A stretch of DNA of 64,000 bases from positions 2,607,501-2,671,500 of the forward strand of contig NZ_CP062698.1 of the NCBI RefSeq assembly GCF_018389385.1, written 5' to 3'. This document shows, in pieces, positions 1 through 64,000 of this stretch (position 1 is its first letter; every line of letters starts with the position of its first letter). The notes beneath the pieces were generated by a model. The model was not told the origin of the DNA. It made no database searches and was given only the letters and a program-made list of their open reading frames with translations. The DNA comes from Anthocerotibacter panamensis C109. Lineage in GTDB: Bacteria > Cyanobacteriota > Cyanobacteriia > Gloeobacterales > Anthocerotibacteraceae. Both the position numbers and the translations under genes were made by a program.

Positions 1-432
1 CTCGGGCTTGAGCAGGTATTGAACGGCGGTAAAGTGAAGCGCATCAACTATCAGGACCGTTATCTAAGGGCAGAAGGTGGGAATTTACTTGCCCGATTGC
101 TCTTAGGAGACTGGCTTTCCCCTGCCACAACGGTGCATGTTTATACGCTGGAAGCGCAGGGGAGTGGAGCTTCTCAACAGAAGTCCAACTTGACCCAAGC
201 CTTCAGCCTCCTGGAGCAACATGTCAGATCTATCGACGTGAAGGTACAGCCCCACAATCAACCACGCCATGTTCCCCACCAACGCAAGTTGGAAGTATTT
301 AAAGAGGACGGGAAACAATACACAGTCATCTTTGATAAGGGCATGGACTTTGTGAGACCTCAAGGGAAGGACCATTTTGAAGTTTCTGAGCCTACTTATG
401 TCGTTATTGATGTTATCGAAACAGGACAATGA
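1..432 (+). CDS. C-terminal part of an unknown protein (partial)
   Basis: The frame is open to the left edge, so this is the 3' end of a longer gene; the first possible internal start is a TTG at 19. About 143 residues are visible. The segment around KVKRINYQDRYL followed by a basic linker and a stretch ending DKGMDF vaguely resembles the MIT_C-type (phospholipase D-like) domain that closes some bacterial defence-associated proteins. That resemblance is weak and is an inference only. The gene stops 140 bp before a convergent tRNA-Asn gene, a common integration point, so the part outside the window could belong to an accessory island. Function is unknown. Confidence 0.55.
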   Translation, partial: LGLEQVLNGGKVKRINYQDRYLRAEGGNLLARLLLGDWLSPATTVHVYTLEAQGSGASQQKSNLTQAFSLLEQHVRSIDVKVQPHNQPRHVPHQRKLEVFKEDGKQYTVIFDKGMDFVRPQGKDHFEVSEPTYVVIDVIETGQ

Positions 433-571
433 TGGCTCGTCTTACTTGCCCTTGCCCTGGTAGCCTTGGGGAACGTTGGGATATTTAGGAAAGCTCAGCA
501 ATAATTGCCCATTGTCGCATGAGTCCTACTCTATATGGCAAGACTACAAACGTGGGATATACAGCGATAAT

Positions 572-646
<75 letters not shown>

Positions 647-728
647 ATGCGTCAACCACCACAAGGGGTGCGTTTATAACGTTAGCGCTCTGCCTAGGGG
701 TGTGTCAACTACCCCACAGCGCTTTGGT

Positions 729-1454
729 CTATTCCTCTGTCTCCAATTCGGGAGCACAGCCTTGAGTGCTGGCCCAATGCATCTGGCGCAGGACGCCTCT
801 TAGGAGCGCTACTTCTTCCTCCGTCAGACCAGCCCGATTAAACAGGCGGCGGAACTTGGTCATGCGGCGGGCGCGGGTATGGGGCTGGAGATAGCCGATG
901 GCGAGTAGGGTCTCGGCCCACTGTTCATAGAAACCTTCCAGGGTCTGGGCCGCAGCCAGAGTTTGGGTTGTTGGAGCGCGGCTGGGGGTCTGGGCGGTGA
1001 GAAAGCAGCAGATGCCGACCGCTTGGGCCAAATTCAAAGAAGGATAGACCGGGTTGGTGGGCAGGGTCAACCAGCGCTGGCAGTAGTCTAGCTCCGCATT
1101 GCTGAGCCCCCGGTCCTCAGGACCAAAGACGATGGCTCCAGGTCCACCCTGTTGGACCCAGCGCAGGGCCTCCTCGGGGGTGGTCTCGGTTTCGAGGGCA
1201 CGGGAACGCGCTGTGGTCCCTACCACCCGCTCCCGGTCCGCCAGAGCCAAGGGCAAAGTGTCGTAGACCCGCGCATCAGCCAGGACCTCTTGGGCATGGA
1301 CAGCCATGCGTTGCGCCTCTTCAGCTTGAGGGGTGCAGTGGGGATGGACCAGCCGCAGGTCATGCAGACCAAAATTCTTCATCACCCGAGCCACCGACCC
1401 GAGGTTGAGCGGACCGGCGGGTTCGACCAAAACGATGGCTGGAGGATAATCCAT
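729..1454 (-). CDS. SpoU/TrmJ-family RNA 2'-O-methyltransferase
   Basis: The 241-residue protein has the SPOUT (trefoil-knot) methyltransferase pattern. The N-terminal VLVEPAGPLNLGSVARVMKN is motif 1, a VFGPEDRGLSN segment (about residues 109-119) is motif 2 and the LNLAQAV segment (about 140-146) is motif 3, forming the knotted SAM pocket. The C-terminal helical tail with an RRLFNRAGL element is typical of TrmJ-type enzymes, which methylate the ribose of tRNA position 32. The exact target (tRNA or rRNA) cannot be read from sequence. The gene lies just downstream of, and in the same direction as, the solute-binding protein gene. Confidence 0.85.
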   Translation of the reverse strand: MDYPPAIVLVEPAGPLNLGSVARVMKNFGLHDLRLVHPHCTPQAEEAQRMAVHAQEVLADARVYDTLPLALADRERVVGTTARSRALETETTPEEALRWVQQGGPGAIVFGPEDRGLSNAELDYCQRWLTLPTNPVYPSLNLAQAVGICCFLTAQTPSRAPTTQTLAAAQTLEGFYEQWAETLLAIGYLQPHTRARRMTKFRRLFNRAGLTEEEVALLRGVLRQMHWASTQGCAPELETEE

Positions 1455-1459
1455 GCGGG

Positions 1460-2425
1460 TCAGAACGACTTGAGGAGGGGATTGTCGAGCAGTGCCCCCA
1501 AGTCGGGAATGGTCTTCAGCAGACGGCGCTTCTGGAGGAATTGAGCGTTGAGACGCGTGTTTTTGAGGACAGAGAGGGGGCTTTTAGGGTTAAAAAAGGC
1601 TTCTTTATTTTCAGTCAAAGTCAAGACACGGTCCACTTTGAGCAGCGTCAGGACTTGTTGCGCAGGAACACGTAAGGTCTTGCCGACGATGGCACTTGCC
1701 TCTTTGGGATTGCTATAGAGGAAATCTACTCCTCTAAACCAAGCACGCATAAATTTCTTGATGTCCTCGGGCCTGCGGGCCACAACCTGGGCATCAAAGG
1801 TCACCCCGTCAATCAACTCCCCCGGCAGTTGGCGGCTGTCAAAGATAATCTTGGCCTTACCATCCTGGGTCGCCCGTGAAAGAGCGGGTTCCCCTATCGC
1901 CAGAGCGTCCAGTTTTCCGCCAATAAAGGCTGCTGTCCCGGCATCGCCGCTGGCATTGGTGAGGCGGATATCTTTTTCGGTGAGCCCATTGAGGTCTAGC
2001 GCCCTGAGGAGCAAATATTGCCAGACAGTCCCAAATTCTACGGAGACCCGCTTGCCCTTGAGGTCACGGACAGAGGAAGCCCCCCGCGCCACAATCCCGT
2101 CGGCTCCGTCGGAGTAGTCAGCCACAATCACAAACTTGAGCTTCTTTCCTCGCTCAGCCAGAACCAGGGTATCCGAAGCCACCGCGAGGAGTCCATCGAC
2201 TCTGCCTGCACCTAGGGCCACATTGCCATCAGAGCCCACGGAAAAAAAGCGTTCTTTGAGATCCAGCCCTTCGTCTTTGAAGTAACCCTTGGCCTGAGCA
2301 ATATAAAAAGGACTATAGCCCACCCATAAGCTGGTGCCCATCACCAAAGGTTCGGCTTGGACCACGCCTGCGGCCCAAAATAAGGCTAAGGCCAAGACCC
2401 ACTTGAGGTATTTCACACGCTGCAT
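1460..2425 (-). CDS. ABC transporter substrate-binding protein, SsuA/THI5 (NMT1) type
   Basis: The start chosen at 2425 gives 321 residues beginning with a clear signal peptide (basic MQRVKYLK, a hydrophobic core, then VQA). An earlier in-frame ATG at 2488 would put 21 polar residues before it. The mature part begins with the SLWVGYSPFYIAQAKGYF motif of binding proteins for alkylsulfonates, nitrate, pyrimidine precursors and similar ligands. Such proteins deliver substrate to a membrane permease, yet no permease or ATPase gene is adjacent, so the ligand and partner are unknown. The stop is five bases from the methyltransferase start at 1454, suggesting co-transcription. Confidence 0.8.
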   Translation of the reverse strand: MQRVKYLKWVLALALFWAAGVVQAEPLVMGTSLWVGYSPFYIAQAKGYFKDEGLDLKERFFSVGSDGNVALGAGRVDGLLAVASDTLVLAERGKKLKFVIVADYSDGADGIVARGASSVRDLKGKRVSVEFGTVWQYLLLRALDLNGLTEKDIRLTNASGDAGTAAFIGGKLDALAIGEPALSRATQDGKAKIIFDSRQLPGELIDGVTFDAQVVARRPEDIKKFMRAWFRGVDFLYSNPKEASAIVGKTLRVPAQQVLTLLKVDRVLTLTENKEAFFNPKSPLSVLKNTRLNAQFLQKRRLLKTIPDLGALLDNPLLKSF

Positions 2426-2488
2426 AGACCCGTCCAACTTGCCCCCAGCATTGTACCAGCCCGTGGAACGTTGTCTAGGGCGGGTCAT

Positions 2489-3322
2489 TAAGCCAACTAA
2501 GAGACTAAGAGAAGGACCTGCTCATCGGCATCATCCACTAACCACCTATGCTCTGAGGAGCTTTGCATCCCAGCTAAAGAAAGTATTCCATAGACCAGAG
2601 CCTGAGCCAATAGTTAAGCTTACCCGGTTTTGATATGCTAACTTGTGAAACTAAAGATGGATGGGTAACGAAACCTAAGCCATCCACCGGATTTCTTATA
2701 AGGGGAAGCACTTTGGTATTCTACCTCGGGCCGAAGGAGCAAATGTGTTCAGATAATTGTGAACTTAGCTGTAAATAAAGTGAGCCTGCCTATAATTAAT
2801 TTGAACTGAAGCATCGCTCCCTCTGTAATTAGCTTAAGCTGGAAGTTAGTAATTTATAAACTGAATTATTCCTGATTGCGGGCTATTATCCCTAGAAGCT
2901 CTACCTTAGGCGATTCTGATTATAAGCCCCTCATTTGAGATTTAGGTTTAGTCCTTGATGGTCGCTTGATAAAGATATAAAAGAAGATAGCAGAGAAATC
3001 CTTAGGTGGTCAGCCATGCGTGCTCCTACTCTTTCAACTTCAGTTAAATTCTTGATTAGCATTAATCTTAGTCGTAGATTTTCAAGCTACTCTTTTACTG
3101 CCTGTAGTATATGCAAGTCGCAGCTCCTGCTCATCGAGGACGGCCCCATCAGTCAGTTGCACAAAAGCTGCACCTCGTCCTGAATACGATTGTTGAGACG
3201 ACATAGCGTGCTGTAGTGGCAGCGTGCTCGGTCGTTTGACGGAAGCTTTAAGTCTTGGCAAAGCTGCTCTTATCGCCACGGTGCGGACTGGCTGCAGATG
3301 TCTCACGTTTTGGAGATAAGCT
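2489..3322. other. Long intergenic region without a recognisable gene
   Basis: About 830 bp with many stop codons in all frames. The part from about 2630 to 3080 is noticeably richer in A and T than the flanks. An antisense open frame at 3082-3492 overlaps the flippase start and is judged spurious. No tRNA, repeat or convincing terminator was seen. Confidence 0.5.
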
Positions 3323-4699
3323 GTGAAACTGCTACGTACAGGAGGGATGTGGTTGGGGGTAAGCTTTGTCTTCGGCAAAGGAATCCAACTGCTCACCCAG
3401 GTATTGATGGCTCGGCTACTGGCTCCAGGGGAACTGGGGCTGTGGGCCATGGTTTTGGTGGTCCATGTCCTGGCGGGGCTGTTCCGCGACACGGCTATTG
3501 CCCAGGTACTGGTGCAGCGGGGTTTGAAGGACCGTGAGCGGGTAGATGCGGTCTATAGCCTCGGGGTGAATGTATCGCTGCTGCTGACACTCATGCAGGC
3601 TGTGGCAGGCTACCCGCTGGCTCAGTTTTTGGGTCTATCTCAACTATGGCCCTTGGCGGCTTGGGTAGGGATAGTCCATCTCATCGGGGCCGGGGCGGGG
3701 ACCCATGGGGCTGTATTACAGCGTCAGTTAAGGTTTCGAGAGCTAGCGCTATGTGATTTGGCGAGTGCTCTGTGGCGGACTGGAGTGAGCCTCACCGCAG
3801 CCCTACTGGGAGTCGGGGTCTGGGCTTTCGTCCTGGGGGAGTGGGCAGCAGCCTTGAGCGATGCGCTCCTCAAGCGCCGATTCAGCGGCTACCACTTTCA
3901 CTATCACCTCCGACCTGACCCGTCAGTACTCAAGGGGGTGCAAAGTTTTATCGGGGGTCTCCTGGCGGTCAATCTCGCAGTTCTGGTCAACACCAGCAGC
4001 GATAATCTAGTGATTGGTCGCCTGCTGGGTCCCACGGCCCTGGGGTACTACGCCCTAGCCTACCAGTTGGCGATGGTGCCCGTAATTGCGGTCTCCCACT
4101 TCAACCGCCTGCACTTTGCTGTCCTTGTGCAGCGTGACCGGATGGCGCAAGGAGCCTATCTGGCTCAGTCCCTAGAACTCTATGCCCTAGCGGGGGCTCC
4201 GGTCTTTGCTCTGGCTTGGTTGACTGCTCCTTGGGGCTTGCCCCTGCTGCTGGGACCGACCTGGTCTCAAGCCGTGCCGGTGATGCAGTGGGTATTGGTC
4301 TTTGCCTACGCTCGGGGCTTTATGTCGCTGCTCGGGACAGCGCTCAACGCTTTGGATCGCCCTGGAGTGAATGCCCTGATTAACTGGGTTCTGGTGCCCT
4401 TGGCCCTACCCGCCTACGCTTTGGGGGCACTGAGTGGCGGAATCGTTGGGGTAGCGATGGCGGCAGCCTTGGTGATGGGAATAGGGGCAACGGGCTGGTT
4501 TTGGTGGGCCACTTGCCGCAGTGCAGTCTGGCCTGTGGGACTCCTATCGGCCCCGGTGGTATGGCCGACAGCATCAGCGCTTGTATCCCTGCTAGTTGCC
4601 CAATATACCCCTGTGTCTATCCAACCGCTCGTGCTGCTTGGGCTCTATTTGGCCTTAGTGATGGGTCAAAAACAGCCCCTGTTTGCTGGAAGCAAGTGA
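3323..4699 (+). CDS. Polysaccharide flippase, MOP/Wzx family
   Basis: The 458-residue protein is almost entirely hydrophobic, with about 12 to 14 predicted membrane helices. It has the family's N-terminal layout: an amphipathic start, then a GKGIQLLTQVLMARLLAPGE-like segment in which LLAP is typical. It also has a central VIGRLLGPTALGYYALAYQL motif that matches the second repeat of MOP flippases. The expected role is moving lipid-linked saccharides across the inner membrane for exopolysaccharide or O-antigen synthesis. The start is a GTG preceded by GGAGATA. No glycosyltransferase gene sits next to it. Confidence 0.85.
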   Translation: MKLLRTGGMWLGVSFVFGKGIQLLTQVLMARLLAPGELGLWAMVLVVHVLAGLFRDTAIAQVLVQRGLKDRERVDAVYSLGVNVSLLLTLMQAVAGYPLAQFLGLSQLWPLAAWVGIVHLIGAGAGTHGAVLQRQLRFRELALCDLASALWRTGVSLTAALLGVGVWAFVLGEWAAALSDALLKRRFSGYHFHYHLRPDPSVLKGVQSFIGGLLAVNLAVLVNTSSDNLVIGRLLGPTALGYYALAYQLAMVPVIAVSHFNRLHFAVLVQRDRMAQGAYLAQSLELYALAGAPVFALAWLTAPWGLPLLLGPTWSQAVPVMQWVLVFAYARGFMSLLGTALNALDRPGVNALINWVLVPLALPAYALGALSGGIVGVAMAAALVMGIGATGWFWWATCRSAVWPVGLLSAPVVWPTASALVSLLVAQYTPVSIQPLVLLGLYLALVMGQKQPLFAGSK

Positions 4700-4747
4700 G
4701 GCGACTCCCAAGGGCTTAGGCTTTATCTGGTGCAGCTAGTGGACGGA

Positions 4748-5245
4748 CTAGAAGTAGCCTAAGACGTCGCGGGAGGTCACACTGACGCCACTGCTGGATT
4801 TTGTGACCGAGAGCCCCTCGTAGGCTAAGGTCAATTCCTCAATCGCCACAGCATTGCCATCCGCCTGAAGCGAGGGTGCTTTCCAGCCAACAGGTACCGC
4901 CCCTTTTAGCGTCCAACACTGCATCGTCTCTCCAGCCTGATTAAACACTAAGATATTGATGTTACGCCGTTCATAGCAGTTGCCGCTGACGATCTGGTTC
5001 ATCCAATCCCAGAAGAGGAGGCTGTCGGTCATTCCTCGCTTGAGCGTTACCTCAGTAAATTCCGCCGGACCCAATAGAACCCGTCGCTGGTCGTTTAAGC
5101 CGCCTTCAGAAAAAGTTTCTTGCTTAATTTTGACACTCAACCCCGCACATTCAGAAAAGGACGCCGTGATGCTGCTCTCCATCTCTACGTAGAAGCGGTT
5201 GCTGGTGACGTAGTTCGTGCGCTGATTGGCATTGCTTACAGACAT
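4748..5245 (-). CDS. Contractile-injection-system tail tube protein (gp19-like)
   Basis: The 165-residue protein belongs to the phage T4 gp19-like tube family. It has the N-terminal NRFYVEME strand, the FSECAGLSVKI turn, a central TLKRGMTDSLLFWDWM motif and the C-terminal EELTLAYEGL strand. It would stack as hexameric rings to form the inner tube. Its start overlaps the upstream stop as TGATG, preceded by GGGAGG, so translation is coupled to the small gene before it. Two further tube paralogues lie at 11769 and 12245 on the other strand. One of the three may be an initiator or cap ring, but sequence alone does not say which. Confidence 0.85.
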   Translation of the reverse strand: MSVSNANQRTNYVTSNRFYVEMESSITASFSECAGLSVKIKQETFSEGGLNDQRRVLLGPAEFTEVTLKRGMTDSLLFWDWMNQIVSGNCYERRNINILVFNQAGETMQCWTLKGAVPVGWKAPSLQADGNAVAIEELTLAYEGLSVTKSSSGVSVTSRDVLGYF

Positions 5246-5511
5246 CAGTAAAACCTCCCGTTATTGCGACTGCGGGTACGCTGGCTAGAGAGGTCCTCCA
5301 GGAGCAATGCATAGACTTGGTCGCTGCATTGACGTAGAAGTAGAGGATCTGCCAGAATTTTTTTGGCTAATTGAGCTAACTTGGGTAAGTCCTTGGCTCG
5401 GTCGGTCAAGTTTTGAAGGGGTGCTGCAAAACCTGCTGGAGCTGCTGTCTCGCCCAGAATTATAGACCGGTCAGCTTGGGTGGCTTCTGAGGGGCTAGAC
5501 GGGGTGGACAT
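5245..5511 (-). CDS. Small protein translationally coupled to the CIS tube gene
   Basis: The ATG at 5511 (MSTPSSPSEA) gives 88 residues. The protein has an acidic, proline-rich N-terminus, a helical middle (LAQLAKKILADPLLLRQCSD) and a short basic tail (RTRSRNNGRFY). The open frame continues upstream to 5802, but that extra part runs into the IS-like element at 5599-5916, so it is not counted. The TGATG overlap with the tube gene and the location between FHA and tube genes suggest a small structural or chaperone role in the injection system. No family is recognised with confidence. Confidence 0.6.
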   Translation of the reverse strand: MSTPSSPSEATQADRSIILGETAAPAGFAAPLQNLTDRAKDLPKLAQLAKKILADPLLLRQCSDQVYALLLEDLSSQRTRSRNNGRFY

Positions 5512-5598
5512 AGAAATAGCCAGTACTGAAGCCAGTATACGGCGCGGATCACAAGCCGGGGTACTAGCCGAAAGTCGACCTACCCAAAGGCTTACCGA

Positions 5599-5916
5599 GG
5601 TAATGGGTCTAAAGCCCTGCCCTTCTAGGGCAGCTTTTTGATATACTTCGGCTGGCCATGCGCAAACGCCACGAAAGCCACTATTGCCACCTCGCCAACC
5701 ACAATGCTCAGCTTCGTGCGACATACTGTGGAAAGAGAAAGACCATTGAATTTGCTTTCTTTGCAGCTTAAGCCACGCCGCTAGCGGCGTGTTCTTAGGC
5801 ACTCGGTCAAGAAGTCTGCTGAGGGTACTCCCTGTGAAGCAGAAATGCTCTAGAGCAATCTAGGGAATCCCATAGCCCGCCTGGAGGCATAGCTTTTAGG
5901 CTGGGGAGGATGTCAA
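5599..5916. mobile_element. IS200/IS605-like non-autonomous element, copy 1
   Basis: The sequence is repeated at 20403-20707 with only a few differences. Copy 1 carries about 13 extra bases near its right end (about 5889-5902). On the plus strand it holds a left hairpin CTGCCC-TTCTA-GGGCAG (5617-5633), a perfect 18-bp palindrome (5774-5791), and a right end reading GGGGAGGATGTCAA. Subterminal hairpins and a ...GATGTCAA right end are typical of IS200/IS605 elements, whose right end also encodes the TnpB guide RNA scaffold. No transposase gene survives inside. It separates the FHA gene stop from the small tube-linked gene. Confidence 0.65.
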
Positions 5917-6546
5917 CTAGAGAATACTCACCGTAAAATGGACGAGATCATCGCGCCCGAGCTGCACTTGATCCCCATTTCTGAGTGGATACGCCTGACG
6001 GGGTGCCAAAGGTGATCCATTGAGGAAGGTGCCGTTACGACTGTTGAGATCGACAAGAGTGTAGCCCTGGCTATTCGGGTCCCAACTGATGCGAGCATGT
6101 TCTCGGGAGACTACATGGGCATTGGGGAGATCCGTCAGGTCAAGTTCAGGGCGCGTTGTGCCCCGGCGACAGCCAATCAAGGCGGTCTCTGTGGCTAGAG
6201 ACAGATCCCGACCTGAACTGTGGATGAGCCGCAGCAGCGGTTTAGCCGCCCGAGGAGCTGGTGGAGCATGATAAGGAGCAGGTTCCGGGTAGCGTTCTAC
6301 GGGAGGGCGTGGGGGACTAGGGATGGGTGTGGCAATCGGCGCAGGCGTAAACCTGGGTGGGTCTGGTGGGGAGTAAGCTGGGGCCGGAGGGGGTTGAGGC
6401 CGGACAGATGGAGCAGCCTGCTGAGCCGGAGCCGAGGAGGAGCGAAAATGGACATCCTCTCCACACCAAGGGCAGTGCTGGCTACCGTTGGGGAGGGTCC
6501 GGTTGAAGTAGTCACAGTCGGGGTTGCGGCATTTGATAGGAGTCAT
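5917..6546 (-). CDS. FHA-domain protein with N-terminal zinc ribbon
   Basis: The 209-residue protein has three parts. A zinc ribbon comes first (Cys6, Cys11, Cys25, Cys28), then a proline-rich linker (about 35-100). A forkhead-associated domain follows (about 105-209) with the signature GCRRG, the SREHARI phosphothreonine-contact motif and LNSRNGTFLNG. FHA domains bind phosphothreonine, so the natural partners are kinases in this cluster. Its start overlaps the stop of the kinase-like gene by four bases (ATGA). The stop codon lies directly beside the right end of IS-like copy 1. Confidence 0.9.
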   Translation of the reverse strand: MTPIKCRNPDCDYFNRTLPNGSQHCPWCGEDVHFRSSSAPAQQAAPSVRPQPPPAPAYSPPDPPRFTPAPIATPIPSPPRPPVERYPEPAPYHAPPAPRAAKPLLRLIHSSGRDLSLATETALIGCRRGTTRPELDLTDLPNAHVVSREHARISWDPNSQGYTLVDLNSRNGTFLNGSPLAPRQAYPLRNGDQVQLGRDDLVHFTVSIL

Positions 6547-8648
6547 GATCCGTTGGGGGCAAGGGGTTGTAAGGGGACGAGACCTGATTTACTGAGTAGG
6601 CGTTGCCCTTCGGTGGTGCGCAACATATCTACAAACTTCTTGCCCGGTTTATCCCGGTTGTTATCGTTGGGGTACACCACGCCTAGAGGATAACCGAGAG
6701 GGTATGGTTCCATGTTAGTGCCTTCTCTAAAAGCTTCGACGGCAGGAGCATAAATCCCTTTTTTACACAGGTCCATCGTCGGGTTGATGGGTTGCTGACC
6801 ATTTTGAACCAGGGCTTGGACGGCAGAAGCTCGATCTGCCACTAGCGCTAGGGGATAGCCGCCACACTGCTCATAGAATTTGCTGACGATCCCAAAACCA
6901 ATGCCACCCCGCCCATTTTCAAAATCCCGGCGCACCTCGCGGAGGGCTTCTTCTGTGGACAGACGCTTGATCTTGGTCCCAATCAGGCTACGAAAGGTGG
7001 CGATCTGCTTGCCTTCCTTGAGCACCCGCTCCTCAAAGACGCGCACTGCTACGGACTCGGTGGGGATGTAAAGGCGCACCGGCAGGTCGTCGGAGAGCCC
7101 CAGGTCCCGCCAGTTATTGATTTGCCCGGTGAAAAGGCGGCGCAACTGGTCAAAGGTAATTTTGCCCCCCAAAGCTCGGGGTAGGCTCTTGGCACGTGTC
7201 TGGGAACTGAAGTCCACAAAGACTAACACCCCGTCATAGGCGACTTTTTCAGCTTTGAGGTCACTGGGTAGATCCTGGATCAAGTCCATGATGGCGAAAT
7301 CGGCCCGTTCTTGCTCCACGGTCTCCAGCGTTGCTTCTGTGGTGTTCTCGGCAGGCTTTTGGTAGCTGAGCTTAAACTCCGGTCTGCGCCCAATCAACTC
7401 CTGTTCTAGAGAGAGGTCTTTGTTGAGCGGGGTCTTGAACCGCGCCACATAGCGCCAACTCCCCTCGGGCTCTGCGGTATAGGTGAAGGATCCTTTGGGC
7501 ACTGCGGGTACATCTGCAATCCGTGGGAGCAAGGTGGCATAGGCTGGAGTCGAGTCCGAACGGGGGAAAAACCACCAGACCAGCCCACCCACCAGGACTA
7601 CGGCCAACCCCGCCAGGGTGGGAAGCCAGGGGAAGGAGCGGACGGGCTCAGCGGACTCTTCAGCGATGGGCTTGACTTCTGGAGATGCTTCCTCCTGGGG
7701 CTTCGGCAGGCTGCGTAGCGCCGCTCGAGCCTGTGCCACACCGGTAAAAGGCTGCTCAATCTCCAGCAGGCGCAGGATAAATAGACGCAAATTGCGGTCA
7801 ATACCCGGCCAGTTGCGCTCGTCTCGGGGCTCAAGGGTTCGCCCTGAAGCGGGGTCTACCGCTCGACCTGCCGCCAGATAAAATGCGACAAAGCCCAACG
7901 CCTTGAGGTCCTGCTGCAACGTAGGCTCTACCCCCACAACCAGCGTGGGGTCGAAGAGCCGTTCCCAGAGATCAGGGTCACAGACGTAGAGGAAGAATGT
8001 CGCGTCCTCCTGGGCGATCAGGACACTTTCCAGACTGAGGTTCCCGTGGGCCAGACCTTGGCGCACCTGTCCGGCGGGGAGACGGAATTTTTGGCTGTGC
8101 AAAAACTCCAGCGTCTGTAACAACTGGTTGAGCGCTTCGTAGACTTGAGCTTGGGCCCAGGCTCCGTGTATCCCAAGATAGCTCCCCAGCGTCGGGTAGA
8201 GGTCACGTTCCCCCAGCATCACCAGGAAACAGCGCTCTTCACGGGGGTCAACTAGGGCTTCAAAAGGGGGGATGAGCCGAGATTCTTGGGTCCGGCCATC
8301 GGCTAGGGCCAATCCGCCAACCCGAGGGAATACTTCCTTGCGGCTACGGGCATCCTCCGGGGCAAAGGACCGCTTGGGCAATAAAAATTCCTTGATGACG
8401 ACTGGCTGATTGCCCTGGACCTGAATACCCCGATACAGCCTACCGGCCCCCCGGCCCCCCACCAGACCGAGGACCCGGTAGACGCCACGAGTCCCACGCA
8501 GTTCGATGCCTTCGCGCAGCATAGCCGGGAAGCCGCATTGCATACAAAACTTGGCCGCAGACTCTTGCTGGACTGTCTTTTGAGGCTCGCCACAGGACAG
8601 CGGGCGACGGTAGGGACACAGATATTCGGCGTACTGAGGCTCCGGCAC
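6543..8648 (-). CDS. Degenerate protein kinase fused to a periplasmic PstS-like binding domain
   Basis: The 701-residue protein begins with a Cys-containing ribbon-like segment (CMQCGFP). A protein kinase-like domain follows (about 50-310), then one membrane helix (about 340-361, AGLAVVLVGGLVWWFF), then a phosphate-binding-protein-like domain (about 375-700) with LRRLFTGQINNWRDLG, typical of PstS-type folds. The VVIKEF lysine is kept, but the catalytic HRD motif reads HGN and the DFG position reads DPD, so phosphotransfer is doubtful. The layout suggests a cytoplasmic pseudokinase controlled by an outward ligand sensor. It is coupled to the FHA gene by an ATGA overlap. Confidence 0.85.
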   Translation of the reverse strand: MPEPQYAEYLCPYRRPLSCGEPQKTVQQESAAKFCMQCGFPAMLREGIELRGTRGVYRVLGLVGGRGAGRLYRGIQVQGNQPVVIKEFLLPKRSFAPEDARSRKEVFPRVGGLALADGRTQESRLIPPFEALVDPREERCFLVMLGERDLYPTLGSYLGIHGAWAQAQVYEALNQLLQTLEFLHSQKFRLPAGQVRQGLAHGNLSLESVLIAQEDATFFLYVCDPDLWERLFDPTLVVGVEPTLQQDLKALGFVAFYLAAGRAVDPASGRTLEPRDERNWPGIDRNLRLFILRLLEIEQPFTGVAQARAALRSLPKPQEEASPEVKPIAEESAEPVRSFPWLPTLAGLAVVLVGGLVWWFFPRSDSTPAYATLLPRIADVPAVPKGSFTYTAEPEGSWRYVARFKTPLNKDLSLEQELIGRRPEFKLSYQKPAENTTEATLETVEQERADFAIMDLIQDLPSDLKAEKVAYDGVLVFVDFSSQTRAKSLPRALGGKITFDQLRRLFTGQINNWRDLGLSDDLPVRLYIPTESVAVRVFEERVLKEGKQIATFRSLIGTKIKRLSTEEALREVRRDFENGRGGIGFGIVSKFYEQCGGYPLALVADRASAVQALVQNGQQPINPTMDLCKKGIYAPAVEAFREGTNMEPYPLGYPLGVVYPNDNNRDKPGKKFVDMLRTTEGQRLLSKSGLVPLQPLAPNGS

Positions 8649-8723
8649 GGGCGGACCATCCTTGAGGCTCGGAAAATGGCTGGGTATTTATCCCCTAAGG
8701 AGTATAGCTTTTTAAGATCCGTC

Positions 8724-9401
8724 CTAGGGATGCACCAATCCACTGCGCAGGGCAACCACAATGGCCTGCGCGCGGCTAGTCACTTTGAGTTTCTCAAAGA
8801 TCGCCGTCAGGTGGGCCTTAACCGTGGCGATACTGATGTGGAGTTGGCGGGCGATAGTCTCGTTGGTGGCTCCTTCGGCCAACAGGTGAAGCACCTCTCG
8901 TTCACGCTCAGTCAGTCTGGTGTCCGTAGACGCAGGGGTAACGCCATCTAAAGAACGGTGGAAGTGGCGAAAGAAGCGGGCAGCCAAGTCGGGGGGCAGA
9001 TAGATCTCCTGACTGAGCACCGTGGTAATCGCAGCATAGAGTTGGGAGGCAATCCGCGTCTTGAGCACATAGCCGTTAGCTCCAGCCTTCATCGCTCGGA
9101 ATACCCAAGCGTCCTCCTCGTGGGCCGACAGGACTAAGACTCGCCCTGGGTAGCCTTGTTGTTTGAGCCCTGCCAGAGCGTGAATGCCATTGCCCTCAGG
9201 AAATTCCATGTCCATAAGAATGAGGTTGGGAGTCCATTGAGCGGCCAAATGGAGGGCTTCTTCTACGCGGCCCGCTTCGCCCACGACTTCAAATGCCAGC
9301 GGACTACTACTGTTATAAAACTTCAGGAGGGTCCAGAGCCCTTCACGAAAGCGCGGCTCATCATCGACGAGCAGAACCGTGATAGTAGGGGCGGGTTCCA
9401 T
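8724..9401 (-). CDS. NarL/FixJ-type response regulator
   Basis: The 225-residue protein has a receiver domain with acidic residues Asp13-Asp14, probable phosphoacceptor Asp64 (LILMDME), Ser92 and Lys114 (YVLK). A C-terminal LuxR-type helix-turn-helix follows (about 160-225, LTEREREVLHLLAEGATNE). Phosphorylation should turn on DNA binding. It lies upstream of the kinase/FHA/tube genes and is divergent from the sheath operon across a 640-bp gap, a good position to control both arms of the injection-system cluster. No histidine kinase partner is adjacent. Confidence 0.92.
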   Translation of the reverse strand: MEPAPTITVLLVDDEPRFREGLWTLLKFYNSSSPLAFEVVGEAGRVEEALHLAAQWTPNLILMDMEFPEGNGIHALAGLKQQGYPGRVLVLSAHEEDAWVFRAMKAGANGYVLKTRIASQLYAAITTVLSQEIYLPPDLAARFFRHFHRSLDGVTPASTDTRLTEREREVLHLLAEGATNETIARQLHISIATVKAHLTAIFEKLKVTSRAQAIVVALRSGLVHP

Positions 9402-10042
9402 AGGTACTCACATCCAATATGGGGATAGGCAAGGTGGTATGGGTTCGAGAGATTAAGAAACGTGGGCTGTCTAAGCTATCCAAATCAAGGCTTAAAATAG
9501 TGCTCCAGCCTGGGATGGGGCGTAGGAGGCACGAGCGTAGTATACCCATTTAATCCTTAAAGTCTCGACCAAAGTCTAATAACCTCCAGGACGGAGAATC
9601 ACTAATCTATGTTATGTACCCACAAAGCTCCTGATTCCATGATTTCTGCGCTCGCTCCGACCCTGGCGACGCTCCTGGCAGGGGGGAGATCCCTTGATAG
9701 CACAGAGCAAATCAGTTTGAGCCGCCCGACTGAGAGGAGGGAGGTACAATTCCTGCTCAACGCTGCGCCCAACCCAAACTATGGTGCGAAGGGGCAAGGT
9801 GTAACGATACCAGTGGCTACAGCATCGGTGGAATGGCTGAGTCCCCTCCGGGCCCTATCGGGCATCTGGAGGGAATTGTGCTGTATTGGTGATGCCCTGA
9901 CCCTGGGACCCCAACATCCGTCTCCAGCTTCCATTTCTATTCAGGAGTGGGCCTTCAAGCGGTCTGTTCCAGGAATGTTCCCCCGGCGGCTGGAGATCAT
10001 CTGGTTGCCCCACTGCTACCCAAATCTATAGGAGAACTGCTT
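9402..10042. promoter_or_regulatory. Divergent control region between response regulator and sheath operon
   Basis: This 640-bp gap separates two divergent CIS-related units and should contain both promoters. An open frame at 9609-10031 shows no family resemblance and no ribosome-binding site. No clear palindromic operator was picked out by eye. Confidence 0.4.
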
Positions 10043-11725
10043 GTGCCGAGAACAGACTATTTTGCCCCAGGCGTTTATGTTGAGGAGCTAGACCGTGGCA
10101 GCCGCCCAATCGAGGGGGTCAGTACCGCTATCGCTGGGTTCGTCGGTTTTACTGAGGCCATCCGCGAGGACGCCGAACTGTACAAGCCCATGTTGGTTAC
10201 CAACTGGAGCCAGTACCTCCGGTACTTTGCGGCTCAGGGCTCTGATGGTTTTACAGACTTCAACGCTTACTTGCCCTTTGCGGTCTACGGCTACTTCCTA
10301 AATGGAGGTGGGCGCTGTTGGGTGACCAGCATCGGTACCCAATTGCCCACCAATGGCACCCAAGCCGCGACCCCGGTCCAGAACAGCCTACAGATCCAGG
10401 CTCGGGGAGGCAGCCGCCCGTCCTTAAGCTTCACCTTACGGGAACAACTGATGGCTGGGGGCGTAACGGTCGCCATCCTTGAGGGCTCCCCTCGGGCACT
10501 ACCCGATGGACAAAGCCCTGATACCCCAATCAACACCGATGAATTTTTCTCTGTGGTCATCGAGCGGGGGGGACAGCAAGTCGAGCGCTTTGACCACCTG
10601 ACGATGAATCGGGAAGTCCAGCCTCAGGTAGCCACCTATGTGGTGACCGCGCTACAAAGCTCCGCTTTTGTGGCGGTAGCGGATAATTCCCAGGGCCGCA
10701 CCGCCTTGGCCCGTCGTCCCGCCAACGGTCAGTACGAATTGATCCCACCTCCGGCTCCTTCACAGCCTGACCGCTTCACGCGGGATGTGGAAGGGGTACG
10801 CGATGACCGGACCGGCGTGCGCGGCATCTTCGAGATCGACGAGATCACGATGCTCGCTTGTCCCGACCTGATGCGGGCCTATCAAGCCAACCTGCTCGAT
10901 ATTGAACAGGTCCATGGGGTCATGGAGTTGATGATTAGCCTGTGCGAAGGAGGCGATACACCCAACCCCCCCAACCGTATGGTCGTCTTGGATGCACCGC
11001 CCTGTAAGGCTTCCGGTACTCCGGTAGCTCCTGAGCAAGTCAAGCCCCAAGACGTGGCTCAGTGGCTCGATACCTTTAACCGCCGCTCGATGTTCGCTGC
11101 GCTCTACTATCCTTGGATCAAGGTGCCCAACCCCCGCAATGGCGGCAGGCCCATTCTTGTTCCGCCTTGCGGGCATATGATGGGGGTCTGGGGCCGCACC
11201 GATGAGGCTCGGGGCGTCTACAAAGCTCCGGCAAACGAGACGCCAAAAGGGGTTATTGGTCTGGCTTATGAGACCAATTTCCGCGAACAGGAACTGCTCA
11301 ACCCCAAAGGCATCAACTGTATCCGCACCTTCCCGAATCGGGGCATCCGTATCTGGGGGGCTAGGACCTTGGTGGAGCCGGACAAGACGGAGTGGCGCTA
11401 TATCAGTGTGCGCCGTCTCATCAGCTACATCGAGAAATCCATCGAGCTAGGTACCCAGTGGGTGGTCTTCGAGCCCAACGACCAAGATTTGTGGATGCGT
11501 GTTAAGCGCACCATCAGCAACTTCTTGGAGCGGCTCTGGCGCGAGGGGGCACTCTATGGGGCGGCCCCTGAGCAAGCCTTTTATGTGAAGTGTGACGAGG
11601 AGCTCAATCCCCCGGAGACGATGATCCTGGGTCGCCTCTACGTCGAGATTGGCATCGCGCCCGTCCGTCCGGCAGAGTTCGTCATCTTCCGTATTTCCCA
11701 ATGGTCCGGCCAACAAGGCGAGTAA
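10043..11725 (+). CDS. Contractile-injection-system tail sheath protein
   Basis: The 560-residue sheath begins VPRTDYFAPGVYVEELDRGS, the hallmark N-terminal strand of phage T4 gp18/Afp-type sheaths. It continues with VSTAIAGFVGFTEA, and its C-terminal third carries GVIGLAYETNFREQELLNPKGINCIRTF-type residues and an IRIWGARTL segment of the conserved core. It would polymerise around the tube and contract to drive it outward. The GTG start at 10043 is preceded by AGGAG; the open frame extends upstream to 9947 without a better start. It heads a co-directional run of six genes. Confidence 0.95.
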   Translation: MPRTDYFAPGVYVEELDRGSRPIEGVSTAIAGFVGFTEAIREDAELYKPMLVTNWSQYLRYFAAQGSDGFTDFNAYLPFAVYGYFLNGGGRCWVTSIGTQLPTNGTQAATPVQNSLQIQARGGSRPSLSFTLREQLMAGGVTVAILEGSPRALPDGQSPDTPINTDEFFSVVIERGGQQVERFDHLTMNREVQPQVATYVVTALQSSAFVAVADNSQGRTALARRPANGQYELIPPPAPSQPDRFTRDVEGVRDDRTGVRGIFEIDEITMLACPDLMRAYQANLLDIEQVHGVMELMISLCEGGDTPNPPNRMVVLDAPPCKASGTPVAPEQVKPQDVAQWLDTFNRRSMFAALYYPWIKVPNPRNGGRPILVPPCGHMMGVWGRTDEARGVYKAPANETPKGVIGLAYETNFREQELLNPKGINCIRTFPNRGIRIWGARTLVEPDKTEWRYISVRRLISYIEKSIELGTQWVVFEPNDQDLWMRVKRTISNFLERLWREGALYGAAPEQAFYVKCDEELNPPETMILGRLYVEIGIAPVRPAEFVIFRISQWSGQQGE

Positions 11726-11768
11726 TACCCGTCTACATCCCAACCCTATCTAGTAAAAGGAGTTACCC

Positions 11769-12230
11769 ATGGTTGATGAAATTTTAGTTGGATGTCGATT
11801 TTACTGGGAGGCAGACAGCCTCACCGAGAAGATGGTCCTCGAACTGAGCGGTCTAAGTTCTGAGAACCCCGCCGCCGGAGGCGATAAGGTCTTGGGTTCC
11901 TCCAAGAATGCCATCAACTTGCGTCAAGCAGCTCCGACACGGGTTAAGTTCAGTCCCGTCACGATCAAGATCGTGGCTACCACCAACAAAGACCTCTACC
12001 AGTGGTACGCCAACTGCAACAAAAACGAAGGCGGTCAATCGGACTGGACCTCTAACCGCAAGGCGTCCTCGATCTCGGTCTATGACCAAGCAGGAACGAT
12101 GAAAGCGCGTTGGGAGTTGCTCAACTCGTACCCCACGAAGTATGAAGGCCCGAAGCTTGAAGCTGGGGCGAACGATGTGGCGAACGAGACGATCACCCTG
12201 GTCCATGAAGGGATCAAGCGCGTATTGTAG
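11769..12230 (+). CDS. Contractile-injection-system tube protein, paralogue 2
   Basis: The 153-residue gp19-like tube protein shows the GCRFYWEAD first strand, the VTIKIVATTNKDLYQWYANC core and the ANETITLVHEGI final strand of the family. The start follows AAAAGGAG. It sits 43 bp after the sheath gene, the order expected for sheath then tube in phage-tail-like systems, so this is the best candidate for the main tube subunit. Confidence 0.88.
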   Translation: MVDEILVGCRFYWEADSLTEKMVLELSGLSSENPAAGGDKVLGSSKNAINLRQAAPTRVKFSPVTIKIVATTNKDLYQWYANCNKNEGGQSDWTSNRKASSISVYDQAGTMKARWELLNSYPTKYEGPKLEAGANDVANETITLVHEGIKRVL

Positions 12231-12244
12231 CCCCGGAGGCGGTC

Positions 12245-12721
12245 ATGGCTCAGTTTGAGATTCTGACCGCCTGTCGGTTCTACGTCGAATTGACCCTCGA
12301 TGGCAGTACCGAAGGCGTGGACGGAATTTTTCTGGACTGTAAGGGTTTCAAACGAAACCAACAGATCATTGAAGCCGTAGAAGTCACGCCCCAAAAATGG
12401 GGCGTAGCAACGCGGGGTCAGGTTGTGCGCACCAAACTGCCCGGTAATGTCAAGAGCACAAATCTGACGCTGCGCCGGGGCTTGACCTGTTCCATGACCC
12501 TCTGGAAATGGTTTGATGAAGTAGAGAAGGGTCACTGGGGTGCTCAGCGTCGCAGTGGCTCTCTCATCCTTTATGATCAGGCAAGCAAATCCCAAGCACA
12601 CTACAACTTCCGAGATGCTTGGCCCACTGGCTACACTTTGACGGATTTGAGCGCCTCCAGCACTGAGTTAGAAATTGAAGAGTTGGAACTAGCCGTCGAA
12701 GATTTTGTGCGGGTACAGTAG
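12245..12721 (+). CDS. Contractile-injection-system tube protein, paralogue 3
   Basis: The 158-residue protein is another member of the gp19-like tube family. It opens with CRFYVELTLDG, carries the NLTLRRGLTCSMTLWKWF motif and ends with the EIEELELAVEDF strand. It is preceded by GGAGGCGGTC and lies 14 bp after paralogue 2. It resembles the protein at 4748-5245 in its central LRRGLT...W motif more than paralogue 2 does. That may mean it joins tube to baseplate, as one of several tube proteins does in Afp/PVC-type systems; this is an inference. Confidence 0.87.
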   Translation: MAQFEILTACRFYVELTLDGSTEGVDGIFLDCKGFKRNQQIIEAVEVTPQKWGVATRGQVVRTKLPGNVKSTNLTLRRGLTCSMTLWKWFDEVEKGHWGAQRRSGSLILYDQASKSQAHYNFRDAWPTGYTLTDLSASSTELEIEELELAVEDFVRVQ

Positions 12722-12726
12722 GCTCC

Positions 12727-13047
12727 ATGTTGCAGACAGAGTTTGAATTCACCCTGCCCAAAGGGTACTTGGACGCTGAGGGGAACCTCCACCGCAAGGG
12801 GATCATGCGCCTCTCTCGTGCTATGGACGAGATTACTCCTCTGCGCGACCCTCGGGTCAAAGCCAGCCCAGCCTACGCAACCGTGATCATCCTCTCGCGG
12901 GTGATTATTCGTCTAGGGGCGCTGGAATCTGTCACCCCAGCTATAGTCGAGGATTTTTTTGCTGGTGACCTCAACTATCTTCAGAAGTTCTACCGCCGCA
13001 TCAATGGTTTGGACAGCACAGATGCGCCTGCCGATGGGGAAGCATGA
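12727..13047 (+). CDS. Probable CIS tail-assembly protein, paralogue A
   Basis: The 106-residue protein begins with EFEFTLPKGYLDAEGNLHRKG. It continues with a helical region (MRLSRAMDEI... ATVIILSRVIIRLG) and ends with LQKFYRRIN. The next gene is a clear paralogue. Small proteins of this type follow the tube genes in cyanobacterial and other phage-tail-like clusters and are usually listed as tail-assembly factors; the exact role is not established here. It lies five bases after the tube gene. Confidence 0.75.
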   Translation: MLQTEFEFTLPKGYLDAEGNLHRKGIMRLSRAMDEITPLRDPRVKASPAYATVIILSRVIIRLGALESVTPAIVEDFFAGDLNYLQKFYRRINGLDSTDAPADGEA

Positions 13048-13075
13048 TGGACGCACAACCAACGGAACCGATGGG

Positions 13076-13450
13076 ATGCCTAAGTCTGTAAATACCGAGT
13101 TCACGTTCACCCTGCCGAAGGGATTGGTGGATAGCCAGGGTCGAATCCATACCCAGGGGGTGATGCGCCTTGCCACAGCCCGAGATGAAATTGAAGCACA
13201 AAAACATCGTGAGGTACGCGAAAATCCTCCCTATGGTGTTCTGGTGCTGTTAGCGAGTGTGATCACGCGCTTAGGGAGCTTTTCGGCGGTCAAGCCCCAG
13301 ACGTTGGAGAACCTGTTTAGCCTCGATCTCGCCTATCTACGGGAGTTCTACAATCGCATCAACCAACAGGGAGATGCTACCGTGCCCACCCAATGTCCCC
13401 AGTGTCAGGCTCAATTCGCCGTGGAGCTGTCCCTCGCGGGGGAGTCGTGA
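13076..13450 (+). CDS. Probable CIS tail-assembly protein, paralogue B
   Basis: The protein is 124 residues from the ATG at 13076; another in-frame ATG at 13033 overlaps the previous gene. It shares with paralogue A the TEFTFTLPKGLVDSQG opening, the ARDEIE and SVITRLG segments and a YLREFYNRIN end. It adds a C-terminal CPQC pair that may be half of a metal site. Its stop overlaps the following GTG start as GTGA. The two paralogues probably act together in tube or sheath assembly. Confidence 0.7.
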   Translation: MPKSVNTEFTFTLPKGLVDSQGRIHTQGVMRLATARDEIEAQKHREVRENPPYGVLVLLASVITRLGSFSAVKPQTLENLFSLDLAYLREFYNRINQQGDATVPTQCPQCQAQFAVELSLAGES

Positions 13451-13602
13451 GCTACCCCTCCAACCGGCTCAAGGAGGAGGTAGCCTATCTCGCTTTTCAC
13501 TTTCACTGGCCCTTGAGCGACATTCTAGACCTGGAGCACCGCGACCGTCAGCATTGGGTCGAGCAGATCAACCGGATCAATGCCAAGGTCCGTCAAAGTT
13601 GA
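13447..13602 (+). CDS. Short conserved CIS-cluster protein (DUF6760-like)
   Basis: The 51-residue protein reads from a GTG overlapping the previous stop (GTGA). It contains YPSNRLKEEVAYLAFHFHW, then a helical DILDLEHRDRQHWVEQI segment. This pattern, a start such as YP..L.EEVAYLA then W.......L.H.RR..W, is familiar from very short proteins at the end of phage-tail-like operons, annotated as DUF6760. Role unknown, perhaps an assembly factor. It is the last gene of the sheath operon and stops three bases before the convergent kinase gene. Confidence 0.7.
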   Translation: MSYPSNRLKEEVAYLAFHFHWPLSDILDLEHRDRQHWVEQINRINAKVRQS

Positions 13603-13605
13603 GCC

Positions 13606-14454
13606 TCAGACGCAGTGTGGCTCTAGTAGTGCTGCTACCTCCTGGGCATCCCGGCCACGTTCTTGGGGGATATAGTGGGTGAGCCGATAGATTACCTGAG
13701 CCAGTCCTGGGTCCACGCCCGCCTGTTCCAAGCCTGCAAAACGGCGCTCCCGAGGTAAGTAGAAGTCTCCAGGGAAGCGCCGGGTGAGCAGATAGATGAG
13801 CGTGGTGCCGACTCCATAAAAATCTGACTGGATACTGGGGCGGCCTATTTGTTGCTCTGGGGCTCCATAACCAAAAGTGGCAATACGTGTCCCCTGCTGG
13901 CTTCCGACCTCCTTGACCGCACCGTAATCGATGAGGACAATGCGGCGGGGGCTATAACGTAGAATCAGATTGGCGGGTTTGATATCGCGGTGGATGACCG
14001 GTGGGGTCCGCTCATGCAGATAGCTGAGGACAGCACAGGTCTCCATCATCCAGCCCACGGCCTGACTTGGGCTTGGGGGCTCGACTTTCTCCAAAGTCGG
14101 GCCGTGGATGACCTCCATTACCAATGAGTAGTGATCGTCGGCGCAGAAGAAATCGTGGAAGCAGGGAACCCCAACATGCTTCAGCGATTGCAGGACACGG
14201 GCTTCGCGCAGGAACAGTTCCCGGATTTTGGCTTTGCGTTCTAGGTCGCTATGGATTTCTTTGAGGATCGACAGGCGCTGAATTTGAGGATTGTAGACCA
14301 GATAGGTATTGCTCATCCCCCCCTCACCTAAAATATCAATCACCTGATATTCCCAGCCGCGCTCAGGGTTACGCAGTACGCCCTTACTACGTAGCAGGCT
14401 ACCGCAGGTGCAGCAGAAACGCCGTTCGGGGGGATTCAGACTACAGCATTCCAT
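13606..14454 (-). CDS. Serine/threonine protein kinase with N-terminal zinc ribbon
   Basis: The 282-residue soluble kinase has an N-terminal Cys cluster (two CC and CxxC-like pairs within the first 18 residues). It has a glycine loop GEGGMSNTY, a lysine in SILKEI, the catalytic HRDIKPANLIL and IDYGAVKE in place of DFG, so it appears active. It has no membrane segment. Convergent with the sheath operon, it is a plausible source of the phosphothreonine read by the FHA protein at 5917-6546. The ribbon resembles those on the FHA and kinase-like proteins of the cluster. Confidence 0.9.
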   Translation of the reverse strand: MECCSLNPPERRFCCTCGSLLRSKGVLRNPERGWEYQVIDILGEGGMSNTYLVYNPQIQRLSILKEIHSDLERKAKIRELFLREARVLQSLKHVGVPCFHDFFCADDHYSLVMEVIHGPTLEKVEPPSPSQAVGWMMETCAVLSYLHERTPPVIHRDIKPANLILRYSPRRIVLIDYGAVKEVGSQQGTRIATFGYGAPEQQIGRPSIQSDFYGVGTTLIYLLTRRFPGDFYLPRERRFAGLEQAGVDPGLAQVIYRLTHYIPQERGRDAQEVAALLEPHCV

Positions 14455-14580
14455 AGGGGGACGGGGTAGAGATTGTTCCTATCGTACCAACTTCACCCTA
14501 CTCGCGGACTTATGGTCGCCGTGCGATGAGATAAATGGTTCCTTCCTAGAAATGGCTCACAGCTTATAAGACCTTGAGAA

Positions 14581-14651
14581 GCGGACGATGGGACTCGAAC
14601 CCACGACGTTCAGCTTGGGAAGCTGACATTCTACCACTGAATTACGTCCGC
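14581..14651 (-). tRNA. tRNA-Gly (CCC)
   Basis: The reverse complement begins GCGGACG and ends CGTCCGC, with a GGTTCGAGTCC T-arm. The anticodon loop TTCCCAA lies between the stem arms TCAGC and GCTGA. The anticodon is CCC. No CCA is encoded. Confidence 0.93.
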
Positions 14652-14759
14652 AAGAGTATTAAGTATCGTAGCACAAATTGCCGCCTGCTGTTGGTCCTCT
14701 TTATCCCTATGCTGGTGTTTAGACACGGCTGGCGTCTGTCTAGCGCTGGAGAAACCGGA

Positions 14760-15833
14760 ATGGATGATTTTGACCTGGAACGCTACGACTATACCCTCCC
14801 CCAGGAGGCGATTGCTCAAGTCCCGGTTGAGCCCCGAGACCATAGCCGCCTAATGGTGGTGAAGGAGGCAGGCCATGAGCATCATTTTTTTTATGAATTG
14901 CCTGACCTGTTGCAGTCTGGGGACCTGCTGGTGCTCAATGATACTCGGGTTCTGCCTGCTCGACTGCTGGGAATCCGGGCAGGCGGTGGACAAGCAGAGA
15001 TCCTGCTACTCCACGAGCGGTCTGCTCAGCAATGGGAATGCCTGGTGCGTCCTGGGCGCAGGTTACTGCCAGGGAGTAAAGTGACCCTGGGCGGGGGAGT
15101 TCAGGCGGAGATCCTGACTCGTGAAGCAGGTGGGACGCGGACCGTGCAATTTCATCTGCCCCCGGAAGTCCCGTTCATGGACTGGCTCCAAGCTACTGGT
15201 ACCCTCCCGCTGCCTCCCTACATCACCGAGCCCAATCTAGATCCTGAGCGCTACCAAACCCTCTGGGCGAGTACACCGGGGGCTGCCGCCGCTCCCACTG
15301 CCGGACTGCACTTTACCCATGATCTGTTGGCCCGCCTGAAAGAACGGAAGATTGCCATGGCCTACATCACGCTACATGTTGGCGTGGGCACCTTCCGCCC
15401 GCTCACGGCGACGGATATCCGGGAACATGTCATGCATCACGAATGGCTCACAGTCCCAGAAGCTACGGTGGATCAGATCCAGCAGACTAGGCAACAGGGC
15501 GGGCGGGTGATTGCTGTGGGGACGACGGTAGCCCGTGCGCTGGAGAGCGCTAGCGCTGAGGGGAGCCTGAGACCTTGGCAAGGTTGGTCGGGTTTGTATA
15601 TTTATCCGGGCTACCGCTGGCGCAGCGTGGACGGGCTCATCACCAATTTTCACCTGCCGAAGACCTCCTTACTCATTCTCGTCAGCACCCTGGTCGGGCG
15701 AGAGCGGCTGTTGGCCCTCTACCAAGAAGCCACGGCTAGAGGGTATCGCTTCTACTCCTTCGGAGATGCCATGTTGATCCTGGGCGTGGGTCGCAGCACT
15801 GACGGACGAGCTGATACTGGTCTGTGCCATTGA
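14760..15833 (+). CDS. queA: S-adenosylmethionine:tRNA ribosyltransferase-isomerase
   Basis: The 357-residue protein has the QueA pattern throughout: DFDLERYDYTLPQEAIAQ at the start, LVLNDTRVLPARLLG, a WASTPGAAAAPTAGLHFT catalytic segment, LHVGVGTFRPL, and INFHLPKTSLLIL-type and FYSFGDAMLIL ends. It moves the ribosyl part of SAM to preQ1 in tRNA to form epoxyqueuosine. The reading frame is open upstream through the tRNA-Gly region, but the family start and a GGAGAAACC site support the ATG at 14760. It is followed by ribF in the same direction. Confidence 0.96.
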   Translation: MDDFDLERYDYTLPQEAIAQVPVEPRDHSRLMVVKEAGHEHHFFYELPDLLQSGDLLVLNDTRVLPARLLGIRAGGGQAEILLLHERSAQQWECLVRPGRRLLPGSKVTLGGGVQAEILTREAGGTRTVQFHLPPEVPFMDWLQATGTLPLPPYITEPNLDPERYQTLWASTPGAAAAPTAGLHFTHDLLARLKERKIAMAYITLHVGVGTFRPLTATDIREHVMHHEWLTVPEATVDQIQQTRQQGGRVIAVGTTVARALESASAEGSLRPWQGWSGLYIYPGYRWRSVDGLITNFHLPKTSLLILVSTLVGRERLLALYQEATARGYRFYSFGDAMLILGVGRSTDGRADTGLCH

Positions 15834-15864
15834 CGAAGGATTTTACAAATCTTAAAATTATGGG

Positions 15865-16764
15865 GTGGATGTATTTACCAGTGCCCCATTGGCTCATACG
15901 CCCTGTGCTGTCGCACTTGGCAACTTTGATGGTGTCCACCGGGGGCATGTACTGGTTCTATCCCAGGTTTTAGATAGTCCCAATCCGACGGTCGTAACCT
16001 TTGAGCCTCATCCCCGTGAATACTTCAGCGGTCAGACGGGCTTTTTGTTGACCCCAGAGCAAGAAAAGCTGGACTTGGTTGCAGGGCTAGGTTTTGTGCA
16101 GGCCGTGGTTTTACCGTTTAACGAGCAGTTGGCGCGGCTTCCGGCAGTGCAGTTTGTACAAGAAATTCTAGTCGCGCAGTTACAGGTCAAGCGTATCAGT
16201 ATCGGCCCGGATTTCCAGTTCGGATACAAGCGGGGCGGCTCGGCGGCTCTTTTGCGCGAATTGGCTCCCAGCTTTGGGTTTGAGGTTTGTATTTGTTCTG
16301 AAGAACAGTGGCAGCAGGGGCGCGTGAGCAGTTCTGCCATCCGCGCAGCCCTGGAGCAAGGCGACTTGACCACAGCCCGTTACCTGCTTGGGCGTAACTA
16401 TTTGCTGCGGGGCACTGTCGTAGCAGGAGATGGGCGGGGGCGGCAACTGGGCTTCCCGACGGCTAACCTCAATATCCTAGAGCGCAAGTTTGTCCCGCGC
16501 TCGGGGGTCTATCGGGTCAGCGCCCGCTGGCAAAAAGAGGAGCGCCTGGGGTTGCTCAATATCGGTTACCGGCCCACTTTTGATGGCTTCACGCGCTCCG
16601 TTGAAGCCCATCTGTTGGACTGGCAGGGCGACCTCTATGGAGAAATTCTGACTCTGGAGCTTTTGCAGTATCTGCGCCCTGAGCAGAAGTTTGGCTCCGT
16701 CGAAGAACTCAAGCGGCAGATTGCTCTGGATATAAGCATGGCTCTAGCGGTCCCTGAGAGTTGA
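15865..16764 (+). CDS. ribF: Bifunctional riboflavin kinase/FAD synthetase
   Basis: The 299-residue protein has an N-terminal FMN adenylyltransferase domain with VALGNFDGVHRGH and SSSAIRAALEQGD. The C-terminal flavokinase domain shows GDGRGRQLGFPTANL and RPTFDG. The pair makes FMN and FAD from riboflavin in the cytoplasm. Length fits the family. The start is a GTG (15865) 31 bases after queA, and the upstream GGGGTG is a weak ribosome-binding site. Confidence 0.95.
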   Translation: MDVFTSAPLAHTPCAVALGNFDGVHRGHVLVLSQVLDSPNPTVVTFEPHPREYFSGQTGFLLTPEQEKLDLVAGLGFVQAVVLPFNEQLARLPAVQFVQEILVAQLQVKRISIGPDFQFGYKRGGSAALLRELAPSFGFEVCICSEEQWQQGRVSSSAIRAALEQGDLTTARYLLGRNYLLRGTVVAGDGRGRQLGFPTANLNILERKFVPRSGVYRVSARWQKEERLGLLNIGYRPTFDGFTRSVEAHLLDWQGDLYGEILTLELLQYLRPEQKFGSVEELKRQIALDISMALAVPES

Positions 16765-16773
16765 GATCCGCAG

Positions 16774-17301
16774 TCAGGTACCCAGATTCAGGCTCACGAC
16801 AAAAAGGTGCCAAAGAGCACCCAACAGGAATAGAAATCCCCCGGTCAGACCCACGAGGACCAGTCCTGCCACAGCCAGCAGACCGATGGCGAAACCCATG
16901 TCGGAAGCACGGGCGGTCTGAGGTTGGGCGACGTGCGCCTCCAACAGCTCCAGGTTGCGCAGGTTGGCCTTCCAGGCGAAATCAAAGAGGTCTCCCAGGA
17001 CAGGAACCAGCCCCAGGACTGCTTCGAGCAGAATATTGAAGACCATCCGACCCAGGGTGACCCGAGGCAGACCCAGGCGTGCCCCCACCCAAACAATATA
17101 GCCTGCAAGGAGCGTACCTACTAGATCCCCCAGCCCCGGAACCAGTCCCAGCAAGGGGTCGAGCCCGACTCGATAGCCTCCAGGCAGCGAGATGGCGTTG
17201 TCTAGGAGATTGCCCAGCAAACGCGCACGTTCCAGAGCTTTTGGGTCAATGACCTGTACCGGACGAGCAGTTTGCGGGAGCGCAGACTTGAGGTCTTGCA
17301 T
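16774..17301 (-). CDS. DUF4112 membrane protein
   Basis: The 175-residue protein carries the DUF4112 core (about 25-130). It has LLDNAISLPGGYRVGLDPLLG, then GLGDLVGTLLAGYIVW and a VLGLVPVLGDLFDFAWKAN motif, followed by two C-terminal membrane helices (about 135-172). The Gly-Asp pairs within membrane segments are typical. The family's function is unknown. It is convergent with ribF. Confidence 0.85.
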   Translation of the reverse strand: MQDLKSALPQTARPVQVIDPKALERARLLGNLLDNAISLPGGYRVGLDPLLGLVPGLGDLVGTLLAGYIVWVGARLGLPRVTLGRMVFNILLEAVLGLVPVLGDLFDFAWKANLRNLELLEAHVAQPQTARASDMGFAIGLLAVAGLVLVGLTGGFLFLLGALWHLFVVSLNLGT

Positions 17302-17327
17302 GGGAGCCTTAGATAACTCAGCCCAGT

Positions 17328-17573
17328 CTAGCTTTTTTGGTCAGCGTCCCCAGTGGATGCGCCCGGTCTAAAGTCTTCGTCGGTCAGGTTGACCCACCAC
17401 TCCCCGAGGTTGACCAGGTCTTGGTGGATGTCCGCCAGCCTGTTTAAATATTCTCCAGCGGATAAATCATCTTTTTCCATTTGCAATTTTTTGAGCCGTA
17501 GTTGGACCAGCAGCCAAGGCTTGCTGATACCGTTGGTTTGCTCAATGTAGTATGCCAACTCGCGCAGGTCCAT
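17328..17573 (-). CDS. Small conserved hypothetical protein
   Basis: The start at 17573 (preceded by AGAGGG) gives 81 residues, MDLRELAYYIEQTNGISKPW and onward. The frame could extend to 17696, but no ribosome-binding site supports that. The protein is helical, acidic at the C-terminus, with a LADIHQDLVNLGEWW segment, and has no signal or membrane helix. It looks like a coding sequence by composition, but no family is recognised. Confidence 0.5.
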   Translation of the reverse strand: MDLRELAYYIEQTNGISKPWLLVQLRLKKLQMEKDDLSAGEYLNRLADIHQDLVNLGEWWVNLTDEDFRPGASTGDADQKS

Positions 17574-17715
17574 GCCCTCTAGTATAAGAGCGCTCTTTAT
17601 CAAATGCAGTTCTTCCCCTATGGGAACGGACGGGTCAGATAGGGTAAACGCACCTAAGACAACGGGCCAGAGATCTGCAACAATCGGGGACATCAAGGCT
17701 GGTGGTGAGGAGCAG

Positions 17716-18024
17716 GTGAGTTATAAGCGGTGGAAGTGGACCCGCCGCTTCTCGGGTGTCCTGAGAAGCAGTGGGCGGACATGGGCCGATACCATGCGCG
17801 CCGAACCTCGTCTAGCTGTGGCCGGAGTCCCGGCCCAAGTGCTAGTCCAACAGCATTTTGACCGTCTGAATACGATGCTCTTTGGGGTTGATACCATCCT
17901 CCCCCAACTTGCCTCCCATAAAGGAACCTGCGCTCCGGGGCTGGTTCTGCAACGACACTGCGATTGCTTGCACGTTTTGCGTTCTATTTTCTGCCAACCC
18001 TCACCCCAACACCAACCGCTATGA
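17716..18024 (+). CDS. Unknown small protein, first of an overlapping pair
   Basis: The GTG at 17716 follows GAGGAGCAG closely and gives 102 residues. The protein has a basic, Trp-rich start (SYKRWKWTRRF) and a middle VAGVPAQVLVQQHFDRLNTM. Its end contains several Cys and His residues (CAPGLVLQRHCDCLHVL), perhaps a metal site. The TGA overlaps the next gene's ATG as ATGA, which supports a real two-gene unit. No family recognised. Confidence 0.5.
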   Translation: MSYKRWKWTRRFSGVLRSSGRTWADTMRAEPRLAVAGVPAQVLVQQHFDRLNTMLFGVDTILPQLASHKGTCAPGLVLQRHCDCLHVLRSIFCQPSPQHQPL

Positions 18025-18473
18025 GCCGCTCTACCCATACTGACCCTGCTCTCAGCCGTATCCTCTGCGGCCATTACTGCCGCGCCTTGGTCCGGGACGC
18101 GGGGGAGCAGGACTTCCAGGCCCAACACTTGGATTTTATAGACCAGCACTGGAAATTACTGGCTGCGGTGGCATGGCAGTCTTATCTGGCAGATGGTCGG
18201 GGTGCCCTGGTTATCCACACCCATGGAGGTGCGCCCTACGACATTACCTTCTCCTACATTGTCGGGAAGCGGGGTCTGTTGGGAAGGCGGACTCCTGCTG
18301 CACGCTCCTGGGTCCAGCAGATGCTCTGTGCCTATGAGCCCGCCCGTGAGGTGGCGCTGGTTTTTTGGGATGCATCGGGGGCGCTTACGGGTTATCAAGT
18401 CAGTGCCCCTGACGATAGCCCGCCTGGAGCCTATCGCCGCTATCAAGGCCGTCTGTGCGAGTTCCAACTGTAG
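18021..18473 (+). CDS. Unknown protein, second of an overlapping pair
   Basis: The 150-residue soluble protein starts at the ATG that overlaps the upstream TGA. It reads as a compact alpha/beta domain with HWKLLAAVAWQSYLADGRGA and GALVIHTHGG, and a VALVFWDASGALTGYQV strand pair. The overlap suggests it acts with the preceding small protein. No function can be assigned. Confidence 0.6.
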   Translation: MSRSTHTDPALSRILCGHYCRALVRDAGEQDFQAQHLDFIDQHWKLLAAVAWQSYLADGRGALVIHTHGGAPYDITFSYIVGKRGLLGRRTPAARSWVQQMLCAYEPAREVALVFWDASGALTGYQVSAPDDSPPGAYRRYQGRLCEFQL

Positions 18474-18515
18474 CGCCCACACCCCCTGGCTTTCTTGATA
18501 CTATTAAACATAGTC

Positions 18516-18588
18516 GGGCCGTTGGCCGAGCGGTTGAGGCAGCGAGCTCATAATTCGTTACACGCAGGTTCGAACCCTGCACGGCCCA
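18516..18588 (+). tRNA. tRNA with CAT anticodon, probably tRNA-Ile2 (lysidine type)
   Basis: The acceptor GGGCCGT pairs with ACGGCCC. The D-arm GCCGAGCGGTTGAGGC is of the long type, the anticodon loop is CTCATAA and the T-arm is GGTTCGAACCC. The CTCATAA loop and long D-arm match plastid and cyanobacterial trnI-CAU better than elongator tRNA-Met, which in this window is the gene at 63150. Confidence 0.88.
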
Positions 18589-18642
18589 CTCGACCTTGTT
18601 TCTACAGCCCTGCCATGAAAAACTTCCCAGGAACGGTTGCTG

Positions 18643-19314
18643 ATGTTCGAGACGATTCAAAGCTTTGTTGAGAATCTAGTCCAGAATCTGCAACCCTTCT
18701 TGGAAGCCAATGGCTACTGGCTGATTTCTCTGGTCGTCTTTCTAGAGAATGCTGGAATTCCCCTACCGGGGGAGACCATGCTCATCCTCGCCAGTGCCTT
18801 TGCTTCTCAGGGCAAACTCAATTTTGCAGGTGTGCTCGCCGCTGCCATAACCGGGGCAGTCCTTGGCGATAATATGGGCTACTTCCTGGGCCGAAAGTTT
18901 GGTCGGGGGCTCATCCTGCGCTACGGCAAAATCTTTGGCCTCACGCCACCTAAATTTGAGAAAGCCGAAGTGAACTTCCTGAAGAACAGTTCCTGGGCCG
19001 TATTTTTTGGACGGTTTATCATTCTGTTGCGCATACTTGCCGGTCCTCTGGCGGGGATTGCCAATATGCCCTGGCCCAGATTTTTCTTGTTTAATGCGCT
19101 GGGTGCTATCTGTTGGGCTACAGCCATTGGTACAGCCAGTTTCTTTTTTGGTAAACAGGTAGAGGCGTTCTTTCAGGGGTTGGGCGTGTGGGCACTGGTC
19201 ATTACCGTCGTCTTGGTGATCCTCTTCTCCATCACGCGGGAGTGGTGGGAGGAGCGCAAACTCCAGCGCGAACTAGCCCAGGACCGGGCAAAGTCCAAAG
19301 ATGGACCGACTTGA
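18643..19314 (+). CDS. DedA-family (SNARE-associated/VTT) membrane protein
   Basis: The 223-residue protein has about four to five membrane segments and the DedA signature. It shows VVFLENAGIPLPGETMLILA near the N-terminus, GDNMGYFLGRKFG in the middle, and FFGRFIILLRILAGPLAGIANM, which contains the membrane-embedded arginines. DedA proteins take part in lipid carrier recycling and membrane stability. The ATG at 18643 is preferred to a TTG six bases earlier. Confidence 0.93.
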   Translation: MFETIQSFVENLVQNLQPFLEANGYWLISLVVFLENAGIPLPGETMLILASAFASQGKLNFAGVLAAAITGAVLGDNMGYFLGRKFGRGLILRYGKIFGLTPPKFEKAEVNFLKNSSWAVFFGRFIILLRILAGPLAGIANMPWPRFFLFNALGAICWATAIGTASFFFGKQVEAFFQGLGVWALVITVVLVILFSITREWWEERKLQRELAQDRAKSKDGPT

Positions 19315-19357
19315 GGGCACAGTGCCTGTCTATGCTCTTGCCTATCCAGTGAGCGGC

Positions 19358-20395
19358 ATGACCGACCTACGTGACGAACTCTACGCGACGATTGAACAGT
19401 TAGTCCTGCTCCACTCCCCGAGCGGCGATGAACGGGAGATGGACCATCATTTGCTCCAGGTTTTGACCGGAGGAAAAGCCCGCGTCTGGCAGGATGAAGC
19501 GGGCAATGTCATCGCTCACTTCTCGGGAGCCAGTGCCGAAAAAGCCCTGGCTATCACTGCCCATAAAGATGAGATTGGGATGATCGTCCATCGGGTCGAG
19601 GCGGACGGGCGGCTACGCCTCAATCGGCTGGGAGGCTCCTTCCCCTGGATCTATGGCGAGGGGGTGGTGGATGTGTTGGGCCGCGTCGCGACCATTCCTG
19701 GCATCTTGTCCTTTGGTTCGCGCCATGTCTCCCATCAGTCCCCCCAAAAAGCACAACAACTGGAAACCGCGCTCAAGTGGGAACACGTCTGGATCGAGAC
19801 GTTCCTCAGCCCCGAAGCGCTCAAGGCGGCAGGGGTGGCTCCGGGCACCCGCGTGGTCGTCGGTAAACACCGCAAACGGCCTCTGCGGATGGGGGACCGA
19901 GTGGCGAGCTACACCCTCGACAACAAAGCCTCGATGGCCGTACTACTCCTGTTGGCCCGTGAATTGGACAACCTACCTCGGGATACCTACTTTATTTTTT
20001 CGGCCCAGGAAGAAGTCGGGGGGCTAGGAGCCCTGCACTTCACCCACCGCACCCCCATCACGGAAATGATTGCCCTGGAGGTCACCCCGGTCTCTGTGGA
20101 ATACCCGGTGCAGTTCAATGACGACCCGGTGCTCCTGAGCGCAGACAGCTACAGCTATTACGACCTAGGGCTAAATCAAAGGCTCGAGCAGTGCGCTGAG
20201 AATCTGGGCATCGTGCTCCAAGCGGTTGTCTTAAGCGGCTTCGGCTCAGATGCTTCTTTGGCGGTGAAACAAGGCTATGTGGCTCAGGTCGCCTGTCTCG
20301 GCTTCCCCACCGAAAATACCCACGGGTATGAAATTGCTTCGCTCCAGGCGCTAGCTCGGCTGTACGCGGTGCTCAAAGCATATGTGAGCGGCTGA
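19358..20395 (+). CDS. M42-family metallo-aminopeptidase (glutamyl aminopeptidase type)
   Basis: The protein is 345 residues from the ATG at 19358, with an alternative ATG at 19301 overlapping the DedA gene. It has the dizinc M42 motifs: HSPSGDEREMD, AITAHKDEIGMIV, TLDNKASMAVLLLL with the bridging Asp, and FSAQEEVGGLGA with the catalytic Glu pair. A final HGYEI segment carries the last metal ligand. These enzymes form tetrahedral cytoplasmic complexes that trim N-terminal residues from peptides. IS-like copy 2 begins eight bases after the stop. Confidence 0.93.
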   Translation: MTDLRDELYATIEQLVLLHSPSGDEREMDHHLLQVLTGGKARVWQDEAGNVIAHFSGASAEKALAITAHKDEIGMIVHRVEADGRLRLNRLGGSFPWIYGEGVVDVLGRVATIPGILSFGSRHVSHQSPQKAQQLETALKWEHVWIETFLSPEALKAAGVAPGTRVVVGKHRKRPLRMGDRVASYTLDNKASMAVLLLLARELDNLPRDTYFIFSAQEEVGGLGALHFTHRTPITEMIALEVTPVSVEYPVQFNDDPVLLSADSYSYYDLGLNQRLEQCAENLGIVLQAVVLSGFGSDASLAVKQGYVAQVACLGFPTENTHGYEIASLQALARLYAVLKAYVSG

Positions 20396-20402
20396 TTACA
20401 GG

Positions 20403-20707
20403 GGTAATGGGTCTAAAGCCCTGCCCTTCTAGGGCAGCTTTTTGATATACTTCGGCTGGCCATGCGCAAACGCCACGAAAGCCACTATTGGCACCTCGCC
20501 AACCACCATGCTCAGCTTCGTGCGACATACTGTGGGAAGAGAAAGACCATTGAATTTGCTTTCTTTGCAGCTTAAGCCACGCCGCTAACGGCGTGTTCTT
20601 AGGCACTCGGTCAAGAAGTCTGCTGAGGGTACTCCCTGTGAAGCAGAAATGCTCTAGAGCAATCTAGGGAATCCCATAGCCCGCCTGGAGGCCGGGGAGG
20701 ATGTCAA
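20403..20707. mobile_element. IS200/IS605-like non-autonomous element, copy 2
   Basis: It is nearly identical to 5599-5916 and in the same orientation, without the extra bases near the right end. It has the left hairpin CTGCCC-TTCTA-GGGCAG, the second palindrome at 20578-20595 with one mismatch, and the right end GGGGAGGATGTCAA. The last TCA supplies the stop codon (complement TGA, 20704-20706) of the ferredoxin gene. No transposase gene is inside. Confidence 0.65.
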
Positions 20708-21126
20708 AGGGGTACGCCTTCATTGGCTAGGTTGCGGTTCCACCCAGGGACTTCCACCACCAAATCTTGGCTGCCATCAGGAATGCACTGACAGGCAAGG
20801 CGCGACTTACCCATCAGGATATGGGGGGCGTTGTCGAGTTGTTCCTCTTCGCTATCTTGGGCCGGATTGCAGGACTTCATGCCCTCGCGCACGTAGACAT
20901 GGCAGGTAGAGCAGGCGCACACGCCGCCGCAGGCGTGGTTAATGAGCACCCGATGGGCCAAAGCGATATCCAAAAGGCTCCCCGGCAGACCGTCATCCCC
21001 ATAGGGGATTTTGCTCGGGTCCACCGTGACCGTCGTGCTGTGCCCTGCATCCCAAAAGGTCACCGTATAGGGGCGGTCGGGGAGCGTGTACTCCGGTTCG
21101 TCATAATAGGGATTTTTGCCGCCCAT
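20704..21126 (-). CDS. [2Fe-2S] ferredoxin, adrenodoxin/ISC-like
   Basis: The ATG at 21126 gives 140 residues. The cluster motif reads CGGVCACSTC, which fits the CX5CX2C spacing of adrenodoxin-type ferredoxins with one extra Cys inside, and the fourth ligand lies in the later LACQC segment. The protein is soluble and has a GSLLDIALAHRVLINHACGG pattern typical of the fold. Its stop codon is provided by the edge of the IS-like element. A native C-terminus may therefore have been altered, although NEGVPL is already at the family end. Confidence 0.88.
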   Translation of the reverse strand: MGGKNPYYDEPEYTLPDRPYTVTFWDAGHSTTVTVDPSKIPYGDDGLPGSLLDIALAHRVLINHACGGVCACSTCHVYVREGMKSCNPAQDSEEEQLDNAPHILMGKSRLACQCIPDGSQDLVVEVPGWNRNLANEGVPL

Positions 21127-21228
21127 GCCTGATTTCCTGGAGTCCACCTCAATCTTAAGCCAACCCAGTACGCAGGTAGAGACGCAAAATCTCGGGCCTC
21201 CAGGCATTTTGGGGCAGGGCTGTGAACG

Positions 21229-22443
21229 TCAAGGCACCAACACCGGCGCACGCAGAGAAGCCAAGGCGCGCCCGAGTAAATCTAGCGCTTCTTCAATCTC
21301 GGTACTCGTGACGATGAGCGGTGGGACCAGACGAACGACGCTCGCCCCCGCTGGGACTAAGAGTAAACCCTGTTGGAGTGCGGCGTTCACCACCTGAACC
21401 GCACGGTCTTCCTGGAGCACCAACCCTTGAATCAAGCCCCAACCGCGCACCCCCGCCACCTGTTCTGGAAAGCGTTGCGCCAGTTTGGTGAGCCCAACTT
21501 GCAGTTGTTCGCCGCGCAGACGGGCATTGGCGACGAGATTTTGCGCCTCCAGAATCCGGCAGGCAGCTAGTGCAACCCCACAGGCGAAAGGATTCCCGCC
21601 AAAGGTACTGGCATGGTCTCCGGGCTGAAAGACCGCAAACTTCTCCCGAGCACAAAGCGCCCCAATAGGAATACCGCCTCCGAGCGCTTTCGCCAGGGTC
21701 AGCAGGTCCGGCTCGACCCCCAGATGCTGGTAGGCCCAGAGATAGCCTGTGCGGCCCATACCGACCTGAACTTCGTCAAAGATGAGTAGAATATCCCGCT
21801 CGTCACAGATCCGGCGGACAGCCTGGAAATATTCCCGTTCTCCAGGGACCACGCCTCCTTCTCCTTGCAAGGGCTCCAAGAGAATAGCGGCGGTGTTGGG
21901 GGTGAGGGCGGCTTCGAGGGCGGCGAGATCGTTGTAGGGTACATAGCTAAAGCCCGGTAGGAGCGGCGCGAAATATTTATGGTATTTGGGTTGACCGGTG
22001 GCGGTGACAGCACCCATCGTGCGCCCGTGGAAGCTCGCCTGCGCCGTGATAATCTCCGGTGCGCTGATGTGGCGGGTAGTGTAGGCATATTTGCGGGCGA
22101 GTTTGATGGCAGATTCGTTGGCCTCAGCCCCAGAATTGCAGAAAAAGACTTTATCCGCCACGGAGCGTTCGACCAACCAACGGGCGAGGGCTCCTTGTTC
22201 GGGGATGTAGTAGAGGTTGGAGACGTGGAGGAGGCGCTGCGCTTGGGCGGTGATGGCTTCGGTCAGTTGGGGATGGGCGTGCCCCAGACTACAGGTGGCG
22301 ATCCCAGCCACGAAATCGAGGTAGGCCCGACCATCGGTATCCCATACCCGGCAACCCGCTCCGCGCTCTAGAGCAAGGGGAAAGCGGGCGTAGGTATGCA
22401 TAATCACGTCGTCAAAGGTTTTAGTATCGAAGCTCCCGTCCAC
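21229..22443 (-). CDS. argD: Acetylornithine aminotransferase
   Basis: The 404-residue class III PLP aminotransferase has the GIATCSLGHAHPQL start and VFFCNSGAEANESAIKLAR. The PLP-stacking FHGRTMGAV and LLIFDEVQVGMGRTG come next, then LTLAKALGGGIPIGA with the Schiff-base lysine, then STFGGNPFACGVA. The expected reaction is N-acetylornithine with 2-oxoglutarate in arginine synthesis. Related aminotransferases share these motifs, so assignment to ArgD rests on overall pattern and length. Confidence 0.92.
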   Translation of the reverse strand: MDGSFDTKTFDDVIMHTYARFPLALERGAGCRVWDTDGRAYLDFVAGIATCSLGHAHPQLTEAITAQAQRLLHVSNLYYIPEQGALARWLVERSVADKVFFCNSGAEANESAIKLARKYAYTTRHISAPEIITAQASFHGRTMGAVTATGQPKYHKYFAPLLPGFSYVPYNDLAALEAALTPNTAAILLEPLQGEGGVVPGEREYFQAVRRICDERDILLIFDEVQVGMGRTGYLWAYQHLGVEPDLLTLAKALGGGIPIGALCAREKFAVFQPGDHASTFGGNPFACGVALAACRILEAQNLVANARLRGEQLQVGLTKLAQRFPEQVAGVRGWGLIQGLVLQEDRAVQVVNAALQQGLLLVPAGASVVRLVPPLIVTSTEIEEALDLLGRALASLRAPVLVP

Positions 22444-22522
22444 AGTTTTGCCTCACCGCATAGTTCTATTATCTACCGTATCTACCAACACTAACCGGTA
22501 GTTTGCCCGTAAAATACGAAGC

Positions 22523-22990
22523 ATGGTCCGCGCGGGGGGTGGGACGATCAGGCGTTTCTTCAGCAGCCATGACCAGGATGTAGCCCTGGGCTTTTTGACG
22601 AGTTTTGCCGGTCAGGTGGTGACGGTTAACCTGCTCTACCTCTGGTTGCTACAGCTTACAGAATTTGCGGCTGGGCTGGGCTGGTGGCTTTTTAGCTTCT
22701 TTGCGCTAGGTTACTGGGGTTGGTTGGGAGTTGCGGTGCTGTGGGCTGTTCTGGTGCGCGTTTTCCTGCCGGAGGCGGGGATCTGGTCCCCGGCGGTCGG
22801 GTCTATCTATGCCGCAGTCGCCTTGGCTTTTATGTTTCATATGCCCTGGTTGTGGTCGGCGTTGGTGGTTGGGCTGGGTAGTTTGGCGATGGGGATTCTC
22901 TTGCCTACGGACACGAGGCGTTGGGGGATCAGTCCTTTGATTGGGTTGGCGTTGGTGGTTATTCTGGTCACGATTAGGCTGGGGGGCTGA
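22523..22990 (+). CDS. Unknown integral membrane protein
   Basis: The 155-residue protein begins with a short basic segment. Four to five membrane helices follow (about 20-45, 50-80, 90-120, 125-150), with charged residues only at the ends (PTDTRRW). It lies in a unit by itself, divergent from argD. No recognisable motif. Confidence 0.65.
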   Translation: MVRAGGGTIRRFFSSHDQDVALGFLTSFAGQVVTVNLLYLWLLQLTEFAAGLGWWLFSFFALGYWGWLGVAVLWAVLVRVFLPEAGIWSPAVGSIYAAVALAFMFHMPWLWSALVVGLGSLAMGILLPTDTRRWGISPLIGLALVVILVTIRLGG

Positions 22991-23039
22991 GTCCTCCCCA
23001 AATGCTGCCAACCTTTACCGATATTGGCCTCTTTAGAAA

Positions 23040-23861
23040 TCAAGCAGCACTGCGGAACAGGCGCTCCGTCGCTTCATCTGCGGGGAACAGGCTTTCGATA
23101 CGCAGTTCGTCTGCGGTCACGTCTTGCGCGGTGCCGAAGGTCGCAATGACCGTGAAGAGCGAGATACGCACACCGTCCTTTTCAATCTCAAGGGGTAGCA
23201 CGGGCACTAGTGCCGCACCTTCTGCGGCCCACAGCGTATCAGCGTCTTGATACTGGCTGAGTTCGGATAGCACCTGTTTCATCTCCTTGCCACCTAGGGC
23301 TTCCGCCTCGCGCTGCGCGCGGTGCCAGAGTAGCGGCGCGATGGCCTTCCAATTCGTGACATAGGGCTTGATGCCGTTCGGATGGAAGAACAGGCGCATC
23401 AGATTGCGTTGCATTCCACCCACGCGCGTCCAGACATCCGCGCCGATTATCGCACTCACCATATCGAAGGGCGCGTTCGACATGCGGATATTCCAGGCGC
23501 GATCAATCGCAATCGCCGGAAACGGCACATGGTTCGTGAGCATCATCCGAACCGCGCTCATGACTTGGACCATCTGCGGATCGTCCAAGGGGCGGGATTT
23601 GAAAACGGGCGCAAATCCCGCCGCAGTTAGCCAATCGTTTCGGTCGCGCAATGGCACTGCCAAGGTTTCGCTGAGTTGCAAGATCATGCTCCGGCTGGGT
23701 TTGGCACGGCCCGATTCCAGAAAGCTGATGTGACGCTGCGAGACACCCGACGATAGCGCGAGGTCGAGCTGGGACAGACGGCGCTTCTGACGCCACGTTT
23801 TCAGAAGGTGCGGAAAGCCGCCTTCCCCGCCGGTGAGATGCTCTAGGGTTGCTAGCGACAT
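23040..23861 (-). CDS. XRE-type regulator with MmyB-like ligand-binding domain
   Basis: The ATG at 23861 gives 273 residues. The N-terminal helix-turn-helix (about 15-75) reads LLKTWRQKRRLSQLDLALSS and SQRHISFLESGRAKPSR. The C-terminal MmyB-like domain (about 100-265) contains FPAIAIDRAWNIRMSNAPF and NLMRLFFHPNGIKPYVTNW. Such regulators are common in actinobacteria and proteobacteria, and the wording here is close to the alphaproteobacterial type. Codon choice looks unlike the neighbours. It is divergent from the small membrane gene at 23989. Confidence 0.9.
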   Translation of the reverse strand: MSLATLEHLTGGEGGFPHLLKTWRQKRRLSQLDLALSSGVSQRHISFLESGRAKPSRSMILQLSETLAVPLRDRNDWLTAAGFAPVFKSRPLDDPQMVQVMSAVRMMLTNHVPFPAIAIDRAWNIRMSNAPFDMVSAIIGADVWTRVGGMQRNLMRLFFHPNGIKPYVTNWKAIAPLLWHRAQREAEALGGKEMKQVLSELSQYQDADTLWAAEGAALVPVLPLEIEKDGVRISLFTVIATFGTAQDVTADELRIESLFPADEATERLFRSAA

Positions 23862-23988
23862 GATCGAGATTCCTTCAGTCGGGTACATTGTCGCTTGCAC
23901 GGCGAGGCCATTCAATGACCTGTGAGGTAATTGCTGGACCTGATGGCGAGCCGTCATGCTTGGGGGCATACGATTTGAGGAGGTCCCC

Positions 23989-24291
23989 ATGCCAAGTCAC
24001 TTGATGTTACTTTTTGCCGTTATCTTTGGTTTCGGCGCGCTTTCGACGCTTGCTCTGATGGACGTTGGCTATTTTGGCATTATCGAACCGCATTTCCGTA
24101 GCTGGGGTGGCGGTCAGGTTCTCACCGATTTGGTCATCTTGGCGGTCTTGGCGTGTATTTGGATGGTCCGCGATGCGCGCGAACGCGGGCTTACAGCGTG
24201 GCCGTTTATTGTCATCACGTTGTTTGCTGGGTCGTTCGGACCTCTGCTCTATTTGGTGATGCGCGAGTTGGGCGGATCGGATGATCGATGA
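23989..24291 (+). CDS. Small membrane protein, DUF2834-like
   Basis: The 100-residue protein from the ATG after AGGAGGTCCCC has three membrane helices. A LALMDVGYFGIIEPHFRSW segment, GGQVLTDLV and a WMVRDARERGL loop resemble DUF2834 proteins. It is divergent from the XRE/MmyB regulator with 127 bp between starts and is the most likely regulated target. The family function is unknown. Confidence 0.7.
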   Translation: MPSHLMLLFAVIFGFGALSTLALMDVGYFGIIEPHFRSWGGGQVLTDLVILAVLACIWMVRDARERGLTAWPFIVITLFAGSFGPLLYLVMRELGGSDDR

Positions 24292-24502
24292 GTAAGGAGG
24301 CCACAATGCTATGGCCCAGAAAGAATTAGCGCACCTCGGAGCACGACCAAACTGGAGAACAGTCTCACGGATGCTAAGGGTCAAGGCTGGATGTGAGATG
24401 CAGGGGTGTCTTTATTCCTTACCCAATGAGGAACATCTATTTCTAGAGAAAGACTTCTCAAATTCTGCAAAGTCTCTGGGGATTCAGTGCGCTTTTATCT
24501 GA
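24292..24502. other. Intergenic stretch before the CRISPR leader
   Basis: A good ribosome-binding site (AAGGAGG, 24295-24301) is followed by an ATG at 24306 that runs only seven codons, perhaps the start of a lost third gene of the foreign-looking unit. A 63-codon frame at 24311-24502 has no ribosome-binding site and is not counted. Confidence 0.35.
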
Positions 24503-24772
24503 TTGGTGGCGTTCAACGCTCTAAAGTGGTCTTTGGGGGGTAATCCGCCTCTAGAGGGGGTTTCTCACGATATGGTGTAGGATTCTCTACTGTGCGACGG
24601 GCTCCCGGAATCGCTGAAACCCTGATTTCTCCATTGAGACCGTCGATGCCGCTCTGGGTAAGCTTTTGAGCCTCGTCACTCCTCTCTGGTATCCCCTCTA
24701 TGCCCCACAATTTCACCGACCGTCGCAAATGCCTCTTGCATCCCTTGCCTGGAAAGGGTTCTAATGGGGACT
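24503..24772 (+). promoter_or_regulatory. Probable CRISPR leader
   Basis: This non-coding region lies directly upstream of the first repeat. Polarity is inferred from the array. The repeats end in GGAAAC on the plus strand and the decayed repeats are at the right-hand end, so new spacers should enter at the left and transcription should run rightwards from here. Confidence 0.6.
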
Positions 24773-27099
24773 GTCGCTTCTGAGATAGGAAGTGGAAGTA
24801 ATGGAAACATACGTAGCTGATTTCACTTTGTCCATTAAACACTGAAGCGTCGCTTCTGAGATAGGAAGTGGAAGTAATGGAAACTCCGCATAGCGGCTAA
24901 GCCCACCGCCTTTCCCTGATGTCGCTTCTGAGATAGGAAGTGGAAGTAATGGAAACCTACTTTAAGACGAAGAACGTTAAGAATTTCGGTCTTGTCGCTT
25001 CTGAGATAGGAAGTGGAAGTAATGGAAACTCTCGGAACCTTAAATTGAACGGCTTTATCGTAGTCCCAGTCGCTTCTGAGATAGGAAGTGGAAGTAATGG
25101 AAACGTTTGCGGTCTGTGGCGGCAGAAACTAATACACTAATGTCGCTTCTGAGATAGGAAGTGGAAGTAATGGAAACACCGCCTTCCGGCACACCAAACG
25201 ACTCGGTTAGAGATTCGTGTCGCTTCTGAGATAGGAAGTGGAAGTAATGGAAACCCCTGCCACGTGCAAAACTATAAAATCTTTTCTGGTGTCGCTTCTG
25301 AGATAGGAAGTGGAAGTAATGGAAACTAGGTGCAAAAATTACCGCTCAAGACGCTTGAGGAAGTCGCTTCTGAGATAGGAAGTGGAAGTAATGGAAACCG
25401 AGGTTATCCCGGCTGCCACAAGCGGCACAGGGGGTCGCTTCTGAGATAGGAAGTGGAAGTAATGGAAACCGAGGTTATCCCGGCTGCCACAAGCGGCACA
25501 GGGGGTCGCTTCTGAGATAGGAAGTGGAAGTAATGGAAACGGGCTAAAAGGCTGTATCATGGTTATTACCTCTTTGGGGTCGCTTCTGAGATAGGAAGTG
25601 GAAGTAATGGAAACGGGCTAAAAGGCTGTATCATGGTTATTACCTCTTTGGGGTCGCTTCTGAGATAGGAAGTGGAAGTAATGGAAACATCGGCATTGCC
25701 TTGATTATCTAAAACCACTTCCATGTCGCTTCTGAGATAGGAAGTGGAAGTAATGGAAACAGCGCTTATAATCTCGTACCCATCGCTGATGCTAGTGTCG
25801 CTTCTGAGATAGGAAGTGGAAGTAATGGAAACCGAGGTTATCCCGGCTGCCACAAGCGGCACAGGGGGTCGCTTCTGAGATAGGAAGTGGAAGTAATGGA
25901 AATGCTATCTGGGCTTGGGAGCCCGTCAGAGCAGCAAGTCCCGTCGCTTCTGAGATAGGAAGTGGAAGTAATGGAAACCACGCAAAGGCATCGTAGTTTG
26001 ATTGGGGGTAAAAGCTTAAGTCGCTTCTGAGATAGGAAGTGGAAGTAATGGAAACTACAGTTGTTTTAGCCCGCGATGCCCGCAGGTATAAGTAAGTCGC
26101 TTCTGAGATAGGAAGTGGAAGTAATGGAAACACACTCTGGCTTTAGCCCTGTTCTTAGACCCTTTGACCCGTCGTCGCTTCTGAGATAGGAAGTGGAAGT
26201 AATGGAAACGAGCCCACAAATCCAGGCGTTCATGGATTTGCCTTGTGTCGCTTCTGAGATAGGAAGTGGAAGTAATGGAAACTCTAGCCCGTGTAAGGAC
26301 ACGTTTTTGCGGTCAACAACAGCGTCGCTTCTGAGATAGGAAGTGGAAGTAATGGAAACACTAGGAGGGGATCAGCAGGTTTCGCATGATGCGCGACACC
26401 TGGTCGCTTCTGAGATAGGAAGTGGAAGTAATGGAAACTTACCGCGACCATCTTGAAAAAGCGCTAGAACAAGCTTTGTCGCTTCTGAGATAGGAAGTGG
26501 AAGTAATGGAAACTCAAGTTCAAATTTCATTTCTTTTCCCTTAACCGTGTCGCTTCTGAGATAGGAAGTGGAAGTAATGGAAACTGATAGACATCTTTCA
26601 CTTTGATGCTATCACCATGACTGTCGCTTCTGAGATAGGAAGTGGAAGTAATGGAAACTCAAGTTCAAATTTCATTTCTTTTCCCTTAACCGTGTCGCTT
26701 CTGAGATAGGAAGTGGAAGTAATGGAAACATAATGTGCGGGCGATAAAGTTTGACCAAATCTCCATTTTGTCGCTTCTGAGATAGGAAGTGGAAGTAATG
26801 GAAACTAGCAGCTCTAGCAGCCTTCATCCTCAAAAAAGACGGGTCGCTTCTGAGATAGGAAGTGGAAGTAATGGAAACCGGCATCGGCGATCTCGCCTAC
26901 GAAGATCGTTTCGAAGTCGCTTCTGAGGTAGGAAGTGGAAGTAATGGAAACTAATTTGCTTGCAAATCGCTTCCCGCTGTTCAGGAGTGTCGCTTCTGAG
27001 ATAGAGAATGGAAATCCATCGGTAGAGGCGTAACATGTTGCGTTTCTACTGTTTATGCCGGTTGTCACTTTTGGGATAAAGAGTGAAATCAATAGAAAT
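24773..27099 (+). CRISPR. CRISPR array, 32 repeat units of 36 bp
   Basis: The first repeat is 24773-24808: GTCGCTTCTGAGATAGGAAG at the 5' side and TGGAAGTAATGGAAAC at the 3' side. Starts recur every 71-79 bp, giving spacers of 35-43 bp. Units 1-29 are identical except unit 16 (25868), which ends AAAT. Unit 30 (26916) has one A-to-G change. Unit 31 (26989) and unit 32 (27064) are decayed and mark the distal end. Duplicated spacers occur after repeats 9, 10 and 15 (one sequence three times), after 11 and 12, and after 24 and 26. The array lies on the same strand as the type III-B genes that follow. Confidence 0.98.
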
Positions 27100-27145
27100 C
27101 CCAGCCCTGATTCGTCGTTCGCAACAGATGCTTGTAACACTAGCC

Positions 27146-27364
27146 ATGTCTGCGATAAAAAATAGACTTAACAGAAAACAAAACATGAAACAGCAAATGC
27201 CAATAGACCCGAGCGAACAGCGAGAAATTGAGCAACAGATTGAGCATTGGTTCAAGCTTTGGGAAATGATACTCAGTCTCCCTGAAGCGCCCGCAGAGAA
27301 TCAAAGAGCCGTACCGGAGCAATCTGCTGAAGTCAGTAAGGAAGATGTCCATTTGGACGAGTAA
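27146..27364 (+). CDS. Possible small helical protein after the array
   Basis: The open frame begins at a GTG (27083) inside the last decayed repeat. The first ATG, at 27146, gives 72 residues, and another ATG lies at 27185. The product is helical and charged (SEQREIEQQIEHWFKLWEMI, then an acidic tail VSKEDVHLDE). No strong ribosome-binding site is visible, so it may not be expressed. Confidence 0.35.
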   Translation: MSAIKNRLNRKQNMKQQMPIDPSEQREIEQQIEHWFKLWEMILSLPEAPAENQRAVPEQSAEVSKEDVHLDE

Positions 27365-27500
27365 ACCCCCCGACTGATTGGATGAGTAAACCCCAATCTG
27401 AGCGAATCCTTGTAGACGCTTCCCTTAAAGAGCTTCCCCTCCTAGCAAAACAGAAAACCTAAGCCGCTCAAGCACCTTACCCCAAAAAGTTTCTACAAAG

Positions 27501-27620
27501 AAATGCACGTATCTATAAAGAAACACACCTAAAATACAAGCTACACACCTCCGTTTTCTTTCACGCACGTTTGTTTCTTGGTACACACCTCTATTTCTTT
27601 GTACACACCTCTGTTACTTT
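27501..27620. repeat. Six tandem units with an exact 20-bp period
   Basis: Units begin at 27501, 27521, 27541, 27561, 27581 and 27601. The consensus is about NNACACACCT followed by a T-rich CTNTTTCTTT. ACACACCT is exact in units 2, 3, 5 and 6 and altered in units 1 and 4. The 20-bp step equals about two helical turns, as in arrays of protein-binding sites. It lies 110 bp upstream of the gene at 27731. Confidence 0.8.
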
Positions 27621-27730
27621 ATGTGAAATGAAAATAGGCTCAAATTTTTGATAATTCTTTATAAACCACCCCTAGTCAAGCCCAACAAACCCTGATACGT
27701 TAAAGAGCATAAAGTACAAAGGATAAACAT

Positions 27731-28087
27731 ATGGCTTTCAAGAAACGTGGTTCCAAAGACCTAGAAAAAGCTCAAACACGAGCTACCGGACTCGCCTCTA
27801 TAGACCCCGCTCTAGATTTAGGGGATGGCATGACCCTTGCCGCCTATACCGCACTGATTACCGAAATGCGCGGTCAGCTTGAGAAATACAACATCGCCCT
27901 CGCTAACATAGACGAAATTGGGAACACAGTAGATGCGTTAGAAAAACGGCTTGCCGACTACTCCGAACGGATGCTTGCAGGCATCACCCTCAAATATGGT
28001 AAAGACAGCAGCCAATACGAAAAAGCCGGAGGCATCCGCAAAAGTGAGCGCAAACGCCCCGTCCGCAAGCCCAAGACCACACCCTAA
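27731..28087 (+). CDS. Conserved hypothetical cyanobacterial protein
   Basis: The 118-residue protein starts 8 bp after AAAGGAT. It has a basic first segment (AFKKRGSKDLEKAQ), then two helices with heptad character (about 38-92; MRGQLEKYNIALANIDEIGN, VDALEKRLADYSERM), and a strongly basic tail (about 93-118; SERKRPVRKPKTTP). This pattern suggests a small nucleic-acid-associated or dimerising protein. It lies between the CRISPR array and cas10 on the same strand. Whether it takes part in CRISPR function is unknown. Confidence 0.75.
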   Translation: MAFKKRGSKDLEKAQTRATGLASIDPALDLGDGMTLAAYTALITEMRGQLEKYNIALANIDEIGNTVDALEKRLADYSERMLAGITLKYGKDSSQYEKAGGIRKSERKRPVRKPKTTP

Positions 28088-28173
28088 AACCGTCATGCGC
28101 ACGAGATCGCTACCGCTTCGTTTACCTTCCGTGCATAGTTAAAGCAGCTCCCCCCCTCCAGGAATTCTCGTCC

Positions 28174-31100
28174 ATGACCAACGAAGACAACCAAGCCTAC
28201 TACCGCCGTAAGCTTTTTGCCCTGTTGCATGACCCGCAACTGAAGAGTTTGTATAAAAAAAAAGGAGGAAAAGGTCCATGGGAAAAACTAAAAGTTTTAA
28301 ATCAGCACAAGCATATCAAAAAATGGTGGGATGAAAATGGAATTGAGTCTGACACTATTGGGGCAACATCTGACCGGGTATCTATCGCCAAAGAAGATAA
28401 AATTTACTGCAATGCTCTTCAAGAAGATGGCAAAACCAGTTTAGAAATTCGCCATCCGATCAGCGGTCAGTCCCATCGGTTAATATTTGACGGGTTATTA
28501 AACGAGAATGAATTAAAATCTTTTGAAGAAGAAGGGCTTAAAGATATTTTAGAGTCAGAAAATCCTGAAGAAGTATTTTGGTGGTGCTGGCGCTTTTATC
28601 CCGAAAAAGTTGCTCAAGCCATAGGTAACCAACAATCACTTCTGCTTCCTGCCGAAACTCGTATCCCCGATTGCCCAATTCATAGCCACAACAGCACTGT
28701 ATCCGCAATAGCTGGTGCTTTATTTCCAAAAATCTGGAAATCAGGTAAATCCGAATATCCTTACCTACTTATCTTCACCTTTTCCCCCATCCAAGAGTTT
28801 ATAAAATCCTCGCGTAAGTTCCTTGATTTCTGGGCGGGGTCTTACTTATTGCACTACCTGAGCGCCCATCTCTGTTGGTATGTCGCCAAAAACTATGGCC
28901 CCGATGCTGTGATTACCCCCTCGCTTTGGGGACAGGAGATTATTGATGCGTTTATTCGTGAAGATGAAGAACTTGGTTTAAAAGAGTTTTTACCTCCTGC
29001 AAAGCTAGAATCCCTAACTACCGCCGGATTCCCCAATGTCATCACCGTGCTTGTCTCTGGTGAAGTAGAAGCTAAAAAACTAGGCGAAAAACTAACCCAA
29101 AAACTCAATGAAGAATGGAAGACGATTGGTACTAAAGTCCGGGAAGCTATCAAAAAGAACATCATGGCTGTTGTAACCGAGAAGCTCTGGAATGAGCTAG
29201 CACCGGAATTTGGAGGTAACTCACCTGAAAACCCATCCCGGCGCGAATTCTTGGGTTATCAGCAAGGCGGACAGTGGGAATGGAACAAGCTCTGGGATGC
29301 GCAACTCGAAGGCACCTGGGAACACTACTGGACCGCCGTTCCACTCGGTGATCCAAATCAAGATTTAAGTATAAATCGGGAAAAAGAAAACTACTCTAAC
29401 TGGAAAACGTACCAAAATGAAATCGCTCAAGCCCGTACCGAACTCCCCACACCTGCTGAAGAACGTTCCTTTAACATGATCAACGTTGGTACATGGTGGG
29501 GGAGCCTCCAAGGACGCTTAGGCCAACTGATCCAAGCCGTAAAAAACACCCGCAACTGGGAACTCCCCGTCGCCCCCGGTGAACGCTCCACTATCTCCGG
29601 GCAATACAGCGCCGCCCATCCCCGCCATCTCTATAATGAACGTTTCCGCGAAGGCGGCGGACTCCCCGCCCAATCCATGCGCCTTTTTTGGCGCGTCATG
29701 GCAGAAGCATTCCCCGGACTTTTTAACGGTTCAGAGCGGCTCAACTGCATCGAACTGACCAAACGCATGGCCTGGGTCCATGGCGGAGTTGCGGAATCTT
29801 TGGGTGTAAATGTAACCACAGCAACAGGACAGCCTGACTACGAAGCCCTGATCCGTTTCCCAAACCTTAGTTCCATCGCCGCTGCCCGTTTTGCCTACGA
29901 ACATCCAGAAAAAATCAAAGAGTACTGGGAGGTTCTCAACCGCTCAATACACGCTGAGCTTCCTCGCTACCGTGAGAAGTTTGGTTCCCTGACCCGTCGG
30001 CCCTTTCAAGTTCCCAATGTTGACCAAGCGCTAGGCGATTACAACGGAGTCATGTTCTCTAGCAAATGGTTAGCCGATGACCTGGGAGTTGAAGAATCGC
30101 AGACTCTACGCGAGCTAGTTAGTAGTGCGCACAAAGAAGAAGAATCGCAGACTCTACGCGAGCTAGTTAGTAGTGCGCACAAAGAAATAGATATCAAAGA
30201 CTGGAGTCCCGCAGACTGGTGGGTAATCGTGCTCGGTGATGGCGACAGTATGGGTAGTTATGTCAATGGCAGCCGACTGAAAACCTATGAGCATTACCTT
30301 GCTACCGAAACCTGTGAAAAGTTAAGCGACCGGGGTGGAGATTGGGCTGAATTGCTTAACACCAAAAAACGCATGGGGCCCGCTACCCACGTCGGCCTAA
30401 ACCGCGCCCTATTAGACTTCTCCAACCAACTCGTCCCCTACCTCACCGAAGACCGCTTCTGTGGCAGAGTCGTCTATGCCGGGGGCGATGATGTCATGGC
30501 AGTACTCCCCCTTGAAGATACACCGGAATACTTGCTTTCTCTGCGTGCCGCCTGGAGCGGAGCAGAAGATCCAAAGGGTAAATTCAAAGATGAGGGTGGT
30601 TACTGGGAACCCAAATCGGCCCTAAAGGGACTACCCGACCGACCCCTCTTCACCATGGGCAAGGACGCCACCATGAGCTTGGGGATTATCTTCGCTCACA
30701 AGAGCGTGCCCCTGCCCACAGTTCTAGAAAATCTCTGGGAAGCCGAAAAAGAACGCGCCAAAAAATTAGTGGGCGTTGGCAAAGCCACTGACCCCGGCTT
30801 TATTCCCGCCAAAGATGGCCTCTGTTTCCGCGTCATCTACAGCTCCGGCAACACCCTCGAAGCCCTGATGAAAGGCCACCTTTACCAGGATTGGTGGGAA
30901 TTCATGCAATTGGCAGACAGCGAATTCTCCCCCGTCCTCTACCGCCTCTGTGAAGAACTCCCCCTCCGTTGCGTCGTCACAGGCGACCTAAAGTTATTTC
31001 ATAAAGCTAGCGAAGCCATTCTTGAGCGCCGCGAGAAAAAATTGAGCGACGACCTAAAAAATGCACTGCTTGACTGGATCGACAAATGGGAAAAATGGGC

Positions 31101-31263
31101 CTGGGGAGCCTATTGGAAAGATAAGCTTGACAAGCAACCCCTCGGCGTAAAGCCTGAAGACCTCGCCCAACTCCTGCGCTTTAGCGCCTTCTGGCTCGAC
31201 AAAATGGGCAACCTTACCCAATTTGACCCAAAACCCGCTCATGAACAGCAGGAGGGGACATGA
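28174..31263 (+). CDS. cmr2: Type III-B CRISPR Cas10/Cmr2
   Basis: The 1029-residue large subunit of the Cmr complex keeps LFALLHDP near the N-terminus (remnant HD-like site). A long helical region follows with SPIQEFIKSSRKFLDFWAGS, a Cmr2 hallmark. The first palm motif is VLGDGDSMGSYVNG (about 687-700) and the cyclase motif is AGGDDVMA, with GGDD at 770-773. An intact GGDD predicts cyclic oligoadenylate synthesis on target RNA binding. A perfect 48-bp tandem duplication (30091-30138 and 30139-30186) repeats 16 residues before the first palm motif. The stop overlaps cmr3. Confidence 0.95.
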   Translation: MTNEDNQAYYRRKLFALLHDPQLKSLYKKKGGKGPWEKLKVLNQHKHIKKWWDENGIESDTIGATSDRVSIAKEDKIYCNALQEDGKTSLEIRHPISGQSHRLIFDGLLNENELKSFEEEGLKDILESENPEEVFWWCWRFYPEKVAQAIGNQQSLLLPAETRIPDCPIHSHNSTVSAIAGALFPKIWKSGKSEYPYLLIFTFSPIQEFIKSSRKFLDFWAGSYLLHYLSAHLCWYVAKNYGPDAVITPSLWGQEIIDAFIREDEELGLKEFLPPAKLESLTTAGFPNVITVLVSGEVEAKKLGEKLTQKLNEEWKTIGTKVREAIKKNIMAVVTEKLWNELAPEFGGNSPENPSRREFLGYQQGGQWEWNKLWDAQLEGTWEHYWTAVPLGDPNQDLSINREKENYSNWKTYQNEIAQARTELPTPAEERSFNMINVGTWWGSLQGRLGQLIQAVKNTRNWELPVAPGERSTISGQYSAAHPRHLYNERFREGGGLPAQSMRLFWRVMAEAFPGLFNGSERLNCIELTKRMAWVHGGVAESLGVNVTTATGQPDYEALIRFPNLSSIAAARFAYEHPEKIKEYWEVLNRSIHAELPRYREKFGSLTRRPFQVPNVDQALGDYNGVMFSSKWLADDLGVEESQTLRELVSSAHKEEESQTLRELVSSAHKEIDIKDWSPADWWVIVLGDGDSMGSYVNGSRLKTYEHYLATETCEKLSDRGGDWAELLNTKKRMGPATHVGLNRALLDFSNQLVPYLTEDRFCGRVVYAGGDDVMAVLPLEDTPEYLLSLRAAWSGAEDPKGKFKDEGGYWEPKSALKGLPDRPLFTMGKDATMSLGIIFAHKSVPLPTVLENLWEAEKERAKKLVGVGKATDPGFIPAKDGLCFRVIYSSGNTLEALMKGHLYQDWWEFMQLADSEFSPVLYRLCEELPLRCVVTGDLKLFHKASEAILERREKKLSDDLKNALLDWIDKWEKWAWGAYWKDKLDKQPLGVKPEDLAQLLRFSAFWLDKMGNLTQFDPKPAHEQQEGT

Positions 31264-32390
31264 TGCACTGGCACATCGTCGAACCCCTGGATGTCCTGCT
31301 CTTTCGGGAAGCCAAACCCTTCAGCCCCGGAGCCGGTTCCTGGGCCAAAAGCCTCTTCCCGCCCATGCCCATCACCGTCTTCCAGGCATTGCGCTCTGCC
31401 CTAGAGCAATACACCAATACACAGCAGTCCCAACGTCGAGACCTAGAATTCCTTGGTCCCTTCCTGATTAATGGCGAAGACGACCTCTGGCTGCCCACCC
31501 CCAAAGACCTCCTTGCCGTCAAAACTCGTTCTCCCAGCGAAAAAGAAACCCCCAACGATAACCTCAGTGATAAGTCCAACGATTGGGAATTCACCCATCG
31601 TCTGCTCCCCATCCCCGAACAGCACAAGTACGTCTTTGCCGACGACGACCTCCAGGTAATGGTACCGCCCCAGTTAGCCCCCAACGAGTTCATCTGCGGG
31701 CGACCCGAACCTTGGATCAAAGAAGAAGCCCTAGTCAAATACCTCAAGGGCGACACCTTACAAGAGTCTGACGAGTTTTGTGACAATCCCTGGGGTAGTC
31801 AAGTCCTCCCCCACATCCTGATCCAAGACGACAAACGCCAAGTCGCCGAAGAAGCGGGCTACTTCACCGAAGTCGCCGTGCGCATGAAATCCGGCTGGCG
31901 CTTCGCCTGTGCTCTCAGTGTCCGCTTGCCTCAAACCACCGTCCGTCTAGGAGGAGAGGGTCATCGTGCCTTGGTTTATCACGCTCCCTCCTCTGTAACC
32001 GAGGCTTACCAAGCTCTAGGCCCTTTCGAGAAACGCCCTGACACAGCAAAATTCGCGTACCTGCTCACCCCCGCTCTTGCCGAGGTCAGCTCCGGCGTTT
32101 ACAGCGTTTACCCCAACAACTGGAAAGAGCATCTCAGCGGTTGTGTCAGTGACCGAGCTGTTTTGTGGGGAGGAGTCTCCGCCCTACGGCGTAAAGTTGG
32201 CACAGACCAAACTTCCCCACCAGAATTTGCGCTCCTTCCCCAACGAGCCTACGTTCCCGCCGGGACAGTCTACCGCTTCAAAGGAAAAGGGCCACCAAAT
32301 AACCGGCTTTTGCCCGTTCTGGACACCCCCTGGCTCGATACCCTCCGCTCCCTCAACTACGGCAAGTTACTTTGGAGTACTGAAAAATGA
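31260..32390 (+). CDS. cmr3: Type III-B CRISPR RAMP protein Cmr3
   Basis: The 376-residue protein starts inside the cas10 stop (ATGATG). The opening WHIVEPLDVLLFREAKPFSPGA and FPPMPITVFQALRSAL are the Cmr3 N-terminal RAMP signature, and a glycine-rich RLGGEGHRAL loop lies near residue 225. Cmr3 sits beside Cas10 at the foot of the effector and helps hold the crRNA 5' tag. It ends overlapping cmr4 by four bases (ATGA). Confidence 0.93.
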   Translation: MMHWHIVEPLDVLLFREAKPFSPGAGSWAKSLFPPMPITVFQALRSALEQYTNTQQSQRRDLEFLGPFLINGEDDLWLPTPKDLLAVKTRSPSEKETPNDNLSDKSNDWEFTHRLLPIPEQHKYVFADDDLQVMVPPQLAPNEFICGRPEPWIKEEALVKYLKGDTLQESDEFCDNPWGSQVLPHILIQDDKRQVAEEAGYFTEVAVRMKSGWRFACALSVRLPQTTVRLGGEGHRALVYHAPSSVTEAYQALGPFEKRPDTAKFAYLLTPALAEVSSGVYSVYPNNWKEHLSGCVSDRAVLWGGVSALRRKVGTDQTSPPEFALLPQRAYVPAGTVYRFKGKGPPNNRLLPVLDTPWLDTLRSLNYGKLLWSTEK

Positions 32391-33211
32391 ACCTCTGTTA
32401 CTTATACCTCCTCTCCCCCCTTCACACTGGAGGAACTACCCAAGAAGGAAATTTGCTTGGAATTGCCCGTGAAGTTCATACCGATCTACCTTATGTTCCC
32501 TCCAGCACGCTGCGGGGTCGTCTTCGGGCTTCTACACATAAGGAGCAGGTAAAGACCCTTTGGGGAAATGATATTGATGATGTAATCAAAGGAGGAGATA
32601 GTAACCTCACACAAGGAGCCTTGTGGGTAGGAGATGGTGCTATTCTCTGGTTTCCAATACCCTCTTTGAGCCATGGTGTGGTTTGGATTAGCTCACCTTT
32701 CCTGCTTAAGCGATGGTCAAGAATCACCGGTCAAACTCTAGCCATCCCACCAGTAGGGAGCTTCAGTCACCACAATAATAATCAAGCCCTATATTTGAAG
32801 GATGCTATTATCCAGCCGAACCAGTTACACGCTTGGCGGGAATGGCAGAACTTCCGCACTGCTCATCCTGAGGCAACAACTATTGAAAAAGTCCTTATCC
32901 TAAGTGATCAAGACTGCTCAATTCTGATCCAATCCAGCCTTTGGCGACAGGTCAAGGTAAAACTCAGTGATAAAAAAAATGTCGATAAAAAAAATGTCAA
33001 AAACGGATTTAGGTATGAGGAGGCAATACCACCAGAAACTTTGATGTACTTTCCCTGGGGTACCACAGCCGCCACTAAAAATGGAGCCACTCCAAGCGCT
33101 ACAACGCAATTCCAAAAGCTCATAACTGACCATTCAGCGATCCAGATTGGTGGTCAAGAGAGCCTTGGACGTGGATTCTGTTCAGTGAGCCTGGGAGGTA
33201 ACCATGCTTGA
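32387..33211 (+). CDS. cmr4: Type III-B CRISPR RAMP protein Cmr4
   Basis: The 274-residue backbone subunit opens with CYLYLLSPLHTGG, followed by GIAREVHTDLPYVPSSTLRG, the RAMP loop. It ends with the IGGQESLGRGFCSV glycine loop. Cmr4 repeats along the crRNA, and its loop Asp normally cuts the target RNA at 6-nt steps. Here the loop reads QEGNLLGIARE, and the usual Asp is not evident. It overlaps cmr3 and cmr5 by a few bases. Confidence 0.9.
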   Translation: MNLCYLYLLSPLHTGGTTQEGNLLGIAREVHTDLPYVPSSTLRGRLRASTHKEQVKTLWGNDIDDVIKGGDSNLTQGALWVGDGAILWFPIPSLSHGVVWISSPFLLKRWSRITGQTLAIPPVGSFSHHNNNQALYLKDAIIQPNQLHAWREWQNFRTAHPEATTIEKVLILSDQDCSILIQSSLWRQVKVKLSDKKNVDKKNVKNGFRYEEAIPPETLMYFPWGTTAATKNGATPSATTQFQKLITDHSAIQIGGQESLGRGFCSVSLGGNHA

Positions 33212-33572
33212 TCCGCGTAGCATTAGCCGTCCTGTTTACACTGCCCTCAATACCATTGCTACTCAAGCCGCGAATGATCAGGGTCGGCGAGACGAACAAT
33301 ATGGGCAGGCAGTTGAGCTTTACACTTATCTGGCAACTTGGGGTTTGATTCGCCTAAAAGCAGAAGAAAACGCTTTGGGCCAAGAAGGTAAAAAACAGGT
33401 TGTGCAAAGATTTTTCAGTGTGTTGCAGGAAGTCTCCCACACACAGGGCTTGGCCGAAGCAGGAGGAGTTCAGGTTTTGTTAGGCATGAACTCCTCTCAG
33501 TATTTAGGTCTGACTGGCTTAGGTTTACAGGTTGCGCGGGAATTTGCTTTCTGGGCTGGTGCTATTTACTAG
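33204..33572 (+). CDS. cmr5: Type III-B CRISPR small subunit Cmr5
   Basis: The 122-residue all-helical protein matches Cmr5. It has an N-terminal RSISRPVYTALNTIATQA, central YLATWGLIRLKAEE, and near the C-terminus YLGLTGLGLQVAREFAFW. The small subunit stacks along the Cmr4 backbone and contacts target RNA. It begins eight bases inside the end of cmr4 and is followed nine bases later by the fusion gene. Confidence 0.88.
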   Translation: MLDPRSISRPVYTALNTIATQAANDQGRRDEQYGQAVELYTYLATWGLIRLKAEENALGQEGKKQVVQRFFSVLQEVSHTQGLAEAGGVQVLLGMNSSQYLGLTGLGLQVAREFAFWAGAIY

Positions 33573-33580
33573 GAGGTTAT

Positions 33581-35530
33581 GTGAATCAACGTCCCCAACG
33601 TCAGAATCCACCTGGTAACAATCCTCCAAGGCAGGGAGGAGGTAGACAACAGCCTGCTCCTATACCCGAGCCATCTCCTTGGCTAGAGGGAATTCAGCCT
33701 AACCCAGGTGGATCGGCTAGTTTTGTTGAATATCTCCGCTGGCTCCGACAAAAATCGGGCAGCACTACTATGGATGCAGGAACTCAAGTCCAGCTTTTGA
33801 GTAAATTTGACGGAAATAACTTTAGTACAGCGTTGAACCGACTTACTAATCGAACTAGACTACTAGCGAATCCGCAGCAAGGCCATGTTCACTTTGAAGT
33901 CACCTGCCCTTGGCGTATTCGCGTTGGAGGTACCAAAGGACCAGAATCGATGCTTCTTCCGGCTTTCGATAACCTAGGTATGCCTTACATTCCTAGTAGC
34001 ACCCTGCGGGGAGTAGCACGGGCTATGGCAGTGAAAGAAATCGGCGAAGAAGACGCGAAAAAAATTTTTGGCAGTATTGATGTCAATCAAGGAAGCATGG
34101 GTAAAGTCACTTTTTTAGATGCTTATCCACTGCCAGGAAACAACCATAAAGGTGGTCTCAAGCCTGATATGGCAAATGCTATATGGAAATGGAATGGGAA
34201 TAATCCTCCTACTTATAGCCCAAATCCCAATACATTCCTCTCTCTAGAAAAGCCAACCTTTGTGATTGGCCTGCGTCGTAATGGATGTAGTGATGACGAG
34301 TGGGCTAATGTTCAAAAATGGCTTAAAAATGGCTTGGCTCAGGGCATAGGTTCACAAGTTAATAGCGGCTATGGCTCTTTGGAGGCTGATGGGAGACCAA
34401 AACCAATAAGAGAAGATACGATTCTACAGGTTCCCTTTGAGTTGGAGGGTCAATTGAGCCACGGACGGAAAAGGTTTATTCAATGGAATCTGAATAACCG
34501 TCAGCAATGGCAGATGCGTGGCGCATCTGAGGCCGAAGTTCGCCCAGTAGCTTTCAAAAATATGCTTCGGTACTGGTTCCGATCCCTGGCATTTGGTGTA
34601 CTTCCCCCTCAGCAAGTCCGATTGTTAGAGGTCAAGATCTTTGGAGGAATTGAACCTGCTCCACATACTGGGCTGTTTCGTGTAGAAATCAGGGACGGTA
34701 GGGTAGTAAATGACAACGCACAAAGCTCTCATGATCCCTCTGGGCTAATTACTGGAAACCTGGTTCTGAGGAACTCATCTCAGACTAGGAGTTTGCCAGA
34801 GTATGAAAGAGCTTCACTTCCAAACCTTTTGAAGAACCTTACTTGGTTGATGTTCCATCTTGGAGGGGTTGGGCAAGGAGCAAGGAGACCCTGCTATTCA
34901 CGCCAACGTTCTCCCTGGTATCGAGGTTCAAAGCTATTGCTGACTCAGCCAGATTCTTTCTTTCAAACTCCTGATAACCCTCAAGATTTTGCTTTGCTTT
35001 TTTCAGATCGAAGTCGGCACTTCTTTGAAGCTCTGGCCTTATTTTCTAATCATAGGATCAGATTAAATCAACTCAATGCAGTAACTCAAGTTTCTCCTTC
35101 TACTTGGGCTGAGGCATTTGATGTAAGCTCTCGTCTTTACATTGTTTCAGGTGAAGGTCTAGGAACACCTAATAAGTCTCATGCTCTAGATATACTGCAT
35201 GACTTCTTCCATCAAATTACAGATCCGATTGCCGACTTAAGACAACGAGCAAAAAATTCAAAGAACCAGCAAGAAAAAAGCGAACTAGATCAACAAGTAT
35301 CAACGCATTTAACTCGGGGGAAGAATCTCTGTGGTGGTACAGAAACTGATTATCCTACTAGTGGAGATAGCCGTAACGCTATACCTTCTCCTGTTTGGAT
35401 CGCTGATTACCAAGACTTCCAGTTAGTCCTAGTGTTTGGAGCAACAAAAGATCCTCGCTCAACTTATTTAAAAGTATTGTTAGAAAATTCTGAAAGGTCA
35501 ATCAAGCTCTGGCCCTTCCCCAATCCATGA
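33581..35530 (+). CDS. Fused Cmr6-Cmr1 RAMP protein of the type III-B complex
   Basis: The 649-residue protein starts at a GTG after TAGGAGG. A Pro/Gln-rich tail (1-45) precedes a Cmr6-like part (about 80-275) with MPYIPSSTLRGVARAMA and the GIGSQVNSGYGSLE glycine loop. A Cmr1-like part follows (about 285-649) with EVRPVAFKNMLRYWFRSLAF and LEVKIFGGIEP, the Cmr1 N-terminal pattern, and a later HLGGVGQGARRPCYSR loop. No separate cmr1 or cmr6 gene is present. Both subunits normally cap the 3' end of the crRNA filament, so a fusion is structurally reasonable. It overlaps the transposase-like gene by ATGA. Confidence 0.88.
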   Translation: MNQRPQRQNPPGNNPPRQGGGRQQPAPIPEPSPWLEGIQPNPGGSASFVEYLRWLRQKSGSTTMDAGTQVQLLSKFDGNNFSTALNRLTNRTRLLANPQQGHVHFEVTCPWRIRVGGTKGPESMLLPAFDNLGMPYIPSSTLRGVARAMAVKEIGEEDAKKIFGSIDVNQGSMGKVTFLDAYPLPGNNHKGGLKPDMANAIWKWNGNNPPTYSPNPNTFLSLEKPTFVIGLRRNGCSDDEWANVQKWLKNGLAQGIGSQVNSGYGSLEADGRPKPIREDTILQVPFELEGQLSHGRKRFIQWNLNNRQQWQMRGASEAEVRPVAFKNMLRYWFRSLAFGVLPPQQVRLLEVKIFGGIEPAPHTGLFRVEIRDGRVVNDNAQSSHDPSGLITGNLVLRNSSQTRSLPEYERASLPNLLKNLTWLMFHLGGVGQGARRPCYSRQRSPWYRGSKLLLTQPDSFFQTPDNPQDFALLFSDRSRHFFEALALFSNHRIRLNQLNAVTQVSPSTWAEAFDVSSRLYIVSGEGLGTPNKSHALDILHDFFHQITDPIADLRQRAKNSKNQQEKSELDQQVSTHLTRGKNLCGGTETDYPTSGDSRNAIPSPVWIADYQDFQLVLVFGATKDPRSTYLKVLLENSERSIKLWPFPNP

Positions 35531-36180
35531 CCTACGACCCCACCCGCCACCACCGCCGCTCTATCCGGCTCAAAGGCTACGACTACACCCAGCCCGGAGC
35601 TTACTTTGTGACGATGGTAACTAAAGACCGGGCACCAATCCTCTCGTACATCATCCAGGGTACCGTCCTGCTCAGCCCCATCGGAGAAATCGTCCACCGC
35701 TGCTGGTATCATCTACCCAAGCACTTCCCCAATATCCAAGTCACACCCTTCGTCGTCATGCCCGACCACATCCACGGCATCATCACTATCAATCTAGATC
35801 GTCCCACTCCCTCTATCCCCGCCCCGCCTACCCCAGAGGAGCGTAAGGGTAATGCATTCGCCGAGGACATGGGCGGGCAGGAGTCAAGCTTCGCAGCGGA
35901 TGCATTACCCCGACAGCTATCTCCATCTCGACAGCCATCTCCATCTCGACAGCGACCCGACCTCCACGGCAGCACACCTGGATCCCTCGCCGCCATCCTC
36001 CAAAACTACAAATCCATCACCACCCGCAAAGCCAACCAACACAAACAAACCCCCGGCACTCACCTATGGCAACGGGACTACTATGAGCGGATTATCCGCG
36101 ATACCCAGGAATTAGCACGGATTGAGAACTATATCCATGACAATCCCCGCCAATGGCAAGAGCAGAAAGAGATACACTAA
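35527..36180 (+). CDS. RAYT-type (REP-associated Y1/HUH) transposase
   Basis: The 217-residue protein starts RHHRRSIRLKGYDYTQPGAY and carries the HUH-type motif MPDHIHGII. It also has a C-terminal WQRDYYERIIRD segment that supplies the catalytic Tyr. The layout is that of single-strand transposases of the TnpA-REP group. A low-complexity insert between the motifs includes an 18-bp tandem repeat (units from 35911, 35929 and the start of a third at 35947). Its ATG overlaps the fusion gene's TGA, so it may be translated with the CRISPR operon. Confidence 0.88.
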   Translation: MTYDPTRHHRRSIRLKGYDYTQPGAYFVTMVTKDRAPILSYIIQGTVLLSPIGEIVHRCWYHLPKHFPNIQVTPFVVMPDHIHGIITINLDRPTPSIPAPPTPEERKGNAFAEDMGGQESSFAADALPRQLSPSRQPSPSRQRPDLHGSTPGSLAAILQNYKSITTRKANQHKQTPGTHLWQRDYYERIIRDTQELARIENYIHDNPRQWQEQKEIH

Positions 36181-36184
36181 AACC

Positions 36185-36460
36185 ATGCAAGCCCCATCCG
36201 CCACTCCGTTAGTTGGCGAACAGCGCATGACCCTGAACCTCCCCTGACAGGGCTTTTTATCCCTGCTAGAGAACCTGGGCAAAGCGGCAACTCCGCCAAT
36301 GGCTCACTGACCTAAACCAAGCGGTTCCCTGATCATGCTGACCCAAGCACACACCCAACTTACCTTTGAGCAGTATCTGGCCTACGAAGACCAAGTGCAA
36401 TCTGCAATCTTTCCCGAACTGAACTTAACAACTCAGCAAATCTTGCAAGGAGGAAAATAG
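36185..36460 (+). pseudogene. Relics of Uma2-family (DUF820) nuclease genes
   Basis: From 36185 the frame reads MQAPSATPLVGEQRMTLNLP, stop, then QGFLSLLENLGKAA and a second stop: the beginning of a Uma2-type gene with an in-frame nonsense codon. From 36335 a 41-residue frame starts MLTQAHTQLTFEQYLAYED, a Uma2 start. It then passes straight to AIFPELNLTTQQILQGG, a Uma2-like C-terminus, so the nuclease core is deleted. Uma2 assignments rest on motif resemblance. A GGAGG near its end serves the next gene. Confidence 0.6.
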
Positions 36461-36461
36461 T

Positions 36462-37997
36462 ATGGCGATCTTAGTTGCTAATTTGGGGACTTCTGATTTG
36501 TCTGTAAAAGTAGAAGGATATGACTACTTCTTCCCAGCAAAATTTAACCGCAGCGAACCCAATGATCCTGAAGATTCACTGTCGCAGGAGGAAGAGGAAT
36601 TCTGGCGCAAGGATGGGACAACTAGCTACATTAGCTCGTTTTTATGCCCTGACTTAAAAGTCTCAACTTCCATAAATGAAAGAGAAAAAATTAATTACTC
36701 ATTTCGGGAGCTAACCGAAAAACTTTTTCAGGTTTATGAACAAAATCCTGAGAAATGGCACCCATTAATCAAACCTTGCCGTATTTGGGGAGTGATTAAA
36801 ACTGCCGTCGATAAATTTAACGTAAAAGATGTTTATTTGGTTCTCACTGATCAGCCAGAAAACGAGGAAAAAGGAAGACTTGATGATACCATTCACTTAT
36901 TTAATATTTTGCAAAAGTGGCTAGTCTATGAAAATATATATGTCAACCTGCATCCAGAAATCATTAAATTCAAAGCTGTTGATGATGATCGGTTGTTTCA
37001 GTATTACTACAGTCTTTTATCCAAACCAGACATTAATGAACCTATTTTAGCCTCTGTGAAAGGTGGAACTCCTCAAATGAAAACAGCCTTGAAAGCTCAA
37101 GCTATTTCACTGGGATTTTCAAAGCTGCTCTTTATAGATCCTAAACTTAAAATTAGTTCTTTTCTCCGTGGGCTCCCTTCAGAAACCGAGATAACTTCAT
37201 TTTGGAAGCATGCACGAACACAGAAGTATCAGAGCATTAAGCTACTCCTAGAACGTTGGGATTTTGGTGGAGCACTTGTGATTTTAAATGACTGGAGGAA
37301 AAACTTAAAATACCTGAATGAACATATTAATGATTCCAATTTATTTAATTCCAATAATACTGCAGCAAGTATTACTAAAACCCTTGAAATTGCTTGTAAC
37401 TGTTTAGATCTCAATGTGAACCGTGATACCAAATTGCCTCAAATTATATCCACTCAACTAAAAAGTCAAATTTCATCTTATGATAGGCTACTTAATATAT
37501 ATACTCAATGTCAAATGTATTGGGAATTAGATCATGTTGCCAATTTTCTTTATCGCTTATCTACATTTTGTGAGCTTATTTTACACCAAGTCATGCATCG
37601 AAATAATGGAAGATTTAACGATGACTCTGGAAATCGTTTTTCAAAACGAAATGAAATCACTTCTCTTATAAAAGATAGAAACCGAGAAGATTGGAATCAA
37701 ATATTACAGTTTTTAGAAAAATTAGATTTTTGGGTGGATGTACGTAATCAGTTGGTTCATTCCGCTCAGGGAGTTTCAAAAAAGAGTATGCAGGAGCTAC
37801 ACGACAGCCAACCTACAAGAGCATGTCCTCCCAGAGATATACTAAGTGTGATGAAACAAATCCTTCAAGCTAGGAACGGATGGCTACTTAAAAAACCAGA
37901 ATACCTGCATAGATTTGTTGATTTAGAACGCTATTACATCTATTCGGATGTCCGTGAATGGATCATCAATAAACTAATGACAGAAGGCTTAGAATGA
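36462..37997 (+). CDS. CARF-HEPN ribonuclease, Csm6/Csx1-like, divergent
   Basis: The 511-residue protein starts MAILVANLGTSDLSV, the opening strand of CARF domains. It then has SVKGGTPQMKTAL (Gly201, Gly202, Thr203), the CARF ligand-loop pattern. A helical region follows, and near the C-terminus lies WVDVRNQLVHSA, an Rx4H HEPN catalytic motif (Arg428, His433). Expected role: binding cyclic oligoadenylate made by Cas10 and cutting RNA without sequence choice. The gene looks more A+T-rich than neighbours. AGGAGG precedes the ATG. Overall it does not look like a close relative of well-known Csm6 proteins. Confidence 0.82.
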   Translation: MAILVANLGTSDLSVKVEGYDYFFPAKFNRSEPNDPEDSLSQEEEEFWRKDGTTSYISSFLCPDLKVSTSINEREKINYSFRELTEKLFQVYEQNPEKWHPLIKPCRIWGVIKTAVDKFNVKDVYLVLTDQPENEEKGRLDDTIHLFNILQKWLVYENIYVNLHPEIIKFKAVDDDRLFQYYYSLLSKPDINEPILASVKGGTPQMKTALKAQAISLGFSKLLFIDPKLKISSFLRGLPSETEITSFWKHARTQKYQSIKLLLERWDFGGALVILNDWRKNLKYLNEHINDSNLFNSNNTAASITKTLEIACNCLDLNVNRDTKLPQIISTQLKSQISSYDRLLNIYTQCQMYWELDHVANFLYRLSTFCELILHQVMHRNNGRFNDDSGNRFSKRNEITSLIKDRNREDWNQILQFLEKLDFWVDVRNQLVHSAQGVSKKSMQELHDSQPTRACPPRDILSVMKQILQARNGWLLKKPEYLHRFVDLERYYIYSDVREWIINKLMTEGLE

Positions 37998-38021
37998 CGT
38001 TTTTACAGGAAGGAACGATCA

Positions 38022-38051
38022 AAGCCATTCGGGCTTGATAGTCCCGCTATC
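38022..38051. terminator. Two adjacent hairpins between convergent genes
   Basis: AAGCC/GGCTT (38022-38036) and GATAG/CTATC (38037-38051) form two short stem-loops in the 96-bp gap after the CARF-HEPN gene. No T-run follows, so a terminator role is uncertain. Confidence 0.3.
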
Positions 38052-38093
38052 AGGATAATATGCAATAGCTCTTTCGGTGTAGGAGCGTTTTCC

Positions 38094-39416
38094 TCAAGCC
38101 CCCTGTGCACTCAAGCGTCGATAGACCGTCGCTAGGGCTTGAGCATCCCCCACATTCCCTGGAAAGAGCACCACCGGCAGATCCGGGAAGCGCGGATGGT
38201 CGTGAGGCGTGCGAATCATTGAGCAACCTGCTAGCACTTGCCCCAAGAGTCGGGCTGTGGTCAGTGCGAGTCCTCTGCTCAAAACATCGTTAGAGGTAAT
38301 GCCCCCTTTGCTGATCAGAAAGCCCAAGGTGACCGGCAAACCGCGCACTATATCCATCAAAAGTGCCGAAACCCGCTCCCCAAACTCCAGTCGGGTCGCC
38401 GTATCCCTGAAGGTCAACTCCGTACGGCTTGTGAAGATGACCGGGGTTTTCCCGGCGTCAAAGGCTGCTTGAGCTTGCTGCAGAGCCTCTTTGACGAGTA
38501 CTCCGGTCCTTTCGGGGGTGAGTAGCCGTTCCACGCGGACTTCGACGGGCATGACCCCCGGCTCCAGGAGGAGGTGTTCTAGTTGCTCCGTAGTTTTTTT
38601 TACATGAGAACCGACGAGGACCGCCCCACAGGGCTGACCCTGTACATAGCAGGCCATAGCTTCCGCCTCAATCGGCTGGGGCGGCAGTTGCGCCAACGCC
38701 GTGATGAGACTTGCCGCTGACCGAAACATAAAGCGCTTCCCCTGTGCCGCTACGGTCAGGATAGCCTGAGCAAATCGGTCTAGATCCGCCTGCACTTCGC
38801 TATCGACCACCACACAGCTATTGCCCGTAAGGCCCAAAAGCTGCGCCTCGACGCCAGAGCGCACCTCAGACAGCGTATACCGAAGGACTGCTTGAGCCGG
38901 AATCCGCCCCTGAGTCTTTTCGGCTACATAGTCGGGCAGATAGCTCGAGCGATAGCCAAAGACCGAATCGCGGGCAAACTCGGTCTCATGGACAGGCGTG
39001 GGAACACCCTGCACGTAGAGGTAGTGCACGCTCTCGCGGGTTACCCTACCCCCCTCAAAAAAAGCTGGGACCAAAAAATGGGCATCAAAAGGACCGAGTT
39101 CCTCCGCGATGACATCGGTCTCCACTGGATAGTGACCGCGCAGGGTCGAGTCAGAGCGGCTCACCACCAGGAAATCGGTGATATGCTCTAGCGTCAGGGC
39201 TTCCTTGAGGTTATGGCAGACCTCTCGGGTCGTGGCTGCTGCCTGTTGTGCTGTCAGGGCACGGGTGTTGGTGAGGATAAACATCACCGGCTGCTCATCG
39301 GTCAACCCTCCGCGCAACGTCAGTACATCCCAGCGCATCAGTAACAGGCAACTATGCACCGTCTGAGAACCGGTCGGGTCGTCATCCAGGACAATAATTT
39401 TTGTCTGCGCTGCCAT
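38094..39416 (-). CDS. Four-carbon acid sugar kinase family protein (DUF1537, OtnK/DtnK type)
   Basis: The 440-residue protein has the N-terminal domain motif IIVLDDDPTGSQTVHSC and SRSDSTLRGHYP, which binds the sugar acid. In the C-terminal nucleotide-binding domain, GFLISKGGITSNDVLSRGL is the conserved phosphate-binding stretch. Related enzymes phosphorylate 3-oxo-tetronates or similar acids. No sugar-acid pathway genes are adjacent, so the true substrate is unknown. Length fits the family. Confidence 0.88.
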   Translation of the reverse strand: MAAQTKIIVLDDDPTGSQTVHSCLLLMRWDVLTLRGGLTDEQPVMFILTNTRALTAQQAAATTREVCHNLKEALTLEHITDFLVVSRSDSTLRGHYPVETDVIAEELGPFDAHFLVPAFFEGGRVTRESVHYLYVQGVPTPVHETEFARDSVFGYRSSYLPDYVAEKTQGRIPAQAVLRYTLSEVRSGVEAQLLGLTGNSCVVVDSEVQADLDRFAQAILTVAAQGKRFMFRSAASLITALAQLPPQPIEAEAMACYVQGQPCGAVLVGSHVKKTTEQLEHLLLEPGVMPVEVRVERLLTPERTGVLVKEALQQAQAAFDAGKTPVIFTSRTELTFRDTATRLEFGERVSALLMDIVRGLPVTLGFLISKGGITSNDVLSRGLALTTARLLGQVLAGCSMIRTPHDHPRFPDLPVVLFPGNVGDAQALATVYRRLSAQGA

Positions 39417-39448
39417 AAAACCTACCCCAAAACGGCCTATCGTCTGCT

Positions 39449-39829
39449 TTAACCGTCATGGTACCGCGCTTGCGTGCGTAGGTAGCGCCCGCCCAACCAC
39501 AGGCCCAAGGCTAACCCCGCCAACGCTGCCCCCAATAGCTTTCGCTCTTCAACCACGGGAATGAAGCGCGTCTTTTGGTCTGTGACCTCGACCAAACCTA
39601 CCGGTACTGCCGTGATGTAGCCGCCCCCGCCTCCACCTTCGCCCTCGCTGGGCGTTTGCTCCTCGTGATGGCGTCCACTGCCAAAGCCCCCGCCGAAGCC
39701 AAAGGCAATCCGCGCCACTGGGATGACGGTCCGCCCTTGCGTCACAATGGGTTCGCCGTAAATCGTCTGGACATTTGCACTCCCTTGCAACCGTTCGCGC
39801 AAGGACTGAAATATTTCTTGGAGTGCCAT
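39449..39829 (-). CDS. GerW/YtfJ-family protein
   Basis: The 126-residue protein has the GerW (YtfJ) pattern: VQTIYGEPIVTQGRTVIPVARIAFGFGGG, a Gly-rich linker, and GGYITAVPVGLVEV. One membrane helix lies near the C-terminus (about 98-113). The family is named after a Bacillus spore protein but is widespread in non-sporing bacteria, where its role is not known. Confidence 0.85.
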   Translation of the reverse strand: MALQEIFQSLRERLQGSANVQTIYGEPIVTQGRTVIPVARIAFGFGGGFGSGRHHEEQTPSEGEGGGGGGYITAVPVGLVEVTDQKTRFIPVVEERKLLGAALAGLALGLWLGGRYLRTQARYHDG

Positions 39830-39882
39830 CGTCTATCCCCGGAGCCACTATCCTGTACCGTACTCCATACCAAGCGCCCCGT

Positions 39883-40167
39883 TCAATACGCTTCCTCGCG
39901 GCTACAGGGTGGACGTTGGAGCGCGGGGGCGAGCAGGGCGGCGAGTCTTTCCGGGGCAATACGGGGGGAAGGGCGCGGGAAAGTCCGTCCATTCACGACG
40001 AGGACCGGGACACTGTGGGCGAACTGTGCCTCCCAATCTGAGCGGGTGGAGATGTCGCGTAGCTCCAAAAGAAAGGCCCCTTGGGGTTGCAGGGCGGTTA
40101 ATTTAGCTACCAGACTGGCGCACAGGGGACAGTCGGGCTTGGTGTATACAACGACTACAGTTTCCAT
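39883..40167 (-). CDS. Glutaredoxin-like protein
   Basis: The 94-residue thioredoxin-fold protein begins VVVVYTKPDCPLCASLVAKL with a CPLC active site near residue 13. It continues with a DISTRSDWEAQFAHSVPVLVV segment containing the cis-Pro (VPVL). It resembles the short glutaredoxin family (DUF836 type) common next to cyanobacterial housekeeping genes. It is convergent with no gene and reads away from the M16 peptidase. Confidence 0.85.
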   Translation of the reverse strand: METVVVVYTKPDCPLCASLVAKLTALQPQGAFLLELRDISTRSDWEAQFAHSVPVLVVNGRTFPRPSPRIAPERLAALLAPALQRPPCSREEAY

Positions 40168-40278
40168 GGCGCATCCTCGGGCACATGCAGCTCACAACTT
40201 CTCACACGCCCCCCCAGGGCATAAGCTACCCTGACAAAGGGAAATTCGATTGTACTTGACGGAAGGAAACGAACCATT

Positions 40279-43047
40279 ATGCGTGGTCTGGTGCGTTGTT
40301 TGAGTGGTTTACTCGCCTTGAGCGTGAGCTTGTCTGGGGGATTGTATTTGCCTGTCGCTCAGGCACAAGCGACCGTGGCTTCGCGGGCGGGCGGGCTCCA
40401 GCCGGTGCGTACCCTCGAGGGCATCCGTGAATATAAGCTCGATAATGGCCTCAAGGTTTTGCTATTCCCGGATAGCTCCAAGCCTACGGTCACCGTCAAT
40501 ATTACCTATCTGGTCGGCTCCCGGCAGGAGAGCTACGGCGAGACGGGCATGGCTCATCTCCTGGAGCACCTGCAATTTAAAGGGACTCCCACGCATCCCA
40601 ATATTCCTCAGCTCATGCAGGAGCGAGGAGCTGAATTTAATGCCAGTACTTGGTATGACCGAACCAACTACCACGAGACCCTAGCCGGGAATGACCGCAA
40701 TCTTGAGTTTGCCCTCAAGCTCGAAGCAGACCGCATGACCAATAGCTATATCCGTCGGTCAGACCTGGACTCGGAGATGACGGTTGTGCGCAATGAATTT
40801 GAAGCAGGGGAGAACGATGCGGCGGACATCCTGAACGAGCGGGTTTTTTCGACCGCCTACCTTTGGCATAGCTACGGTCGTGCGACGATTGGGGCCAGAA
40901 GCGATATCGAGAAGGTGACTATCCCCAGTCTCCAAGCTTTTTATAAAAAATATTATCAGCCCGATAACGCCGTATTGGTCATCGCTGGTCGCTTCGATGA
41001 GGCCAAGGCCAAGGCGATGATCGAGCAATACTTCGGGCCGATTCCCAAGCCCAGCCGGGTTTTGGCGGAACCCTACACCGAGGAGCCGCCCCAGGATGGA
41101 GAGCGCGTGGTGACCCTGCGCCGGGTGGGTCAAGTGCAGGTGTTGGGTCTGCTCTACCATATTCCTCAGGCGGCTCACCCTGACCTCGCCGCGATCCAAG
41201 TCCTGGACGCCATTCTCACTGCCGCGCCCTCGGGACGCCTCTACAAAGCGCTGGTCGAGACCCAAAAAGCAACCCGTGTCGGTGGGGGAGCCTTCTTGCT
41301 CCATGACCCCGGTGCCTATTATCTTTCGGTCACCGTACCCAAGAACAAGTCCCTGAGCGAAGTCAAGGCCATCACCGACCGGGTGATGCAAGAAGTCCTG
41401 AGCAAGGGTGTGACCGCTGAAGAGGTCAAGCGGGCTCAAATCGCCCAGGAGAAGGACGACACGGATACCTTCAACGATAGCCAGGGTCTCGCTATCCAAC
41501 TGAGCGAATGGACCGCCATGGGCGATTGGCGGTTGTTCTTTGTCAATCGTGACCGCATCCAGAAAGTCACGCCCAAAGATGTACAACGGGTAGCCCGCGC
41601 CTACTTTACCCCCGTCAACCGCACGCTGGGCTACTATTATCCGACCACCAAACCAGAGCGCGTCGCCATCCCCAACGATATCAAGGTAGCGAGCATCGCC
41701 GATGGCTACGTCCCGCGCAAGGATGTCGCGGCGGGAGAGACTTTTGACCTGAGTGCAGCCAACCTGCTCCAACGCTCCGTGCGGACCAAGCTACCCGGAG
41801 GGTTAGACGTGACCTTGATCCCCAAAAAGAACCGGGGCGAGACCGTCGTCGCCCAGATCACGCTCTTTCTCGGGACGCGCCAGGAAGTCTTGGCCCAAAA
41901 GCATGTGAACTCCTACGTCGCCGCCATGCTCAACCGGGGGACGACCACCCTCACCCGCCAACAGCTCAAAGACAAGTTCGACGCGCTCAAAGCCCAAGTC
42001 TCGATTGGCGGGGCAGCCACCCGGACGGTCATCAGCATCCAGACGATTCGCCCTAATCTGCCTGAGGTCCTCAAACTCGTCGGTAAGATGCTGCGCGAAC
42101 CTGCTTTTGACCCCAAAGAATTCGCCTTGATCAAGCAGCAGAGCCTGACAGCCCTCGAAGCCCAGCGTACTGATCCCCAACAGCTGGCCTTTGACCGGGT
42201 GAGTCTCGACACGTTTAAGCCCGATACCATCAACTTTCCAGGCACCTTGGAGGAACGCACCGCACGCGTGAAAAGTCTGGAGGTCGCCCAGCTCAAGAGT
42301 TTCTACAAGACCTTCTATGGAGCCACAGCGGGTGCCGCCGCCGTGGTAGGCGACTTTGATCCCGAACCGCTCAAAGCAGCGCTAACGGCAACCCTAGGCG
42401 ACTGGAGAGCCCCTAAGCCCGGTCGCTTCATCCCGCCTACCAGCCAGGAACTAGCCCAGATTAAGAGCAGTTCCGAGGTCATCACGGTCCCGGACAAGCC
42501 CAATGCAACGTTTGTGGCAGCCCTGCCCATGCTCATTGGGGAGGATGACCCCCAATTCACCGCCCTGGAAGCTGGAGTCTATATCTTGGGGGGTGGAACG
42601 CTGTCCTCCCGCTTTGCCGACCGGGTCCGTCAGAAAGACGGCTTCTCCTATTCGGCGGGCAGTAGCATCAACACCAGCTCCCGAGCGGACTATTCCATCT
42701 TGTTCAACTCGGCTATCAGCAACAACGAAAACGCCCCCAAGGTCGAGCAAGCCTTCAAAGAAGAGTTAAAGCGCTTGCTGGACCAAGGCATCACCGCCGA
42801 AGAACTGAAGCGTACCCAGGATGCCCTGATCCAAGAACAAGTGGTCGGACTCTCCGATGACGGAAATCTAGCGGCAGTAGCCAACGATCTGATCGTGCGT
42901 GGCAAGACCTTCCAGGAGTTGGCGGACCAGGAGTCGCGCATCCGGGCGCTTACCGTGGAGGAGGTCAACGCAGCTTTGCGCAAGTATATTGCGGTGGACC
43001 AACTGCGCATTGTCAAAGCTGGCGACCTCCCCAAGACTGGCGGATAA
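40279..43047 (+). CDS. M16-family zinc metallopeptidase, two-domain
   Basis: The 922-residue protein has an N-terminal signal peptide (basic start, hydrophobic LSGLLALSVSLSGGLYL, cut near AQA). The first M16 half carries the inverted zinc motif HLLEH (His93, Glu96, His97) in MAHLLEHLQFKGT and a downstream NEFEAGEND that supplies the third ligand. The second half lacks the motif and is the usual inactive partner. Secreted pitrilysin-type peptidases degrade peptides in the periplasm. GGAAGG precedes the ATG. Confidence 0.93.
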   Translation: MRGLVRCLSGLLALSVSLSGGLYLPVAQAQATVASRAGGLQPVRTLEGIREYKLDNGLKVLLFPDSSKPTVTVNITYLVGSRQESYGETGMAHLLEHLQFKGTPTHPNIPQLMQERGAEFNASTWYDRTNYHETLAGNDRNLEFALKLEADRMTNSYIRRSDLDSEMTVVRNEFEAGENDAADILNERVFSTAYLWHSYGRATIGARSDIEKVTIPSLQAFYKKYYQPDNAVLVIAGRFDEAKAKAMIEQYFGPIPKPSRVLAEPYTEEPPQDGERVVTLRRVGQVQVLGLLYHIPQAAHPDLAAIQVLDAILTAAPSGRLYKALVETQKATRVGGGAFLLHDPGAYYLSVTVPKNKSLSEVKAITDRVMQEVLSKGVTAEEVKRAQIAQEKDDTDTFNDSQGLAIQLSEWTAMGDWRLFFVNRDRIQKVTPKDVQRVARAYFTPVNRTLGYYYPTTKPERVAIPNDIKVASIADGYVPRKDVAAGETFDLSAANLLQRSVRTKLPGGLDVTLIPKKNRGETVVAQITLFLGTRQEVLAQKHVNSYVAAMLNRGTTTLTRQQLKDKFDALKAQVSIGGAATRTVISIQTIRPNLPEVLKLVGKMLREPAFDPKEFALIKQQSLTALEAQRTDPQQLAFDRVSLDTFKPDTINFPGTLEERTARVKSLEVAQLKSFYKTFYGATAGAAAVVGDFDPEPLKAALTATLGDWRAPKPGRFIPPTSQELAQIKSSSEVITVPDKPNATFVAALPMLIGEDDPQFTALEAGVYILGGGTLSSRFADRVRQKDGFSYSAGSSINTSSRADYSILFNSAISNNENAPKVEQAFKEELKRLLDQGITAEELKRTQDALIQEQVVGLSDDGNLAAVANDLIVRGKTFQELADQESRIRALTVEEVNAALRKYIAVDQLRIVKAGDLPKTGG

Positions 43048-43109
43048 GTCAGGCCCGCAAAGCATCCCCCACCCTCCGTTAAGATGGGGGAGCGCCTCCA
43101 GGTAGATTT

Positions 43110-44018
43110 ATGTTCCTCAGTGTCGTCATTCCCACCTACAACCGGCTGCCAATCCTCACCAAGGCGCTCACCGCCCTAGAGCAGCAGACCTGGACAGGCT
43201 CCTACGAAGTGGTGGTGGTCGATGATGGTTCCACCGATGGGACAGTAAAATTCCTCCAGACCGAGACGAAACGGTTTTCGCATGTGCGGCTGATCGAGCA
43301 GGACCATCAGGGACCGGCGGCGGCGCGCAATCTGGGTGTGAAAGAAGCAAAAGGCGACACGATTATTTTTATCGACTCCGATTTGGTCGTGACGGAGGTT
43401 TTTTTGGCGTCCCATGTCCAGACTTTGACGGAGTCAGGGGATGAGCGGGTCTTCACCTATGGGCGGGTGGTCAATACCGCCAACTTCGAAGACCCCACGA
43501 GCGAGCCGTACAAACTCACCGATTTCTCCGCTGCCTACTTCGCCACGGGCAACGTCGCGATCCAGCGTCGGTGGCTTTTGGAAGCGGGGCTTTTTGATGA
43601 GGGTTTTTCGCTCTATGGCTGGGAGGACTTAGAACTGGGCGTTCGGCTCAAAAAACTGGGGCTCAAACTCCTCAAATGTCCCAAGGCGGTCGGATACCAC
43701 TGGCATCCTGCCTTCAGCCTCACCCAACTGCCCCGCTTGATCCAGATAGAGTACGAACGGGGGCGCATGGGGGTGTTCTTTTATCGCAAGCACCCGACCT
43801 GGAACGTGCGCATGATGATCCAAATGACCCCTTTGCATCAAATTCTTTGGGGGCTCTTGTCCCTGGGTGGGCTGCTCAACGAAAAAACTATGGCCCCCAT
43901 GTTACAATTCGTGATTGATAAAGGTCATCCCCAACTGGCTTTAGAATTGGCGAGAATCTTTTTGAACTGGTATAACGTCCAGGGTGTATATTCTGCCTTT
44001 CACGAGGGACAACCATGA
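43110..44018 (+). CDS. Family 2 glycosyltransferase
   Basis: The 302-residue GT-A enzyme starts MFLSVVIPTYNRLPILTKAL and continues with VVVVDDGSTDGT. The metal-binding DxD-like IIFIDSDLVV follows, and a GWEDLELGVRLKKLG motif (the ED acceptor-site pair) lies near residue 172. It should transfer a sugar from a nucleotide donor on the cytoplasmic face. Its stop overlaps the TPR gene by ATGA, and the LptC-like gene follows, which suggests work on envelope polysaccharide. Confidence 0.92.
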   Translation: MFLSVVIPTYNRLPILTKALTALEQQTWTGSYEVVVVDDGSTDGTVKFLQTETKRFSHVRLIEQDHQGPAAARNLGVKEAKGDTIIFIDSDLVVTEVFLASHVQTLTESGDERVFTYGRVVNTANFEDPTSEPYKLTDFSAAYFATGNVAIQRRWLLEAGLFDEGFSLYGWEDLELGVRLKKLGLKLLKCPKAVGYHWHPAFSLTQLPRLIQIEYERGRMGVFFYRKHPTWNVRMMIQMTPLHQILWGLLSLGGLLNEKTMAPMLQFVIDKGHPQLALELARIFLNWYNVQGVYSAFHEGQP

Positions 44019-44884
44019 AAAGGGTCTACTTAGCCGGATTTTTGCTGTCTTTGGGTATGGTCTGGCCCGCCTTGGCTCAAGAGGCAAAGACACCCAATCC
44101 CCAAGGGGCAAAACCAGAGAAGCTGCGCATCAAGGTTGGAGTTGAGGAGGAGCGCCCCCAGTTCCTGCCTGACTCAGAGAACCTCGTCATCCCCGAAAAT
44201 ATCCAGCAATTAGAAAAAAAAGTCAAAGCCGACCCCAAGAATGTAGACCTCAAGTTTGATCTGTTGATGGCCTATTCGCGCACCTCGCTGTTGGACAAGG
44301 CGTGGCCTGTCGCCCTCGACATCGACAAACTCGACCCGGAATACACCCTCAAAACCCTCAAAACTACCGAAGCCCAGCTCAAAAAAAATCCCAAAGACCA
44401 AGATGCCCGCTATCGTTCAGCCATGGCCTCTTTTGCGCGGGGGTTACAGCTCAAAGAAGACGCCCGCGAAAAATATATGGAGCCCCACCGCAGAGGCGAG
44501 CCCTTGCCGGAGCATTGGTGGGACGACTTCAAGTCCTACTTGCAAACCGGGGACAAGGAGACCGCCCAGCGGCTTAACCGCCCGGAGGTGACCGCCATGC
44601 TCGATGAGGTGCGCTCCCGCCGCACAGACGCCGAAGGCCAGCTCAAGGAGATTCTCAAACAGGACCAGGACCAAATCTGGGCTAAAAACTATCTGGCCTT
44701 CCTCAGTTTTGACCGAGGTGACCTCAAGCAAGCGGAGGTTCTGATCCATGAATCTATTGCCAAAGACCCCCAAAACCCCATCAGCCACCTCGCCTTGGGG
44801 CAGCTCTACCTCAAGCAGGGGCAATTCAAAGAATTCGTAGAACAGGTTAAAGTAGCGTTTCAGTTGCGTGCCCAGGGTAAGTAG
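44015..44884 (+). CDS. Secreted tetratricopeptide-repeat protein
   Basis: The 289-residue protein has a signal peptide (MKRVYLAGFLLSLGMVWPAL, cut near AQE). Several TPR-like helix pairs follow, including KKVKADPKNVDLKFDLLMAYS and SHLALGQLYLKQGQFKEFVE. It probably acts as a periplasmic scaffold. It is coupled to the glycosyltransferase by overlap and followed 44 bp later by the LptC-like gene, so the three likely form one operon. Confidence 0.8.
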   Translation: MKRVYLAGFLLSLGMVWPALAQEAKTPNPQGAKPEKLRIKVGVEEERPQFLPDSENLVIPENIQQLEKKVKADPKNVDLKFDLLMAYSRTSLLDKAWPVALDIDKLDPEYTLKTLKTTEAQLKKNPKDQDARYRSAMASFARGLQLKEDAREKYMEPHRRGEPLPEHWWDDFKSYLQTGDKETAQRLNRPEVTAMLDEVRSRRTDAEGQLKEILKQDQDQIWAKNYLAFLSFDRGDLKQAEVLIHESIAKDPQNPISHLALGQLYLKQGQFKEFVEQVKVAFQLRAQGK

Positions 44885-44928
44885 TCTCCCCCGACGCTGC
44901 ATCCATCCCATTCCCGAGAGGTTCCCCT

Positions 44929-45846
44929 TTGCGTGTTGTCCAAGGATTACTTTTGTTGCTGACCGTGGCGACCCTCGCCGGATGCAGCGCTGAACGGAGT
45001 GCGCCTGAGGTGGAACCGAACGCAGCCATCGCGGTCAAGCCGACCTTGAGCTTTGATAATATTATCCTCACCGAGTCGGACCAGCAGGGTAAAGGTCAAC
45101 TCTGGGAACTCAAAGCGAAAAAGGCGGAGTACTCCCGCGATGGCAAGGTCGCCATGGTCATGGGCATTGAGGGAGCCTTTTTTGAAAAAGGTCAGAAGAC
45201 GCTCCTGGTCAAAGCACGGGAAGGTCAGATCCAGACAGAGGCTCGCATGATTATCCTCAGTGGGAACGTCGAAGCCCGGTCGGTCCGGCGCAAGACGACC
45301 TTCACCACCCAACAGATTCGTTGGCTACCCGACCAAAACCGGATCGAAGCCACGGGGGAGGTAATTCTACAGGAGCCTGTTCAGCGCTTGACCATCACCG
45401 GGAACCGGCTGGAAGGCGATCTTGCTGGAAACCAAATGACCCTATCGGGCAAGGTTACCGCTAAAGCAGCCCAACGCGACTTCACGCTCCATGCGACCCA
45501 GGCGGTCTGGAATGTAGACCAGGCTTTGGTCCAGGCCCAGGAAATCACCGCGACCGCCCTCCAAGACAGCATCCAAGCTCCTCAAGCCAGTTGGGACCTC
45601 AAGCGGCAGACCCTCGAGCTGACACGGGGCTTGACCTACCAGCGCACCCGCCCCAAGCTCAACCTCATGGCTGATACAGCCCGTTGGGAACAACAGCCCA
45701 ACCGCATCACCGCCCAAGGTAACATCAACTACCGCCAGGGGACCCTCCAGGTGCGGGGCAACACAGCCATCGCCGACCTACAAACGGGTACTGTCGAGGT
45801 CAAAGGCGAAGTCAACACAGTCCTCGAAGCGGTGGCCTTGCGCTAG
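44929..45846 (+). CDS. LptC/OstA-like lipopolysaccharide-transport lipoprotein
   Basis: The 305-residue protein starts at a TTG after GAGAGG. A lipoprotein signal has the lipobox LAGCS. The N-terminal region WELKAKKAEYSRDGKVAMVM with GIEGAFFEKG matches the LptC domain. The C-terminal two-thirds carry OstA/LptA-type beta-strand repeats (EATGEVILQEP, GKVTAKAAQRDF, AQGNINYRQG). Such fused LptC-LptA-like proteins bridge the inner and outer membranes in cyanobacteria. Confidence 0.85.
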   Translation: MRVVQGLLLLLTVATLAGCSAERSAPEVEPNAAIAVKPTLSFDNIILTESDQQGKGQLWELKAKKAEYSRDGKVAMVMGIEGAFFEKGQKTLLVKAREGQIQTEARMIILSGNVEARSVRRKTTFTTQQIRWLPDQNRIEATGEVILQEPVQRLTITGNRLEGDLAGNQMTLSGKVTAKAAQRDFTLHATQAVWNVDQALVQAQEITATALQDSIQAPQASWDLKRQTLELTRGLTYQRTRPKLNLMADTARWEQQPNRITAQGNINYRQGTLQVRGNTAIADLQTGTVEVKGEVNTVLEAVALR

Positions 45847-45855
45847 GGCGACGCT

Positions 45856-47574
45856 TCAGGCCAAACTCGCCAGATGAGAGCTCACCTGACCAAGGACATG
45901 GACGGGATAGTGGACATCAGGGGTCTGAGGGAGGTCTTGGTGGAGCTGGATGAGAATGGCTTGCTGGGATTCGAGGAGCTGACGACGCTCTTCCAAGGTG
46001 GTGAGGCGGGTCTGGAGGGCCGCACGCTGGGTGTTGTTGGCGTTACAGTCCCGGATATGGAGGCTCTGGCGCTCTAGCAGTTTTGCTTGCTGCTGCTGCC
46101 ACTGTGCAGCCTCCCGGTCTAGCTGGTCGCGGGTGCGCGCGAGTAGCGTGCCACGGGTTTCCAGGTCGTTTACGCGCTCTTGGATGGACTGTTGGAGCGG
46201 GTTAAACGTACTGAGCAGTTGGGTGAGGTCGGGGAGGAGCGGGCTGTGGGGATTGGGCGGGGTGCTGTTGCGGCCCTCTTGCTGGGCGACGAGGCGGGTG
46301 AGTAGGTCCCGCTCCTGGTTCAAAAGCGCTTCATCCTGTGCCATGCGGACCTTTTGACGTGCGAGAGATTCACGCAGGTCAGCACAGGCTTGGCGGGTGA
46401 AATCAATTTCGTCCTCAACATCCGCCAGTTCATTCGGGTCAGCCTCTTGTTGCTGGCAGAGGTCGAGTTTCTCTTGGAGTTGTTCTAGCTGCTCATGTTG
46501 CAGACGCAGTTCCTCATCTTGCTGGAGGACGAGATTGGCTCGTTGCAGGTATTCTCGTTGCTGGTCACCCCAGCGGCGGCGGCGGCGTTCTAGTTCCTCG
46601 GGCGTGAGGGTGGGCTTGTCCTCAGCTTCCCCTCCACAGCGGTTGAGTAGGGCTCTAAGGTGCGTCTGACTTGCGTTGAGTCCTGTTAAGAGGGGTTCCA
46701 GGGCCGTGTGCTGTTGTTGGAGCAGCTCGGTTTGGGCCTGCCATTTCCCTTCCTGGCAGAGATGTTCAGCCTGCTGAGCACTGAGTTGGTCTGCTTCTTT
46801 AGCCAGGATATGCCCCTGGATCTCCAGTTCTTGGGCTTCTTGATGCGCCGCCGCCAGACTTGCTGTCAACTCGTCTAGCCATTCAAAAAGCTGGCTCAGA
46901 TGGAATTCGATGAGTTGCAACAGCTCGTTGAGGACATTTTCGTAAGAATTTTGGCTAGTGGCCTGACCTTCAAGGTGCGTAGTGAGGTGGGAGATCTCCT
47001 GCTGAATCGCGCTGAGCGTCCCAGGGTCGGCAAAAGGTTGACTGGCTTGCTCCAGGCGGAAGCGGTCTTCCTCCAGTTGTTGTCGTTCGTAGACCAACTG
47101 TTGGCGCTCAGACTCCAGACGGACCCATTCCTTTTGGAGATTCTCGAAGTCTTGACTCTTGCCATTCCCGGCACGCAGTTGGGCAATCTCAGTCAGCAAG
47201 TCGTGTTCGCGGTTTTGCCATTCCTGCTCGCGGAAGGTGAGGGCTTCTGCTTGGTACTGTAGGGATTCGCGCCAAGTCTCAATCTCCTGGGTCTGGTTCT
47301 TAAAGCTCTCCAATTGGCGACCAAAGCCCTGCAACAGCGCAAGCAACTGTTCCTCGGCAACATCCACCCGTTGGACCTGTCCCCCCTCAGCCATCTCGAC
47401 CATGACCATGGCCCCTTGTACCAGGCGGCTCAGCTTGTCGGCGAGGACTTTATCTGCCGGGATCTGTCGGTTCCAGGCACGCCAGAGAAATTCTCCTTCT
47501 TCCCGAGCAAAGATTTGGAGCTCTGCTGCACCCCCCATCATGCCCTTTTTTTGAACGATTCCCAGATGGCGCAT
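45856..47574 (-). CDS. HmpF-like coiled-coil pilus-motility protein
   Basis: The 572-residue protein has a globular N-terminus (about 1-80) containing LQIFAREEGEFLWRAWNRQI. Long coiled-coil segments rich in Glu, Gln and Leu follow (about 90-540). This layout is that of cyanobacterial HmpF, a motility protein that localises to cell poles with type IV pili in filamentous species. The assignment rests on the N-terminal resemblance and layout. No pilus gene is adjacent in the window. Confidence 0.72.
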   Translation of the reverse strand: MRHLGIVQKKGMMGGAAELQIFAREEGEFLWRAWNRQIPADKVLADKLSRLVQGAMVMVEMAEGGQVQRVDVAEEQLLALLQGFGRQLESFKNQTQEIETWRESLQYQAEALTFREQEWQNREHDLLTEIAQLRAGNGKSQDFENLQKEWVRLESERQQLVYERQQLEEDRFRLEQASQPFADPGTLSAIQQEISHLTTHLEGQATSQNSYENVLNELLQLIEFHLSQLFEWLDELTASLAAAHQEAQELEIQGHILAKEADQLSAQQAEHLCQEGKWQAQTELLQQQHTALEPLLTGLNASQTHLRALLNRCGGEAEDKPTLTPEELERRRRRWGDQQREYLQRANLVLQQDEELRLQHEQLEQLQEKLDLCQQQEADPNELADVEDEIDFTRQACADLRESLARQKVRMAQDEALLNQERDLLTRLVAQQEGRNSTPPNPHSPLLPDLTQLLSTFNPLQQSIQERVNDLETRGTLLARTRDQLDREAAQWQQQQAKLLERQSLHIRDCNANNTQRAALQTRLTTLEERRQLLESQQAILIQLHQDLPQTPDVHYPVHVLGQVSSHLASLA

Positions 47575-47661
47575 CGATAACTCTCAGTAGTTAGAGCTGG
47601 CGTAGCAAAACATAGCTATCAGCAGGGGTTGAGGATTATTGTGCACACAATCGCACCCAGA

Positions 47662-48501
47662 TTATCGTAAACCTCCGCTGCTGTTAGCCCGTAGGGAGCG
47701 CCACCAAGCGTAGGTTTCAGTGGTCTGAAAATCGGGGGCTACTAAGCCGTCCGTTCCCCAAAAAATCCCAGCCAAGGTCAGTGTAACAGTGGGCTGGCGA
47801 ATGAGCCAAGTCAGGAGGTACATATGTAGCTCCCGGTCCATCGGTACGGGCTCGATACCCAGGAACCAACTCTGAGCCTTGAGCAAAGGTTGCAGCGAGA
47901 GGACCAAGGCGCGACGGCGAGCAGCCACGGTGTCTTCATGAACCGGGATGTGGCGGGCGGGATAGGCGATGGCTATCCCTTCAGGGGGCGTAGCGGCAAG
48001 GACCGCAAGGTGATCGAGCGGGATGAGCCTGCCCAGGGTGCTCAGTTGAGCGGCAAGCTGGTCTTGGGGCGTGAGCAGGAGGTAGGGGATGCGACCAGCT
48101 TCTAGGAGATGGGTGACCAGCGTACGGTTCAGGTCTGGGGAGTGGCTGGGGTTGAGGGGGATGATGGGAGTGCTGTTGGTCGCCTTGAGGAAATCGAGCG
48201 CGTAGGCTAGGGGGATAGGACGCGATCCTCCGCTGAAGTGGCGGCGCTCAGGGTCATAGACTAAAGTAAAACCCGCCTGGAGGCCGGGGAAGACGATGCA
48301 GGGTGCCTGCAAGGGCTGCCAGAGTTGGGCCAGTTGATCGACCTCTTCTCGACGGCTCACCAGGGACCAATCCTGGTCAAATCCCCAGCGCAGGGAGGAT
48401 TCTCGGGCCAGTGCAGGAAGCGCAAGCCCCCCCAGTAGCGCCATAAGGACTTCTCGGCGCTGGAGGAGCAAGGGGTCACAGGCAGGGCGCGGTTGTTGCA
48501 C
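47662..48501 (-). CDS. Unknown exported protein downstream of NblS
   Basis: The 279-residue protein carries an N-terminal hydrophobic stretch (VLMALLGGLALPALA) after a pair of arginines. It looks like a signal peptide, possibly a Tat one, since RREVLM resembles a weak twin-arginine motif. The mature part mixes alpha and beta elements with AYALDFLKATNSTPIIPL and LTLAGIFWGTDGLV. The start lies two bases after the stop of the histidine kinase gene, so both are probably on one transcript. Family not recognised. Confidence 0.65.
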   Translation of the reverse strand: MQQPRPACDPLLLQRREVLMALLGGLALPALARESSLRWGFDQDWSLVSRREEVDQLAQLWQPLQAPCIVFPGLQAGFTLVYDPERRHFSGGSRPIPLAYALDFLKATNSTPIIPLNPSHSPDLNRTLVTHLLEAGRIPYLLLTPQDQLAAQLSTLGRLIPLDHLAVLAATPPEGIAIAYPARHIPVHEDTVAARRRALVLSLQPLLKAQSWFLGIEPVPMDRELHMYLLTWLIRQPTVTLTLAGIFWGTDGLVAPDFQTTETYAWWRSLRANSSGGLR

Positions 48502-48503
48502 GT

Positions 48504-50390
48504 TTATCTCAGGGCGCAGGTTTCCGTGTAGGGCTCCAGGTCCAGCCAGAACGTCGTCCCGTTACCCGGTTCACTGATGAGGTTGACCCGCGTGTGGTGT
48601 TTCTCGGCAATATTGTTGACGATAGAGAGGCCCAACCCGGTGCCCTGGAGGGTATGGACCCGGTTCTCGACTCTAAAGAAGCGGTCAAATATCTTTTCCT
48701 GGTCCTCTGGGGCAATACCGATGCCGGTATCGCGGATCGAGAGGCGGACTTTTTGAAGGTCATCCTGGTCTATACAGTGGGCTCCGATTTCGACTAGACC
48801 TCCCTCGGGGGTAAACTTGAGGGCATTGCCGACCAGATTGGCGATGAGCTGATTTAAGAGGTCGTAGTTGCCCATAACCAGGGGCAGGGACGGATCGATA
48901 CGCTTGGTGAGCGTGATATTTTTTTCCTGACCGCTGAGTTGGTGGGTGCGCAAGGTCTGCTCGATGGGCTGGATCAGGTCGATGGGCTCCAGGGCATATT
49001 CCCGCCCCGACTCCAGACGCGACAGGTCCAAGACATCGTTGACCAGGCGGGTCAGCCGGTCGGTCTCCCGGTTGGTAGTCTCTAGGAATTCGCGTTTGAC
49101 GTCTTCCTCCAAGACGTCGTGGTAGTCACGCAGGGTCTCAATGAAGGATTTGATGCAGAAGAGTGGGGTGCGCAATTCGTGGGAGACATTGCTGATAAAG
49201 CGGCTCTTGGCTTCGTTGAGTTCAGCTTCGCGCGAGATATCCTGGACCGTGAGCACAACCCCGCCAATGTCGTTGCCGGTGAGGACCGGCGACATCAGTA
49301 CGCGCAGTGTGCGCCGCGGACGGTCCAAAAGAACCCGACACTCAGCCTGTTCTAATTCTCCCGAGGCGACCCTGACTAGCGAATCTTCGACCTCGGCTCT
49401 GAGTCCCACCGGTAGCCGGTCGAGCAGATTGTTGCCCAAAACGTCGGAACTCCACTGCAAGATCCGCTCTGCTGCCGGGTTTAAGTGCATGATTTTGAGA
49501 TGGTTGCTCAGGAGGATCGCCCCGTCAGCGATGGTAGTGATCAAGGTCTCCAAGCGGGCTTTTTCAGCAGTGATCTGCTCGATATTTTGAGCTTCGTAGT
49601 CCTGGAGCCGGTCTGCCATCGTGTTAAAGCTGCGGACAAGTTCATCCAACTCCCCCCCGAAGCCCAGGGTAATGCGCTGCTGGAAATTGCGCTCACTGAT
49701 GCCGCGGACCCCCGCCACTACTTCTTTGAGCGGTTGGGTGATAGTCAGCGCATTGAATACGGCTGCCAAGAGCAGGAGCACGCCAAAGGAGAGCCCCGTA
49801 ATGACAGTGACTTCGGCGGCGAGGCGCGAGGACCCAGCTAGGGTGGCGTCGGGGTTGATGCCCAGCATAACCGTCCCGATCCGTTTGTTGTTGTAGGTAA
49901 TGGGATAAAAGATATCCGTGATCAGTCCCCCCAAAGGCCCTGTATGCTCCCGAATGTCCGGTATATTTTGGGGGACCTCGACGCGCCGGGGCAAGAGGGC
50001 TTGACGGTTGATATTTCCGCGCATGAAGGGACTGCCCTCCAGGATTTTGCCTTTGACATCCAGATAGATAATGTACTTAATATTGGGATTGCGGCGAAAC
50101 GTCTCGGTGAAATTCTCCAGACCGGCGATATTGTTAGCTTGAATCAGCGGGGCGGCATAGGCAGCTAGGAGATTGCCGATGGTGTCCCCAAAGCGTCGGT
50201 CACTCTGGCGCGCGTCCTGTTGGATAAAAGTAAAGGTCGAATAGATAAAACCGCTGATAAATATAGCGATTACCACCGCCGCCGCCGTAAGCAGACGAGT
50301 CTGAGTGGCAAATCCCCACCACCAACGGGTGATCGAACGGCTGAACTTAGTCAAGGCGATTACCAGGGCTAACCTAATTGTAGTGCGCAC
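48504..50390 (-). CDS. nblS: Sensor histidine kinase of the NblS/Hik33 type
   Basis: The 628-residue protein has a membrane helix (about 34-58), then a periplasmic segment with NIKYIIYLDVKGKILEGSPF, typical of NblS. A second helix lies near 187-210, followed by HAMP, a PAS domain (about 280-380), and a DHp helix with SHELRTPL (His near 405). The ATPase domain carries NLVGNALKFTPEGG, DTGIGIAPEDQ and GTGLGLSIV. NblS/Hik33 senses high light, cold and nutrient stress and acts through RpaB in cyanobacteria. RpaB is not in this window. Confidence 0.9.
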   Translation of the reverse strand: MRTTIRLALVIALTKFSRSITRWWWGFATQTRLLTAAAVVIAIFISGFIYSTFTFIQQDARQSDRRFGDTIGNLLAAYAAPLIQANNIAGLENFTETFRRNPNIKYIIYLDVKGKILEGSPFMRGNINRQALLPRRVEVPQNIPDIREHTGPLGGLITDIFYPITYNNKRIGTVMLGINPDATLAGSSRLAAEVTVITGLSFGVLLLLAAVFNALTITQPLKEVVAGVRGISERNFQQRITLGFGGELDELVRSFNTMADRLQDYEAQNIEQITAEKARLETLITTIADGAILLSNHLKIMHLNPAAERILQWSSDVLGNNLLDRLPVGLRAEVEDSLVRVASGELEQAECRVLLDRPRRTLRVLMSPVLTGNDIGGVVLTVQDISREAELNEAKSRFISNVSHELRTPLFCIKSFIETLRDYHDVLEEDVKREFLETTNRETDRLTRLVNDVLDLSRLESGREYALEPIDLIQPIEQTLRTHQLSGQEKNITLTKRIDPSLPLVMGNYDLLNQLIANLVGNALKFTPEGGLVEIGAHCIDQDDLQKVRLSIRDTGIGIAPEDQEKIFDRFFRVENRVHTLQGTGLGLSIVNNIAEKHHTRVNLISEPGNGTTFWLDLEPYTETCALR

Positions 50391-50398
50391 ACAGCGTT

Positions 50399-51754
50399 CT
50401 AACGTATTCCCTGGAAGTAATTAAAAGGAGCAGGTTGCAGAGACCGCTGAAACTCCGCCAACGCTTGGAGGCTGCGGTCCCGATAGCCCCCATAGCGCTG
50501 CATCTTATTGCGGATCTTCGGCTCCATCTCCGGGAGGATCGCAAAGTTGGGCGGCATCGGCTGGAAATGCTTGACATTCGCGGTGATGATGTACTGAATC
50601 AGCGCCCCTGCCATCGTCACGGATGGGAGGCACAAAGGTTCCTCGCCCAGAGCCAACCGTGCCGCATTCGTCCCCGCCAGCCAACCACCCGCCACCGCTG
50701 CGGTGTAGCCCTCCGTACCCGTGATCTGCCCGCAAGCTAAAAGCCGGGGCTCCTTGTGAAACTGAAGCGTCGCGCCCAACAGGTGGGGCGCGGCCAAAAA
50801 CGTATTGCGGTGCATCACCCCCAACCGCACAAAACTCGCCTCAGCCAGCCCAGGAATCAGACTGAAGACGCGCTTCTGTTCTGCCCACTTGAGATTGGTC
50901 TGGAAGCCCACTAGGTTCCAGAGGCGTCCCCCCCGGTCCTCCGCCCGCAGTTGCACCACCGCAAAAGGACGTTGCCCGGTGCGCGGATCGAGCAGACCCA
51001 CAGGCTTGAGCGGACCGAAGCGCAGGGCATCATAGCCCCGGCGGGCAATTTCTTCGACCGGCAGACACCCTTCGAAAAATTTGCGCTCCGCCTGCTCGAA
51101 TTCCTTGAGTTCTGCCTGTTCTGCCGTCGTGAGCGCACTCCAGAAGGCGTGATATTCCGCCTCATTCATCGGGCAATTGAGGTAGGCAGCCTCCCCCCGG
51201 TCATAGCGAGAAGCGAGGTAGGCGAGATTGCGATCCAGCGACTCCCCCTCGACAATGGGGCTCGCCGCGTCAAAAAAGCTGAGGTATTCTGCCCCCGTAA
51301 AGTCCCGCAGGTGCTCTGCCAAAGGTTGGCTGGTGAGCGGACCCGTAGCCAGGACCACGATCCCCGCTTCGGGAATCCGGGTTACTTCCTCCCGACAGAG
51401 CGTGATCTGCGGGTGTTGCGCCACAGTCCGTGTCAGATACTCCCCAAACAAAATCCGGTCTACCGCCAGCGCTCCCCCAGCAGGGACAGCGAATTGGTTG
51501 GCGGCTGTGATCACCAGCGAGCCCAAACGGTGCAGTTCTTCTTTAAGCAGACCGGGCGCACGGTCGGTAGCCAGCGCCCCAAAAGAATTGGAGCAGACCA
51601 ACTCCGCAAGTTGGTCGGTATGATGAGCGGGGCTCAAGCGCCGGGGACGCATTTCGTAGAGGGTGACCGGCACGCCATGACAGGCGATCTGCCACGCACA
51701 TTCCGTTCCTGCCAGCCCCCCGCCGATGACATGAACAGACGGTAGGGTACCCAT
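50399..51754 (-). CDS. trmFO: Folate/FAD-dependent tRNA (m5U54) methyltransferase
   Basis: The 451-residue flavoprotein begins [18 protein letters not shown], the dinucleotide-binding motif. It has the TrmFO-specific [25 protein letters not shown] with a catalytic Cys, and a later [20 protein letters not shown]. It uses methylene-tetrahydrofolate to methylate U54 of tRNA. Length and motif order fit the family. It ends eight bases before the NblS start. Confidence 0.95.
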
Positions 51755-51819
51755 GAGACCTCCAGACAGATAAGCGGGGCGGCTCGTGCTACCCCGCTAC
51801 AGCGTTACCGAAACAATAC

Positions 51820-52044
51820 TTAGTCCTCGTATAGCCGGCACTCAGCAGCGTCGGGGTTACTGTCACAGTACTGTTCCAGGGAGGTCTTGGGCGGGACTTG
51901 GGTCTTGCGGTGGGAGGCTTCGGCTTGCAGTTCTTCGACTGCATCCCAAGCAACCGCGCACTCTTTGGAGCCATCGCCCTTGATCTCACAAACCTCACGA
52001 GCTTCGGCCACTTCTTTTTGAATTAACTGATTCAGGTCAGTCAT
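51820..52044 (-). CDS. cp12: CP12, Calvin-cycle redox regulator
   Basis: The 74-residue protein has an N-terminal Cys pair (REVCEIKGDGSKECAVAWDA), the AWDAVEELQAEASH core, and a C-terminal Cys pair within EQYCDSNPDAAECRLYED. CP12 links GAPDH and phosphoribulokinase in a dark-inactive complex, switched by disulfides. It is a single-gene unit upstream of trmFO in the same direction. Confidence 0.95.
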   Translation of the reverse strand: MTDLNQLIQKEVAEAREVCEIKGDGSKECAVAWDAVEELQAEASHRKTQVPPKTSLEQYCDSNPDAAECRLYED

Positions 52045-52139
52045 GTCGTATTCCTTCTAGAAAAGCAATAGAGCACACAACAGGGTGTGGCTTCATTTAT
52101 TGTAAGACGGGGATCTAAAGGGTTCAGGAAAAATACAGA

Positions 52140-53177
52140 TTAGGTTGATTTTTCGGGGATAACCTCCTCGGGGCTGAGGACGTCAAGGAGGCTTTTGAGT
52201 ACCCCGGTGAGGGGAATAGCCAGAATTGCCCCAAGCAGACCACCGATTTTGACGCCCAACAGCAGAGCCGCAAAGATGAGGATAGGACTGAGCCCTGTGA
52301 AGTTTCCGAGCACACGGGGCGTCACTATATTGTCCTTGACCTGCTGCACAACCACCGCCGCCAGGAGTAATTTAAAGGCTAGGATCGGCTCTAGGAGCAA
52401 CGTCAGCAGAAAAACCAGCCCGATCCCAATCGACGCTCCGATAAAGGGCAAAAGCTCAAACATCCCGATGAAGAGTCCCGACAGCAGCGGATAAGGCGAA
52501 CCCAGTATAAAAAATACCGGCGTCAGCACCACCGTCATAAACCCCGCCAGGATCAGTTGTCCCGTAAAGAAGACCCGCAAATTAAAGCGTAGGGACCGGG
52601 AAAAAGGCTCGCGCAGATGGGCTGGGAAGAAGCGCATCAGCCCATTCCAGAAGCGTTGACCGTCCAAGAGCATATAAAAAGCAATCACTAGGGCCAAGAT
52701 GACCTCGATCAGCAAGCCAAAAGTCCCAAAGGTTAGCCCGATAGCCCCTTCGGCTACCCCCTGCACCCGTTGGCTGATTTGGCTGAAAACCTCCGCCTGG
52801 ATCTGGGCTATATTCACCTCGATCCCGCGGCTTGCCAGCCACTGGCTCAGACCCAAAGCCTGTATACGGCTGGAGTTGAGAAGCTCAGGCAGTCCGGCAA
52901 TAAACTGCTGGCTCTGGTCAATCACCACCGGACCGATCAACAGAGCCAACACGCCCAAAACCAGTAAGGCGACCCCATAGACCACCAGTCCAGCGATGGG
53001 TCGCTTCATCCACTTTTGTAGCCGGGTGACCGGGTAATCCATCAAAAAAGCGATAATCCCCGCCGAGACAAAGATAGCGAGGAACTGCCCGAAATAGCCC
53101 AAAGTCTCCAGCAAAGCCCACCCGCACAAGAAGACCAACAGTGCAGTCACTAAAGTTCGTTGTAGCGGAGTCCACAT
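52140..53177 (-). CDS. AI-2E-family membrane transporter
   Basis: The 345-residue protein has about seven to eight membrane segments. The central region matches the AI-2E/YdiK/PerM family, with LVIAFYMLLDGQRFWNGL (about 165-182), GMFELLPFIGASIGI and VQQVKDNIVTPRVLG. Members move small hydrophobic or signal molecules, or sodium; the substrate here is unknown. It lies 128 bp downstream of nusA. Confidence 0.9.
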   Translation of the reverse strand: MWTPLQRTLVTALLVFLCGWALLETLGYFGQFLAIFVSAGIIAFLMDYPVTRLQKWMKRPIAGLVVYGVALLVLGVLALLIGPVVIDQSQQFIAGLPELLNSSRIQALGLSQWLASRGIEVNIAQIQAEVFSQISQRVQGVAEGAIGLTFGTFGLLIEVILALVIAFYMLLDGQRFWNGLMRFFPAHLREPFSRSLRFNLRVFFTGQLILAGFMTVVLTPVFFILGSPYPLLSGLFIGMFELLPFIGASIGIGLVFLLTLLLEPILAFKLLLAAVVVQQVKDNIVTPRVLGNFTGLSPILIFAALLLGVKIGGLLGAILAIPLTGVLKSLLDVLSPEEVIPEKST

Positions 53178-53305
53178 GGCAAAGCGCGAGCAGCACCTTC
53201 CAGGGTAACGGTTGGGCAGGAGGAGGCCATAGATCCATAGAAATGTTTCAGCTCCCCGTAAACGAAGAGCAAGAACCTACGCTCCCTGACCCCCGAGGTG
53301 GCTGC

Positions 53306-54448
53306 CTACGGTCTGCGATACTCTGAAACTTTTTTGATGTCAATCTTCCAGCCAGTCAGGCGGGCGGCAAGGCGGACGTTTTGGCCCTCCTTGCCGATGG
53401 CGAGGGAGAGTTGGTCATCGGGGACGATCACGTGGGATTGACGGGCATCCGGGTCGATCAGGATGACCTCGATGACTTTGGCGGGAGAGAGGGCGTTGGC
53501 GACGTAGGTCGAGGGGTCGGGGGACCAGCGGATCACGTCGATCTTCTCGCCGCGCAACTCTGCGACCACCGCCTGAATCCGCGATCCTCGGGCTCCGATA
53601 CAGGCTCCTACCGGGTCCACATCCCGCTCCAGCGTGTCCACAGCGATTTTCGTGCGCGGGCCGACACTGCGCGTGGGCGGGTTGGCTTCGCGGGCGACCG
53701 CAACGATGCGGACCACTTCGTCTTCGATTTCAGGAACCTCATTGGCAAAAAGATAGACCACCAGACCGGGGTCAGCCCTGGAGACGGTGAGTTGGGGACC
53801 GCGCCGCGCCCCATCCCAGACTTTCTTGAGGAAGACTTTAAAGACGCCCCCCGTCCGGTTGTAGGACTCACCGGGGAGTTGTTCGCTCTGCGGGAGTTCA
53901 GCCTCGACCTCAGATTGTCCGAAGCCACTGGTCACCCCCATGATCACCGAGCGCCCCTCAAAGCGCAGGACCCGTGCCTGAAGCACCGTCCCCTCTAGTT
54001 CGCGAAACTCCTCTTGGATGATTTTGCGCTGCTGGTCTCTAAGCTGCTGTGTGAAGACCTGCTTGGTTTGGATCGCGGACATGCGCCCAAATTCAGCCTT
54101 ACCCGGAGTGACATCCACGACGACGACCCCGCCCGCCTCGGCCTGTGGGACAACCTCGCGCACTTCAGCTAGGGAAATTTCGTGGTCCGGGGTAGATACT
54201 TTATCCACAATCGTCTTGGTCGAGAGGACGCGAAAACCTTCCTCGTCCAAGTCCAGCTCTACTTCAAAGTTATTGAAATAGTCCTCGTCATAGCTGACGT
54301 CGGATTCTTTGTAGGTCTTGCGGTAGCGTTCGTAGCCCTTCTTGAGGGCCTGCCGGAGGGCTTCGCTGACGGCGTTGTTGGGTAAATTGTTCTTCTTGCT
54401 GATGGATTCAATCAGGGCATTCATCCCTGGTAAGGGAACCATAGACAT
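53306..54448 (-). CDS. nusA: Transcription termination/antitermination factor NusA
   Basis: The ATG at 54448 is preceded by GGAGAAACCCTT, which favours it over an ATG 18 bases upstream. The 380-residue protein has an N-terminal RNA-polymerase-binding domain, an S1 domain (about 140-200), and two KH domains. The KH domains carry DPVGACIGARGSRIQAV and VPDDQLSLAIGKEGQNVRLA. It lacks the acidic C-terminal repeats, as usual in cyanobacteria. It follows rimP in the same direction; the common ylxR-infB tail of this operon is absent here. Confidence 0.96.
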   Translation of the reverse strand: MSMVPLPGMNALIESISKKNNLPNNAVSEALRQALKKGYERYRKTYKESDVSYDEDYFNNFEVELDLDEEGFRVLSTKTIVDKVSTPDHEISLAEVREVVPQAEAGGVVVVDVTPGKAEFGRMSAIQTKQVFTQQLRDQQRKIIQEEFRELEGTVLQARVLRFEGRSVIMGVTSGFGQSEVEAELPQSEQLPGESYNRTGGVFKVFLKKVWDGARRGPQLTVSRADPGLVVYLFANEVPEIEDEVVRIVAVAREANPPTRSVGPRTKIAVDTLERDVDPVGACIGARGSRIQAVVAELRGEKIDVIRWSPDPSTYVANALSPAKVIEVILIDPDARQSHVIVPDDQLSLAIGKEGQNVRLAARLTGWKIDIKKVSEYRRP

Positions 54449-54514
54449 AAGGGTTTCTCCATTCATTCAGTTGTTCGGATGCCAAGCGGTCACTGTGCCA
54501 GAATCCAGGTCATG

Positions 54515-54979
54515 TCATTGCGCCAGTTGAACGCTTGCGACCTCAGCCCAAGGTAGGCTTACAATCCGGCCCTGGAGGGTGATCTGCACGGTCGTCTCAT
54601 CGCGCTTAAGCAGGGTTCCTTCCCAGACTTTTTTTCCTTGGATCGGTCCGTAACCCGTCACCCGCACCGGAAAACCGCGAAAGGCCGCAAATTCCCGCTC
54701 GGTAGTCAGTTTACGGTCGATACCCGGACTCGAGACCTCCAGGGAATAGAGATGCTCGAACCCTTCTAGCGTGTCCAGGTAGGATTCCAATAGACGGCTA
54801 AACTGTGCACAGTCGTCGATGCCCGTGGGATGTTCCTGGTGGCGAATGTCAATACGCAACACCGGCGGATGGGCATGGGTTTTATAGGAAACAGCAAGCA
54901 CCTCCAAGCCAAGGGTGGCCGCGAGGGACTGAGCCGCTTCTGTTATTTGTTCAAGGAATTGGGCTGTGGGGGTAGACAT
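54515..54979 (-). CDS. rimP: Ribosome maturation factor RimP
   Basis: The 154-residue protein has the RimP two-domain pattern: PPVLRIDIRHQEHPTGIDDC, then YSLEVSSPGIDRKLTTEREF, and the C-terminal beta-barrel ending in LPWAEVASVQL. It helps 30S subunit assembly. It lies directly upstream of nusA, the widespread arrangement. Confidence 0.95.
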   Translation of the reverse strand: MSTPTAQFLEQITEAAQSLAATLGLEVLAVSYKTHAHPPVLRIDIRHQEHPTGIDDCAQFSRLLESYLDTLEGFEHLYSLEVSSPGIDRKLTTEREFAAFRGFPVRVTGYGPIQGKKVWEGTLLKRDETTVQITLQGRIVSLPWAEVASVQLAQ

Positions 54980-55216
54980 AAAAATAGGGGCTCGCTCACC
55001 CCTCTTTCTACGATACTTTCAGCCTAGCACGTGGGAAGCCCGCAGGCTGTGCTAGTCAGCGTAAATACATTTCCCAGATTCAATCGCCGTAGTGTAACGT
55101 GCTTGCAAGAAATGGATTCGCTCATCATCGCCTTCGGGGGTTCCTGCGAATCAAAGGTTCCCGTCCCGTGCTCAGGCGGCACAATGGGGAGGAGGGTTTT
55201 GTTTCTAGGACTTGCT

Positions 55217-55873
55217 ATGACCCAGACCAATCGCCCCCTTGTCTTGGCTCTTTCGGGGGCTTCAGGGATGATCTACGCTCAACGCACCCTCAAGTTTCTG
55301 CTCCATAGCAACCTGCCGGTGGATCTGGTCTGCTCCAAAGGAGCGTATCGCGTCTGGCGCGACGAGATGGGGGTGTCCCTGCCTTTAGATCCGGTGGACC
55401 AAGCAGATTTCTGGCGCACGCTGATTCAGGAGGGAGGCGGTAAACTCACCTGCCACAGCCCGACCAATGTAGGAGCCTCGATTGCCAGTGGTTCCTACCG
55501 CACCCGAGGGATGCTGGTCATCCCCTGTAGTATGTCCAAAGTGGCAAACTTGGCCCACGGCATCAGCATGGATTTGGTGGAGCGGGCGGCGGATGTCCAT
55601 ATTAAAGAAGGCCGCCGCGTGGTGGTGGTCCCCCGCGAAACGCCCTTTAGTATCATTCACCTGCGCAACCTTCTATTGTTGGCGGAGGCGGGGGTACGGG
55701 TGGTCCCGGCCAATCCCGGCTGGTACCATCAACCCAAGACGGTTGAAGCGTTGGTAGATTTCGTCATCAGCCGCGCCTTGGACCAACTGGACCTCGACAA
55801 TGAACTGTTCGAACGTTGGCAGGGAGAGGGATTGCAGCAACAGACAAGCTCCACGAGAACAATTCTGAGTTAA
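55217..55873 (+). CDS. ubiX: Flavin prenyltransferase UbiX
   Basis: The ATG at 55217 gives 218 residues; the frame is open to 55031 but the family start lies here. It has VLALSGASGMIYAQRTL (FMN/phosphate-binding), GSYRTRGMLVIPCSMSKVANLAHG, and RRVVVVPRETPFSIIHLRNL. It makes prenylated FMN used by UbiD-type decarboxylases. Its partner gene is not in the window. Confidence 0.93.
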   Translation: MTQTNRPLVLALSGASGMIYAQRTLKFLLHSNLPVDLVCSKGAYRVWRDEMGVSLPLDPVDQADFWRTLIQEGGGKLTCHSPTNVGASIASGSYRTRGMLVIPCSMSKVANLAHGISMDLVERAADVHIKEGRRVVVVPRETPFSIIHLRNLLLLAEAGVRVVPANPGWYHQPKTVEALVDFVISRALDQLDLDNELFERWQGEGLQQQTSSTRTILS

Positions 55874-56213
55874 GTCGATAGCGATAAATAGATGCAGTCG
55901 AAGAATCGTGTCATATAAAGTAAGGTGATGTTTTTGATCAAAAATCATCATCATTGTAAATATTGCCATAGGTGAAGTTTCAAATTATCCTTGATCCCAG
56001 GGACACCCAAGCGTTTAATAAGAAATCCTGGCTTAGTATTCGCTTAAAGCCCCCCCGTAAACAGGGAGCCCGAGCCCACATGCTTGTCCCCCCTCTATAA
56101 GGTTAGGGGTTTACTGAGCCGGAAAACTTATTTCGACACCCAAAGGGGGTTCCCCGTCAAAATTTTGCAACTCGCCTTGCAAGTAATTGTGCCTAGGGCA
56201 CAGGAGATTATGC
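55874..56213. promoter_or_regulatory. Upstream region of the ccm operon
   Basis: A 340-bp gap that must contain the carboxysome operon promoter. A perfect 14-bp palindrome TTTTTGATCAAAAA (55931-55944), flanked by near-symmetrical GATG/TCATC, may be an operator or the end of the ubiX transcript. A GC-rich imperfect hairpin lies near 56092-56110. Confidence 0.45.
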
Positions 56214-56522
56214 ATGCCCATCGCAGTTGGGATGATTGAGACCAAAGGCTTTCCTGCTGTCGTCGAAGCGGCAGATGCCATGGTAAAAGCGGCTCGTGTC
56301 ACGCTGGTTGGCTACGAAAAAATTGGTAGTGCCCGCGTGACGGTCATTGTGCGCGGAGATGTCTCCGAAGTTCAAGCGTCGGTCTCAGCAGGTCTTGAGT
56401 CCGTCCGCCGGGTCAATGGTGGGGAGGTTTTATCCCATCACATCATTGCCCGCCCCCACGAAAACCTGGAATACGTCCTACCCATTCGGTACACCGAAGC
56501 CGTAGACCAGTTCCGCACCTGA
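56214..56522 (+). CDS. ccmK: Carboxysome shell protein CcmK, paralogue 1
   Basis: The 102-residue BMC-H hexamer protein begins [20 protein letters not shown]. The pore loop reads [10 protein letters not shown] and the body contains [13 protein letters not shown] and [18 protein letters not shown]. It tiles the facets of the beta-carboxysome. The ATG follows AGGAGA. It lacks the short C-terminal tail of the next two paralogues. Confidence 0.96.
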
Positions 56523-56548
56523 TTTGATTTCACCTTGGAGCAACACTA

Positions 56549-56890
56549 ATGGCAATTGCAGTAGGCATGGTAGAGACTCTCGGCTTTCCCGCTGTTGTAG
56601 AAGCAGCAGACGCCATGGTCAAAGCAGCCCGTGTCACCCTCACGGGCTATGAAAAGATTGGCAGTGGTCGCGTGACCGTGATCGTGCGCGGCGATGTCTC
56701 TGAAGTTCAGGCTTCAGTCGCCGCTGGGATTGAGTCGGTGAAGCGCGTCAACGGAGGGCAAGTCCTCTCCTGGCACATCATCGCCCGTCCTCACGAGAAC
56801 CTGGAATACGTCTTGCCCATCCGCTACACCGAGGCTGTCGAGCAGTTCCGCGAAGGCGTCAGCACCATTCGCCCCAGCAGCCGCTCCTAA
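56549..56890 (+). CDS. ccmK: Carboxysome shell protein CcmK, paralogue 2
   Basis: The 113-residue BMC-H protein is nearly identical to paralogue 3, with pore loop [12 protein letters not shown]-terminal extension reads [14 protein letters not shown]. The start follows TTGGAG. It is 26 bp after paralogue 1. Confidence 0.96.
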
Positions 56891-56940
56891 AGTTTGAATC
56901 CTCGTTTTGACACTCATGATCTTTTTTTGGAGAAACAGCA

Positions 56941-57282
56941 ATGGCAATCGCAGTTGGCATGGTAGAGACCCTCGGCTTTCCGGCAGTAGTAGAAGCAGCA
57001 GACGCCATGGTCAAAGCCGCCCGTGTCACCCTCACGGGCTATGAAAAAATCAGTAGCGGTCGCGTGACCGTGATCGTCCGTGGCGATGTTTCTGAAGTCC
57101 AGGCTTCAGTCGCTGCTGGGATTGAGGCCGTAAAGCGCGTCAACGGGGGCCAACTGCTCTCGTATCACATCATTGCCCGTCCCCACGAAAACTTGGAATA
57201 CGTCCTGCCCATCCGCTATACCGAGGCTGTCGAAGCGTTCCGCGACAGTGTCAACGCTATTCGCCCCTACGGCAGACCCTAA
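56941..57282 (+). CDS. ccmK: Carboxysome shell protein CcmK, paralogue 3 with altered pore
   Basis: The 113-residue BMC-H protein shares almost all residues with paralogue 2, but the pore loop reads [10 protein letters not shown]. The glycine of the usual KIGS motif is serine. The tail is [14 protein letters not shown]. Its stop overlaps the ccmL start as TAATG, so translation is coupled. GGAG precedes the ATG. Confidence 0.96.
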
Positions 57283-57575
57283 TGCAGCTCGCCCGGGTGC
57301 GCGGTACGGTAGTTAGCACGCAGAAGGAACCCAGCTTGACCGGCGTCAAGTTCCTCCTGGTGCAATATTTGGACGAGGAAGGCAAACCGCTTCCCGGCTA
57401 TGAAGTGGCTGCTGACAGTATCGGGGCGGGTCTGGATGAATGGGTACTGGTCAGCCGTGGCAGTGCGGCACGCCAGTTTCCTGGCAGCGAAAAACGTCCT
57501 GTGGATGCGGCGGTCATCGGTATTGTAGACACGGTCAACGTAGAGAATCGCCTGCTCTACGGTAAATACCGCTGA
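57282..57575 (+). CDS. ccmL: Carboxysome vertex protein CcmL
   Basis: The 97-residue BMC-P protein reads [20 protein letters not shown], followed by [21 protein letters not shown] and [20 protein letters not shown]. Pentamers close the vertices of the shell. Its first base is the last base of the third ccmK. Confidence 0.96.
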
Positions 57576-57607
57576 CGAGCGTCTGTTGTTCTTGGAGGTA
57601 TCTTGCG

Positions 57608-59578
57608 ATGGCTGTAAGCCCCGTAAGCTATGCTGCGCCACCCACGCCCTGGTCGCGGCAGCTAGCTGAACCCCAAATTGATCCCTCTGCTTATATCCTT
57701 TCTTTTTCGAATGTGATTGGGGATGTGCGGATTGGGGCCAATGTCCTTGTTGCTCCGGGAGTCTCAATCCGGGCTGACGAGGGGAGCCCTTTTCATATTG
57801 GTTCGGGCACGAATGTCCAGGATGGCGTCGTCATCCATGGCCTAGAGCAAGGACGGGTAGTCGGTGATGACCAGAACCGCTACTCTGTCTGGATTGGCAA
57901 AAATAGCTCAATCACCCACATGGCGCTCATCCACGGTCCAGCCTATGTCGGGGAGGACTGCTTCATCGGATTTCGCTCCACTGTCTTCAACGCTCGGGTG
58001 GGCAAGGGCTGTATCGTGATGGCGCACGCGCTAATCCAGGATGTCGAGATCCCGGAGGGCCGCTTTGTTGCCTCAGGCTCTATTATCACCAGCCAGCAGC
58101 AGGCCAACCAGTTGCCCAAAGCCCAGGACGTAGAGGTAAAGTTCGCGCGCCATGTAGTGGGTATCAATGACGCCCTACGCGCCGGTTATCACTGCGCCAA
58201 TAATATTGCCTGTATCGCCCCGATCCGCACTGAGATGACCAGGGACGGTGCGCTGGAGGTTGAACTTGAAAACCCGCCTACCACGCTGGGTGAGGCTACG
58301 CACAGGAGGGATGCTGCTATGAGTTTAGAGGTTCTGGATCAGGTGCACCGCCTGCTCCACCAGGGCTATCGCATTGGGCTGGAATACGCAGATGAGCGCC
58401 GCTTCCGCACTAGTTCCTGGACCAGCTATCCTATCGCTTCCACGCGCTCCCCAGAGATTTTGGCAGCGCTAGAGTCCTGTCTGGCTGAGCACACGGGGGA
58501 GTATGTGCGTCTGATCGGCATCGACCCGAAGGACCGCCGCCGCGTCTCGGAGACCACGATTCAACGCCCCGGTAGCCCTGCCCAGATCAAGGGCCAGGGT
58601 TCTACCCCGTCCTACCCCGTCTCCAACAACCGATCTAGCAGCCCCACCGGTGGCCTCAGTGCCGAAACTGTGGAGCAAGTGCGCCGTCTTTTGGCCCAGG
58701 GTTATCGTATTGGGACCGAGCACGCCGACCGCCGCCGCTTCCAGACCAGTTCCTGGAACAGTTGCGCCCCGATAACTTCCCAGCGCGAGCCCGAAGTCTT
58801 CGCGACCCTAGAAGCTTGTCTGGCTGAGCACACCGGGGAGTACGTGCGTCTGATTGGTATCGATCCGAAGGACCGCCGCCGTGTCCTGGAGACCACGATT
58901 CAACGCCCCGATGGTCCGGTGGGTTCTAGTGCGGGTTCTAGTGCGAATGCACCTGCCTACACCCCTGCCCGCACGAGTAGTTCCACCACCAGCTTGAGCA
59001 CGGAGACTGTGACTCAGGTGCGGAACCTCCTCGCTCAGGGCTATCGAGTCGCGGCGGAATATGCCGACCGCCGCCGCTTCCAGACCAGTTCCTGGAACAG
59101 TTGCGCCCCGATAACTTCCCAGCGCGAGCCCGAAGTCTTCGCGACCCTAGAAGCTTGTCTGGCTGAGCACACCGGGGAGTACGTGCGTCTGATTGGTATC
59201 GATCCGAAGGACCGCCGCCGTGTCCTGGAGACCACGATTCAACGCCCCGATGGTCCGGTGGGTTCTAGTGCGAATGCACCTGCCTACACCCCTGCCCGCA
59301 CGAGTAGTTCCACCACCAGCTTGAGCACGGAGACTGTGACTCAGGTGCGGAACCTCCTCGCTCAGGGCTATCGAGTCGCGGCGGAATATGCCGACCCGCG
59401 CCGGTTCCGCACCAGTTCGTGGACCAGTTGCCCGCCGATTACTGCTCAACGGGAAGCAGAAGTTTTAGCGGCCCTAGAGTCCTGTCTGGCCGAGCACACC
59501 GGGGAGTATATGCGCCTGATTGGCATTGATCCCAAGGACAAGCGCCGCGTCTTGGAGACCACCATTCAACGGCCCTAG
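57608..59578 (+). CDS. ccmM: Carboxysome scaffold CcmM with four RbcS-like repeats
   Basis: The 656-residue protein has an N-terminal gamma-carbonic-anhydrase domain (about 1-205) with left-handed helix repeats and His ligands in VVIHGLEQ and [19 protein letters not shown] Cys pair (about 197-203) matches the redox-active disulfide of active gamma-CA CcmM. Four Rubisco-small-subunit-like repeats follow (from about residues 240, 350, 460 and 575), each ending CLAEHTGEY(V/M)RLIGIDPKD. Repeats 2 and 3 and their linkers are almost identical in DNA. The repeats bind Rubisco and condense it inside the shell. Confidence 0.97.
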
Positions 59579-59585
59579 AGGTTCC

Positions 59586-60122
59586 ATGCATCTTTTGACC
59601 CTACAGCCACCTGGGGACGCCAACCCCCGCATCAGCGGGGAAGTGACGGTCCATGCCAGTGCTTTGCTTGCGCCCGGAACGGTTCTTTTGGCTGATCCTG
59701 GTAGCCGGATTGTGGTCGGGGCAGGAGTTTGTATCGGGATGGGCGTGGTTCTCCATGCACACGGAGGGACGCTCCATCTGGAGCATGGGGTAAATCTAGG
59801 AGCAGGCGTCCTAATCGCGGGCGAAGGTCTGCTGGGTGCTCAAAGTTGTGTCGGGTCCGCTGCGACTTTGATCAACCCACGCTTGGCGCGCGGGCAGATT
59901 GTTCCACCCGGCTCGCTCCTAGGGGATACGGATTCATCCCCTGCGGCGTCCGTACAGGCAGAGCCTGTGCCACCCTCCACAGAACCGAGCCCGCCGCTGG
60001 ATATCCCGACGATGCCTCGGGGAGTGATTGGCGAAGTCTACCTGAGCCAATTACGGATGACCTTGTTCCCCCACCATCAAAATCTCAACCCATCCAGCTC
60101 CAATTCCTCTGGAGAAACCTAG
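59586..60122 (+). CDS. ccmN: Carboxysome assembly protein CcmN
   Basis: The ATG at 59586 gives 178 residues. The N-terminal half is a left-handed beta-helix (EVTVHASALLAPGTVLLADP, GAGVCIGMGVVLHAHGG) that binds the CcmM gamma-CA domain. A flexible linker follows. The C-terminal amphipathic segment (GVIGEVYLSQLRMTLFPHHQ) is the encapsulation peptide that attaches the core to the CcmK shell. It begins seven bases after ccmM. Confidence 0.93.
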   Translation: MHLLTLQPPGDANPRISGEVTVHASALLAPGTVLLADPGSRIVVGAGVCIGMGVVLHAHGGTLHLEHGVNLGAGVLIAGEGLLGAQSCVGSAATLINPRLARGQIVPPGSLLGDTDSSPAASVQAEPVPPSTEPSPPLDIPTMPRGVIGEVYLSQLRMTLFPHHQNLNPSSSNSSGET

Positions 60123-60162
60123 GTTTGTTGCGTAGGATGGGTGCAGGCTAGAGGGACAAGAC

Positions 60163-60867
60163 ATGCTGGAGCACTACGAAGAAACTGCCTTGGGGTTGGT
60201 CTCCACCCGCAGTTTCCCTGCCATCGTCGGTACTGCCGACATGATGCTGAAGTCAGCTAATGTCCATCTGGTGGGCTACGAGCGCATCGGTAGCGGTTAC
60301 TGTACGGCGGTGGTACGCGGCAAGACCCCAGATGTGCGCCTCGCTGTTGCAGCGGGGGTCGAGACCGCTGAGAAATTTGGGCAATTGGTCTCCTCCCTCG
60401 TCCTCCCGCGCCCCTTGCCGAACCTGGAGGCGGTCCTCCCTATCGGCAGTTTGCTCGCGCAATTGGTCGAGGGTCACACCACTGAATTCACAGACCAAGC
60501 GATTGGACTGCTAGAGACGCGGGGCTTCCCGGCAATGGTCGGCGCGGCAGATGCGATGGTCAAGGCGGCAGAGGTCTATTTCTCGGGCTACCAGACCATT
60601 GGAGCGGGTCTGTGCACCGCCATCATTCGCGGCCATGTCTCCAGCGTGATCTATGCCATTGAGGCAGGGATGCAAGAAGCCGAGCGTATCGGCGAACTCC
60701 ATGCGGTCATGGTCATCCCGCGCCCGATGGAGGACATGGAACACACCCTCCCCGCTATGGTAGAGCGTCAACCCCTGCGCCTGCCAATCACCGTCAAAGA
60801 AATGGAAAGAGAAGCCCTCAACCTCACCGCGCGTCAGGCTCAAACGCTTCTTGTGCCACCCCAATAG
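60163..60867 (+). CDS. ccmO: Tandem-BMC carboxysome shell protein CcmO
   Basis: The 234-residue protein has two BMC domains. The first (about 6-95) carries ALGLVSTRSFPAIVGTADMM and pore YERIGSGYCT. The second (about 112-200) carries AIGLLETRGFPAMVGAADAM and pore YQTIGAGLCT. It forms trimers that act as pseudohexamers in the shell, and CcmO is needed for a closed carboxysome in other species. The position at the end of ccmKLMN fits CcmO better than CcmP. Confidence 0.92.
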   Translation: MLEHYEETALGLVSTRSFPAIVGTADMMLKSANVHLVGYERIGSGYCTAVVRGKTPDVRLAVAAGVETAEKFGQLVSSLVLPRPLPNLEAVLPIGSLLAQLVEGHTTEFTDQAIGLLETRGFPAMVGAADAMVKAAEVYFSGYQTIGAGLCTAIIRGHVSSVIYAIEAGMQEAERIGELHAVMVIPRPMEDMEHTLPAMVERQPLRLPITVKEMEREALNLTARQAQTLLVPPQ

Positions 60868-60950
60868 CCCATTTTGTAAAGAAAGACATCGATCTTTTAC
60901 AGGTAGTTAAAAGGCTATGAATAAAGCCTACAAAATCCCACAGGTCCGGG

Positions 60951-61208
60951 ATGCCCATGATAGAACGTGGGGATGCAAGAGTAGCCGCGATGCAGAACGC
61001 GCTCACCCAAGCCCTCCGCGAACGTAATGTCCAGCAGGCCCGTTGCATCATCCTCCAGTTGCAGGAGTGCATGAGCCGGGAGCGGGTCGCCAGTGTCCTT
61101 TGGTCGTCTATCGAGCGTCTAGCTTGGCAAGAAGGGGACTCCCCCGCCATCCGCTGGATGATGAGCAATTCTCCCAGCACACTCAAGCAAAGCTTGCCCT
61201 TGAGATAG
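60951..61208 (+). CDS. Small unknown protein after ccmO
   Basis: The 85-residue helical protein has QNALTQALRERNVQQARCII, LQECMSRERVASVL and WSSIERLAWQEGDSPAIRWM. The start has only a weak ribosome-binding site. It is co-directional with the ccm operon, 83 bp after ccmO. A carboxysome link would be speculation. No family recognised. Confidence 0.5.
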   Translation: MPMIERGDARVAAMQNALTQALRERNVQQARCIILQLQECMSRERVASVLWSSIERLAWQEGDSPAIRWMMSNSPSTLKQSLPLR

Positions 61209-61301
61209 GCATATCCTTGCTTGGGGCGATAAGAGGAGCGATAGAACCGTACAGGTTTTGGCTCCTGCGCATAGTCTCCAGTCCACTATGGGGCGGGAGA
61301 C

Positions 61302-61823
61302 TCAATATAGTTCAGCGCGGCCTGAAGTCTTGAGCCAGTTTTGGGCTTCGATATAGTTGTTGGGGGCCATGCGAACCGCTTTGATCCACAGTTGGGCGGC
61401 CTTGTCATACCAGGGTTCAGCTTTTTGGGTGCCCCCTGCTTCATCTTCTTCTTCGATTTTGCGGGCACGCTCAAAGTAAATAATGGCGGAATTGTTCATC
61501 GCCGAGAGGTTACGGGGGTTGACCTCCAACGTCTGGTCATAGTACTCCAACGCTGCATCGACTTCGCCATTGGCTTGCTTGATAAGACCGATATTGTAGA
61601 GGATATAGGAGCGGTCAATGGGGTTCTCCTCCAGCTTGAGCGCCTCGGTATAGTTCTCTAGAGCCTCAGCGTAGTCCCCATCCGCCTGAGCCGCCATGCC
61701 GTCGCGGTAGTAGGCGAATGCTTCTTTGTCGGACTGTTTGACCGGCATAATCTTGAGGATCATGTCAGCCATGACGGTGAAAGATTTGTCGATGAAGTTA
61801 TCGTTTCTTTGACTGCGCGGCAT
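61302..61823 (-). CDS. ycf3: Photosystem I assembly protein Ycf3
   Basis: The 173-residue protein from the ATG at 61823 starts [20 protein letters not shown], the Ycf3 signature. It has three TPR motifs ([40 protein letters not shown] and a third starting from [13 protein letters not shown]). Ycf3 helps assemble PsaA/PsaB at the membrane. The longer open frame to 61916 is ruled out by the family start. Confidence 0.96.
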
Positions 61824-61862
61824 GGATGGGCTCCGGGTATTAGTATTTAGTGTGGCATCTGA

Positions 61863-63101
61863 ATGAAAAAAATGACGGGCTGGATCAGGAAGTTTACCGG
61901 ATCCCCCGTGGCGCATAATAGAGGCAAGACGTCCGCCCCAAGCGTATCTATCCAGCGGAGTGACAGCATGTTTGACCCAGTCTCCACCACGATGGTTTCC
62001 GCCATTCTCAGCTATAGCCTAGAGCGCAATCCCCTCAGCGGTCCCTGGCTGGATGGACTGGAGCAACAACTGGAGCGGGAGATGGACTATCAGCCACCCA
62101 CCGATTTCGAGGCGGTCTTTATCCTGGGCGTGCCCCAAAGCGGAGCCACGGTCATCCATCAACTGCTCTGTCAGAGCCCTGAAACGGCCTTCTTTGCCCT
62201 GGGGCAATTGAGCGTGGTCGATCACTTCTTGCTCAGTGACCGCTGGATGGAGGCCATCCGGTGGATGGTTGTGTCAGAGCGCCAAGGACTGGCGAACGAT
62301 GCGGTCTATGACCTGGAATCCCCTGAAGAAGGGGTACATGCCTTCCTCTCCATGTGCAATCATCCCTTGATACAGGGGCGCTATGGTCTGGTGGCAGCCA
62401 TGGATATCCTCTCGGGGCGCGAAGAAGTTGCCCTAGGGCAGCATCGGGAACTCTCCTCCTACATCCAACAACTCAACTACCGCCTGCGCGAAGGCCAACC
62501 TAACACCTTCCTCAATAGCTATCAGGTGCGCAAATTCCGTGAACAGGTCGAGAAGTCGGTCTTTGTCTGGCGCAAGCGCAACCGCCCGGTGACCCATTTT
62601 CTGGGCAAGATCCCCGCCGCTTCGCTCTCGCCGCGTCTGTTTAGCTATCTCTTTCCAGGGGCGAAGTTCGTCCATATTGCTCGGTCGCCGCAGCAGGTTC
62701 TACCGGCTTTTCTCAAGTCTACCAAGGAGACGCAGTCTATCCCTTTTATCTCCCAGCGCCCTATCAATGACCGGGTTCTTGCCTCCTACTACGGGCTTTT
62801 AACTCAATCGCTCAACCAGGAAGTTTTTGACTTGGATGGAGCCAACCGTGCCTTTCATCTGACCTATGAAGACCTGATCCGCGACCCTGAGCCCATCCTC
62901 AAAGCCTTAGTAGATTTTCTAGGCTTCAAAAATCGGTCTACCATCCTGGATACGGGGGTGAACCACGTCAAGGCCCTCTCCCGCATTCCCACCACGCCCA
63001 CCCTGCAACGGATCGAGGAACTGATTGCCACCTACGCCCCAAATGCCCTGGAACACTACACCCGGACCCAGCAACAGAGCACCGTAGGCATCCAGGCTTA
63101 A
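61863..63101 (+). CDS. Sulfotransferase-like protein
   Basis: The 412-residue protein has a PAPS 5'-phosphosulfate-loop-like [17 protein letters not shown] (about 80-96). A later [20 protein letters not shown] (about 260-280) contains the Arg and Ser that bind the 3'-phosphate, and [23 protein letters not shown] is typical of Sulfotransfer_3 proteins. The product is likely a sulfated lipid or glycan, substrate unknown. Divergent from ycf3 by 39 bp. Confidence 0.78.
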
Positions 63102-63149
63102 AGCAGCCATTGTCCGCGACCCTGATGAAGTGCTAGGCTATTTTATCGA

Positions 63150-63221
63150 GGCACTGTAGCTCAGTGGTAGAGCAAGCGGTTCATACCCGCTCTGTCAGTG
63201 GTTCAAATCCACTCAGTGCCA
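63150..63221 (+). tRNA. tRNA-Met (CAT), elongator
   Basis: The acceptor GGCACTG pairs with CAGTGCC. The anticodon loop TTCATAC between AGCGG and CCGCT matches elongator tRNA-Met, and the T-arm is GGTTCAAATCC. No encoded CCA. Confidence 0.93.
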
Positions 63222-63307
63222 TTTCTAGCCGCGCTTGCTTAGCCGCCCGCTCTAGTTCTCGTCACCGTACTTCGATGGCTTCCTGAAAAGTACGCAGGGC
63301 GCGGGCG

Positions 63308-63768
63308 ATGGCGCATTGTTCGGGGAGGGAGAATCCAAGGTACCGGGAAATTCTGGAGAGTGCACGGGTACAACGGTTCTACCTCAATGAAATGGGAGAA
63401 TCCGCCCAACAGCTTCCAGGAGTGGGTTTGATGTGTCTGGCGGTAGAGCCGGAAATTGGTTCTCGTGCCCGTGATGTCTTAGCCCAAGCCCGTGCCCAAG
63501 GCGGACAGTTTTACGACCAGGTGCTAGAACTGGTAGAGAAGACCCTATGCCGCCTGGAAAGCGGGCATAGATGCAGCGTTTCCCAGAATTGAGTCAGGCG
63601 GAACTACTTAGCATGATGGACATCAAGCTCAATGATTGGAAGAATTCCCGTGTCTACCGGGAAGTGAAGAATGAAGGCAAGCTAGAAGGCAAGCTGGAAG
63701 GAAAACTGGAAGCCGCCCGAAACTTTCTGCGCTTAGGTGTGGCTCCCGAATGGTCGCTCAGGCAGTAG
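63308..63768 (+). pseudogene. Frameshifted DUF2887/Rpn-type gene remnant
   Basis: Two frames carry consecutive parts of one protein. Frame A (63308-63592) holds RYREILESARVQRFYLNEMG and YDQVLELVEKTL. Frame B (63571-63768) holds RFPELSQAELLSMMDIK, SRVYREVKNEGKLEGKLEGK and a short end. In intact relatives these join as ...LVE-x-RFPELS... without interruption, and a longer N-terminal nuclease domain precedes them; it is missing here. Assignment is by resemblance. Confidence 0.65.
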
Positions 63769-63840
63769 AGATGTCTGTGAAAGAAGTACAACAGCTACAA
63801 AAAAATCAGTCCTAGCAAAACTTGTACACGGTGTAGCTGG

Positions 63841-63907
63841 GCTAACCAGTCGCTCCACCTGACACCGCCCCAAAGTGGGCGGCGCAGGTGAGCTTGATCG
63901 TTAGCCT
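63841..63907. other. attC-like imperfect palindrome
   Basis: GGCTAAC (63841-63847) and GTTAGCC (63901-63907) are perfect inverted ends of a 67-bp palindrome. Inside are GCTC-C-ACCTG against CAGGT-GAGC, one base bulged, and a central stem CCGCCC/GGGCGG. Outer GTTAGCC-type cores, a bulged arm and variable centre are the layout of integron cassette attC sites. No integrase gene is in the window. Confidence 0.5.
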
Positions 63908-64000
63908 TCCTAAATTCCTGACCCCAACCCGCTCAAATAGAAGAATATTAGTAATAACCAAGGTTACGGATACGAGGTTCATGGTTGTGTATTGAAAACC
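63908..64000. other. Non-coding right end
   Basis: No gene, RNA or repeat was recognised in this last stretch. Confidence 0.4.

Follow-up and report, generated by a model that had tools for sequence, protein, structure and literature searches.

Iteron arrays of plasmid replication origins are built from direct repeats, each roughly two turns of the helix long, and in type III toxin-antitoxin loci of the ToxIN type a small gene is preceded by tandem repeats that differ from family to family. KfrA of the IncU plasmid RA3, a DNA-binding protein of alpha-helical structure, has its gene preceded by a repetitive operator; the protein has an N-terminal HTH followed by a 300-residue helical tail, and its operator is made up of 9-bp repeats that overlap the promoter (PMC7783346). 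In the ParMRC families of Clostridium perfringens plasmids, the small DNA-binding protein ParR is paired with parC, a direct-repeat array with units of 17-20 bp in some cases, and the families exist in parallel within one cell with cognate-only binding (PMC9426499). The locus considered here lies in a window of 64,000 nucleotides (the whole stretch of DNA analysed) from the chromosome of Anthocerotibacter panamensis C109, and likewise places a direct-repeat array beside the gene for a small protein.

The 20-bp block and the 118-residue protein

A preliminary description of the window had noted an exact 20-bp-period block of six units before the cas genes. Autocorrelation of this block (positions 27501-27620, forward strand) bears this out, as the lag-20 self-match is 63/100, the highest among lags 15-30 across the 64-kb window, a value that was not attained when the intergenic region was shuffled 5000 times (shuffle maximum 51). 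Tandem Repeats Finder independently recovered the last four units (27542-27620, period 20). The motif assigned to all six units, ACACACCT, is exact in four of them (units 2, 3, 5 and 6); however, unit 1 carries ATGCACGT and unit 4 carries ACGCACGT, and because of these deviations the core common to all units is AYRCACST. Likewise, the T-rich second half that had been described is found in units 3-6 but not in units 1-2, where it is A-rich. As 20 bp is approximately 1.9 turns of B-DNA, the proposed placement of the motif on one face of the helix holds only approximately for the block; the 21-bp arrays found in the rest of the family, described below, fit it exactly. The paired core at block spacing has no second occurrence anywhere in the 4.19-Mb genome. 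The block repeat differs from the CRISPR repeat, as had been stated, and the block lacks the arrangement of a CRISPR array, in which that same repeat alternates with spacers; neither is it a short heptamer cyanobacterial repeat (STRR), there being no 7-bp unit.

The block ends 110 bp before the start codon of the 118-residue gene, and the intervening leader (27621-27730, forward strand) contains a weak promoter-like match at 27628-27655 that, at 9/12, is at chance level. The gene itself (27731-28087, forward strand) was characterised by sequence comparison and structure prediction and codes for a basic, predominantly helical protein of an unnamed family. Its pI is 9.6, with values of 9.1-9.8 for four family members, and an RKSERKRP-like tail is conserved in many members. 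We found no match to a Pfam, NCBIfam or PADLOC family, only insignificant PHROG matches, and no credible solved relative in a search of the PDB. An AlphaFold2 model built from an alignment of three sequences (mean pLDDT 84.9, pTM 0.55) predicts helices at residues 9-24, 36-89 and 94-98 and a basic tail, with no strands; this predicted fold contains no recognised DNA-binding domain, and a fold search with it gave no significant match in the PDB or among viral models. The C109 genome codes for a second copy of the family, located 34 kb from the window copy and 51% identical to it.

Arrays upstream of the gene family

Taking as family members the best matches in the sampled genomes, we found the family in 20 of 386 Cyanobacteriota genomes, with at least 11 copies in one genome, while a profile search, some of whose matches are very remote, recovered it from 24 of 395 Bacteroidota genomes. 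Phage records and viral contigs yielded no members and plasmids a single match, and no description of the family or its arrays was found in the open-licence papers searched. To compare upstream regions, one procedure was applied to the family genes, whose start codons were assigned by script, and to 535 control windows drawn from the same loci; an array was scored if it had at least five units of at least 70% identity within 1 kb upstream, thresholds that were our own choice, and units built from shorter repeats were left out. Such arrays precede 58 of the 79 distinct family genes versus 15 of the 535 control windows. Of the 58 family arrays, 56 were fitted with a period of 21 or 22, and those fitted as 22 have real spacings of 21, whereas a period of 21 was seen in only five controls. 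Among 545 unit spacings in the family arrays, 522 are 21 bp, 18 are 20 bp and 5 are 22 bp, 20-bp variants being the window copy and one other locus (L117). A length of 21 bp is two turns of B-DNA. The arrays have a median of 9 units and end a median of 177 bp before the start codon. Seven Bacteroidota members that we wrote out, including remote ones, also have 21-bp arrays upstream. By the criteria used, 21 of the 79 members have no array, and the most divergent cyanobacterial member, which is GC-rich, has its array downstream of the gene. The link that had been drawn between the block and the 118-residue gene, together with the suggested binding of the block by this basic protein, gains indirect support, as in two phyla most tested family members have upstream an array of their own with a period of approximately 21 bp.

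The sequence of the repeat is, however, not conserved along with the architecture and the period, so that the expectation of conservation in related strains holds for the latter two only. Distant family copies each have a different repeat sequence upstream: unit similarity is 16.9 of 21 positions at 90% protein identity or above and 14.8 of 21 at 80-85%, and below about 55% it equals that of shuffled units (9.3 of 21). A drop in unit similarity with protein identity is expected if array and protein change together, although shared inheritance of array and gene would yield the same relation even without binding. Purifying selection acts on the proteins themselves, with dN/dS values of 0.05-0.39 across 13 close pairs. 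That the period is held at two turns of B-DNA despite full replacement of the motif points to a constraint at the level of the DNA.

Two further features of the arrays were considered and rejected as general properties. Strong dyad symmetry of the units was not found, palindromes being weakly enriched (mean z 0.78), and dimer binding is therefore not evident; at locus L034 the gene is followed by the unit in inverted orientation, but this is not general across 58 loci (mean z 0.48). The distance that separates the arrays from the start codon makes it less than obvious that they act by simply blocking RNA polymerase. In part of the family, a loose TTTTGCTGA-like element is located some 70 bp ahead of the start.

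Genomic context and alternative explanations

In the window, a CRISPR array (approximately 24786-27101, forward strand) has its trailer end about 400 bp before the block, and the next gene downstream, cas10/cmr2 (28174-31263, forward strand), begins 86 bp past the stop codon of the 118-residue gene and heads a type III-B (cmr) operon. The second family copy in C109 likewise adjoins the trailer end of another CRISPR array. The same genome contains an array without a gene (G000:C1:2332573-2332803, locus L146) that has the motif of this second copy and adjoins a duplicated CRISPR trailer about 270 kb from it. In other genomes, L060, L077 and L095 are family copies within 6 kb of CRISPR-like arrays. 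Some additional features of the window were noted: cas10/cmr2 contains a perfect 48-bp tandem duplication (30091-30186); positions 33581-35530 code for a 649-residue protein in which weak Cmr1-like matches come after a Cmr6-like domain, which suggests a fused subunit; the open reading frame that ends the cmr operon (35527-36180) overlaps the preceding gene by 4 bp and has, at residues 153-207, a partial match to a REP-associated tyrosine transposase; and a tandem repeat with a 327-bp unit (2.6 copies) is found at 58724-59575.

This setting, with both C109 copies at CRISPR trailer ends and cmr2 so close behind, would suit the suggestion in the preliminary description that the block is an array of operator sites for a CRISPR regulator. 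However, only three or four of the 62 other family loci have a CRISPR-like array within 6 kb. In 60 relatives, the next downstream genes are split about evenly between the two strands, and in none of them is a same-strand gene found within 120 bp, making the window copy an exception among family loci. The neighbours of the relatives are heterogeneous, the commonest family being Uma2 (9 of 104). With most copies standing alone beside unrelated genes, an operator specific to the CRISPR/cmr operon does not describe the general function, and we regard it as very unlikely. The other function that had been put forward, an origin-like set of iterons, was rejected together with a partition locus: the proteins adjoining the block contain no initiator domain, no partition NTPase was identified beside the 118-residue gene, whose neighbours in the window are cmr genes, and ParM, ParA and TubZ are absent from the 25 commonest families among the 104 neighbours of relatives. 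It is harder still to credit that the arrays evolve as neutral minisatellites or that they encode heptad-repeat peptides. Both copy number and units are homogenised in the way of minisatellites, but neutral arrays should vary in period and position, and the control windows contain few arrays, of mixed periods. As 21 bp is seven codons, many arrays do contain an open frame, which is the chance expectation for a short repeated unit; however, nine of the 58 arrays carry stops in all six frames and some, in the window and at L117, are spaced at 20 bp, which is evidence against coding, and coding heptads were rejected.

An array that acts as RNA, with repeated small transcripts to which the protein binds as in a type III toxin-antitoxin system or as to a decoy, would account for tandem repeats before a small gene that are unlike for each paralogue, which is the type III layout, and several array units are partly palindromic. 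Against this, the only Rfam match in the 64-kb window is to tRNA, with no RNA family at the block, a fixed period of 21 bp suits the helical repeat of B-DNA, uninterrupted 6-bp palindromic centres such as GGTACC and GAATTC cannot form hairpins there without a loop, and the protein has no evident toxin family or fold, and we consider this explanation rather unlikely. Also unlikely, in our judgement, is that we are dealing with a small cassette, mobile or selfish, whose array is a protein-bound end for recombination or transposition, although several observations on inheritance fit it. In several genome pairs, some from one genus, homology spans array, leader and gene (approximately 0.8 kb) and ends at both sides, and between some loci conservation runs from the first unit to just beyond the stop codon; in the pairs L147/L148, L066/L116 and L076/L118 this module aligns at 77-91% while the flanks do not. 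Copy number ranges from 1 to at least 11, and arrays without a gene exist: in addition to L146, an array at L181:4334-4491 has neither family gene nor leader and lies beside a flank shared with gene-bearing genomes. However, no transposase or integrase domain, target-site duplication or clean empty site was found, the pairs L071/L102 and L107/L118 are syntenic over kilobases, and copies within one genome are mostly old and diverged rather than recent bursts. A search with the joined flanks of L148 gave no clean empty insertion site and instead met near relatives that hold the same module at the same place and one relative (L181) that has kept the array but not the gene, the remaining sites being unclear; movement of the module is therefore possible at most.

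Proposed function and comparison with known systems

The explanation that we favour, with a probability of roughly 0.6, is that the block is the array half of an array-plus-gene module whose protein would act through binding to the array beside its gene. We infer this pairing of each protein with its own array because the period is constrained at the DNA level and the adjacent gene is the array's constant partner. The small, basic, mostly helical protein would bind along the array, probably with oligomers lined up on a single face of the helix, and the resulting nucleoprotein patch would control transcription of its own gene or the local DNA structure. Paralogues within one genome have unlike array sequences and would thereby be insulated from cross-talk. 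The module in front of the cmr operon may in addition influence cmr transcription, although this would be secondary and a consequence of its position.

Taken together, the family with its arrays looks like an undescribed set of self-contained modules of a protein plus its binding array. We raise more tentatively, as a possibility that we would not yet favour, that these modules are an undescribed class of locus in which each small basic protein recognises, beside its own gene, a private satellite-like array with a period of approximately 21 bp that is continually re-written, with many insulated pairs per chromosome in two phyla. If true, such a class would parallel in bacteria the co-evolution of satellite DNA and the protein that binds it. 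If the proteins do bind their own arrays, a single genome can carry a natural set of at least 10 orthogonal protein-array pairs with a near-fixed period, and orthologues would present pairs of sequences that diverge stepwise, making joint change in the specificity of a protein and its repeated binding site directly testable. The arrays also give a context to a multi-copy gene family that is blank in the databases searched, and they warn against the assumption that an array of this kind in the vicinity of cas genes must be a CRISPR regulator.

Unlike iteron origins, the block has no initiator gene identified beside it and there are many unlike arrays per chromosome, and the locus departs from ToxIN-type loci in repeat length and in having no Rfam match and no related toxin family. 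As in ParR/parC, a small protein, here a putative binder, is associated with a direct-repeat array in parallel pairs; however, no ParM-like NTPase was identified beside the 118-residue gene, the module is chromosomal here, and the copy number in a genome reaches at least 11. ParR is a ribbon-helix-helix protein; the model of the 118-residue protein, built from only three sequences, is helical without strands and has no significant PDB match. The module resembles KfrA in pairing a predicted helical protein with repeats upstream of its own gene, but the protein has only 118 residues, no predicted HTH and no Pfam match, and its units are of approximately 21 bp and end about 180 bp before the gene. 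The KfrA operator overlaps the promoter; the arrays described here end 110 bp (window copy) or a median of 177 bp (family) before the start codon. The locus falls outside both systems on the features tested and has no detectable homology to either, and by analogy its likeness would be a functional one, to KfrA with its operator and to orthogonal ParR/parC pairs.

Follow-up and report, generated by a model that had tools for sequence, protein, structure and literature searches.

A CARF-HEPN protein with Csm6 architecture as the probable effector of a type III-B (Cmr) system in Anthocerotibacter panamensis

Csm6 proteins are defined as effectors activated by cA6, and Csx1 proteins as effectors activated by cA4 (PMC11229360). 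In S. thermophilus Csm6', the 6H domain is built from three helices per monomer; binding of cA6 causes a rotation of the CARF domains that is relayed by 6H to the HEPN domains, which open (PMC10702470). The same paper describes an extra HEPN segment of ~40 residues that is present in some Csm6 proteins and absent from others. In E. italicus Csm6 (EiCsm6), the HEPN site consists of R372, N373 and H377, alanine at N10, T114 or Q116 lowers the activity that depends on cA6, T11 takes part in cleaving the ring, and the protein cleaves its own ring with a threonine and a glutamine in motif II (PMC7101355). Intrinsic ring-nuclease activity has been described for Csm6/Csx1 effectors (PMC12409355), and the sequence GTS, as motif I, is a ring-nuclease signature (PMC10018336). 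K137 of the cA4-activated Thermus thermophilus Csm6 is essential for cA4 binding (PMC10897365). In the cyanobacterium Synechocystis PCC 6803, SyCsx1 is a cA4-activated RNase and SyCsm6 a ring nuclease (PMC9676260).

The window analyzed here is a stretch of 64,000 nucleotides from the genome of Anthocerotibacter panamensis C109, a single contig of 4,187,797 bases. It contains a type III-B (Cmr) operon that adjoins a CRISPR array and whose last gene encodes a CARF-HEPN protein, referred to below as the effector (Table 1). The protein is very probably the effector arm of this Cmr system and a member of a catalogued CARF-HEPN family with Csm6 architecture. Its reading frame starts with ATG, is intact over 511 codons and contains both the GGTPQM loop (residues 201-206) and the RNQLVH motif (residues 428-433) from which a preliminary description had predicted an RNase activated by cyclic oligoadenylate (cOA).

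Table 1. Positions of the CRISPR array, the genes of the operon and the domains of the effector, numbered from the first letter of the window
Feature	Position	Strand	Basis
CRISPR array, 36-nt repeat in ~30 copies, upstream of operon	24773..26957 (end approximate)	.	28 copies exact
Cas10/Cmr2, 1029 aa, putative cOA source	28174..31263	+	PDLC02052 1222.7 bits; HD residue 19, GGDD 770
Cmr3	31260..32390	+	Pfam PF09700 E 1.7e-38
Cmr4	32387..33211	+	TIGR02580 E 2.4e-32, above cut-off
Probable Cmr5 (small subunit)	33204..33572	+	location; tblastn matches at the corresponding site of other Cmr operons
Cmr6-Cmr1 fusion RAMP protein, 649 aa	33581..35530	+	Cmr6 ~100-269, weak Cmr1 ~312-436
REP-associated tyrosine transposase gene, 217 aa, between Cmr6-1 and effector	35527-36180		
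CARF-HEPN effector, 511 aa, Csm6-type architecture	36462..37997	+	PADLOC PDLC01808, AF2 model, Csm6 fold
CARF domain, residues 1-247; GTS 9-11, KGGTPQM 200-206	36462..37202	+	Crn1/Can2/Card1/Csm6 CARF fold matches, motif conservation
Three-helix linker, residues 248-315, probably Csm6 6H domain	37203..37406	+	AF2 helices; 6H assigned from helix count and fold
HEPN domain, ~342-511, R428-N429-x3-H433	37485..37994	+	motif 30/30, Csm6 fold matches; start estimated

The Cas10 of the window keeps its GGDD cyclase and HD motifs. Together with the CARF-HEPN protein this makes the cOA circuit proposed earlier the natural reading of the locus. The probable Cmr5 had no match in Pfam or NCBIfam. It is also observed that the Cas10 gene carries a perfect in-frame tandem duplication of 48 bp (30091-30186).

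The family of the effector was assigned by its match to the PADLOC profile PDLC01808 (CARF1--CARF_HEPN), with 484.5 bits and an E-value of 1.3e-145; the best stretch spans residues 1-383 and, with a second stretch, covers both the CARF and the HEPN parts. The PADLOC Csx1 profile (PDLC01509) gave 71.5 bits. The NCBIfam csm6 model (TIGR02672) gave 30.9 bits against a curated cut-off of 150, and the protein is therefore not filed as a TIGR02672 Csm6. A Pfam search of the effector found no family above cut-off. Searches of PDB sequences, using the whole effector, two pieces of it or a profile built from 16 sequences, returned no CARF or HEPN chain and no Csm6 or Csx1; two weak chains were found (E 1.8, endonuclease III). 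The connection to Csm6 therefore rests on the fold.

The identification as a CARF-HEPN protein in the preliminary description is borne out by the profile match, by the CARF and HEPN domains of the predicted model and by conserved motifs. Its further suggestion, that sequence and size set the protein apart from the familiar Csm6 and Csx1, stands in one respect: the Pfam and PDB searches are silent and the csm6 score lies below its cut-off. On the other hand, a dedicated PADLOC profile exists for the protein, and with 511 residues it is the shortest of 30 aligned members (the others have 522-723 aa) instead of being enlarged. Its shortness comes from the HEPN part, where 25 of the 30 members have 36-67 additional residues between helices, the remaining five being short there; in this it differs from most of its own family. 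The effector is a further member of a catalogued family, and the idea of an unfamiliar protein, with the novelty it would have implied, is not supported. Among the papers returned by literature searches on cyanobacterial CARF, HEPN and Cmr proteins, none was recognized as a study of this family. Many cyanobacterial Cmr operons keep the branch, and the sequence searches brought up no relative of solved structure.

In a sample of 386 genomes of the phylum, 25 have matches to PDLC01808 at E ≤ 1e-10, the effector's own genome included, some of them solely through the CARF part of shorter Csx1-like cousins. Single-protein scans of the collections genome_contigs and viral_contigs with the effector gave zero relatives. 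A profile scan gave 32 loci in genome_contigs, all cyanobacterial by titles or tree labels, and zero loci in viral_contigs. By tblastn, at least one Cmr homologue is present in 28 of the 32 loci and a Cas10 match in 25; no Cmr homologue was found on the locus DNA examined for L037, L047, L048 and L058. In a plasmid search with the effector, the Synechocystis matches were all weak and lay in PCC 7338 and 7339 (23% over 47%). Three alignments were made. A1 has 16 rows, drawn from the loci of the PDLC01808 survey of the phylum, and omits L004, L008 and L009, which are near L007, as well as the shorter Csx1-like L020-L026 and L031. A2 and A3 contain the effector and 29 of the 32 loci; the three omitted are L058, of 176 aa, and two with an interrupted frame, L041 (394 aa) and L055 (454 aa). 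PDLC01808 matches all 30 of these aligned proteins. In one Oscillatoriales contig (L032, 9898-20726) the effector family is present twice.

The AF2 model of the effector has a mean pLDDT of 89.4 and a pTM of 0.82, and shows the predicted Rossmann-like CARF fold at residues 1-247. Fold comparisons cover the candidates proposed by Foldseek, and families outside that list could also match. Among these candidates, the closest fold is that of S. thermophilus Csm6' (8pcw; Z 18.2, rmsd 4.8 over 330 residues), followed by EiCsm6 (6tug; Z 17.2, rmsd 4.2 over 348 residues), both over the whole length. The Csm6 proteins of S. mutans and S. epidermidis superpose on effector residues 250-506 and 244-505, respectively, and the cA4-bound structure of Thermus Csm6 gives Z 13.3 against the model. 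Can2, Card1 and Sso2081 (Crn1) match the CARF domain with Z 10.6-12.5 and rmsd 1.6-2.7. A Csm6-2-type fusion, with CARF-HEPN twice, was considered and rejected, as the AF2 model has one CARF and one HEPN. Csm6' and EiCsm6, both cA6-activated and self-limiting, share with the effector the order of CARF, three-helix linker and HEPN. They differ from it in being III-A proteins and in using N10 and T11 where motif I of the effector is GTS, and they are too distant for detection by PDB sequence search.

Between the two domains lies the long helical middle noted in the preliminary description, with helices at residues 248-264, 268-288 and 292-315 in the AF2 model. Its function had been called unknown; the three helices resemble the 6H domain, so the middle has a known counterpart, and by helix count and fold match residues 248-315 are most likely the Csm6 6H linker, followed by HEPN. 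A new activation feature, which had also been considered, finds no support in a full-length fold that is that of Csm6.

In the alignment of 30 members, G9, T10, S11, K200, G201, G202, T203, R428, N429 and H433 are invariant, so that these motifs are not due to chance; the last three residues supply the R-X4-6-H pattern of HEPN, as R428-N429-x3-H433, in every member. Since GTS is both invariant and a published ring-nuclease signature, self-limitation is plausible, and the effector would likely clear its own ring slowly through this motif. The self-limiting feature suggested earlier is therefore plausible and would not be new, the activity being already known for Csm6/Csx1. The lysine of motif II (K106 in Crn1, K137 in Thermus Csm6) is missing, its place being taken by P204 in the effector and by proline in 23 of the 30 members, so that ring cleavage is perhaps weak or absent. 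Thermus Csm6 shares with the effector GTS as motif I, the HEPN domain and the overall fold, and differs from it in motif II. The profile comparison with Thermus Csm6, in which K137 is aligned to P204, is weak overall (E 0.11) and has a clear GT register.

As for the residues used by EiCsm6, position 203 is threonine in all 30 members and position 205 glutamine in 25; by spacing, T203 and Q205 would correspond to T114 and Q116. The effector thus appears to keep the threonine and glutamine of motif II, in addition to RN-x3-H. Because P204 replaces a lysine needed for cA4, and a threonine and a glutamine used with cA6 are kept, cA6 is weakly favored, and cA6 or cA5 may be placed slightly ahead of cA4 as the ligand. 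Motif II of this cyanobacterial branch suggests a ligand other than cA4. SyCsx1, a cyanobacterial CARF-HEPN protein as well, differs from the effector in its DxTHG motif and its III-D locus (PMC9676260).

From the computed family, fold, motif conservation and operon linkage we infer dimerization, RNase activity, ligand and self-limitation: the effector is most likely a self-limiting, cOA-activated RNase dimer. Pairing of the Cmr complex with invader RNA would induce the Cas10 palm to make cyclic oligoadenylate. One ring would be bound across the CARF dimer by GTS 9-11 and KGGTPQ 200-205, and the resulting rotation of the CARF domains would reach the HEPN dimer by way of the three linker helices; there, R428, N429 and H433 would cut single-stranded RNA unspecifically. 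Slow cleavage of the bound ring by the GTS motif would then switch the enzyme off.

The genome contains two other type III loci. A second III-B operon (L069:6104-13080) also closes with a CARF-HEPN gene, a different one that lies ~43 kb upstream of the effector. It encodes a short Cas10 of 536 aa, which begins near the Cmr2_N domain and is without the long N-terminal part, and a RAMP protein (532 aa) that resembles Cmr6. The CARF-HEPN protein of this operon (L069:11485-13080; PDLC01508 Csx1) resembles the effector in closing a III-B operon and in its CARF domain, which is related by hhalign (E 3e-8), but its best profile is that of another family. The product of L069:17119-19125, near Cas1, combines a kinase-like AAA_33 domain with a C-terminal part that resembles WYL/WCX. 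The third locus (L071:5361-14678) was called by eye from RAMP-like and Cas10-like ORFs. It includes a CARF protein of 372 aa (L071:8731-9849). Over 80% of its length this protein is 33% identical to the product of a Synechocystis 6803 plasmid site; the site carries the annotation 'hypothetical protein', and we infer it to be SyCsm6. The L071 CARF protein has a weak match, under cut-off, to NF040951 (CRISPR ring nuclease), and it could be a ring nuclease. No match to Csx3 (TIGR02579) or Csx16 (TIGR02620) was found in the genome, and control genomes were likewise silent, so that absence is not established by this search.

The ligand and the means of shut-off are where a different account of the effector has most in its favor. 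The protein could sense cA4, as most CARF-HEPN (Csx1) proteins do, and be shut off by a separate ring nuclease, for example the L071 CARF protein acting in trans. The PADLOC Csx1 profile matches all 30 aligned members, whereas none of the Csm6 profiles matches more than 13; no signal is more common than cA4 (PMC12409355); in Synechocystis, SyCsx1 responds to cA4 and SyCsm6 is a ring nuclease; and the genome has its own candidate in L071. These points are opposed by a fold nearer to the cA6-type Csm6 proteins (Z 17-18) than to Thermus Csm6, by the proline at the position of K137, and by the invariance of GTS. We rate this account at somewhat under even chances. Uncoupling within the operon itself is a separate matter. 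The transposase gene begins just before Cmr6-1 stops, the two overlapping at ATGA, and with this gene in between, co-transcription of the effector with the cas genes is uncertain; promoter-like sites in the stretch are not above chance level. An effector gene that is decaying, or that dropped out of the circuit after the transposase gene had inserted, would fit these observations. It is nevertheless very improbable, given the intact frame, the retention of binding and catalytic motifs, and a ribosome-binding-like AGGAGG directly 5' of the start.

Returning to the proposed self-limiting effector of the Cmr system, a broader extension of it can be offered tentatively and is rather unlikely to hold in full: a cyanobacteria-wide clade of III-B effectors may sense cA6 (or cA5) in place of cA4 and clear it through GTS, with the second III-B operon carrying a different CARF-HEPN branch. 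If so, the two Cmr systems of this genome could rely on different alarm molecules or have one in common.

Three relatives, from Richelia, Cuspidothrix and Calothrix (L059:10001-12157, L063:10001-12169 and L057:8670-10811), have ~120 extra residues directly before the KGGT strand of CARF; in alignment A1, an insert of this kind is also seen in L018. Pfam S1 matches the insert in the three relatives with E 1e-3 to 4e-3, under cut-off, and ribosomal S1 models match it with E-values down to 4e-8. A literature search for S1 domains in connection with CARF and type III CRISPR found no paper. A putative S1 RNA-binding domain within a CARF sensor would be unusual, more so than the effector itself, and these relatives may merit separate study. 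The predicted structure of the L059 protein shows a confident CARF-HEPN body, with pLDDT <50 over most of residues 236-310 in the insert. L059, L063 and L057 form one tree group with a support of 100/100.
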